Assembly: GCA_947505205.1 (NCBI GenBank)
Contig: CANNKD010000010.1
Coordinates: 1 to 35,894, forward strand
Direction: 5' to 3'
Length of the DNA: 35,894 nt
From: Bacteroidota bacterium
GTDB taxonomy: Bacteria; Bacteroidota; Bacteroidia; Bacteroidales; F082
The notes beneath the pieces are model-generated. The model saw only the letters and a list, made by a program, of their open reading frames with translations, had not been told where the DNA came from and did no database searches. This document shows positions 1 through 35,894 of this stretch, piece after piece (within the stretch, counting starts at the first letter, position 1; each line of letters begins with the position of its first letter). The translations under genes and the position numbers were made by a program.

Positions 1-1698
1 CTCTGGTGGCCGAATGGATTAGGCAATCAATATTTATATCGTTTTGAAATTTCAATGATTGCAAATGATCAAATAGTTGATAAACAAACTATTAAAACTG
101 GCATACGAAATCTTGAGTTGATTAACGAGCCAGATTCTATCGGACAAAGTTTCTATTTCAAAGTGAATGGCGTTCCTGTTTTTATGAAAGGATCGAATTA
201 TATTCCGATGGATAACTTCATTACAAAGATTACTCCGGCGCGAACGCGAAAATTACTGATTGATGCAGCAAAAGTGAATATGAATATGATTCGTGTTTGG
301 GGCGGTGGCATTTATCCCGACGATGATTTTTATGATGATTGCGATAGTTTGGGCTTATTGGTTTGGCAGGATTTTATGTTTGCCGGATCGATGTATCCAT
401 TTGATGATCAGTTTATTAATAATGTTGAGAAAGAAACATCGGAACAGATTCAGCGCCTTCGCTCACATCCGTCTTTGGCACTTTGGTGTGGCAATAATGA
501 AGTAAGTGAGGCTTTTCATAATTGGGGTTGGCAGAAATCTTTGCAATGGTCAGCGAAGGATTCGATTAAAATTTGGCACGGATATCAATTATTATTTGAG
601 AAAATATTGCCTGATCTTGTAAAAATAAATGATTCTGGACGGCCTTATTGGCCAAGTTCGCCTTCCATCGGTTGGGGACGAAAGGAAAGTATGACGCAAG
701 GGGACAGCCATTATTGGGGTGTGTGGTGGGGCGAAGAACCATTTACGAATTACGAGGAAAAAGTGGGGCGATTTATGAGCGAATTTGGCTTTCAATCGAT
801 GCCTGAAATGACATCCATTAGAAAGTTTGCAAATGCTGACCCGCTTCAACTTGAAGATTCATTAATACAGGCTCATCAAAAACATAATCGAGGTAAGTAT
901 TTGATTGATAAATATATGGAACAACAATTCCCCGTTCCCGAAAAGTTGGACGATTATGTTTATGTAAGTCAGTTGGTTCAGGCAGCCGGAATGACTAAGG
1001 CCATTGAGGCGCATCGAAGGGCAATGCCGCGTTGCATGGGAAGTTTATATTGGCAGCTGAACGACAGTTGGCCTGCCATTTCGTGGTCGTCCATCGATTA
1101 TTATGGGAATTGGAAGGTTTTGCATTATCAGTTGAAAAAGGCCTTTGCTCCGGTTTTGATAAGTTTTGAAAAAAAGGAAGGCTTTGTAAACATATTTATT
1201 GTCAATGATTTACGCAACGAAGTTCATGGAAAGTTGGAATTAAAATTATCCACTTTTTCAGGTGAAATACTGGATTCTGTGACACAGGAAATAGTCGTCC
1301 GGCCTGCTTCAAGTGAAGTTTTCATTTCGTGGCCAGAATACAAAAAATTCGATGTTACAAAATGCTATATTCAAGTCCAATTATTAGTGAATGAGCAAGT
1401 TACTGCCGAAAATATTTTTTATTTTGTAGATGAAAAGTATTTGTCGCTTTCTAACGAGCAACCGAAAATCGAAGTCGCACAAGTTCGTGATTTCATGATG
1501 CTGACGCTTTCGTCAACAGCGCTTGTGAAAGATCTGAGGCTTCAAAGTAACGATCCGGATGGTTTCTTTGAGAGCAATTTTGTAGATTTGACGCCTGATT
1601 CAAAACGAACGATTGTTTTTAAACCATCAGGAAATGTTGAGCTGAAAAATTTGATTTTTACATACAATTCACTGAACGGAATGATGCATTCAGATTAA
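1..1698 (+). CDS. Beta-mannosidase, GH2 family (5'-truncated by window edge)
   Basis: The frame is open from base 1, so the N-terminal part of the gene lies outside the window; 565 residues are visible. The first residues (LWWPNGLGNQYLY) resemble the end of the immunoglobulin-like sandwich domain that precedes the catalytic barrel in GH2 beta-mannosidases. The TIM barrel follows, with the WGGGIYPDDDFYDDCD segment typical of this subgroup. The general acid/base is probably the Glu of WCGNNEV (visible residue 167) and the nucleophile the Glu of SEFGFQSMPE (visible residue 261). The C-terminal 180 or so residues look like another beta-sandwich. The family removes terminal beta-1,4-linked mannose, as in Man-beta-GlcNAc of the N-glycan core, and the GH92, GH20 and glycosylasparaginase genes downstream fit that substrate. 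Export cannot be judged without the N-terminus. The next gene starts 27 bp downstream on the same strand. Confidence 0.93.
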   Translation, partial: LWWPNGLGNQYLYRFEISMIANDQIVDKQTIKTGIRNLELINEPDSIGQSFYFKVNGVPVFMKGSNYIPMDNFITKITPARTRKLLIDAAKVNMNMIRVWGGGIYPDDDFYDDCDSLGLLVWQDFMFAGSMYPFDDQFINNVEKETSEQIQRLRSHPSLALWCGNNEVSEAFHNWGWQKSLQWSAKDSIKIWHGYQLLFEKILPDLVKINDSGRPYWPSSPSIGWGRKESMTQGDSHYWGVWWGEEPFTNYEEKVGRFMSEFGFQSMPEMTSIRKFANADPLQLEDSLIQAHQKHNRGKYLIDKYMEQQFPVPEKLDDYVYVSQLVQAAGMTKAIEAHRRAMPRCMGSLYWQLNDSWPAISWSSIDYYGNWKVLHYQLKKAFAPVLISFEKKEGFVNIFIVNDLRNEVHGKLELKLSTFSGEILDSVTQEIVVRPASSEVFISWPEYKKFDVTKCYIQVQLLVNEQVTAENIFYFVDEKYLSLSNEQPKIEVAQVRDFMMLTLSSTALVKDLRLQSNDPDGFFESNFVDLTPDSKRTIVFKPSGNVELKNLIFTYNSLNGMMHSD

Positions 1699-1725
1699 TA
1701 AACAAGGTTATCAAATATTCAAATC

Positions 1726-2571
1726 ATGAAACAATTAATTTATCTTATTCTACTATTCATAGCTGTTTCGCAACTTTCTGCTCAACAGACATTTAAGATT
1801 TTAACGTATAATATCCGTTTGGATACACCGGATGATGAGCAGAATGCCTGGGTTTTCAGAAAAGATTCCGTGGGCTTATTTTTGTCAAACACACATCCCG
1901 ATTTTTTTGGTCTTCAGGAGGTAGTGCACAATCAATTGATGGATTTACAATTATCACTTACTGAATATCAGTATGTTGGAGTTGGAAGATTAGATGGAAA
2001 AACACATGGTGAATATTCTCCGGTTTTTTTCAATAAAGGAAAGTTCGATCTGTTGAAAAATGGTAATTTCTGGCTTTCTGAGACACCCGAAATTCCCGGT
2101 TCAAAGGGTTGGGATGCTGCTTGTGAGAGAATTGTTAGCTGGGCCAGTTTGAAATCGAAGGAAAGTAAGGATACAATCTTTGTTTTCAATACGCATTTTG
2201 ACCATATGGGTAAAGTGGCACGTTTTGAAAGTGCTAAATTAATTTTAAAAAGAATCAGTCAGATTGCACAAAATCATGCAGTTGTATTAATGGGAGATTT
2301 CAATTCTCCTACATCCGAAAACGCATACAAGTTACTTTCAGATTTTTCAATATCAAAATTGACAGATGTCAGAAACGCACAATCAGTTTTGGATTCACAG
2401 ATTACTTTCATGGGTTTCGATCAGGAGACTGAAAATGATGCACTTATTGATTTTGTGTTTGTCAACAAGCATTTCAAGCCGATTGCTTATCAGGTGAAAA
2501 AAATAAATGACCGGAATTTTTATTTTTCCGATCATTTACCTGTTTATACTGAAATTCAATTGATTAAGTAG
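1726..2571 (+). CDS. Secreted endonuclease/exonuclease/phosphatase (EEP) family protein
   Basis: This 281-residue protein has a signal peptide ending around LSAQQ (about residue 20), so it should be periplasmic or secreted. The EEP superfamily motifs appear in order: LTYNIRLD, FGLQEV, NTHFDHMG, MGDFNSP and the C-terminal SDHLPVYTEI. These supply the metal ligands and catalytic His/Asp of the DNase I-like fold. Family members cleave phosphodiester or phosphomonoester bonds in nucleic acids, inositol phosphates or sphingomyelin, and the substrate cannot be read from sequence. The gene lies 27 bp after the beta-mannosidase and is probably co-transcribed with it. It converges on the minus-strand ROK gene, and no clear terminator hairpin is visible between them. 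Family assignment is firm, but the role in a glycan locus is open. Confidence 0.88.
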   Translation: MKQLIYLILLFIAVSQLSAQQTFKILTYNIRLDTPDDEQNAWVFRKDSVGLFLSNTHPDFFGLQEVVHNQLMDLQLSLTEYQYVGVGRLDGKTHGEYSPVFFNKGKFDLLKNGNFWLSETPEIPGSKGWDAACERIVSWASLKSKESKDTIFVFNTHFDHMGKVARFESAKLILKRISQIAQNHAVVLMGDFNSPTSENAYKLLSDFSISKLTDVRNAQSVLDSQITFMGFDQETENDALIDFVFVNKHFKPIAYQVKKINDRNFYFSDHLPVYTEIQLIK

Positions 2572-2630
2572 AAAATATATGTTTCACTTCGAGAGCCTCA
2601 GTGGCCAATCTTTATTCTTCTAACTTCGAT

Positions 2631-3608
2631 CTATTTCTCTAACTCTTTGTAAACCAAAGCACTGGCACCAACAATGGCAGCGTCGCCACGTTTCAATTGC
2701 GATGGTAATACTTTGATTTTATTTTTGAAAGTTGCCAAGAGATTTTTCTCCATGCTTTCAATAGTTGGTTTAAAGATAAAATCACCGGCAGCAGTCGGAC
2801 CACCAAAGAGGAAAATGGCTTCCGGACTTAAATGATGGGCCGTATCAGCCAGACCTTGTCCGAGCCATTTACCGGTCATTTCGAATACTTCTAATGCAAT
2901 TTTGTCTCCTTTTTCAGCGGCTTCAAAAATAATTTTCGAATCTAATTCATGAAAGTTGTAATTGGCAAGTTCGCTGTTTGTGTCGTTGTATTTTGCCATC
3001 AATTCAAAAGCAGTTCTTTTCATTCCCGGAGCAGAGCAGTAAGCTTCCAAATGGCCTAAGCCACCACAACCGCATAATCGTCCGTTTGGAACGAGAACTG
3101 TGTGCCCGCATTCGCCGGCAAAGCCATCGTGGCCATAAACCAAATCTCCATTGACAACGATACCACTTCCAACGCCCGTTCCTAAAGTGAAGATTACAAA
3201 ATTCTTCATCCCTTTGGCGCCGCCATAAATCATTTCGCCAATCGCAGCTGCATTCGCATCGTTTGTGATGGCAAGTGCTTTCAAATCAGGAAACTTTGCT
3301 CTTAATAACTGAATAAAAGGAACCACGCCCTTGAACGAAAGATTGGGTGCCTGTTCGATGTTTCCTGTATAGTAGTTGGCATTGGGCGCACCAATACCAA
3401 TTCCCATAATATCAATATCCTTATTCAGTTTCTTCAGCGAGTTTATCAATTCGTGAATGGCAGTACTCAGTTCCTCAATGTATTTATGGATATCACCATG
3501 CCCGGGCGTTAAAATATTGCCTTTTACCAGCACGGTTCCATCTTTGTCAACCACACCAATAGCGGTATTGGTTCCTCCAATATCGACGCCTATTGCAACT
3601 TTTATCAT
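2631..3608 (-). CDS. ROK family sugar kinase (glucokinase / N-acetylhexosamine kinase-like)
   Basis: With the start at MIKVAIGVDIGGTNT the protein has 325 residues, the usual ROK length. The frame stays open upstream to 3773, with another ATG at 3635, but the extra N-terminal residues look unlike protein, so the shorter start is preferred. The N-terminal DIGGTNTAIG is the phosphate-binding loop, ITNDANAAAIGE is the hexokinase-type segment containing the catalytic Asp, and TLGTGVGSGIV is the second ATP-binding motif. The zinc region reads GHTVLVPNGRLCGCGGLGHLE, with His where the usual CxCGxxGCxE motif has its last Cys. ROK kinases phosphorylate glucose, GlcNAc, ManNAc or mannose in the cytoplasm. 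The gene lies downstream of the sugar transporter in the same orientation, so it probably phosphorylates the imported sugar. GlcNAc or mannose is favoured by the surrounding N-glycan genes, but this is inference. Confidence 0.88.
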   Translation of the reverse strand: MIKVAIGVDIGGTNTAIGVVDKDGTVLVKGNILTPGHGDIHKYIEELSTAIHELINSLKKLNKDIDIMGIGIGAPNANYYTGNIEQAPNLSFKGVVPFIQLLRAKFPDLKALAITNDANAAAIGEMIYGGAKGMKNFVIFTLGTGVGSGIVVNGDLVYGHDGFAGECGHTVLVPNGRLCGCGGLGHLEAYCSAPGMKRTAFELMAKYNDTNSELANYNFHELDSKIIFEAAEKGDKIALEVFEMTGKWLGQGLADTAHHLSPEAIFLFGGPTAAGDFIFKPTIESMEKNLLATFKNKIKVLPSQLKRGDAAIVGASALVYKELEK

Positions 3609-3782
3609 AGTAGAATTTTTTGAATTGTTTTTCATGAAATTTTCAAATGTCATCGTTATGAAGTTTGATGAACGAAGCCGAAAAATCGAACTGTAATTGA
3701 CGTGATTACGCAAACAACCCATCAGTTTACTGAGCGATTTTTCGAATTCAATGTTCATACTTAAATTCTCCAAACAAAATAG

Positions 3783-5132
3783 CTATGCTTTTCTGATTTT
3801 ACTTCCTTTCACTGCGTAGAAGAAAATATACAGATAGCAAATTGCCGGAACAATAAAGGCCAGCGAATAACCCGAAACATCGGCAACTTTTCCCATAATC
3901 AAAGGGATGATTGCGCCACCAAAAATTAAAGTATTGATAATCCCGGAAGCGGTGCTCAGTTCACCCGGATCGAGGTCTTTTACGGCAAGTGTGAAGATAT
4001 TTGGGAACATAATTGAATTGAACATCCCGATTGAGATCACTGTCCAAAGAGCAATATTACCGGTTGTGAAAGAAGTTATAAGGGCCAAAGCGGCTGCTAC
4101 CAAAGCAAAGACGGCCAATGATTTTCCGGCATTACCTTTGCCAAATTGCATGAAAAGGAAGTTGACGACTGCAACACCCATAAACACGAGACCGATATTC
4201 CAGCTCCATTCTGTTACAAAAGAACCCGAAACCAAGGCAAGTAACAGCACCAATCCAACGTAAGTGTATTTCTTCACATTATCGGTCATATTCGAAAGCA
4301 TGATTGATCCAAAGAATCTTCCGACCATGGCACCGCCCCAATAAATGGCAACGTATTTTCCGGCCAAAACAGGATCGATATTCACGGAAGTCTTTAAATA
4401 ATTGAGTATCAATCCGCCAATGCCAACTTCTGCACCGACATAAAAGAATATCCCCAAGGCACCCAACAACATATGCGGATAACGCCAAACGCTCTTGCGT
4501 TCTTGTGTTGAACCGCCGCTAACATCGGGAAGTTTGGTAAGAAAAATGGCAATGGCAACGAGTACCACAATTACGCCAATGATGATGAACGGCATCTGTA
4601 CGGTCTGTGCTTTTTGAACTGCCGTGAGCATTTCACTTGCGCCGGTGAAAATAAATACAGCAATGATCCATGGAGCAACCATGGTTGCAATGGAGTTGAG
4701 TGCCTGCACCAGATTCAGTCGCCCGCCAGCCGATTCTTCCGATCCCAATGCTGTAACATAAGGATTAGCAGCCGTTTGCAGGAAAACTACACCAGAAGCG
4801 AGTACGAAAGTGGCTGCCAAAAACAGCGGAAATGAAGGTACGGTCGCGGCCGGGAAAAACAGGAAGCTTCCGGCTGCCATCAATAATAGTCCAGCAATTA
4901 AAGCGCTTTTATATCCTATTTTCTTGATATACAATCCAATAGGGATTGAGATGATTGCATAAGTGATAAAAAATGCGAAACTCAATAGCTGAGCTTCAAA
5001 TTCTGTTAAAGCAAAAATATCTTTCACCTTACCGCTTAGCGTGATGATAAAAGTGGTGGCAAATCCAAAAATAAAGAAGATGGATCCGAATACAGTCATT
5101 CCCAGACCATAGTTAGCGTTTTTTTGTTCCAT
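3783..5132 (-). CDS. Sugar:proton symporter, MFS superfamily (FucP/GluP/NagP-like)
   Basis: This hydrophobic protein has 449 residues from the MEQKNANYG start; an upstream extension to 5210 is open but reads like leader sequence. About twelve membrane segments are visible. The segments FFIFGFATTFI, LSFAFFITYAIISIPIGLYI and LQTAANPYVTALG are typical of the FucP/GluP branch of the major facilitator superfamily, which carries fucose, glucose/galactose or N-acetylglucosamine across the inner membrane. It is the first gene of a probable two-gene minus-strand operon with the ROK kinase. Such pairs usually import and then phosphorylate one sugar. Its divergent neighbour is the P1-type nuclease. The specificity is not readable from sequence. 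Confidence 0.9.
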   Translation of the reverse strand: MEQKNANYGLGMTVFGSIFFIFGFATTFIITLSGKVKDIFALTEFEAQLLSFAFFITYAIISIPIGLYIKKIGYKSALIAGLLLMAAGSFLFFPAATVPSFPLFLAATFVLASGVVFLQTAANPYVTALGSEESAGGRLNLVQALNSIATMVAPWIIAVFIFTGASEMLTAVQKAQTVQMPFIIIGVIVVLVAIAIFLTKLPDVSGGSTQERKSVWRYPHMLLGALGIFFYVGAEVGIGGLILNYLKTSVNIDPVLAGKYVAIYWGGAMVGRFFGSIMLSNMTDNVKKYTYVGLVLLLALVSGSFVTEWSWNIGLVFMGVAVVNFLFMQFGKGNAGKSLAVFALVAAALALITSFTTGNIALWTVISIGMFNSIMFPNIFTLAVKDLDPGELSTASGIINTLIFGGAIIPLIMGKVADVSGYSLAFIVPAICYLYIFFYAVKGSKIRKA

Positions 5133-5166
5133 TATTGGGTAATTTTTGTAATTTTTAATCATTGCC

Positions 5167-5182
5167 CGGTTCTCCCAAACCG
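5167..5182 (-). promoter_or_regulatory. Small stem-loop in the transporter leader
   Basis: CGGTT and AACCG arms (5 bp, perfect) enclose a 6-nt loop, between a TATTTTTG box at 5191-5198 (minus strand) and the chosen transporter start at 5132. The -7 box fits the phylum consensus, but no convincing -33 box is seen at the right spacing. The stem-loop could be a leader structure or an operator; it is short and may be chance. Confidence 0.25.
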
Positions 5183-5303
5183 ATGACAAGCAAAAATAAA
5201 AATAAAACAATCACATTGAGAGTTTTGGGGTTTAATTGAAAAAATAGTTTGAAATTTTGGAAGTATGTAATATGAGAGTTTCGTAGTTCAAGCATATTAG
5301 TAG

Positions 5304-5311
5304 TACTTTTG
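5304..5311 (+). promoter_or_regulatory. Bacteroidota -7 promoter element upstream of the P1-type nuclease
   Basis: TACTTTTG matches TAnnTTTG and lies 26 bp before the GTG start. A matching TTTG -33 box is not clear; the nearest is a TTTC about 20 bp upstream. The call rests on the -7 box and its position. Confidence 0.4.
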
Positions 5312-5337
5312 GTGCGTATTATATTAAAATCAAAACA

Positions 5338-6450
5338 GTGAAAAAGAAGTTTTTAACATTTATAGGTTTGATAAGTATTACAGTAATACTTTCAAGTTGG
5401 GGATGGGTCGGCCACGAAAAGATTAACACAGCTTGTGGATTGTCATTTAATACTGAAATGGCACTGTTTAATGTTTGGATTCCTACTTTGGCCGAGTATG
5501 CGTCTTATGCAGATGATCGAAAGGGATGGGATCCAACCGAAGGACCCAAACATTATATCGATATTGATAATTATCCCGAGTTTGTTGCAATAGGTCATAT
5601 TCCGCAAACTCTTGATTCAGTGATTGCTATCCACGGAACAACCTTCGTTTATGATCAGGGAATTCTGCCTTGGGCAACCCTTACTACTTTCGATTCATTA
5701 CAGGCTTGTTTCGAGCGTCATGATTGGTCAAAAGCCGTGCTCTTTGCTGCCGACCTGGGTCATTATGTTGCAGACGGACACATGCCGCTTCATATTACCA
5801 AGAATTACAATGGTCAGAATTCAGGTAATAACGGAATCCATTCGAGATACGAATCAATCATGATCAATGCATATATTTCTGAAATCGTTTATAATGGATT
5901 CGAAATTGCTGAAATACAAAATGTTAACCAATATGTTTTCGATTATTTATATACTGATTACGGATATGTCGATTCTGTTTTGGCAGCTGATAATTATGCT
6001 TATGCTTTAGCTGGAAATAATAGTTCACAGGTTTATAAACAGGCACTCTGGGACAAATCGAAGAGTTTTACAATTCCATTATTCAAAAATGCATCACATG
6101 CGCTAACCGAATTGATTTATAGTGCCTGGGCTCGTGCCGGTAAACCTGATATGTCACCCGATTTTGTATATTCTCCAAGCGATGAAAATGCGTTTTCGTT
6201 ACAACAAAATGTGCCAAATCCTTTTTGTACAACAACGCAAATAACTTATAAACTGAAGTATAATTCAGAGATATTTCTTGGGGTTTATGACCAATCCGGC
6301 CAGCAAATTGCTGTTCTCGCAACTGGTCAACAAGAAAAAGGAACGTACACGATTGATTGGAAATCTGAAAATATAATATCCGGCGTTTACTATTTAAAGT
6401 TGAAATCAAACAGTTTTGTTGCTACCAAAAAGATGATTCTGCTGAGATAA
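5338..6450 (+). CDS. Secreted S1/P1-type zinc nuclease with T9SS C-terminal sorting domain
   Basis: This 370-residue protein has a GTG start and a signal peptide ending near ILSS. The mature protein would begin with WGWVGHEKIN; in the P1/S1 nuclease and phospholipase C fold the N-terminal Trp itself binds zinc. Further ligands are in DLGHYVADGHMPLH (about residues 140-153), followed by a Gly/Asn-rich segment and HSRYES, as in the family. The last 85 or so residues, from FSLQQNVPNPFCTTTQITY to VATKKMILLR, form a beta-rich type A T9SS sorting domain with the usual PNPF, YDQSGQ and SGVYYLKL features. The enzyme should therefore cross the outer membrane by T9SS and be attached or released at the surface, degrading single-stranded nucleic acid or acting as a phosphatase/phospholipase. 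It is divergent from the transporter operon and appears to be monocistronic. Confidence 0.88.
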   Translation: MKKKFLTFIGLISITVILSSWGWVGHEKINTACGLSFNTEMALFNVWIPTLAEYASYADDRKGWDPTEGPKHYIDIDNYPEFVAIGHIPQTLDSVIAIHGTTFVYDQGILPWATLTTFDSLQACFERHDWSKAVLFAADLGHYVADGHMPLHITKNYNGQNSGNNGIHSRYESIMINAYISEIVYNGFEIAEIQNVNQYVFDYLYTDYGYVDSVLAADNYAYALAGNNSSQVYKQALWDKSKSFTIPLFKNASHALTELIYSAWARAGKPDMSPDFVYSPSDENAFSLQQNVPNPFCTTTQITYKLKYNSEIFLGVYDQSGQQIAVLATGQQEKGTYTIDWKSENIISGVYYLKLKSNSFVATKKMILLR

Positions 6451-6465
6451 ACTTCGGGATTTTCG

Positions 6466-6494
6466 TTTGATTTTGACGTCTCTGCATTACTTTG
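6466..6494 (+). promoter_or_regulatory. Probable promoter of the three-gene surface module
   Basis: TTTG at 6466-6469 is followed after 17 bp by TTACTTTG at 6487-6494, one mismatch from TAnnTTTG. It lies about 85 bp upstream of the lipoprotein start and is the best match in this intergenic region. Confidence 0.4.
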
Positions 6495-6580
6495 TCAGAA
6501 ATATTTAACCGGGAACTTATTTTTTTACGTCTGGATACTATTTAGCATATATATTTGCAATCTGATTAAACTAAAATGCG

Positions 6581-6928
6581 ATGAAAAAACTAACTTACTT
6601 GTTTGTATTATTCGTTCTTGCTTCAATGGCATCATGCAGCAAATCACCTGTTAATCCTGATAATAACCAGGGAACTGAATTTAAATTTGTTAGTCTGGTT
6701 TCTCAGGATACCGCACTTCCAATAAACGGTATTACTTCTGTGGAAGCAGCAGCTACCGGAACCAATTTAAGTTACACCTGGACAGCAAGTTATGGCACCT
6801 TTATAGGAAGTGGAAAAAGTGTAAAATGGACAGTTTGCCATGCCGATCGATTCACCGTAACTTGTGAAGTGAAAGATGATCAGGGTCACTCAGACTCAAA
6901 AACTGTTTCGATCAATGTACATGAGTAG
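6581..6928 (+). CDS. Small lipoprotein with one PKD/Ig-like domain
   Basis: This 115-residue protein has a lipoprotein signal peptide, lipobox ASMASC with Cys19, so it should be lipid-anchored. The linker SKSPVNPDNNQG is followed by one beta-sandwich domain of about 80 residues. Its pattern (SYTWTASYGTF, then WTVCHADRFTVTCEVKDDQG) is that of PKD/Ig-like repeats, and two Cys residues nine apart could form a disulphide. Such domains usually bind other proteins or carbohydrate; no enzyme motif is present. It is the first gene of a three-gene unit, and its last 8 bp overlap the start of the outer-membrane barrel gene, which points to translational coupling and a shared function. I do not recognise a named family. 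Confidence 0.75.
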   Translation: MKKLTYLFVLFVLASMASCSKSPVNPDNNQGTEFKFVSLVSQDTALPINGITSVEAAATGTNLSYTWTASYGTFIGSGKSVKWTVCHADRFTVTCEVKDDQGHSDSKTVSINVHE

Positions 6929-7883
6929 ATTATTTTTTTCGCTGATTTTCTTTTCTTTTGCATTTACTATTCAGTCGTTTTCTCAATGTTGTTCAACAGG
7001 TAGCCCGGTTGGAGCTTCGGTTTACGTTGGTGTTTTGAATAAAAATAGTCTGCGCACAATTGCCTATTATCGACACAATAGCTCAAACACCTATTACGAA
7101 GGAACCTCTATAAATGACGAAAACGATCAGCTTGAGTCGTCCAATTACAATTTCATGGGGTTTGCTTTTGGATACGGAATTACCAAACGACTCACAGCTG
7201 AAACAGATTTAGGGTATTTCTTCAATAAAACACAAATTTTTAAATCCATTGACTACGCTGAAAAGGGTTATGGACTTTCGACCGGTGGTGTTACCTTAAA
7301 ATATGGTGCACTGGTGAAACCGGCAAAGCAGTTCGAATTGACCCTCGGCGCAGGGTTTCGCTATCCGTTAAGCAGTGATCCGCAAATGGTTGACGGTGTG
7401 CAGTTGTCGCGAGATGTTCAACCTTCGACAAATGCATTTGCTGTTTCGGGCATGATTTTTCTCAACAAAGGCTTTCCGGATATTAAAATGAGGTTATTTT
7501 CAATCAATCGCTATGATCATAATTTTGAAGACAAATTGAATTATAAATATGGCGATATGCTCATGAATTCAATTTTTGTGTCGAAATTAATTGCGAAAAG
7601 ATTGATGGGGATTTTGCAAGTCAGAAGCGAAGTTCGCTGGCACGATCAGGATAACAAAGAAACAAGATCGAATAGCGGAAATTTTTTATTGATCGCCTCA
7701 CCTCAGCTCAGCTATTCAATTGCCGGAAAGTGGAATATGTCGCTTTTGTATGATATTCCTATATATAAAAATTACAATGGCAAGCAATTAACACCATCAT
7801 ATTCGGTTGCTCTTGGTTTAACAAGGGATTTTAATCTTGCGAAAAAGTCAAAGACTTCAGATGTGATCGAATCAATGAAATAA
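6921..7883 (+). CDS. Predicted outer-membrane beta-barrel protein with a Cys-Cys mature N-terminus
   Basis: From the ATG at 6921 the protein has 320 residues (an in-frame ATG at 6915 is also possible); the start overlaps the previous stop. A signal peptide ends at SFSQ, so the mature protein begins CCSTGSPVG. The rest alternates short amphipathic strands with turns (for example FMGFAFGYGITKRLTAETD, FELTLGAGFRYPL, MSLLYDIPIYKNY) and ends in SVALGLTRDFNL, as expected for an outer-membrane barrel of perhaps 12-14 strands. No TonB plug or OmpA domain is present. The adjacent Cys pair at the mature N-terminus suggests a disulphide, metal binding or attachment to a partner. Function is unknown. The flanking lipoproteins are likely partners, one overlapping it and the other 2 bp downstream. 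Confidence 0.75.
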   Translation: MSRLFFSLIFFSFAFTIQSFSQCCSTGSPVGASVYVGVLNKNSLRTIAYYRHNSSNTYYEGTSINDENDQLESSNYNFMGFAFGYGITKRLTAETDLGYFFNKTQIFKSIDYAEKGYGLSTGGVTLKYGALVKPAKQFELTLGAGFRYPLSSDPQMVDGVQLSRDVQPSTNAFAVSGMIFLNKGFPDIKMRLFSINRYDHNFEDKLNYKYGDMLMNSIFVSKLIAKRLMGILQVRSEVRWHDQDNKETRSNSGNFLLIASPQLSYSIAGKWNMSLLYDIPIYKNYNGKQLTPSYSVALGLTRDFNLAKKSKTSDVIESMK

Positions 7884-7885
7884 CC

Positions 7886-9139
7886 GTGATAAACTGTAAG
7901 TTAAAGTTATTTTTGGTTGGTATTTTACTCGTAGGTTTGATTTCTTGCAAGAAAAAAACAGACGATCCACCTGCACCTGTTCCAATTATTACCATAAATT
8001 TCATTGATCAATTTATTCCTGATCAAATCCCTGTTATCGTAATGCTTTCTGAGCCCGACGGCAAGCTTATACTTGATACTGTTTGCTCATTGAATGGTAC
8101 TTACACGTTATTTCTACCTTCCGGGAAGAGTAATCCTGATCAAATGATGGTTACGGTTGTTCGATCTGAGATTACCTGGCATAATCTCACTTCCACCATC
8201 AATACCTACACAGATATTGCAAATGGTTCAACGTGGACAATACAGGGGGTTAAACCGGATACACTTGGAAACGCGCATATTACTTTGGAAAATATGCCAG
8301 CAGTCAATGGCCCGATTATCTACGCAAATTCAGGTTATCATACCTTAACTTTTAATCCGACAAACCGGACATTGCCGCTGTATAAAACACCAGACGATTT
8401 GTATATTAAGATTCAAACAATTGAGGGTCAGTATTTTACATATAAAAGTAACCTTTTAACTTCAGGTGCCTTTAATATTGACATGAGTAATATTGAACCT
8501 ACATCATCTCAATCCATTACACTGCCCATGGAGGTTCTGAATTATGACGCTGAACTTTATGGGTATAGAAATGGAGATTTTGATTCTCCAATTCCAATTT
8601 TGGCCGATAAATTGTTCAGTGATGGCAACCCAACAAGTTTGCTACAATTGAATTATCCACCATCCATTTTTTCTGGATTTCACACTAAAATAATGTTGCA
8701 GGAAGATTATATGTCAGAAAATCAATGGTTTTATCAATCGGAAGGAGCTATTCCAACAGAGTTTATTAAAATTGATGCCGAAATTACTGCAATGCAAAGT
8801 GAAATAGGTTCGCTGAATGTTCAATCAACGGGAACCTATGAAATGCTCGCTGCACACTGGCAATTTGTTGACCATGCAGCCTTGTTTTACGAATGGCAGG
8901 TTTATACACCAAATACAAATCAGACCATTATATTACCTGAAATTGGTCCGGACTTCAAACAAATGTTCTCAACATTAAGTCTTGATTCACTTAATTTTCA
9001 ATATACTGAATTAGTTGATCTTAAACAACTTAGTTCTTACGACGCGTTGATTTCGAAGTTATTCGATACGCAGCATCCAACCCAAATGGATCGCTATGAG
9101 GCAAGTATATTGAGAAAGAATGTCATAATCCGCAAATAA
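7886..9139 (+). CDS. Large hypothetical lipoprotein
   Basis: This 417-residue protein has a GTG start 2 bp after the previous stop. The signal peptide ends in a lipobox (VGLISC, Cys21) followed by KKKTDDPPAPVP, a typical lipoprotein tether. The body is rich in beta-strand-forming and polar residues. The first 100 or so residues (TVCSLNGTYTLFLPSG, then IANGSTWTIQGV) look like a carboxypeptidase-regulatory or transthyretin-like sandwich. The remainder has no motif I recognise and no catalytic signature. It closes the lipoprotein-barrel-lipoprotein unit. It may be a surface-exposed or periplasmic partner of the barrel; this is inference from context only. Confidence 0.72.
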   Translation: MINCKLKLFLVGILLVGLISCKKKTDDPPAPVPIITINFIDQFIPDQIPVIVMLSEPDGKLILDTVCSLNGTYTLFLPSGKSNPDQMMVTVVRSEITWHNLTSTINTYTDIANGSTWTIQGVKPDTLGNAHITLENMPAVNGPIIYANSGYHTLTFNPTNRTLPLYKTPDDLYIKIQTIEGQYFTYKSNLLTSGAFNIDMSNIEPTSSQSITLPMEVLNYDAELYGYRNGDFDSPIPILADKLFSDGNPTSLLQLNYPPSIFSGFHTKIMLQEDYMSENQWFYQSEGAIPTEFIKIDAEITAMQSEIGSLNVQSTGTYEMLAAHWQFVDHAALFYEWQVYTPNTNQTIILPEIGPDFKQMFSTLSLDSLNFQYTELVDLKQLSSYDALISKLFDTQHPTQMDRYEASILRKNVIIRK

Positions 9140-9386
9140 AACTTTCATCCTTCACGAAATTTTAAATCTCTCAAAAAAGTAGATTGCGGTGGTTTTTGCC
9201 AATTTTCAATGAAGAATAATTTTGATTCCGTATTTCTCTTTTTCTCCCTCATAATTGCAGTGTTTAAAACTATTTCCAGATTTTTACTGATATAATCCTA
9301 ATTTGTAATAATTTTAAACCTGATTTTAGATTACAATTTCGTATTCGGAGTTCAAAAGTGTTGTTAATTATTTCATTTTCAAGTTC

Positions 9387-10388
9387 ATGGCAAACAGGAG
9401 AAGTTTTCTTAAAAAGTCACTTTTATTAAGTTTCACAGCAATATTACCTTTTAAATTTATCAGAGCAGCAACTCGGGAAATTAGCGATAGTAATTTTTTA
9501 TCACCTGCTTCTGGGCCGATGGTAATTTCCACATGGAGCCATGGTTTGGCAGCCAATGAAGCTGCAGCGGCAGTTTTGGCCGAAAACGGGAAGGCACTTG
9601 ATGCGGTTGAAAAGGGTGTGATGGTGCCAGAAGCAGATCCCAATGTTACTAGTGTTGGCTTGGGTGGTTTGCCCGATGCTGATGGAAATGTTACACTCGA
9701 TGCCTGCATTATGGCTCCGAACGGGAAAGCTGGTTCTGTAACCTATTTGCAACATATTCTTCATCCGATTTCCGTGGCCCGGATGGTAATGGAAAAAACG
9801 CCGCATGTGATTTTGTCGGGCGAAGGAGCGCTTAAGTTTGCGCTTGACAATGGTTTTGAAAAGACAAGCCTTCTAACAGAAAATGCCAAGGCTCAATGGG
9901 AAAAGTGGAAAGCATCGGGTGCGCGATATGCGCCTCAGGCAAACTGGGAAAACCATGATACCATCGGTTTAATTGCGATCGACAATGTGGGCGATATTGC
10001 CGGAGCCTGCACCACAAGTGGAATGGCCTTCAAACATCCCGGAAGAGTTGGCGATTCGCCCATTATTGGTGCCGGATTATTTGTTGACAACAAAGTGGGT
10101 GCTGCCACGGCAACCGGAGAGGGTGAAGTTGTTTTAAGAACATTGGGTTCATTTTTGATTGTGGAGTTGATGCGCAATGGCATGAGTCCGCAACTAGCTT
10201 GCGAAAAGGCAATAACACGTTTGGCCGAATCAGTTCATGTGCATAAAAATATGCAAGTCGGATATATTGCCATCAATAAAGCAGGCGAAATAGGTGCATT
10301 CGCCTTGCGTTCTGGATTTCAGTATGCTTTATATCAAAATGGTGAAAATCAATTGCTTAATGCAGGATTTTTACTTCCCTGGGAGTAA
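9387..10388 (+). CDS. Glycosylasparaginase, N4-(beta-GlcNAc)-L-asparaginase (Tat-exported)
   Basis: This 333-residue Ntn-hydrolase precursor has a twin-arginine signal (NRRSFLKK, then a hydrophobic stretch to IRAA), so it is probably exported folded. It hydrolyses the GlcNAc-Asn bond left after proteolysis and trimming of N-glycoproteins. The diagnostic NHDTIG motif is present: autocleavage between Asp191 and Thr192 would free Thr192 as N-terminal nucleophile of the beta subunit. HPGRVGDSPIIGAG supplies the substrate-binding Arg and Asp, and the TATGEGE segment contributes a further active-site Thr/Gly. The length matches bacterial enzymes such as that of Elizabethkingia. It is followed on the same strand by GH20 and GH92 genes, consistent with one N-glycoprotein pathway. 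A plain asparaginase is less likely given DTIG and the neighbours. Confidence 0.92.
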   Translation: MANRRSFLKKSLLLSFTAILPFKFIRAATREISDSNFLSPASGPMVISTWSHGLAANEAAAAVLAENGKALDAVEKGVMVPEADPNVTSVGLGGLPDADGNVTLDACIMAPNGKAGSVTYLQHILHPISVARMVMEKTPHVILSGEGALKFALDNGFEKTSLLTENAKAQWEKWKASGARYAPQANWENHDTIGLIAIDNVGDIAGACTTSGMAFKHPGRVGDSPIIGAGLFVDNKVGAATATGEGEVVLRTLGSFLIVELMRNGMSPQLACEKAITRLAESVHVHKNMQVGYIAINKAGEIGAFALRSGFQYALYQNGENQLLNAGFLLPWE

Positions 10389-10471
10389 TATCAGAATCAA
10401 TTCATTGGAAAGTCTGATTTTCTGTGTTTTAATGCACAATGAATGACTGTTAAATCAAAATTATTCAGTTT

Positions 10472-12331
10472 ATGTTAAAGAGATTTTTTTTCATCTTGAT
10501 TGTTGGGCTGTTTTTTTCGTGTGATAAAAAGGAAAAAACTGATATCTCTATCATTCCAAGGCCAGAGAAATATTTGGTTTCAGAAAATGGAACCATCAAA
10601 TTAAACAATGAAACGCGCATCATTTATGAAGATCCGAATCCTGCATTGCGGTTTCTTGCCGAGGATTTAGCAAATCAAATGAAGGCCAGAATCAATTTAC
10701 ATCCGGCGGTGATTTCGCTAAGTGAAGCCAAATCTATCGGGAATGACATTACTCTATCAGTAAACCTGGCTGATTCAGCGTATGGAAATGAAGGTTATGT
10801 GATAAATCACAATGGATTTAAGTTTGTGAGTATTCAGGCGAACAGCACGAAAGGTGTGTTTTATGGAGTACAATCACTTTTACAACTACTTCCAATTCAG
10901 GAGATTAAAACAGAAATTGTTGAATTGCCGGCAATAACTATAAACGACAATCCTCGTTTTGAATATCGTGGAATGCATCTCGATGTGAGCAGGCATTTCT
11001 TTCCTGTAGCTTTCATTAAACAATATATCGATTTAATGGCGATGTATAAATTCAATACTTTTCATTGGCATCTTACCGATGATCAGGGTTGGAGAATTGA
11101 GATCAAAAAATATCCAAAGCTGACGCAAATTGGTTCAATACGTGCCAAAACCATGATTGGGAAGGATTTTGGAGAGAACCAAAAATTCGATAATACACCT
11201 TATGGCGGATTTTATACACAAGATGACATTCGTGAAATAGTCGAATACGCCTCACAAAAAAATATTACCATCATACCTGAAATAGAAATGCCAGGCCATT
11301 CATTGGCTGCCCTGACAGCCTATCCTGAAATGGGTTGCTCTGGTGGACCATATGAGGTTGGTGAAAGTTGGGGTGTTTTTGAGGATGTGTATTGTGCTAA
11401 AGATCAAACTTTTACATTTATTGAAGATATTCTTACAGAGGTCATTGATGTGTTTCCGGGAACATATATTCATATTGGTGGTGATGAAGTGCCGAAAACG
11501 CGGTGGAAAAATTGTCCTGCATGCCAGAAACGCATGAAAACAGAAGGTTTAAAAACCGAAGAGGAACTCCAAAGCTATTTTATTGGCCGGATTGAGAAAT
11601 TTCTTGTTTCACACAACCGCCGGTTAATTGGCTGGGACGAAATTTTAGAAGGCGGTCTGCCACCCGAAGCAACGGTTATGTCGTGGCGCGGAACAGAGGG
11701 CGGAATAGCTGCTGCAAAAATGGGACATAATGTAATTATGACACCGGGAAATAAGTGCTATTTTGATCATTACCAGGGAAATACAGAAAACGAACCACTT
11801 GCAATCGGGGGTTTGACAAAAGTTTCGGAGGTGTATGCTTATGAGCCCATTCCTGAAGAATTAAATGCTGATCAGGCAAAGCATATACTTGGTGCACAAG
11901 CAAATGTTTGGACAGAATATTTGCCTAATCCTGTGAATGTTACATATATGGTACTTCCAAGAATGGCAGCGCTTGCCGAGGTTGTTTGGTCGCCAAAAGA
12001 AAAACGTGATTGGAAAATATTTTATGCTAAACTGAATTATCATTTCGATTTGTATAAATGGATGAAGCTCAATTATTGTCAAAGTGTTAATAATTTGTAT
12101 TTCAGGGTTATGCAGAATGAAAATAAACAAAAAAGATTGAATATTGAATCCGAAATCCCGGATGCTGTTATCCATTTTACATTGAACGATAGTATTCCAA
12201 CAAACGAGTCAAAAATTTGGGTGAAAAACATGAATTTGGAAGAAATTGAAAAAATAAATGCGGCTCAATTTGTGAATGGAAAGCAAATTGGGAAAGTGTT
12301 TTCAAAGAATTTTGTTATTGATAAACTGTAA
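10472..12331 (+). CDS. Beta-N-acetylhexosaminidase, GH20, lipoprotein
   Basis: This 619-residue protein has a lipoprotein signal (VGLFFSC, Cys17). An N-terminal GH20b-type alpha/beta domain (about 24-155) is followed by the GH20 barrel from NPRFEYRGMHLDVSRHFF. FHWHLTDDQGWRIEI, IIPEIEMPGHSLAAL and HIGGDEVPKTRW are family hallmarks. Asp338-Glu339 is the catalytic pair for substrate-assisted hydrolysis, and WRGTEGGIAAA and QANVWTEY complete the active site. The C-terminus (VIHFTLNDSIPTNESKIW) is a shortened hexosaminidase C-terminal sandwich. It removes terminal beta-GlcNAc or GalNAc, here plausibly splitting the chitobiose core of N-glycans in the periplasm or at the surface. It lies 83 bp after the glycosylasparaginase and 5 bp before the GH92 gene, almost certainly in one operon with the latter. 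Confidence 0.95.
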   Translation: MLKRFFFILIVGLFFSCDKKEKTDISIIPRPEKYLVSENGTIKLNNETRIIYEDPNPALRFLAEDLANQMKARINLHPAVISLSEAKSIGNDITLSVNLADSAYGNEGYVINHNGFKFVSIQANSTKGVFYGVQSLLQLLPIQEIKTEIVELPAITINDNPRFEYRGMHLDVSRHFFPVAFIKQYIDLMAMYKFNTFHWHLTDDQGWRIEIKKYPKLTQIGSIRAKTMIGKDFGENQKFDNTPYGGFYTQDDIREIVEYASQKNITIIPEIEMPGHSLAALTAYPEMGCSGGPYEVGESWGVFEDVYCAKDQTFTFIEDILTEVIDVFPGTYIHIGGDEVPKTRWKNCPACQKRMKTEGLKTEEELQSYFIGRIEKFLVSHNRRLIGWDEILEGGLPPEATVMSWRGTEGGIAAAKMGHNVIMTPGNKCYFDHYQGNTENEPLAIGGLTKVSEVYAYEPIPEELNADQAKHILGAQANVWTEYLPNPVNVTYMVLPRMAALAEVVWSPKEKRDWKIFYAKLNYHFDLYKWMKLNYCQSVNNLYFRVMQNENKQKRLNIESEIPDAVIHFTLNDSIPTNESKIWVKNMNLEEIEKINAAQFVNGKQIGKVFSKNFVIDKL

Positions 12332-12336
12332 GTTAT

Positions 12337-15297
12337 ATGAGAAAACTATCAGAATATGCCTTTGCTATATTGTTAGGATTTAGCCTGTTACATGTTTCCT
12401 GTCAGCGCAAAAATTCGGCTGTTGATTACGTAAATCCTTTTATCGGAACCGATGGACATGGGCATACATTTCCGGGTGCTACCCTGCCTTTCGGAATGGT
12501 ACAATTGAGTCCTGATACGCGGAAAGATTCGTGGGATGGCTGTTCAGGCTATCATTATTCTGACCAGCAAATCCTTGGTTTCAGCCATACACATTTAAGC
12601 GGCACAGGTGTTGGCGATTATGGCGATGTTCGTTTGATGCCAACCATCGGAAAACTTAAATTAGATGCCGGGGATGACCAGAAAGATGGCTATCGTTCAG
12701 GCTTCAGTCACTCGGAGGAAGAGGCTGTTCCCGGTTATTATTCAGTTAAACTTTCTGATTATCAGGTAAAAGTAGAGTTGACAGCAACCGAACATGCCGG
12801 GTTTCATCGCTATTCTTTTCCTAAATCAAAACAAGCCCATATTGTGATTGATTTGTTTGAAAGTGTAGTTTCTGAACGTATTTTGGCTTCCGAAATACAT
12901 TTTCTGAATGATTCTGTGGTTTGTGGTTTCCGCCGCACAAAAGGCTGGGCAAATGATCAACATTGTTATTTTTATGCAGTTTTCTCGAAGCCTTTTTCAT
13001 CTTTTGGAATTCGGGTTGATGGGGATGAAAAAGGACAGGCGCGTAGTGCTGCAGGAATAAATCTTATTGCCTGGACTGATTTTGAGACAGCTCAAAATGA
13101 ACAAATTATGGTGAAAGTCGGGATTTCAGCGGTTGATATCGAGGGAGCTAAACAAAATTTATCGAGTGAAACTCCTGGTTGGGACTTTGATAAAGTTAGA
13201 AAAGATGCCCTGAAAAAATGGAATGATGAGCTTCAAAGGATTGAAGTGAAAGACGAAAATCAGGTAAATAAAACAATTTTTTACACAGCCATGTATCACA
13301 CCTTGATTGCGCCCAACGTTTTTAGTGATGTTGATGGCAGGTATCGCGGTCATGATAAACAGGTTCATCAAGATACTGTAAATAAGCATTATACAGTTTT
13401 TTCACTTTGGGATACTTTTCGTGCTTTGCATCCATTTTTTACGATTATTGAGCGTGAACGAACCGGATCTTTTGTACAAACTATGCTTGATATGGCGGAA
13501 CAAGGTGGATTACTTCCTGTTTGGGAACTGGCTGGAAATGAGACTGGTTGTATGATTGGCTATCACGCTGTCCCGGTTATTGCCGATGCCTGGATAAACG
13601 ATATTCGGAGTTTTGATGGGAATAAAGCATTGAAATACATGCAATTAAGTGCCGATCAGAATCATTTGGGATTAGAATGGTATAAGAAATTAGGATATAT
13701 TCCTGCCGACAAAGAAAGTGAATCCGTTTCAAAAACGCTCGAATATGCCTATGACGATTGGTGTATTGCAAAAATGGCTGAAAGCCTGAAACAAGATTCT
13801 GTTATGAAAGTTTTTTCAAAAAGAGCTGAGTCGTATAAAAATCTGTTCGATCCCACAACAAAATTCTTCCGTGGCAGGCAAAATGGTGGATTTATTTCTC
13901 CATTTGATCCAACACAGGTTAATTTCATGCTCACTGAAGCAAATTCCTGGCAGTACAATTTCTTTGTTCCGCAGGATATTCAAACACATATTCAACTGAT
14001 TGGCGGTGATCTGGCTTATGAGAAAATGCTTGATCAACTTTTTTCTGCTCCATCCGAATTAAATGGTCGTCAGCAAGCTGATATCACTGGTTTAATTGGG
14101 CAGTATGCCCACGGAAATGAGCCAAGTCACAATATGGCTTATTTGTATAATTTCGTTCAGAAACCAGCTAAAACACAGGTTTTTGTGCGAAAAATAATGG
14201 ATGAAATGTATACGGATAAACCGGATGGTTTGTGTGGGAACGAGGATTGCGGACAAATGTCGGCCTGGTATGTGATGAGTGCGATGGGATTTTATCCGGT
14301 TACGCCGGCATCGTCTATTTACGTTTTAGGTTGTCCACGATTCAAAGAGATGACGATAAATCTTGAGAATAAGAAGAAATTTAGCATTCAAGCTGATCAT
14401 TTAAACTCCGAAAATCGGTTTGTCAAATCAGTCAGGCTTAATGGAAAACCTTATTTGAAATCGTTTATTGATGCAAAAGATATCCAATCGGGTGGCGAAC
14501 TTATATTTGAAATGGATACGGTTGCATCAACTTTATTTGGGATCGGAAAAGGCAATTATCCTGTTCAATATATTGAAAATGAATCACTTATACCGGTTCC
14601 TTCTATTCATTCCGATGGAAAAACATTTACTGAAACCTTGACGATTACGATGGGACATATCGATTCAACGGTGGTGATAGCCTACACTACAAATGGAAAA
14701 GAGCCAACGCTTTCGTCGAAACATTACGAATCGCCAATTATCATTAACCGCACAACCAATTTAAAAGTGAAAGCCTATAAGTTTTCGCATAGTAGTGAAA
14801 CGATTGAAGCAGATTTTTTTAAAATTGCCAGCGGCAGAACCATCACACTTTCGAATGAATATAATCCGCAATACCACGCCGGTGGCGATAATGCCTTAAT
14901 TGATCACCTGCGTGGCACAAGCGATTTCAGAACTGGCGCCTGGCAAGGATATTATGGCGTCGATTTGGTTGCAGTGGTCGATCTCGGAAATCAGCAGTTG
15001 GTAAAAAAACTCGAAATTGGATTTTTACAAGATCAGAATTCCTGGATTTTTATGCCGCTATATGTTGAATTTCAAATTTCTCTGGATGGAATCAATTATG
15101 AATCTTTGGGAAAAATTTACAACACTGTCTCAGATAAGGAAAATGGTGGTTTCATAAATATATTTGCCAGAAAACTTGATAATCAAATTGTTAGATATGT
15201 GAAGGTAATCGGTTTAAATCGTGGAGATTGCCCTGATTGGCATGTGGGGAAAGGTGAGCCTGCCTGGATTTTTGCTGATGAAATTGAAATTGAATAA
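12337..15297 (+). CDS. Alpha-mannosidase, GH92, lipoprotein with C-terminal hexosaminidase-like and F5/8C domains
   Basis: This 986-residue protein has a lipoprotein signal (LLHVSC, Cys22). The GH92 region (about 30-740) opens with VDYVNPFIGTDGHGHTFPG and includes GCSGYHYSDQQILGFSHTHL, LWDTFRALHPFF, TEANSWQYNFFVPQD, GNEPSHNMAYLYNF and GNEDCGQMSAWYVMSAMGF, all typical of these calcium-dependent inverting exo-alpha-mannosidases. Glu534 in TEANSWQY is the likely general acid; this is from family memory, not an alignment. The protein is about 240 residues longer than a bare GH92. Residues about 775-830 (IAYTTNGKEPTLSSKHY) match the C-terminal sandwich usually seen on hexosaminidases, and about 832-986 look like an F5/8 type C (discoidin) carbohydrate-binding domain. 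It probably trims alpha-mannose from high-mannose N-glycans before GH2 and GH20 act. Linkage preference cannot be read. Confidence 0.95.
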   Translation: MRKLSEYAFAILLGFSLLHVSCQRKNSAVDYVNPFIGTDGHGHTFPGATLPFGMVQLSPDTRKDSWDGCSGYHYSDQQILGFSHTHLSGTGVGDYGDVRLMPTIGKLKLDAGDDQKDGYRSGFSHSEEEAVPGYYSVKLSDYQVKVELTATEHAGFHRYSFPKSKQAHIVIDLFESVVSERILASEIHFLNDSVVCGFRRTKGWANDQHCYFYAVFSKPFSSFGIRVDGDEKGQARSAAGINLIAWTDFETAQNEQIMVKVGISAVDIEGAKQNLSSETPGWDFDKVRKDALKKWNDELQRIEVKDENQVNKTIFYTAMYHTLIAPNVFSDVDGRYRGHDKQVHQDTVNKHYTVFSLWDTFRALHPFFTIIERERTGSFVQTMLDMAEQGGLLPVWELAGNETGCMIGYHAVPVIADAWINDIRSFDGNKALKYMQLSADQNHLGLEWYKKLGYIPADKESESVSKTLEYAYDDWCIAKMAESLKQDSVMKVFSKRAESYKNLFDPTTKFFRGRQNGGFISPFDPTQVNFMLTEANSWQYNFFVPQDIQTHIQLIGGDLAYEKMLDQLFSAPSELNGRQQADITGLIGQYAHGNEPSHNMAYLYNFVQKPAKTQVFVRKIMDEMYTDKPDGLCGNEDCGQMSAWYVMSAMGFYPVTPASSIYVLGCPRFKEMTINLENKKKFSIQADHLNSENRFVKSVRLNGKPYLKSFIDAKDIQSGGELIFEMDTVASTLFGIGKGNYPVQYIENESLIPVPSIHSDGKTFTETLTITMGHIDSTVVIAYTTNGKEPTLSSKHYESPIIINRTTNLKVKAYKFSHSSETIEADFFKIASGRTITLSNEYNPQYHAGGDNALIDHLRGTSDFRTGAWQGYYGVDLVAVVDLGNQQLVKKLEIGFLQDQNSWIFMPLYVEFQISLDGINYESLGKIYNTVSDKENGGFINIFARKLDNQIVRYVKVIGLNRGDCPDWHVGKGEPAWIFADEIEIE

Positions 15298-15365
15298 TGT
15301 GCTAATTCGACAATTTGAAAATTCGGCAATAAGACAATGAGACATTCGGCAATTTGGAAATTGAG
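15289..15365 (+). repeat. Degenerate 8-bp tandem repeat (consensus ATTYGRCA)
   Basis: Starting at the last codons of the GH92 gene the sequence falls into 8-base units: ATTGAATA, ATGTGCTA, ATTCGACA, ATTTGAAA, ATTCGGCA, ATAAGACA, ATGAGACA, a 7-base TTCGGCA, ATTTGGAA and a final ATTGAG. The A at position 1 and G at position 5 are nearly invariant. The repeat crosses the stop codon at 15295-15297. A related but less regular stretch lies at 19033-19077. Confidence 0.7.
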
Positions 15366-15506
15366 TATCCCATAAAGAGCCTTCCGCATAGCGGATAAAG
15401 TATTGTAGAAATGAATTCCCGCAAACAAATACCTCGTAGAGGTTCAACAATTATTACCTTACCCGAGTAAATCAATAATTTTTTGTTACAAAAATTTATA
15501 ATTCAA

Positions 15507-15535
15507 TTGAAATCGCAACTACTTTGTTAACTTTG
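15507..15535 (+). promoter_or_regulatory. Promoter of the C1 protease gene
   Basis: TTG at 15507-15509 is followed after 18 bp by TAACTTTG at 15528-15535, a full match to TAnnTTTG. The element lies 18 bp before the ATG at 15554, so the 5' leader would be very short. Confidence 0.5.
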
Positions 15536-15553
15536 ACAAAAATTCAAAAAATA

Positions 15554-16759
15554 ATGAAAATATTATCTATCATCAGTCTGATATTCAGCCTATTACTCAC
15601 TTCAGAAGTGATTGGCCAGGAAACGGAAAAGAAAGAAGTGAAAAAAGTGTATGAGTTCACCATTGAAAAGGAAAACCCACACACACCAGTTCCAAACCAA
15701 TATCGTTCAGGTACTTGCTGGAGTTTTGCCGGTATCAGTTTTGTAGAAGCAGAAATACTGCGAGCCACAGGGAAATCGTATAATCTCTCCGAAATGTTTA
15801 TTGTACGACACGCTTATTCTGACAAAGCGAAGAAATATGTGCGACTTCACGGTAGCCTCAATCTGGGCTGTGGAGGCGTCCTGAATAATGTGACTTATGT
15901 GATCAAAAAATATGGCCTGATTCCGGATGAATTTTATGCAGGTTTGGTAATTGGAGAAGAGAAACACATTCACGGCGAAATGGACGATGTACTGAAAGCA
16001 TACACCGACGCCGTTTTGAAGAATGGAAACCGCAAACTTACACCCGTTTGGAGTAAAGGTTTTGATGCACTACTCGATACGTATTTGGGTGAAGTTCCTT
16101 CCGGATTTGTTGTGGACGGAAAAAAGTATAATCCCGTCAGTTTTGCAGCTGCAACAAGTTTTAATCCAGATGATTATATCGATTTGGGTGCTTATCTTGA
16201 TCAGGATTTGTATAAACCGTTTGTGTTGGAAATTCCTGATAACTGGAACTGGGGATTTACCTATAATGTTACATTGGATGAAATGATTGAGTCGCTCAAC
16301 AATGCAATTGACAATGGATATACAGTTGGTTGGGGTGCCGATGTGGGTGAAAAGGGATTTTCGTGGAAAAATGGTGTCGCTATTATACCCGAAGACAATC
16401 TGACCGACTTGAGCGGGACCGAAAAGGAGAAATGGGAAGCACTCACAGCCGCCGAAAAGAAAAGTTCACGTTATGCTTTTGAAGAAATTGTGAAAGAAAA
16501 AACAATAACCCCTGAACTGCGCCAATTGGCTTATGACGACTTTGAAACCACCGATGACCACAGTATGTTGATTGTTGGAAGAGCCAAAGATCAAAATGGA
16601 AACATATATTACAAAGTGAAAAATTCATGGGGAACAGAGGATCAAATTTATAAAGGTTATTTCTTTGCTTCCGAAGCTTATGTGAGGTACAAAACCATCA
16701 ATATTTTCATGCATAAAGATGCTGTGCCAAATCAACTGATGAAGAAATTTAATTTGTAA
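15554..16759 (+). CDS. Secreted C1B-type cysteine protease (aminopeptidase C / bleomycin hydrolase-like)
   Basis: From the ATG MKILSIIS (an upstream TTG at 15524 is in frame but overlaps the promoter) the protein has 401 residues with a signal peptide ending near EVIGQ. The papain-like catalytic residues are Cys55 in RSGTCWSFAG, His336 in TTDDHSMLIVGRA and Asn357 in KVKNSWG. The long insertion between Cys and His, with LGCGGVLNNVTYVIKKYGLIP, is typical of PepC/bleomycin hydrolase rather than of simple papains. These enzymes are aminopeptidases that act on short peptides. Cytoplasmic PepC lacks a leader, so this signal-bearing form is the Bacteroidota periplasmic or secreted variety. It may supply peptide breakdown alongside the S37 peptidase downstream, though no operon link is visible. 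Confidence 0.9.
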   Translation: MKILSIISLIFSLLLTSEVIGQETEKKEVKKVYEFTIEKENPHTPVPNQYRSGTCWSFAGISFVEAEILRATGKSYNLSEMFIVRHAYSDKAKKYVRLHGSLNLGCGGVLNNVTYVIKKYGLIPDEFYAGLVIGEEKHIHGEMDDVLKAYTDAVLKNGNRKLTPVWSKGFDALLDTYLGEVPSGFVVDGKKYNPVSFAAATSFNPDDYIDLGAYLDQDLYKPFVLEIPDNWNWGFTYNVTLDEMIESLNNAIDNGYTVGWGADVGEKGFSWKNGVAIIPEDNLTDLSGTEKEKWEALTAAEKKSSRYAFEEIVKEKTITPELRQLAYDDFETTDDHSMLIVGRAKDQNGNIYYKVKNSWGTEDQIYKGYFFASEAYVRYKTINIFMHKDAVPNQLMKKFNL

Positions 16760-16855
16760 ATATCTTATATACAGTAGTTTAAGTTTTTTAACTCAAGCTG
16801 TTTGTTCGACTTTACTTAATGAATCGATAGAGCGCAATTGATCAATGCTGATATA

Positions 16856-16887
16856 TTGTATTCGGATTCAGAAAATACTTACTTTTG
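16856..16887 (+). promoter_or_regulatory. Promoter of the small membrane protein gene
   Basis: TTG at 16856-16858, a 21-bp spacer and TACTTTTG at 16880-16887 match the phylum consensus. The ATG follows at 16914. This supports the shorter start, since the longer open frame from 16845 would place the promoter inside the gene. Confidence 0.5.
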
Positions 16888-16913
16888 AAAACTCATTTTT
16901 ATACTATATCATT

Positions 16914-17354
16914 ATGTTTTATACAATACTTTTAAAAAGTCACTCAGGTATGAGATGGCTGTTGCTCTTAAGCTTAATCATAGCAATGGTTAAATATTTT
17001 CAGGTAGCACGCGGTACAGGGCCAAAGCAACAAATCGGGCTCTATGCACTTATCTCAATGATTATCATGCATTTACAGGCTTTCTTTGGTTTGATTCTTT
17101 ATTTTGTAAGTTCTAAAGTGGTTTTCGAAGCTGCTTCTATGAAAGATAGTTTGCATCGGTTTTATCTTGTTGAACATATTGCAATGATGTTGATTGCAGC
17201 CATTATCATTACCATTGGCTATGCAAAATCGAAAAAACAGATAAACACGCCTTATGGAGCAAAAAAAATACTTGTCTATTATTTGGTGGCTTTGATTGTG
17301 ATTTTAGCAGCAATTCCATGGCCTTTCCGCGATTTGGGCGGCGCATGGTTTTAA
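16914..17354 (+). CDS. Small four-helix membrane protein (often annotated cytochrome b-like)
   Basis: From MFYTILLKSHSGMRW this protein has 146 residues and four hydrophobic segments (about 12-30, 45-66, 88-108 and 122-142). Conserved-looking His residues sit in or near the helices: SHSGMRW, IIMHLQAFFG, LHRFYLVEHIAMM. The MKDSLxRFYLVEH segment is one I associate with a small Bacteroidota family annotated as cytochrome b, presumably because of the paired His, but haem binding is not shown. An inner-membrane location is expected. A promoter precedes it and a small anchored protein follows 32 bp downstream on the same strand. Confidence 0.7.
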   Translation: MFYTILLKSHSGMRWLLLLSLIIAMVKYFQVARGTGPKQQIGLYALISMIIMHLQAFFGLILYFVSSKVVFEAASMKDSLHRFYLVEHIAMMLIAAIIITIGYAKSKKQINTPYGAKKILVYYLVALIVILAAIPWPFRDLGGAWF

Positions 17355-17386
17355 TTTGATTTTTTAGTCTATAATTTAAAAACGCA

Positions 17387-17671
17387 ATGGAAAAGCATTA
17401 CAGTTTTCTGAGATCAGTTTTGATCGTTATCGCAATTGGTGTCTGGGTTATTGTTTTGCAACAAGCAGGCCTGATGCCACAAATTAAACCCACGAAAATC
17501 ACCTCAGTTGATACATTGCAGGTTAGAGGTTTGGTTGAAATTGAAAATGTGGTCTTTATCAAAGGCTCTGTTGATGCAAATATTGAAAGTATTAACGGCT
17601 ACAGCAAATTCTATAAAGACCCTCGAACGGGAGAGTTTTACGTAATTCCTGTCACAGATCCTTATCAATAA
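17387..17671 (+). CDS. Small membrane-anchored hypothetical protein
   Basis: This 94-residue protein has one N-terminal membrane segment (LIVIAIGVWVIVLQQAGL, about residues 12-29). A 60-residue domain follows that is probably periplasmic and repeats short beta-like pieces (VDTLQVRGLVEIENV, VDANIESINGY) and ends in EFYVIPVTDPYQ. No catalytic motif or family I can name. It lies 32 bp after the four-helix membrane protein and may be its partner. The ATG choice is natural, directly after an AT-rich stretch. Confidence 0.6.
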   Translation: MEKHYSFLRSVLIVIAIGVWVIVLQQAGLMPQIKPTKITSVDTLQVRGLVEIENVVFIKGSVDANIESINGYSKFYKDPRTGEFYVIPVTDPYQ

Positions 17672-17743
17672 AGGTTTTTTGTTTCGTTAACAAAACCAAG
17701 TTACTACACCTTACCGTTATTCACAGCTTAAATCTGCAAAACA

Positions 17744-19033
17744 ATGAAATTGACAAAGTATTTGCTTCTTTTTACCTTGTCAATATATTGGCAAATGGCA
17801 TATAATCAAGATCTTGTATCACAGTTGTCGAAGCTGGGATTCGAGAAAATAAGAAAATTTGATATTGTAAACGACAGATATTCTGAAGCCTGTGAAATGG
17901 TTTTAAAACAGCCTTTGAATCATAAAAATAGCGACGGAACTCAATTTGAGCAAAGGGTTTTTATTCGTCATCGGGGCTACGATAGACCAACTGTTATGGT
18001 AACAGAGGGATATTCTGCCGGTTATGCACTTAATCAATATTATGATGAAGAACTGGCAAAATATCTTGATGCAAACCTTGTTGTCGTTGAACATCGGTTT
18101 TTTGGTAAAAGCGTACCAAGCCCAAAGCAATGGGAACAACTCACCCTTGCCAATGCTACTGCTGACTTACATATTGTTAATCAATTACTTAAAAATATTT
18201 ATACTAGTTCATGGATTAGCACCGGCATCAGTAAAGGTGGGCAAACGACCATTTATTATCGTTATTTCTATCCCAACGATGTGAAGGCTTCTGTTCCGTA
18301 CGTAGCACCTTTGAATCGTTCGGTAGCTGATAAACGTGTATATCATTTTCAGGATACCGTCGCTACAGCCGAATGCCGTGCGAATCTGAAAGCACTTCAG
18401 CGAGATTTATTGACTAGAAGAGATATTTTTAGCAAAATGTTTGCCGATTCGACCAGTTCGAGGCAATTGACATTTACTAAAGTCGGTGGTTTGGATAAAG
18501 CCTTTGAGTACAATGTATTGGAATTTGGATTTGCCTATTGGCAATGGTATCCAATCAGTTGCACCAAATTACCCGAGGCTGGCAGTGATGTGAATGACGT
18601 TTTTAATGCCTTCGTTGCTGCAGCCGGATATGATTTTTTCGCGGATCAGAGTATCGCGGATTTTGAGCCGTTTTTCTATCAGGCACTCACTGAAATGGGC
18701 TTTTATTCGTATAATACTGAGGCTTTTAAAGACTTATTACAGTATGTAAAGAATCCAAATTTTAACCACACCTTGCCTGCCGGACAAAAGGTAAAATACC
18801 ATCCGAAACTTAATCGTTTGGTCAGCCGATGGGTAAAAAATAAAGGAAATAATATGTTGTATGTGTACGGAGCATACGATGATTGGGCTGCTACAGCGGC
18901 TCAACCGGGAAAGAAAACAAATTCCCAGAAATTTTTATTGTTTGGTGGGTCTCATTCAACGCGGCTTCGTAATTTTAATGAAGAAAAACGCAATGAAGCC
19001 ATCTCGCTTATTGAAGATTGGATCGGTAATTAA
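17744..19033 (+). CDS. Secreted serine peptidase, S37 (PS-10-type tripeptidyl aminopeptidase)
   Basis: This 429-residue protein has a short signal peptide (to about IYWQMAYN). The alpha/beta-hydrolase nucleophile Ser163 lies in STGISKGGQTTIYY, preceded by VVVEHRFFGKSVP as in the S28/S37 peptidases. The other triad members are likely an Asp in YGAYDDWAATA (379 or 380) and His404 in FGGSHSTRL. Family members remove di- or tripeptides from the N-terminus of oligopeptides; an exported copy would suit periplasmic peptide breakdown. It lies between a small membrane-protein pair and an EamA transporter, 41 bp before the latter, with a degenerate ATTCG-type repeat in that gap. Family assignment is by motif and length. 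Confidence 0.85.
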   Translation: MKLTKYLLLFTLSIYWQMAYNQDLVSQLSKLGFEKIRKFDIVNDRYSEACEMVLKQPLNHKNSDGTQFEQRVFIRHRGYDRPTVMVTEGYSAGYALNQYYDEELAKYLDANLVVVEHRFFGKSVPSPKQWEQLTLANATADLHIVNQLLKNIYTSSWISTGISKGGQTTIYYRYFYPNDVKASVPYVAPLNRSVADKRVYHFQDTVATAECRANLKALQRDLLTRRDIFSKMFADSTSSRQLTFTKVGGLDKAFEYNVLEFGFAYWQWYPISCTKLPEAGSDVNDVFNAFVAAAGYDFFADQSIADFEPFFYQALTEMGFYSYNTEAFKDLLQYVKNPNFNHTLPAGQKVKYHPKLNRLVSRWVKNKGNNMLYVYGAYDDWAATAAQPGKKTNSQKFLLFGGSHSTRLRNFNEEKRNEAISLIEDWIGN

Positions 19034-19077
19034 TTCGGTGCTGATTCGATAAGTGATTTGCTAATTGTAATTCCATG
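19033..19077 (+). repeat. Degenerate ATTCG-type repeat between S37 peptidase and EamA genes
   Basis: ATTCGGTG (19033), ATTCGATA (19044), ATTTGCTA (19056), ATTGTA (19064) and ATTCCATG (19070) follow one another with 0-4 bp between, from the stop codon of one gene to the start codon of the next. The words resemble those of the 8-bp repeat at 15289-15365. Confidence 0.5.
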
Positions 19078-19962
19078 AAAGACAACACTCTATTATCAAA
19101 ATTAAGCCTTTTTGCCGCCGCTGTTATTTGGGGATTTGCTTTTGTTGCGCAACGTCAAGGAATGGATTTCGTTGACCCATTAACATTCAATGGTATTCGT
19201 TTTCTGCTGGGTGCCTTGGCACTTTTACCAGCTTTTCTTTATTTCAAGCCATTGATACCAAGTGGATTAGTTTTGAAACAATTGATCTTAGCGTCTGTTT
19301 TGGCAGGATTGGCTTTATTCATTGCTTCCACGTTTCAACAAGTTGGCATGATATACACTTCCGCCGGAAATGGTGGATTTATAACCAGTTTATACATCAT
19401 TTTTGTTCCTGTTTTTGGATTTTTCCGTAAACAACCATCCTCGGTCAGGGTCTGGCTTGGGGCAATACTCGCTTTTACTGGCCTTTATTTGTTGTCTGTT
19501 GATGCAGATTTTCGCATGCAAACGGGTGATATTCTTATATTTATCGGTGCAATATTTTGGGCAATGCATATCATTGTGCTGTCATACCTGTCGCCGCGTT
19601 TCAATTTTGTATTGCTTGCATTTGGTCAGTTTCTTTTCACCGGAATACTGAGTCTTTTTTTGGCATTCATTTTTGAGAAACCTCAGTTTGAATCAATAAA
19701 TCAGGCTATTTTCCCAATTTTATATGCCGGAGTTTGTTCGGTTGGTATTGGTTTTACGTTACAGCTTGTCGGACAAAAAAACACGAGGGCAGATCATGCA
19801 GCATTAATTTTAAGTCTGGAAGCAGTCGTAGCTGCAATTGGTGGCTGGCTTATTCTTGATGAGAAAATGGAATCAAAGGCTATAATTGGCTGCGGGCTGA
19901 TGCTTGCAGGTGTGATTCTATCTCAGCTTAGGTTTCAAAAATCTATTGAACCCGCGTACTGA
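19075..19962 (+). CDS. EamA/DMT family inner-membrane transporter
   Basis: This 295-residue protein has ten hydrophobic segments arranged as two repeats of five, the drug/metabolite transporter layout. Diagnostic stretches are AVIWGFAFVAQRQGMDF near the start, FNGIRFLLGALALLPA, the second-half AIFWAMHIIVLSYLSPR, and SLEAVVAAIGGWLILDEKM with the conserved SLEPV/A-xxA-xxGxxxLxE motif. Members export amino acids or other small metabolites; the substrate cannot be predicted. The start codon immediately follows the degenerate repeat. The gene ends near the terminator region of the convergent tRNA unit. Confidence 0.9.
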   Translation: MKDNTLLSKLSLFAAAVIWGFAFVAQRQGMDFVDPLTFNGIRFLLGALALLPAFLYFKPLIPSGLVLKQLILASVLAGLALFIASTFQQVGMIYTSAGNGGFITSLYIIFVPVFGFFRKQPSSVRVWLGAILAFTGLYLLSVDADFRMQTGDILIFIGAIFWAMHIIVLSYLSPRFNFVLLAFGQFLFTGILSLFLAFIFEKPQFESINQAIFPILYAGVCSVGIGFTLQLVGQKNTRADHAALILSLEAVVAAIGGWLILDEKMESKAIIGCGLMLAGVILSQLRFQKSIEPAY

Positions 19963-19980
19963 AAGCTTGATATACAAGCA

Positions 19981-20006
19981 AAAAAAAACAGGATTTCTCC
20001 TGTTTT
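19981..20006 (-). terminator. Rho-independent terminator after tRNA-Leu
   Basis: A 9-bp stem (985-993 with 998-20006; AAAACAGGA / TCCTGTTTT, loop of 4) is followed on the minus strand by a further T run to 19981. It sits 1 bp beyond the 3' end of tRNA-Leu. Confidence 0.8.
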
Positions 20007-20007
20007 G

Positions 20008-20092
20008 TACCCGAGGCCGGACTCGAACCGGCACGATCGCAATGATCAAAGGATTTTAAGTCCTTCGTGTCTACCAATTCCACCACTCGGGC
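20008..20092 (-). tRNA. tRNA-Leu (anticodon UAA)
   Basis: An 85-nt cloverleaf on the minus strand. The acceptor stem GCCCGAG pairs with CTCGGGT (G-U at 1:72), with A as discriminator base. The anticodon stem is AAGGA/TCCTT with loop CTTAAAA, giving anticodon TAA. The long variable arm (class II) and the T arm GCCGG-TTCGAGT-CCGGC are clear. The 3' CCA is not encoded. Confidence 0.97.
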
Positions 20093-20111
20093 AACTTTGG
20101 TCTATTTTCAG

Positions 20112-20134
20112 AAAAAAAAACCCGAAATATCGGG
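20112..20134 (-). terminator. Rho-independent terminator after tRNA-Gly
   Basis: On the minus strand CCCGA, loop TATT, TCGGG (20121-20134) is followed by a run of nine T. It lies between the two tRNA genes, so tRNA-Gly can end separately from tRNA-Leu. Confidence 0.8.
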
Positions 20135-20144
20135 AGTTTCTTTG

Positions 20145-20217
<73 letters not shown>

Positions 20218-20309
20218 CTGAATGATTTTCAGGCTGCAAATGTAAACAAGATTTTCAAATAACCTCCAAATATTTATTCAAAAAAAACCAATATTTTTAA
20301 CTGTTTGCG

Positions 20310-22913
20310 CTATTTCTTCAATAATTTTCTGATATCGTGCAATTTAAGTAAGGCTTCAACAGGTGTTAGCGTATCGATATTGGTATTTAGAATCTCATCC
20401 TTAATTTGAAGTAGTAAAGGATCGTCAAGTTGGATGAAGCTCAACTGATAATCATCAATTGTTGGTTTTCCGCCTGCGGCCTTAAATGCTTCGTTTGAAT
20501 GGGTTTTTTCGAGCATGGCGAGTAATTTATTCGCCCTTTCTATCACTTTTCGGGGCATTCCGGCCATGGTGGCAACATGAATTCCAAAACTGTGTTCACT
20601 TCCGCCTTTTTTTAGTTTTCTCAGGAAAATAACCTGATTTCCGCTTTCTTTAACACTCACATGGTAGTTTCTGATGCGCTGAAAAGAAGCTGCCATTTCG
20701 TTCAATTCATGGTAATGTGTTGCAAACATCACTTTAGCTCTGAAAGCCGGATGTTCGTGCAAATATTCAGTGATAGCCCATGCGATACTTATTCCATCGT
20801 AAGTGCTTGTCCCTCTGCCTATTTCATCTAATAATATCAGACTTCTGGACGAAATATTATTCAAAATGCTTGCTGTTTCATTCATCTCAACCATGAAAGT
20901 GGATTCACCGGAGGAAATATTATCGCTTGCGCCCACACGCGTAAAAACCTTGTCAACGATGCCCAATGCCGCCTTTTCGGCCGGAACAAAACTTCCCATC
21001 TGAGCCATCAGAACAATAAGTGCTGTTTGCCTCAACAAAGCCGATTTACCCGACATATTCGGTCCGGTGATGATGATTACCTGTTGCCTTTCCTGATCGA
21101 GGTAAACATCGTTTGAGATATACGGTTCACCTGTCGGAAGTTGTTGCTCAATAACCGGATGACGTCCTTCTTTGATATCGATGATAAAGGAATCGTTCAT
21201 CAAAGGCCTGACATAGTTATTCTTTTTTGCGATCACGGTAAATGAAACCAAACAATCTATGCGGGCAATAATGGAAGCATTGAGTTTTATTGGATTCAGA
21301 TAAGCAATGGCTGCGTTGACCAATTGGTTAAATAATTCTGTTTCAATGATTTGAATACGATCTTCGGCACCTAATATCTTCTGTTCATATTCTTTTAATT
21401 CTTCTGTAATATATCTTTCTGCCCCGGTTAGGGTTTGTTTACGGACCCAATCATCAGGAACTTTTTGTTTATGGATATTGGTAACTTCCAGATAATAACC
21501 AAAAATATTGTTGTACCCCACTTTCAGACTACTGATACCTGTCTGCTCAATCTCACGTTTCTGAAGGTTTGTAAGGTAGTCTTTGCCTGTTTGTGAAAGC
21601 GATCGGAGTTCGTCTAACTCGTCTGAAACGCCTGAAGCAATGATTTTCCCTTTCGACAACACTGCCGGAGCTTCTGGATTTAGTTCGCGGCTGATCCGAT
21701 CGCGGATGGCAGGGCATTCGTTCAATTGAGATGCCAGGTGCTCAATTCCGGTTTGCGAATTTTCAGTACAAATATTTTTAACCAAGGAAATCTGTTGCAA
21801 TGCCCTTGATACCTGCAAAAGCTCACGCGGATTAATTTTACCTAAAGCAACTTTTGAAATTAAACGTTCAAGATCGCCTGTCAAACGAATTTTCTCTTGT
21901 AAAAGTTCAATAAGCTCACGTTGTTGTATGAGTTTTTCAATAGTTTCGTGTCGTTCTTCAATAAGCTGTCGTTTTTTTAACGGCAGCGCAATCCAACGTC
22001 GCATCAGGCGGCTGCCCATCGGAGAGACTGTTTTATCGAGTACTTCTAATAATGTTTTAGCACCTTGATGAGGTGAATTAAGCATTTCCAGGTTTCGGAT
22101 CGTAAATCTATCCAGCCAAACAAAGTTTCCTTCATCAATACGTGACAGACCCGATAAATGATCAATCTTATCATGGTGGGTTTCAAGAAGATAATGCATT
22201 GCAGCTCCGGCGGCGATGACACCATTCGGCAAATTTTCGACACCAAATCCTTTCAATGAAGTTGTTTTAAAATGCCGACAGAGAATTTCGTTCGAGAAAT
22301 CTGAGGTGAATACCCAATCATCAAAAACATTGATGTAGAATTTATCTCCAAATATTTCAATAAAGTGCTTTCTTTTGTTCCGCTGGATAATTACTTCACT
22401 CGGATTGAAACTCTGTAACAACTTATCAACGTAGTCTTTATCTCCTTCGGCTAAAAAAAACTCACCTGTAGAAATGTCTAAAAAACTGACACCGGAATTT
22501 CCATCACACAAATGAACAGCGGCTAAAAAATTGTTCTCTTTCTGAGTAAGCACATGATCGTTGTATGAAACGCCAGGAGTTACCAATTCTGTCACGCCTC
22601 GTTTCACAATTTTTTTGGTAAGTTTTGGATCTTCCAATTGATCACAAATAGCAACTCGGTAACCGGCCCGTACTAATTTAGGGAGATAAGTGTCGATAGA
22701 ATGATGCGGAAAGCCCGCCAATTCTATATAAGAAGCAGATCCATTGGCTCTTCTGGTTAAGATAATCCCTAAAATATTCGATGTTTTGATGGCATCTTCG
22801 CCAAATGTTTCATAAAAATCGCCAACACGAAACAATAACAGCGCATCCGGATATTTACTTTTGATGCTGTTATATTGTTTCATCAATGGTGTTTCTACGA
22901 TAGAATGGCTCAT
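20310..22913 (-). CDS. mutS: DNA mismatch repair protein MutS
   Basis: At 867 residues this is a normal MutS length. The N-terminal mismatch-binding domain has GDFYETFGEDA, with the Phe-x-Glu motif (F33, E35) that stacks on the mispair. The connector, lever and clamp domains follow. The ATPase domain carries Walker A GPNMSGKSALLRQ (from Gly617), the ST(F)MVEMNE segment, and Walker B LILLDEIGRGTSTYDG with the MutS signature. The C-terminal helix-turn-helix region is IRKVIER-like (GMPRKVIERANKLLAMLE). It recognises mismatches and recruits MutL in the cytoplasm. The gene is divergent from the TrmH-type methyltransferase with a 106-bp shared upstream region. No MutL gene lies in the window. Confidence 0.98.
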   Translation of the reverse strand: MSHSIVETPLMKQYNSIKSKYPDALLLFRVGDFYETFGEDAIKTSNILGIILTRRANGSASYIELAGFPHHSIDTYLPKLVRAGYRVAICDQLEDPKLTKKIVKRGVTELVTPGVSYNDHVLTQKENNFLAAVHLCDGNSGVSFLDISTGEFFLAEGDKDYVDKLLQSFNPSEVIIQRNKRKHFIEIFGDKFYINVFDDWVFTSDFSNEILCRHFKTTSLKGFGVENLPNGVIAAGAAMHYLLETHHDKIDHLSGLSRIDEGNFVWLDRFTIRNLEMLNSPHQGAKTLLEVLDKTVSPMGSRLMRRWIALPLKKRQLIEERHETIEKLIQQRELIELLQEKIRLTGDLERLISKVALGKINPRELLQVSRALQQISLVKNICTENSQTGIEHLASQLNECPAIRDRISRELNPEAPAVLSKGKIIASGVSDELDELRSLSQTGKDYLTNLQKREIEQTGISSLKVGYNNIFGYYLEVTNIHKQKVPDDWVRKQTLTGAERYITEELKEYEQKILGAEDRIQIIETELFNQLVNAAIAYLNPIKLNASIIARIDCLVSFTVIAKKNNYVRPLMNDSFIIDIKEGRHPVIEQQLPTGEPYISNDVYLDQERQQVIIITGPNMSGKSALLRQTALIVLMAQMGSFVPAEKAALGIVDKVFTRVGASDNISSGESTFMVEMNETASILNNISSRSLILLDEIGRGTSTYDGISIAWAITEYLHEHPAFRAKVMFATHYHELNEMAASFQRIRNYHVSVKESGNQVIFLRKLKKGGSEHSFGIHVATMAGMPRKVIERANKLLAMLEKTHSNEAFKAAGGKPTIDDYQLSFIQLDDPLLLQIKDEILNTNIDTLTPVEALLKLHDIRKLLKK

Positions 22914-22941
22914 GTCTCGATCATTTCAATTTATACGCTTG

Positions 22942-22949
22942 CAAAGATA
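22942..22949 (-). promoter_or_regulatory. -7 element of the mutS promoter
   Basis: TATCTTTG on the minus strand matches TAnnTTTG and lies 28 bp before the mutS ATG. The -33 box is weak (TTTC only). Confidence 0.45.
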
Positions 22950-22987
22950 CAAGTTGAAGCTAAATGAAATTGAAAAGAATAATAAGG

Positions 22988-22995
22988 TAATTTTG
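22988..22995 (+). promoter_or_regulatory. -7 element upstream of the TrmH-type methyltransferase
   Basis: TAATTTTG matches TAnnTTTG and lies 24 bp before the ATG. No TTTG is seen at 17-23 bp; a TTG lies 15 bp upstream. The element is divergent from, and 38 bp away from, the mutS box. Confidence 0.4.
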
Positions 22996-23019
22996 ATAAA
23001 AGTTAATACTTGAAAATTT

Positions 23020-23553
23020 ATGATGAAAAAACTGAGTATGGATGAGCTTAACCGCTTAAATGTGAATGAGTTTAAGAAACAAGATAAAATTCCGTTGGTG
23101 GTAGTTTTGGATAATATCCGGTCTTTAAATAACATTGGATCGGTGTTTCGCACAAGCGATGCCTTTCGTGTAGAAGCAATTTATTTATGTGGAATTACAG
23201 CTTGTCCTCCACATCGAGAAATTCATAAAACAGCCTTAGGTGCAACTGAATCAGTTGATTGGAAGTATTTTGCAAGCACCAAAGATGCAATTTCATTATT
23301 GAAAAAGGAGAATTATCAGATCATTGGAATTGAACAGACAAATGATAGTGTTAGCTTGTTAAATTATGTTTCTAAAGGCAAATCAGCTGTCATATTTGGT
23401 AATGAAGTTGAAGGTGTAGATGAGCAAATCCTTGATTTATGTGATCAATATATCGAGATACCACAGGAGGGTACCAAACATTCGCTAAACATTTCAGTAT
23501 GTGCTGGAATTGTAATTTGGCATTTTTATAGTCAATTAGGTGCAAATGCGTAA
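23020..23553 (+). CDS. TrmH/SpoU family RNA 2'-O-methyltransferase
   Basis: This 177-residue protein contains only the SPOUT core, without the N-terminal substrate domain of rRNA methyltransferases such as RlmB. The three SpoU motifs are present: NIRSLNNIGSVFRTSDAF (motif 1, with catalytic Arg), AVIFGNEVEGVDE (motif 2) and IEIPQEGTKHSLNISVCAG (motif 3, forming the trefoil-knot SAM site). It should methylate a ribose 2'-OH in tRNA or rRNA; tRNA Gm18 (TrmH) is one candidate, but the target is not readable. Two adjacent ATG codons open the frame (23020 and 23023), and either could be used. It is divergent from mutS and followed by a long AT-rich intergenic region. Confidence 0.9.
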   Translation: MMKKLSMDELNRLNVNEFKKQDKIPLVVVLDNIRSLNNIGSVFRTSDAFRVEAIYLCGITACPPHREIHKTALGATESVDWKYFASTKDAISLLKKENYQIIGIEQTNDSVSLLNYVSKGKSAVIFGNEVEGVDEQILDLCDQYIEIPQEGTKHSLNISVCAGIVIWHFYSQLGANA

Positions 23554-23609
23554 CTTAAAAGGATTAAAATCGTTAAATATTGTGTTATTTATGGAAGTTT
23601 GAATATTAT

Positions 23610-23643
23610 TTTGTGAATTATTAAACAGTTATTAATATTTTTG
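23610..23643 (+). promoter_or_regulatory. Upstream promoter of the OmpA/TPR gene
   Basis: TTTG at 23610-23613, a 22-bp spacer and TATTTTTG at 23636-23643 fully match the Bacteroidota sigma-70 type consensus. Confidence 0.55.
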
Positions 23644-23663
23644 CATGAAATTCAAGATTTTAG

Positions 23664-23694
23664 TTTGAATTAGTTGAATAATTAATTACTTTCG
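23664..23694 (+). promoter_or_regulatory. Downstream promoter of the OmpA/TPR gene
   Basis: TTTG at 23664-23667, a 19-bp spacer and TACTTTCG at 23687-23694 match the consensus with one common substitution in the -7 box. With the upstream promoter it forms a tandem pair. The leader to the ATG at 23759 would be about 60 nt. Confidence 0.6.
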
Positions 23695-23758
23695 CAACAA
23701 AGTTTTAAAACGACACCCTATAAAAAAAATTAAATTGAATCTTAATAAACAAAATGTT

Positions 23759-26215
23759 ATGAAAAATCATTACAGACTCTCCCGATTGGTTATGGTTGCC
23801 ATGATTGCAATCTTCCCATTGACCTTCTTTGGACAGGAAAAGGCTGATCAAACAAAAAGTGAAAAGAAAACCTCTTCTTTTTCTCCTTATTGGTATTTGT
23901 TAGGTGACCTTGGAATTGCAACTCATCATGGCGATTTAGCCCAGTATGGCTTTGCCGGAGACCCAAAATTTTATAAAATTAATGGTCACATTGGTGGCGG
24001 TTACCAATTTGGTGGCGTGCTTGGTTCTAATATTAAGTTAGGCCGCGGCTGGCTTGGTGGCGAAAAAGACGGTTTGAATGCAGTACTCGACTATAACGAT
24101 TATTTCGAAGGAAATATCAATTTGACCATCAATATGGTTAATTTGCTATTTGGAACCGATCAGGATCGCTTGTTCAGTGTTTCACCACATTTTGGTGTCG
24201 GACAAATTCAATTCCAAGCCAAAGCAATTGATCAAACAACATTAGCTGTGATCAATACTGTTGGTTATAGCGGACAATCAAATGGTATCGGAGGCAGACA
24301 TGTTGCACTGACTGCACCTATCGGTCTTGATTTAGGATTTAATGTTGATCCAAAATGGGATTTATATGCCGATTTTACCTTTAATTTTGTTGATACCGAT
24401 GTTTTGGATGCTTATGCTTATGGCAACAAAGCTATGAAAAAAGATATGTATTCAACCTTTAACGTTGGTGCCCGCTATAAATTTGGTGCATCAGGCGCAA
24501 AGAAAATGGCGAAAAATTTCGATATGGTTACCATGGTTGTTTCACCAAGCGTAATGGTTGAAAAAGGTGATTCAGTTTTAGTTACTGTTAGCGGAACAGT
24601 TCCTCCAAAGTATTTTGATAAGAAATCAGCCATGAATATCACTCCTGTCATTACTTATGAAGGTGGATCAACATCTATGGAACCTTTCACTTTAAAAGGT
24701 GAAGAAGTTGTTGGTGATGGTCAGGTTATCAGTTACAAAAATGGTGGCACTTTCACCCATACTGCAAAAGTTCCTTACAATCCAAGTATGAACGTAAGCG
24801 AATTGGTAATTGCTCCTATTATTTATACTCCAAAAGGAGAAACTACTCCAAGCCGCGAAGCGATTCAGGAAAAGGAAAAATTCTATCCTGTTGATCAACG
24901 CAAATTGGCTGATGGTGTAATATATACTTCAAAACGTATTGCTGAAGATGGTCTTACAACTACGGTTACACCTCATGGTTATGAAAAAGAAACCATTTTC
25001 ACAAAAGATGCTGGTCTTTTCTTCAAAGTGAATGAATCAAAATTGGATATTAAACAACCAGAGAACAAGAAAGCGGAAAATGCTGCAAAATTGTCTGGTA
25101 TGTCTAAAGATATTGAAAAAGGATGGGCAGTAAAAGGAATTACAATCACAGGTTGGGCTTCTCCAGAAGGTGAAGAAACATTCAATGCCGGATTGTCAGA
25201 AAAACGCGCAGCCACTGCTGAAACCTATGTTAAGGATCAATTGAATAAATTGGCGAAAGATAAAAAAGCAACTGTTGGCTTTGCAAACGCAAATGATATC
25301 AAATTCTCTAAATCAGGAAATGGTCCTGACTGGAATGGATTTATGACTGCAGTTGAAAAATCTTCGATAAAAGACAAGAACTCTATTTTGAATGTTGTTC
25401 GCTCAGCAGGTGCTGCCCAACGTGAACAGGAAATCAGAAATATGATCTTAATCTATCCTGAACTCGAAAAAGAGATCCTTCCTCCATTACGTCGTGCCGA
25501 AATTTCAATAAATACATTTGAAAACAAGAAAACAGACGCTCAGATTTCTGACCTTGCTTTATCAAATCCTTCGAGTTTGAGCCTCAGTGAGTTGCTTTAT
25601 GCTGCAACTTTGACTTCTGATGCCGGCACACAGAAAAAGATTTATGCAAATACCATGGAATTGCATCCTGATTGTATAAGAGCAGTTGTGAATGCCTCAA
25701 ATACTGAAATTGCAATGGGAAACTATGATGCAGCTAAAGTACTTCTTGAAAAAGGATTGAAGATGTCGGACAAATCAGCTGAGGTTTACAATAACTTAGG
25801 TATTGTTGCTGTTCATAACAAAGATTTTGCTGCTGCTGATTCCTATTTTGCAAAAGCAAAACAATTGGGTGCCGATGTTAGTTACAACCAAGGTTTGGTT
25901 AACATCTACAAAGGTGATTATGCCAATGCAGTTTCATCTATGAAAGGAAAAAAATGTGATTATAACCTCGGTTTGGCACAGACATTAAGCGGGGATCTTG
26001 CAGGTGCAAAATCAACACTTGACTGTGCTCCTGTCACCGGTGAATCTTTGTATCTGAAAGCAATCATTGGTGCCCGTTCAAACGACAAAGCTGCCTTGAT
26101 CAGCAATTTAATGAAAGCGGTTCAAAAGAATGAAGATTATAAAAATCAAGCTAAATGGGATCGTGAATTTATGAATTTCTTTAACGATCAGGATTTTATG
26201 AATATCGTTAAGTAA
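23759..26215 (+). CDS. Large OmpA-like outer-membrane protein with C-terminal TPR repeats
   Basis: The ATG MKNHYRLSRL is chosen over the in-frame TTG at 23735; this gives 818 residues with a signal peptide ending at LTFFGQ. The N-terminal 230 or so residues (YLLGDLGIATHHGD, GGGYQFGGVLG, FTFNFVDTDV, FNVGARYKFGA) look like a small outer-membrane beta-barrel. A beta-sandwich-like middle follows (about 245-400). Next is an OmpA-like region (about 415-590) containing ITGWASPEGEETFNAGLSEK, which resembles the peptidoglycan-binding OmpA helix. The last 190 or so residues are tetratricopeptide-like (EVYNNLGIVAVHNKDFAAA, LVNIYKGDYANAV). The protein could tie the outer membrane to peptidoglycan while scaffolding partners. 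Two promoters and a strong terminator suggest high, independent expression. Confidence 0.85.
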   Translation: MKNHYRLSRLVMVAMIAIFPLTFFGQEKADQTKSEKKTSSFSPYWYLLGDLGIATHHGDLAQYGFAGDPKFYKINGHIGGGYQFGGVLGSNIKLGRGWLGGEKDGLNAVLDYNDYFEGNINLTINMVNLLFGTDQDRLFSVSPHFGVGQIQFQAKAIDQTTLAVINTVGYSGQSNGIGGRHVALTAPIGLDLGFNVDPKWDLYADFTFNFVDTDVLDAYAYGNKAMKKDMYSTFNVGARYKFGASGAKKMAKNFDMVTMVVSPSVMVEKGDSVLVTVSGTVPPKYFDKKSAMNITPVITYEGGSTSMEPFTLKGEEVVGDGQVISYKNGGTFTHTAKVPYNPSMNVSELVIAPIIYTPKGETTPSREAIQEKEKFYPVDQRKLADGVIYTSKRIAEDGLTTTVTPHGYEKETIFTKDAGLFFKVNESKLDIKQPENKKAENAAKLSGMSKDIEKGWAVKGITITGWASPEGEETFNAGLSEKRAATAETYVKDQLNKLAKDKKATVGFANANDIKFSKSGNGPDWNGFMTAVEKSSIKDKNSILNVVRSAGAAQREQEIRNMILIYPELEKEILPPLRRAEISINTFENKKTDAQISDLALSNPSSLSLSELLYAATLTSDAGTQKKIYANTMELHPDCIRAVVNASNTEIAMGNYDAAKVLLEKGLKMSDKSAEVYNNLGIVAVHNKDFAAADSYFAKAKQLGADVSYNQGLVNIYKGDYANAVSSMKGKKCDYNLGLAQTLSGDLAGAKSTLDCAPVTGESLYLKAIIGARSNDKAALISNLMKAVQKNEDYKNQAKWDREFMNFFNDQDFMNIVK

Positions 26216-26236
26216 TTGATTGGTTTTATAGATTAT

Positions 26237-26269
26237 AAAACCGCCTGCAACTGCAGGCGGTTTTTTTTT
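26237..26269 (+). terminator. Strong rho-independent terminator after the OmpA/TPR gene
   Basis: Thirteen-base arms AAAACCGCCTGCA and TGCAGGCGGTTTT (26237-26249 and 26252-26264) are perfectly complementary and are followed by a T run to 26269. The minus strand also has T-rich sequence beyond the stem, so it may work for the convergent kinase operon as well. Confidence 0.9.
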
Positions 26270-26354
26270 ATGTTATATTAGCAGCCGTGATAACGAATAC
26301 TATTCGTGGTGATGCTACTAAAGCAAGAAGAGAGAAATTAAGGTTGGTTTGCGT

Positions 26355-26990
26355 TTACAACAAAATACGATGAATACCCATTTCATAGGTCTGGTGAATG
26401 ACTTCAATAATCTTTAGGTAATCGTCGTTATTATGCACAAAATCAATGTTATTTGTGTCGATGATGAGGATTCTCATGTCTTTTTGCTGTACCATAAACT
26501 CAAAATATCCATCCTGAATACGCGAAAGGTAATCATCCTGAATTTGTTGCTCATACGATCTTCCACGCTGACGAATATTGTTTTGAAGCTTATCGACTTC
26601 AAGGTATAAATAAACCAACAAATCGGGTTTTGGCAAAGTGGAGCTGATAAAATTAAAGAATCTTGTAAAAAGTGCTAACTCGTCTTCAGGAAGTGTTTTT
26701 CGGGCAAACACTAATGACTTCATGATGTAATAGTCGGAAATGATGAAAGATGAAAACAAATCGAAAACGCCTAACTGGTCCTTTAATTGTTGGAAACGCG
26801 ATGCCATAAATGACATTTCGAGTGGGAAAGCGTATTTGTCCTGATCCTCATAAAACTTTGGCAAAAACGCGTTGTCTTCGAATTGTTCGAGAATGAGTTT
26901 TGCATTAAATTCTTGAGAAATTCGGGTTGCTAACGACGTCTTTCCCGCTCCAATCGTACCTTCTATCGCTATAAAATTATATTGTATCAT
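26355..26990 (-). CDS. Deoxynucleoside kinase (dAK/dGK type)
   Basis: This 211-residue P-loop kinase salvages deoxynucleosides by phosphorylating them to 5'-monophosphates in the cytoplasm. The P-loop is GTIGAGKT (residues 11-18), and LILEQFEDNAFLPKFYED contains the Glu that acts as base. MSFMASRFQQLKD supplies the substrate-binding Arg/Gln, DYYIMKSLVFA follows, and LLVYLYLEVDKLQNNIRQRGRSYE includes the lid Arg residues. Length and motifs fit the bacterial dNK family. It is the last gene of a minus-strand cluster, 18 bp after folK; this pairing (sometimes a fusion) is familiar in Bacteroidota. The base preference (dA, dG or broader) is not readable. Confidence 0.92.
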   Translation of the reverse strand: MIQYNFIAIEGTIGAGKTSLATRISQEFNAKLILEQFEDNAFLPKFYEDQDKYAFPLEMSFMASRFQQLKDQLGVFDLFSSFIISDYYIMKSLVFARKTLPEDELALFTRFFNFISSTLPKPDLLVYLYLEVDKLQNNIRQRGRSYEQQIQDDYLSRIQDGYFEFMVQQKDMRILIIDTNNIDFVHNNDDYLKIIEVIHQTYEMGIHRILL

Positions 26991-27008
26991 TCACGCAAAT
27001 ATACTCAA

Positions 27009-27521
27009 CTAAATAATATGTCTGCCTTGTGGATAGAAGGTTTTTACCTCATTTTTATCCTGTATTAAATCAAGAATTTCAGTCTGATTCAATAAAAGTG
27101 TTGGATGGATAAGGTTTGGTGCGATCTCAGCCATCGGAAGCATCGTAAACTTTCGCAGATGAAGCCTTGGATGTGGTATTGTAAGTGATTCACTGTTAAT
27201 TACTTCGTTATTGAAATAGAGAATATCTAAATCAATGGTTCGTGATGTATATGAACCGTCAATTCGTATTCTACCCATTGTATTTTCGATGGCAAGTAAT
27301 TTTTCGAGCAACTGAAACGCATTTAAAATTGTTTCAACTGTAATTACCTGATTCAAAAATAATTGATCCGATTCAAATCCCCAGGGAGCACTTTCATAGA
27401 TGGAAGATTGTTTGATGATTCCGTTGCCATCTTTTTCAATTTTACTTTTTGCTTCATTTAATAAGCCTTCGCGGTCACTTAAGTTGGTTCCTAATAAAAT
27501 ATAGGCAATATTTGGCTTCAT
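27009..27521 (-). CDS. folK: 2-amino-4-hydroxy-6-hydroxymethyldihydropteridine pyrophosphokinase (HPPK)
   Basis: This 170-residue protein matches the compact HPPK length. It transfers pyrophosphate from ATP to hydroxymethyl-dihydropterin in folate synthesis. The motifs are LLGTNLSDREGLL at the N-terminus, SSIYESAPWGFESDQLFLNQV (pterin-binding), ENTMGRIRID and the signature TSRTIDLDILYF with the magnesium-binding Asp pair, then IPHPRLHLRKFTMLPMAEI. It lies 5 bp after the glucosaminidase gene and 18 bp before the deoxynucleoside kinase gene, so all three are probably co-transcribed. folP is not in the window. Confidence 0.95.
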   Translation of the reverse strand: MKPNIAYILLGTNLSDREGLLNEAKSKIEKDGNGIIKQSSIYESAPWGFESDQLFLNQVITVETILNAFQLLEKLLAIENTMGRIRIDGSYTSRTIDLDILYFNNEVINSESLTIPHPRLHLRKFTMLPMAEIAPNLIHPTLLLNQTEILDLIQDKNEVKTFYPQGRHII

Positions 27522-27526
27522 GGGTT

Positions 27527-28300
27527 TTAGATGTTACTCGCAAGAACATCTTCGGTAGAAGCACCTGATCGGGATAACATTTGGATGAGTGACTCCAGTT
27601 TTCGGCCGTAATCGATGTCTGCAGCCCAGGTTCCGGACAAGGAATATACATCGGGCGCGATGCCGCGTTTAACATAAATAAATCTCGAATCAACAAGTTC
27701 AGTTTTCAGCGGATCGTTACTTGCATAAGCCTTTAAATGCTGAATATGTGCCCTGATTCCTTCTTCAATGCTAGCAAAGGACGAGCCGGAATTATTATTT
27801 CCAACAGCTCCCAAGCCACAGAAATTAAATTGATTTGCCTTTACCGAACCTTTGAATTTGAGAAATCCTGTTTCGAGACACATCTGACTAATAGCAATAT
27901 CGTGGTTGATTCCTTCTAAAGCACAGTTAGATAAATAACTATCAATAACTTGATTGACAAATGATTGAGCAAGTTTTGGATTATGTGTTAAAAGAAATTT
28001 CGCCAATTGTATTTTGTTGGAAGTTCCTCGCGATTGTATCAAGATGGTTGGATTGAACCGAACTGTTATTTCAGGAAGGTCAAAAATATACTCTGGATAC
28101 TCAATTAAAAATGAAGTGTCAGCGAGCAGTAATTCATTTTCGGATTTCACGCGGTCAATCAAAGAATCAATTCTGGAATAAGGTTTTTTATACGTATCTG
28201 TTGTGTAACTTCCTGCAATCACCAACATGATTATCAGGAAACTGAGTGAAGCCACCTGAATGAGAAATCGTTTGTTTGTAACAAGGTAATGATGCATCAA
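27527..28300 (-). CDS. Membrane-anchored glucosaminidase-domain protein (GH73-like)
   Basis: This 257-residue protein has a short cytoplasmic N-terminus, one membrane anchor (about residues 13-30) and a probable extracytoplasmic domain. Residues about 120-245 form a mannosyl-glycoprotein endo-beta-GlcNAcase/glucosaminidase domain. INHDIAISQMCLETGFLKFKG holds the likely catalytic Glu143, followed by NQFNFCGLGAVG, FASIEEGIRAHIQHLKAYA and the terminal YSLSGTWAADIDYGRKL. It should cleave peptidoglycan between GlcNAc and MurNAc and act in wall turnover. The start ATG is followed directly by a second ATG. It is the first gene of the minus-strand cluster with folK and the kinase gene. Confidence 0.88.
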   Translation of the reverse strand: MMHHYLVTNKRFLIQVASLSFLIIMLVIAGSYTTDTYKKPYSRIDSLIDRVKSENELLLADTSFLIEYPEYIFDLPEITVRFNPTILIQSRGTSNKIQLAKFLLTHNPKLAQSFVNQVIDSYLSNCALEGINHDIAISQMCLETGFLKFKGSVKANQFNFCGLGAVGNNNSGSSFASIEEGIRAHIQHLKAYASNDPLKTELVDSRFIYVKRGIAPDVYSLSGTWAADIDYGRKLESLIQMLSRSGASTEDVLASNI

Positions 28301-28592
28301 AGCTATATTTTATTTGCTGATACAAAGATGAATGTATGTTTTGATCTTTTTGGTATTGCAAACCGTTATTTTTGCACAAATTATTGTTAATATTGTAATG
28401 GTTTTAATTGGCTGAATTTAGTAATAGCTAATGTTCGAAATCGAACAATTGATGCTCAACTACGTCCATTTATTTTTCTCAGTAATGAGAAATGAAATTT
28501 TTAAATAGCTGATTTTAAATTATTTATAAAAGTGTGCATGATTTGTGTAAATGAAAGTGAATCAATTATTAATCAAATAAAAATATATCCAA
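28301..28592 (+). promoter_or_regulatory. Intergenic region upstream of sppA with two perfect inverted repeats
   Basis: This 292-bp divergent region contains a candidate promoter (TTTG at 28340-28343, 23-bp spacer, TATTTTTG at 28367-28374). Next come TGTTCGA-AA-TCGAACA at 28433-28448 and TTTCTCA-gtaa-TGAGAAA at 28476-28493, both with perfect 7-bp arms and no T run of a terminator. The leader would be long (about 210 nt) if that promoter drives sppA. No open frame here looks coding. Confidence 0.5.
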
Positions 28593-30371
28593 ATGAAAGA
28601 GTTTTTTAAATTTATGTTCGCATCCCTTTTGGGAACCATGCTAACCTTGTTACTGTTATTGTTCATTTTTATCGGCCTTGTTTTTTCATTGGTGTCAATG
28701 GCTGAAAGTGAACAGGTTAAGTTAAAACCAAATACAGTATTGACTATTACCTTCGATCAACCCATTGTTGACAGGACAAACAAAGATCCATTCGAAAATT
28801 TCAATTTCGCTTCGTTAAAAACCGAGAACAAACTTGGTTTGAATGATATTTTGAAGAATATTGAAAAGGCAGCAAAAGATCCGAATATCTGTGGTATTTA
28901 TCTGGACTTATCCGGATTGGATGTTGGGATTGCAAATTTGGAGGAAATCAGAATTAAACTGCTAAAGTTCAAAGAATCAGGTAAATGGATCATGAGTTAT
29001 TCTGAAGATTATGGTCAGGCAAGCTATTATTTAGCTAGTTTGTCGAACGAAATCTACGTTAATCCGGAAGGTTCATTGACGTTCAAGGGATTGAGTTCAC
29101 AGCTCGTTTTCATCAAAAATTTACTTGATAAACTTGAAATTCAACCTCAAATTATTCGTGGTCCAAACAATAAATTTAAAAGTGCCGTTGAGCCATTGAT
29201 GTACGATAAAATGAGTGAAGCAAACCGTGAGCAGATGCAAACATTGCTAAATTCTATTTGGGGAAAATTTATTGTTGCAATCAGCGAAAGCCGTGGAATT
29301 AGTGCAGATCAGCTGAATTTGTTAGCTGATAATCTTGAAATTTCTTCTGCTGACAAAGCACTCGAATATAAATTTGTCGATGGATTAGCCTATAAAGATG
29401 AAATATTGGCGAAACTCCGTCAAAAAACGGGCTTAGGGGAAAAAGATAAAATTGCTTCAGTCAGTTTGGGAAAATATTCCAATGCTGTTGTAGGTGAGGA
29501 AAATGCAAGCCGTAATAAAATTGCAGTTATTTATGCGATTGGTTCAATTGGTGGAGGAGAAGGTTCTGAAACAGAAATTGGTTCTGAAGCCTTATCAAAA
29601 ACCATTCGTAAAGCCCGTGAGGATGAAAAGATTAAAGCAATTGTATTTCGTGTGAACTCGCCCGGCGGAAGCGCACTGGCATCTGAAATCATTCGCCGCG
29701 AAGTTGAACTGGCAAAAAACACCAAACCTTTTATCGTTTCGATGGGCAATGTGGCTGCTTCGGGCGGATATTGGATTTCGACCAATGCCGATTATATTTT
29801 CGCAGATGCAAACACAATAACCGGCTCAATTGGTGTTTTTGGTGTTATTCCAAATATGAAAGGCTTGTTTAACAATAAGTTAGGTATTACCTTCGATAAA
29901 GTTATGACCAACAAAAACGCTGATTTCTTTGGTACGATGGAACCATTAAGCGAATTTCAGGCAGCGAAGATTCAGTATGAAGTGGTGAAAATTTATGATG
30001 ATTTCACCGGATTGGTAGCACGCACACGTAAATTGCGTCAATCGTATGTTGATAGTATCGGTCAGGGCCGCGTTTGGGCCGGCAGTGATGCCATCAAATT
30101 GGGTTTGGTTGATAAGATTGGTGGTATTGAAGACGCTATCGCTTATGCCGCTGAGAAGGCTTCACTGGGAACTGATTTTAAAGTGACCGAATTGCCCGAA
30201 CAGAAAGAACCGATGCAAAAACTTGTTGAAGGTTTCAGCGGACAAACACATGCAAAAGCCATGTTAAAAGCCGAATTAGGCGATTATTATGGATATGTGG
30301 AATATATTGAGCAATTGAAAGGGATGAAAGGCATACAAGCCCGTTTACCTTTTCAGATGGTGATTGAATAA
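28593..30371 (+). CDS. sppA: Signal peptide peptidase SppA, 67K type
   Basis: At 592 residues this is the long, duplicated form of SppA seen in E. coli and Bacteroidota. An N-terminal membrane anchor (about residues 10-36) leaves the two ClpP-like domains in the periplasm. The Ser-Lys dyad is split between repeats: Lys196 in KFKSAVEPL from the first half and Ser390 in MGNVAASGGYWIS from the second. Supporting motifs are VFRVNSPGGSALASEIIRRE, TITGSIGVFGVIPNMKGL and GRVWAGSDAIKLGLVDKIGG. It degrades cleaved signal peptides at the membrane. It stands alone, with its own upstream region and a strong terminator. Confidence 0.96.
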   Translation: MKEFFKFMFASLLGTMLTLLLLLFIFIGLVFSLVSMAESEQVKLKPNTVLTITFDQPIVDRTNKDPFENFNFASLKTENKLGLNDILKNIEKAAKDPNICGIYLDLSGLDVGIANLEEIRIKLLKFKESGKWIMSYSEDYGQASYYLASLSNEIYVNPEGSLTFKGLSSQLVFIKNLLDKLEIQPQIIRGPNNKFKSAVEPLMYDKMSEANREQMQTLLNSIWGKFIVAISESRGISADQLNLLADNLEISSADKALEYKFVDGLAYKDEILAKLRQKTGLGEKDKIASVSLGKYSNAVVGEENASRNKIAVIYAIGSIGGGEGSETEIGSEALSKTIRKAREDEKIKAIVFRVNSPGGSALASEIIRREVELAKNTKPFIVSMGNVAASGGYWISTNADYIFADANTITGSIGVFGVIPNMKGLFNNKLGITFDKVMTNKNADFFGTMEPLSEFQAAKIQYEVVKIYDDFTGLVARTRKLRQSYVDSIGQGRVWAGSDAIKLGLVDKIGGIEDAIAYAAEKASLGTDFKVTELPEQKEPMQKLVEGFSGQTHAKAMLKAELGDYYGYVEYIEQLKGMKGIQARLPFQMVIE

Positions 30372-30393
30372 ACTGATTAAGAGATTTTAAGTG

Positions 30394-30428
30394 AAAGTCC
30401 GGTAGCCATTTGGTTGCCGGACTTTTTT
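30394..30428 (+). terminator. Rho-independent terminator after sppA
   Basis: Fourteen-base arms (30394-30407 and 30412-30425), paired throughout if two G-U are allowed, enclose loop ATTT and end in a T run to 30428. The core is AAAGTCCGG / CCGGACTTT. Confidence 0.9.
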
Positions 30429-30565
30429 ATAACTCACAGATTCCGCAGATTATCAATTTGTTACCGCATGAACTTATTCACCGATGGTAATCCTTTCACG
30501 TGGACTTATAAATCAAAAAGCTGATTACAGCAAAACTTTCATAATGTTGAAATCGGATAATCTGT

Positions 30566-30862
30566 TCATAAAAATTGTAGGATACTATTCAAATCTTGTC
30601 TTCCAACAATTGCCATTATCTCAACTACTCCATTGTTTAGTCTGTAAAATATACTATCAGACCCGCAAACACAACGTCTGTATCCTGTTTTTATATAATC
30701 AACTGATTCAAATGAAAATGGTCGTTGGGCTATCATGTCAAAATACTCAAAAAATGAATCAAAGTATTTATCAGCTTGAGTCACTCCAAACTTTTCGATG
30801 CCGTAATGATGAGTCCGTATCAAGTCTTCCTTAGCTTCATTACTTAATCTATATCTGACCAT
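30566..30862 (-). CDS. parE: ParE/RelE-superfamily toxin
   Basis: This 98-residue protein has a ParE-type profile. It opens MVRYRLSNEAKEDLIRTHHYGIEKFG, like the first helix pair of plasmid ParE toxins. TGYRRCVCGSDSIFYRL resembles the conserved G-x-R-x-x-x-x-x-x-I-x-Y-R core, and VVEIMAIVGRQDL is the final strand. ParE toxins act on DNA gyrase; others in the superfamily cut mRNA on ribosomes, and the sequence here favours ParE. Its start overlaps the end of the antitoxin gene by 14 bp, the usual coupled arrangement. The frame on the opposite strand (30484-30834) is a shadow. Confidence 0.88.
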   Translation of the reverse strand: MVRYRLSNEAKEDLIRTHHYGIEKFGVTQADKYFDSFFEYFDMIAQRPFSFESVDYIKTGYRRCVCGSDSIFYRLNNGVVEIMAIVGRQDLNSILQFL

Positions 30863-31094
30863 TAAGTAATGACTTTGAATGTTTTAAAATTAGTTCTTTA
30901 GTACCATCAGTAAATCCACTACTTTCAGATTTATCTAATTTAGCCCTAATAAAATCAACCTGAACTTGCTGCTTTCTAGCCTGTCTAATTAAATCATTAA
31001 TTAGTTCACTTTTACTAGTGTATTCTTCATTATTCACTTGTACTTTTAACCATTCTTCATTTGGTTTTGTGAACGATATACTTTGTCTTGCCAT
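30849..31094 (-). CDS. parD: ParD-type ribbon-helix-helix antitoxin
   Basis: This 81-residue protein has an N-terminal strand MARQSISFTKPNEEWL typical of ribbon-helix-helix repressors, followed by VNNEEYTSKSELINDLIRQAR, which matches the ParD dimerisation helix. The C-terminal tail would wrap the toxin. It neutralises ParE and should repress its own operon. A full consensus promoter and a palindrome lie directly upstream, and the toxin gene overlaps its end. This is a complete two-gene module. Confidence 0.9.
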   Translation of the reverse strand: MARQSISFTKPNEEWLKVQVNNEEYTSKSELINDLIRQARKQQVQVDFIRAKLDKSESSGFTDGTKELILKHSKSLLNGQI

Positions 31095-31111
31095 AATATT
31101 TTATTTTGATG

Positions 31112-31143
31112 CAAATATACACCAAATTTGCACCACTTGCAAA
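31112..31143 (-). promoter_or_regulatory. parDE promoter with an overlapping palindromic operator
   Basis: On the minus strand TTTG (31140-31143), a 20-bp spacer and TATATTTG (31112-31119) match the consensus exactly; the parD ATG lies 18 bp further on. The palindrome TTTGCA-ccact-TGCAAA at 31127-31143 covers the -33 box and half the spacer, where a ParD dimer or ParDE complex could block transcription. Confidence 0.65.
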
Positions 31144-31296
31144 ATTTCTTGTTTTGTTGGCAACGTCGTCACGCAAATACACGCAGGGCGGGAGTTTCCC
31201 GATAAATTTCCTACAAAGAATTGCTTTTCAAAATCCTAATTTCCTGTCAACGAAGCTGAAATCCTTGGCTTGCTGGTATTTTGCTATTGTAAGCAG
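31140..31296. other. Non-coding segment of unusual composition beside parDE
   Basis: Between the parDE promoter and the next gene is sequence richer in G and C than its surroundings, including CGGGA-gtt-TCCCG at 31189-31201 and GTTGGCAAC near 31155. It has no convincing open frame. It gives me the impression of a recurrent intergenic module found in related genomes, but that is from memory, not a search. Confidence 0.35.
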
Positions 31297-32175
31297 CTAT
31301 TTTTTAATTTTCAATCTATTATACAAGTCAATCGTTTTTTGCTTTTTCTCAAAATTTAAATAAACTGGCACACTCTCTTTTGACTGAATTAAAATGTATG
31401 GTCCAAATCCATTTTTAACAAACAATTTTGCGTCTCTGTCGTTGGTAAATCTAAAGTTTCCGATCAAAGTTTTGCCGAATGCATATCCGTTTGTCCTTAA
31501 TGAAATATTTGGAATTGCAGAAACAGTATCTATCTGCTCAATGTCATTAAAAGAAATTGTTACTCCATAAAACCCCTTTATTATAAATGCATCATTGTCA
31601 AATTGCACCTTAGTCTCTTGGTAATTAGGGATTATTGTTGAAACCAGAATCAATAAAACAATCAAATAAAACAGTGGTTTAGTCCATTTTCTAAACGATT
31701 TGTCACTATACTGTATGATATTTTCGCTACCAATTAATGACTGGATTAATTGGCTGATTTCATCTGGGTTATTAGTCCCAATCCGAACAACGGAGGTCTT
31801 GTGCTTAAATCGAAGTTCAATGGCTTTTAGCCCTGATACATTATATAACCAACCACTTGGCAGCATTCGAATACCAATTCCATAGAATGCAGAATTAGTT
31901 ATAGGTGTGCACGAGCTTAAATCTGCAATTGTATAAGTTTTTGAGACTAATCCAAGCCCCAATTTAAACGAAACGTGAGTGCTGTCGACGGTTATTGTCA
32001 GTTTGTAAAAAGTCAACAAACAAATAAAAAGAGTTATTGTAAGAATAAAAAGAATATATAAATTCGGTGAATTTGCAAGCGCCGATTTAATCATCAATAC
32101 TGTAAATAGTAGAAATAAGGGCAACAGAATCATAATAGAGACTGTCCCAATTTGAGTGTATTTCTTTGTTTTCAT
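31297..32175 (-). CDS. Membrane protein with two PH-like (bPH) segments
   Basis: From the ATG MKTKKYTQIG (a GTG nine codons upstream is also open) the protein has 292 residues. Two membrane helices lie near the N-terminus (about 9-30 and 36-56), and a third in the middle (about 165-183). After the second, YKLTITVDSTHVSFKLGLG and KTYTIADLSSCTPI resemble the start of bacterial PH-like domains, ending near NNPDEISQLIQSLIG. After the third helix, VQFDNDAFIIKGFYGVTISF begins a second, similar beta-rich segment to the C-terminus. Function is unknown; bPH domains are thought to mediate binding at membranes. A -7 box TATCTTTG (32242-32249, minus) lies 66 bp upstream. It sits next to the toxin-antitoxin pair in a region that looks accessory. 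Confidence 0.7.
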   Translation of the reverse strand: MKTKKYTQIGTVSIMILLPLFLLFTVLMIKSALANSPNLYILFILTITLFICLLTFYKLTITVDSTHVSFKLGLGLVSKTYTIADLSSCTPITNSAFYGIGIRMLPSGWLYNVSGLKAIELRFKHKTSVVRIGTNNPDEISQLIQSLIGSENIIQYSDKSFRKWTKPLFYLIVLLILVSTIIPNYQETKVQFDNDAFIIKGFYGVTISFNDIEQIDTVSAIPNISLRTNGYAFGKTLIGNFRFTNDRDAKLFVKNGFGPYILIQSKESVPVYLNFEKKQKTIDLYNRLKIKK

Positions 32176-32766
32176 ATCAGAAAATTTAGGTTCAAAGCGC
32201 ACTTAGAGTTGTACAGTTTTTCCGTATTTATTTTTCCAGTTCAAAGATATTTAATGTTTTCGTAGAATTTAATTAAATCATTGATTTTTAGCAGCCGATC
32301 AAACAAAAACCCGGGTTACTTTAAGAGGCAGGGATTTTTTTATCATTAGTTGAATCTTTCAACTTGGCGTCAGCGTAACATATGGGCTGTGTGTGCTTGC
32401 GGTGGCAGGTGATACTTCGGTTTCTCGCTGCCTCACGATCGTATTCTTCGAAGGTCATTGCGCATTTCTGGTTAATAATATACTCTGAGTTTAGACTAAA
32501 TGTGTAATTTATGCTTTTCATACACTTAATCCAACGCTTTATCTTAACCTAAACTTCATCATTTGGTAATATTAACTTCATACTGGTAAATTACTTTTGC
32601 AATATAATTTAAATGCATCCTTGAGTAAAGTCATACAAGTTCGGGTTAGAAAAATTTATTCCGTTAATCATTTTTCTGGCTGTCTTGTTATTGAAAATCA
32701 ATATCTTCCATATAAGTTGGTTCGTCTTAGAAACCGCATCTCAGTAATTCAAATCAAACTTTTATA
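32176..32766. other. 591-bp gene-free stretch upstream of the metallophosphoesterase
   Basis: It contains the minus-strand -7 box for the PH-like protein gene (TATCTTTG, 32242-32249), a 10-bp palindrome AACCCGGGTT at 32308-32317, and a GC-richer patch at about 32365-32440. A 66-codon minus-strand frame at 32321-32521 shows no family signature and is not called. A TACTTTTG -7 box at 32592-32599 (plus) could serve the downstream operon, but the nearest TTTG is 26 bp away, outside the usual range. Confidence 0.5.
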
Positions 32767-33624
32767 ATGAAAGACCATCCAAAAAGAAGGAAGATTGAAG
32801 TTTTAATTATTTCCGATGTTCATCTGGGAACATACGGTTGCCAAAGTAAAGCGCTTATTAATTATCTGGAAAGTATTAAGCCAAAAACCGTTGTGTTAAA
32901 CGGAGATATTATCGATATGTGGCAGTTTAGCAAACGCTTCTGGCCAAAAAGTCATATGCGCATTGTGCATCAGATTATTAAATGGGCAAGTCAGGGAGTA
33001 AAAGTTTATTATATCGCAGGCAATCACGACGAAATGCTACGTCGTTTTACAGGTTTCAAGATGGGTTCGCTCATGATTGAAAACAAACTTTTACTTGAAC
33101 TGGACGGTAAAAAAACATGGATTTTCCATGGCGATGTATTCGATGTCACCATGCAACATTCAAAATGGCTCACGCGTCTTGGTTCACATGGCTACGACCT
33201 GTTAATACTCATCAATGCTTTTGTTAACTGGGTTTCGGAGCTTTTTGGGAAAGGGAAAATTTCATTATCGAAAAACATCAAAAACGGCGTGAAGCAGGCT
33301 ATGAAATTTATCAATGATTTTGAAAAAACAGCCGCTGAAATTGCCATTGCCAATGGTTACGATTATGTTATATGCGGCCATATCCATCATCCGGAGATTA
33401 AAACCATACAAACTGAGAAAGGTAAGGTGGAGTATATGAACTCGGGCGACTGGATTGAAAACCTTACCGCTCTTGAATACAATGACAATGTTTGGAGTTT
33501 GTATCGTTACAACGAAAACGACTTTAGCGAAAAGCAACACGATCATGAAGATGAGTTATCGACAATGAGTACCGAGAAAATCTTCGATCAAATGCTCACT
33601 GAATTTATGATTATCCAAAAATAA
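32767..33624 (+). CDS. LpxH-like calcineurin-type metallophosphoesterase
   Basis: This 285-residue cytoplasmic or membrane-associated phosphoesterase has the full di-metal motif set: SDVHLG (Asp17, His19), NGDIIDMWQ, AGNHDE, FHGDVFD and GHIHHPEI. The NGDIIDMW and GNHDEMLRRF stretches, and the hydrophobic helical insertion at about residues 125-160, recall UDP-2,3-diacylglucosamine hydrolase (LpxH) and the related membrane-active group. In its context it might instead process another lipid- or sugar-linked pyrophosphate. It leads a plus-strand operon, with the glycosyltransferase 13 bp downstream. Since LpxH paralogues are common in Bacteroidota, the gene symbol is withheld. Confidence 0.85.
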   Translation: MKDHPKRRKIEVLIISDVHLGTYGCQSKALINYLESIKPKTVVLNGDIIDMWQFSKRFWPKSHMRIVHQIIKWASQGVKVYYIAGNHDEMLRRFTGFKMGSLMIENKLLLELDGKKTWIFHGDVFDVTMQHSKWLTRLGSHGYDLLILINAFVNWVSELFGKGKISLSKNIKNGVKQAMKFINDFEKTAAEIAIANGYDYVICGHIHHPEIKTIQTEKGKVEYMNSGDWIENLTALEYNDNVWSLYRYNENDFSEKQHDHEDELSTMSTEKIFDQMLTEFMIIQK

Positions 33625-33637
33625 AAAAACACGATCC

Positions 33638-34684
33638 ATGAAAATATTATATGGGATACAAAGTACTGGAAATGGTCATATTACGCGTGCCATCGAATTG
33701 ATTCCGTATTTAATGGAATGGGGTGATTTAGATGTGCTCTTGAGCGGAAGCCAGTCGGATATTGAAATGCCATTTAAGGTAAAATATCGCTTTAATGGCT
33801 TGTCGTTTGTTTTTGGAAAGCAAGGTGGCGTTGATGTTTGGAACACCTATTGGAACATGAAGACCATGAAACTCATGAAGGAAATCAATAATTTACCTAT
33901 CGAGAAATACGATTTGATTATCAGCGATTTTGAACCAGTTACAGCATGGGCTTCTTTAAAAGCCGGAAGGGTTTGTGTTGGTTTGAGTAATCAGATGGCA
34001 AGTATGCATCCATTAGCGCCTTCACCTAAAAAAATAGATCTACTTGGTAAACTTATTCTTTCGCAATATGCACCCTGCAGCATTGCTTATGGATTTCATT
34101 TCAAATCACTCGACCAGCATATTTTCACACCCATTATTCGTAAGGAAATCAGGGAATTAACGCCAAGTAATGAAGGTCATTATACTGTTTATCTTCCAGC
34201 TTATTCCGATGAAAAAATCATTAAAAGCCTTTCTCAGTTTGAAAAGATCAGATGGGAAGTTTTCTCTAAACACAACAAAAAAAAATTCAAAGAGAAGAAT
34301 ATTTCTATTCAACCAATTAATAATGGACAGTTTGTGAAGAGTCTTGTTTCGTGTGAAGGTGTGTTGTGTAATGCAGGATTTGGCACAACGAGCGAGGCGT
34401 TGTTCTTGCAAAAGAAGTTGCTGGTGATACCCATGAAAAACCAGTATGAGCAACATTGCAACGCTGCCATGTTAAAATCGATGGGCGTGCATGTAATTAA
34501 AAAACTTGGTGAAAAAAATCATGAGAAAATTGGAAATTGGCTTTCAGAAAACAATACTGTGCAAGTCGATTATCCGGATAATGCGCGTGAAATAGTTGAT
34601 TTAATTGTGCGTCATCATGGGTTTAAACCAAAAAAAACAGCCATTCCTGAAACTATTACAACCAACCTGTTTCAAAACTTATGA
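33638..34684 (+). CDS. GT28-like glycosyltransferase (Glyco_trans_1_3 / MJ1255 type)
   Basis: This 348-residue protein has the two-Rossmann GT-B layout. The N-terminal YGIQSTGNGHITRAIELIPY is the glycine-rich loop with His typical of GT28/MurG-like and UDP-glucuronosyltransferase-like enzymes. YDLIISDFEPVTAWAS is the acceptor-side segment. The C-terminal VLCNAGFGTTSEALFLQKK and IPMKNQYEQHCNAAMLKSMG form the nucleotide-sugar site. There is no signal peptide or membrane helix, so it is cytoplasmic or peripheral. Related enzymes glycosylate lipids (MurG, MGDG synthase) or polyprenyl carriers. Its stop overlaps the start of the GH1 gene (ATGA), so the two are translationally coupled. Donor and acceptor are unknown. 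Confidence 0.85.
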   Translation: MKILYGIQSTGNGHITRAIELIPYLMEWGDLDVLLSGSQSDIEMPFKVKYRFNGLSFVFGKQGGVDVWNTYWNMKTMKLMKEINNLPIEKYDLIISDFEPVTAWASLKAGRVCVGLSNQMASMHPLAPSPKKIDLLGKLILSQYAPCSIAYGFHFKSLDQHIFTPIIRKEIRELTPSNEGHYTVYLPAYSDEKIIKSLSQFEKIRWEVFSKHNKKKFKEKNISIQPINNGQFVKSLVSCEGVLCNAGFGTTSEALFLQKKLLVIPMKNQYEQHCNAAMLKSMGVHVIKKLGEKNHEKIGNWLSENNTVQVDYPDNAREIVDLIVRHHGFKPKKTAIPETITTNLFQNL

Positions 34685-35894
34685 GTCAGCATTTTGTAAA
34701 GGATACAAAACCAATTATTTGCAGCGTTATCGATTTTAAACCGGATTTTGTTTGGGGTGTTTCAACCTCGGCACTGCAAACGGAAGGAGCCTTTGATATT
34801 GATGGAAAAGAATCTTCTATTTGGGACGCATTTGCAACGAAAAAAAATGTTATCTTTAACAATGATTCCCCTTCTGTAGCTTGCGATTTCTATCACCGTT
34901 TCGAAGAAGACATCAACATAATCAAGCAATTAGGAATACCAAATTTCAGGTTTTCGTTGTCATGGCCAAGGATACTTCCCAAGGGCACAGGCATCATCAA
35001 TCAGGCAGGTATTGACTTTTACCATCGTGTAATTGATCATTGTCTGAAAAGTGGTATCGAACCCTGGATTACTATTTATCATTGGGATTTGCCGCTCGAA
35101 CTCGAAAAAAACGGAGGATGGACGAACAGAGAAATTCTTCATTGGTTTGAGGAATTTGTGCAGGTTTGCATTACATCCTTCGGTTCGAAAGTGAAAAACT
35201 GGATGATTTTGAACGAACCCATTGTTTTCACTGGAGCCGGCTATTTTGTGGGCATGCATGCTCCCGGAAAAAAAGGTATTTCCAATTTTCTGGCAGCTTT
35301 GCATCATGCCAATCTCTGTCAGGGAATCGGATTACGAACTATCAAACAGCATTATCCGAATGCACGGGTCGGAACCACATTCAGCTGTTCGCATATCACC
35401 TCTTTTACTGAACGGGAAAAAGATAAGTTGGCATCAAATCGTATCCATACTTTGCTCAATAGATTGGCAATTGAGCCCTTGCTGGGTTTGGGATACCCGA
35501 TAAACGATCTTCCAACTCTCGGAAATATTAAAAAATGGATTAAACAAGGTGATGAAACTGCTATTAAGGCCGAGTTCGATTTTATTGGTATTCAGGTATA
35601 TACGCGGGAAGTTGTTACGCATAGCATGTTTATACCTTATCTCAAAGCAAAACTTGTTCCAGCCGCAAAAAGAAAGGTGTATCACACCAAAATGGGTTGG
35701 GAAATCTACCCAAAAGCTTTGCAGAACATGATCGAACATTTTGCAGCTTATGAAGCTGTAAAAGAGATATTTATTACTGAAAATGGTGCTTCATTTGCCG
35801 ATGAGGTTACCGATGGTATTGTTGATGATCAGCAACGTATTGATTATCTAAAAACCTATATTGAAAAATTGTGTAAGATAGTTAGCGAAACGCC
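34681..35894 (+). CDS. GH1 family glycosidase (3'-truncated by window edge)
   Basis: The gene begins at the ATG that overlaps the previous stop and stays open to the end of the window (404 full codons of an expected 430-460). There is no signal peptide, so it is cytoplasmic. GH1 hallmarks are FVWGVSTSALQTEGAFDIDG near the start, FRFSLSWPRILPKG, YHWDLPLELEKNGGW, then WMILNEPIVFTGAGY with acid/base Glu179, and FITENGASFADEV with nucleophile Glu367. Members hydrolyse beta-glucosides, galactosides or related bonds with retention, and some transfer sugars between lipids. Strict coupling to a glycosyltransferase suggests both act on one glycoside pool, for example synthesis and turnover of a glycolipid; that is inference. 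The substrate is not readable. Confidence 0.93.
   Translation, partial: MSQHFVKDTKPIICSVIDFKPDFVWGVSTSALQTEGAFDIDGKESSIWDAFATKKNVIFNNDSPSVACDFYHRFEEDINIIKQLGIPNFRFSLSWPRILPKGTGIINQAGIDFYHRVIDHCLKSGIEPWITIYHWDLPLELEKNGGWTNREILHWFEEFVQVCITSFGSKVKNWMILNEPIVFTGAGYFVGMHAPGKKGISNFLAALHHANLCQGIGLRTIKQHYPNARVGTTFSCSHITSFTEREKDKLASNRIHTLLNRLAIEPLLGLGYPINDLPTLGNIKKWIKQGDETAIKAEFDFIGIQVYTREVVTHSMFIPYLKAKLVPAAKRKVYHTKMGWEIYPKALQNMIEHFAAYEAVKEIFITENGASFADEVTDGIVDDQQRIDYLKTYIEKLCKIVSET

Follow-up and report, generated by a model that had tools for sequence, protein, structure and literature searches.

PlcP-type phospholipases C feed diacylglycerol to a glycosyltransferase in other bacteria, and membrane remodelling of this type has been worked out in Proteobacteria, where the partners are Agt glycosyltransferases. 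In plants, MGD1 (a GT28 enzyme) and SFR2 (a GH1 enzyme) belong to one lipid pathway but to no operon. In a passage on Pseudomonas aeruginosa, PA3219 and PA3218 are reported in the order PlcP, then glycosyltransferase (PMC8528852). A phosphate-depletion table for Flavobacterium johnsoniae includes entries for a PlcP (Fjoh_4577) and a glycosyltransferase of the PhoBR operon (Fjoh_0541, pf04101) under 'Lipid remodelling', with positive, highly significant values (PMC8115612).

The window analysed here, meaning the whole stretch of 35,894 nucleotides from a Bacteroidota bacterium, ends in three genes on the same strand that we call PE, GT and GH1:

32767..33624, + strand: PE, calcineurin-like phosphoesterase, PlcP-type phospholipase C by predicted class, 285 aa
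33638..34684, + strand: GT, GT-B glycosyltransferase of the MJ1255/VC2487 (Glyco_trans_1_3) group with a MurG/UGT-like fold, as predicted, 348 aa
34681..35894, + strand: GH1, beta-glucosidase-type glycosidase with its 3' end missing at the contig end (ORF 34681-35892, 404 codons, no stop)

An earlier note on this DNA had placed PE 13 nucleotides from GT and had the GT stop overlapping the GH1 start; the spacer is indeed 13 nucleotides (33625-33637) and the overlap is four (ATGA, 34681-34684). The GH1 reading frame runs off the contig at 35894, leaving the gene incomplete, and a search run without a positive control did not find its last ~50 codons elsewhere in the assembly. We think it fairly likely that the three genes form a phosphate-starvation operon for membrane lipid remodelling, in which PlcP yields diacylglycerol, GT converts this to a glycolipid, and GH1 acts on the glycolipid. 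When phosphate runs short, the trio probably lets the cell replace membrane lipids that contain phosphate with others that contain sugar.

Identity of PE and GT

PE matches the Pfam family Metallophos with 56.6 bits. The motifs that, from knowledge of the family, we take to bind metal are intact: D17, H19, D47, N86 and H121 are invariant in a ten-row alignment, and H205 and H207 are nearly invariant; one fragmentary row stops short of both. In an unrooted tree of 37 rows PE lies with PlcP-type sequences, away from four LpxH-type rows (support of the split, 100/99). The PlcP anchor of this tree is a PA3219-like gene of P. aeruginosa recognised by gene order, and one of the 23 chosen loci (L017) was dropped for lack of a usable ORF. 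PE is 38% identical (187 bits) to this P. aeruginosa gene, which a glycosyltransferase gene follows, and 23% identical (47 bits) to E. coli LpxH. On the two NCBIfam equivalog models for LpxH it reaches 67.8 of 134 and 56.6 of 190.35 bits, below both cut-offs; E. coli LpxH scores 364.3 and 388.9 bits on the same models. Because of these scores and its separation from the LpxH-type rows, LpxH was rejected as the identity of PE. By its sequence, PE classifies as a PlcP-type phospholipase C and not as LpxH. The earlier note had called it LpxH-like, which is right for the fold and wrong for the subfamily, since PE groups with PlcP on the tree.

GT scores 120.5 bits on the Pfam family Glyco_trans_1_3 and 20.5 bits on GT28-C, under the 22-bit cut-off of the latter. 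The MJ1255/VC2487 model (TIGR00661) is still its best NCBIfam family, at 162.7 of 195.9 bits and below the curated cut-off. As modelled (pLDDT 86.1), GT has the GT-B fold of nucleotide-sugar transferases. Compared with P. aeruginosa MurG, the model gives a Z of 20.8 over 283 aligned positions (rmsd 3.7), and epimerases of like fold score about equally. Despite this fold score, UDP-GlcNAc 2-epimerase is disfavoured as the identity of GT, the window genome having a clear one at C85. MGD1 is absent among the fold matches listed for the GT model, an absence that carries no weight either way. GT gave no significant alignment with an Agt-type GT4 enzyme, the glycosyltransferase of locus L094.

Conservation of the pair and of its third gene

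Conservation of the trio, which the earlier note had proposed to survey, was found in the 80 best of at least 556 confirmed GT loci: 42 of the 80 carry PE, GT and GH1 in that order. Environmental isolates with the trio include Gillisia hiemivivida IC154 (L058) and Rufibacter hautae NBS58-1 (L045). The set is biased to close GT relatives because it holds the best of those loci. With the longest ORF taken at each locus, the median gap in this set is 3 bp both between PE and GT (62 loci) and between GT and GH1 (56 loci). Because such tight gaps are general and the order recurs, the gene packing and order go beyond chance. The GT-GH1 junction recurs in 50 of the 80 loci, which rules out GH1 as a contig-end artefact. 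GT and GH1 are neighbours in 51 of these 80 loci, and GH1 comes immediately after GT in all of them but one, where it lies just upstream; the order GH1 then GT in one Flavobacterium genome (locus L060) is a second linked arrangement. Within the window's own taxonomic order, none of six other GT matches has a GH1 gene within ~1.5 kb on either side.

We also sampled the phylum evenly, taking 395 genomes with the window's own among them. PE was counted there from the 116 best-scoring rows (E up to 5.8e-84), with weaker homologues uncounted. Because PE is directly upstream of 80 of the 91 GT genes in this sample, whereas GH1 directly follows GT in only 7 of the 91 loci, PE-GT is the core, and GH1 is a third member in some lineages. 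At the threshold used, 27 of the 113 PE genomes among these rows have no GT match, and PE can therefore serve without this GT. By the same rows and without regard to kinship, PE is present in 28 of 32 GH1 genomes, against 113 of 395 overall. GT and GH1 distances correlate across 39 trio loci (0.795), part of which species history alone supplies. Clustering the 968 ORFs of the best 80 loci gave no wider operon: four families occur in at least four loci, namely GT, PE, GH1 and one TonB-receptor-like family. The last, assigned by eye, is found at 11 of these loci in variable place and strand.

Elements upstream of PE and a probable link to phosphate

TAAC-N7-TAAC, a pair with 11-bp spacing, precedes 20 of 66 PE genes, a set in which near-copies make binomial significances too high; a 22-bp spacing comes next with 7, other spacings occur at most four times, and a control in coding sequence gave 0 of 66. 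The exact pair is absent upstream of the window PE. A matrix built without the window, with the near-copies L039 and L047 also left out of training, and a search with a promoter consensus gave two candidate elements:

32542..32585, + strand: degenerate tandem of four 11-bp units, TAAC-repeat-like, a putative Pho-box-type operator (matrix scan)
32592..32599, + strand: TACTTTTG, candidate -7 element fitting TAnnTTTG (consensus match)

Three matrix sizes were tried. With three units the tandem is the best of 71,724 positions on both strands, a score reached by 19 of 2000 shuffles; with four units it is again the best (11 of 2000 shuffles), and with two units the result is not significant (300 of 2000). 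At p 0.05 the matrix finds 36 of 65 upstreams, a partly circular figure because training sites are among those scored. We take TAnnTTTG to be the Bacteroidota -7 consensus. The assignment of the second element is weak, because a strict match lies 5-60 bp downstream of the repeat in just one of 19 homologous upstreams that bear the repeat.

The 11-bp pair precedes 3 of 38 GT genes that lack PE (22-bp spacing, 6) and 3 of 23 unlinked GH1 genes. Two genomes that carry the trio (L158, L161) have the element at their pst genes as well. The matrix was applied to hand-chosen stretches from eight of ten above-cut-off pst loci; six of the eight have no clear match, among them that of the window genome, whose promoter may lie outside the stretch scanned. 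Across the ten whole pst loci, the 11-bp spacing (3 of 10) does not exceed other spacings in frequency. In one related genome (G232) a PE homologue and a glycosyltransferase gene, merely a remote relative of the window GT, are followed on the opposite strand by phoR- and phoB-type genes, both of which fall below the curated PhoR and PhoB cut-offs.

A passage on phosphate-starved Dokdonia MED134 describes aminolipids and does not mention glycolipid (PMC4796936). This is the sole flavobacterium for which we found a description of lipids under phosphate starvation, and as far as that passage goes it counts against a glycolipid.

GH1, the proposed pathway and described systems

GH1 scores 390.4 bits on Glyco_hydro_1 (Pfam cut-off 22.6). 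The catalytic E179 (NEP) and E367 (ENG) are present in the window protein and in all 54 trio homologues compared. Among the catalytic and sugar-binding positions that were checked, only Q305 (usually Asn) and the next residue, a variable one, depart from the ordinary. The truncated window protein reaches 434.6 bits on the beta-glucosidase model TIGR03356, against a cut-off of 478.5 that all ten full-length homologues (six trio, four unlinked) exceed (498.8 to 594.9). Inspection by eye shows no signal peptide on the window protein or on most of its homologues, for which the starts, taken from the longest ORF, are partly uncertain. To judge from these matches alone, GH1 is of the canonical beta-glucosidase type. 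In a tree of rows of at least 380 aa, linkage to the operon needs 2 changes, compared with a mean of 20.2 in shuffles. The linked clade has support of 92/92 (not starred), and of 23 unlinked genes 14 nest inside it and 9 lie outside. In some lineages of the phylum GH1 is passed on together with the operon, and on the tree it clusters by linkage. Many related bacteria keep it beside PE and GT, a puzzling extra in an otherwise known pathway. Literature linking a GH1 gene to plcP was not found among what were mostly titles and beginnings of abstracts; 'plcP' and 'glycoside hydrolase' both occur, once each, in PMC11837527.

In the pathway that we propose, PE would strip the phosphate head group off membrane phospholipids to leave diacylglycerol, or possibly ceramide, in the inner leaflet. 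GT would then transfer a hexose from a nucleotide sugar to the freed lipid, giving a phosphorus-free glycolipid. GH1, which would be cytosolic and probably encoded on the same message, would most likely take the sugar back off, allowing reuse of the lipid or control of its amount; a less likely role would be to move the sugar onto another glycolipid. We infer the substrates, the sugar, the regulation of the operon and the whole role of GH1, with the trimming or transfer of the glycolipid sugar deduced from linkage. The earlier idea of a membrane-glycolipid unit gains support, PE being PlcP-type by predicted class and adjoining a gene for a presumptive phosphorus-free lipid product at 80 of 91 loci. 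The suggestion that the phosphoesterase clears a phospho-intermediate is unsupported as worded; PE most likely makes the acceptor lipid, and a link to phosphate was absent from the earlier note. We tentatively suggest, as something short of an even chance, that GH1 is a lipid-directed editor beside the writer GT, reversing or redistributing its sugar. Remodelling under phosphate starvation would then be reversible or extended, in a bacterial parallel to SFR2.

GH1 might instead be a plain beta-glucosidase acting on soluble beta-glucosides, feeding glucose to the nucleotide sugar of GT or just sharing its promoter, with PE-GT alone as a phosphate-saving glycolipid pair. We regard this as rather unlikely. 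The TIGR03356 scores of the full-length homologues, the mostly ordinary active-site positions and the 14 unlinked genes inside the linked clade are what it predicts, but GH1 keeps its place directly 3' of GT in nearly every neighbour locus, no signal peptide is visible, and only one other family, the TonB-receptor-like one, recurs in the neighbourhoods. That GH1 is a true counterpart of SFR2, passing hexose from glycolipid to glycolipid to make di- or oligoglycosyl lipids, is unlikely. Retaining GH1 enzymes can transglycosylate, and the linkage and partly species-driven co-divergence of GT and GH1 fit such a role; however, the unlinked relatives resemble ordinary glucosidases.

The remaining alternatives concern the substrate of PE. 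Many Bacteroidota make sphingolipids, and in Pannonibacter the gene after a distant relative of PE carries the annotation ceramide glucosyltransferase, so PE could cleave a ceramide phospho-head group, GT make glycosylceramide, and GH1 act as a glucosylceramidase. However, the Pannonibacter relative is just 26% identical and on a long branch, and no sphingolipid gene family is prominent in the 80 best neighbourhoods; we consider this quite improbable. It is very improbable that PE is an LpxH isozyme in a unit assembling lipid A or a surface glycan. Although LpxH entries make up the top 25 hits when the PE model is compared with solved structures and databases name its homologues UDP-2,3-diacylglucosamine diphosphatase, the model scores and tree speak against it. 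The window genome also has a separate LpxH candidate at C187, a fragment lying where a contig ends, and its closest grouping is with a Bacteroides gene that bears the LpxH annotation. Our results suggest that the common database name is wrong for a large PlcP-type group.

LpxH itself shares the fold and metal-binding motifs of PE and differs in forming a separate tree group, with PE below its cut-offs. Plant MGD1 and SFR2 resemble GT and GH1, by description, in pairing a GT28-like synthase with a GH1 enzyme on one lipid pathway, but they are plant genes and form no operon. F. johnsoniae has the same two enzyme types as PE and GT by family label; in the source as seen, its PlcP and glycosyltransferase genes are unlinked, in contrast to the adjacent genes here, and no GH1 appears (PMC8115612). 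The remodelling locus PlcP-Agt, as passages on P. aeruginosa (PA3219-PA3218), Phaeobacter and SAR11 describe it, shares a PlcP-type enzyme directly upstream of a glycosyltransferase and has a Pho-type element upstream, for which the locus here has a candidate (PMC8528852, PMC4796936). However, GT here is MJ1255/GT28-like, without detectable similarity to the Agt-type enzyme, some members of the group have a GH1 gene in addition, and the phylum is another. If GH1 edits the glycolipid, the locus bears on how cells remove a substitute lipid again. The version described here is widespread in Bacteroidota; it uses a different glycosyltransferase, has a linked glycosidase in some of its members and carries a candidate Pho-type operator.

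The terminal genes and their conservation

The contig terminates with a phosphoesterase gene (PE), a glycosyltransferase gene (GT) and a glycoside hydrolase family 1 gene (GH1), all three in one direction:

32767-33624, PE, co-directional with GT and GH1
33638-34684, GT, co-directional with PE and GH1
34681-35892, GH1, co-directional with PE and GT, open at the contig end

The window is the complete contig C10 of an assembly of 3.49 Mb in 288 contigs. In a profile search the GH1 match extends to profile position 395 of 453; the missing C-terminus had no match elsewhere in the window assembly, and no second GH1 gene was found in the window genome. Elsewhere in the window, a ParE-type toxin gene (42.3 bits) overlaps a ParD-like antitoxin gene (20.2 bits, slightly below the cut-off of 21) at 30566-31094 on the reverse strand, and GH20 and GH92 glycosidase genes, which we would guess to be a glycan-degradation pair, adjoin with 5 bp between them at 10472-15297 on the forward strand.

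With an alignment of six GT proteins as query, we took the best 80 of at least 556 confirmed GT loci. Of these records, 79 bear Bacteroidota titles, and the remaining one is titled Bifidobacterium breve. Among these 80, the order PE, GT, GH1 is present in 42, PE precedes GT without GH1 in 11, GH1 follows GT without an upstream PE in seven, and neither partner is in place in 17. The last group includes L060, where GH1 lies directly upstream of GT, and L079, where PE is present on the opposite strand. Contig ends interrupt the remaining three, one of which has GT followed by GH1. The best 80 loci are close GT relatives, and we therefore added an even sample of the phylum (395 genomes, including that of the window), in which GT occurs in 90 genomes at 91 loci. 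PE is directly upstream at 80 of these and GH1 directly downstream at only seven. Within the window's order, 7/149 genomes have a GT match, counting the window genome; PE adjoins GT in four of the six others, and GH1 is absent from the fetched GT flanks of all six. By these neighbour counts, PE and GT make up the core pair, to which some lineages have added GH1.

Several individual loci deserve mention. L035, a trio locus from a metagenome-assembled genome titled Bifidobacterium breve, carries a GH1 that groups among Bacteroidota sequences, yet the title says otherwise; the record is probably mislabelled, contaminated or misbinned. The PE-GT pair also occurs in a gut Bacteroidales, a Parabacteroides distasonis record (L098, 2992-4913), in which a diverged PE (35% identical) overlaps GT by 4 bp and GT matches TIGR00661 best, at 66.7 bits and under the cut-off. 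At 13 loci of Mucilaginibacter, Sphingobacterium and relatives, two of them titled merely Bacteroidetes bacterium or Sphingobacteriaceae, a close GT stands without PE or GH1 beside it:

L023, L026, L028, L030-L033, L040, L042, L046, L052, L065, L082

GH1 as a probable member of the operon

In part of the phylum, GH1 appears to have travelled with GT. On a GH1 tree of 78 rows, linkage to GT requires 2 changes, versus a mean of 20.2 in 500 shuffles. Of the unlinked GH1 genes, 14/23 are nested in the linked clade, as if they had become separated from GT later on, and 9/23 fall outside that clade. Across 39 trio loci the distance correlation is 0.795 for GT-GH1, 0.713 for PE-GT and 0.633 for PE-GH1, values for which shared species history by itself accounts in part. 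Gaps between the genes are short (medians of 3 bp). The GH1 proteins of L038 (Flavihumibacter soli R14) and L138 (genome G270) are identical, and the two genomes are the same or nearly so.

All positions of known catalytic or sugar-binding role that were checked in GH1 are intact apart from residue 305. This is Gln, instead of the usual Asn, in 54/54 trio homologues and 22/23 unlinked ones; one outgroup row has Asn. The DNFEW motif is present in 53/54 trio homologues, the remaining one stopping short of it, and all six full-length trio homologues pass a beta-glucosidase model. No feature of the GH1 sequence separates hydrolysis from transfer, or a lipid from a soluble substrate; gene linkage is the sole ground for proposing a lipid substrate.

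PE subfamily and a candidate promoter element

PE had been described as LpxH-like, which describes its fold but not its subfamily. The predicted structure (model pLDDT 73.8) has the LpxH fold, and its top 25 fold matches are LpxH entries (TM about 0.5). However, PE scores below the cut-offs of both LpxH models, and in a 37-row tree it groups with PlcP-type proteins, apart from four LpxH-type rows (E. coli LpxH, one relative each from Aeromonas and Bacteroides, and a window-genome fragment); these results speak strongly against LpxH. As PlcP anchor this tree uses a P. aeruginosa gene, carried on a plasmid record and followed by a glycosyltransferase gene; from this order we infer that it is PA3219.

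Pairs of TAAC spaced 11 bp apart occur in 20/66 regions upstream of PE and in 0/66 coding controls. The 22-bp spacing occurs in 7/66, and no other spacing between 5 and 39 bp is present in more than four. In the rest of the 80 loci the 11-bp spacing is unremarkable (55 pairs, inside a range of 19 to 71). Upstream of GT genes without PE, 11-bp and 22-bp pairs number 3/38 and 6/38, and upstream of unlinked GH1 genes 3/23 each. A strong element was found in two of eight pst regions tested:

L158, about 969-995, 11-bp-spaced TAAC repeats at pst genes
L161, about 3614, reverse strand, 11-bp-spaced TAAC repeats at pst genes

Over ten whole pst loci the 11-bp spacing is not commoner than others. The window has no exact 11-bp pair; its best three-unit tandem, scored with a matrix trained without window sequence, lies at 32542, ranks top of 71,724 positions and was equalled in 19/2000 shuffles. 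The 11-bp-spaced TAAC repeat at the pst genes of L158 and L161 is a candidate Bacteroidota Pho box. PhoB sites elsewhere in bacteria are 11-bp tandem repeats, for which an excerpt of PMC8528852 gives CTGTCATNNNNCTGTCAT.

Phosphate starvation and comparison with known systems

Genome G232 carries a PE homologue with another GT (PF04101) downstream of it; PhoR- and PhoB-type genes come next on the opposite strand, with scores under the curated cut-offs for PhoR and PhoB. PhoB-like regulators occur in the window genome (best 211.4 bits versus a cut-off of 296.2), as does one pst gene scoring above cut-off. In F. johnsoniae, Fjoh_0541 (a pf04101 GT in the PhoBR operon) and Fjoh_4577 (PlcP) are placed under 'Lipid remodelling' in Table 1 of PMC8115612, on phosphate depletion, with positive and highly significant values.

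We consider it quite probable that PE and GT form a phosphate-saving glycolipid pair. Given such a pair, the chance that GH1 acts on the glycolipid is even or slightly better, and removal of sugar is then more likely than transfer. The rival readings overlap with the favoured one, a phosphate-starvation lipid-remodelling operon, and with one another, and their odds therefore do not sum to one. An excerpt of PMC4796936 reports that phosphorus starvation induces plcP in the marine strains tested and shows aminolipids in Dokdonia MED134, one of the strains studied; these aminolipids tell against the idea that every flavobacterium makes a glycolipid product.

The GT model has a GT-B fold near MurG and UGT enzymes, and its closest NCBIfam family is MJ1255/VC2487, with a score under the cut-off. 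It bears only a remote likeness to the G232 GT. According to portions of PMC8528852, PA3219 (PlcP) and PA3218 (Agt1) form an apparent operon, and monoglucosyldiacylglycerol, the Agt1 product, is absent from a plcP mutant. Unlike that system, the window carries a GT with no significant similarity to the Agt-type enzyme with which it was compared, and the whole unit would be a variant of PlcP-type lipid remodelling that is new as such.
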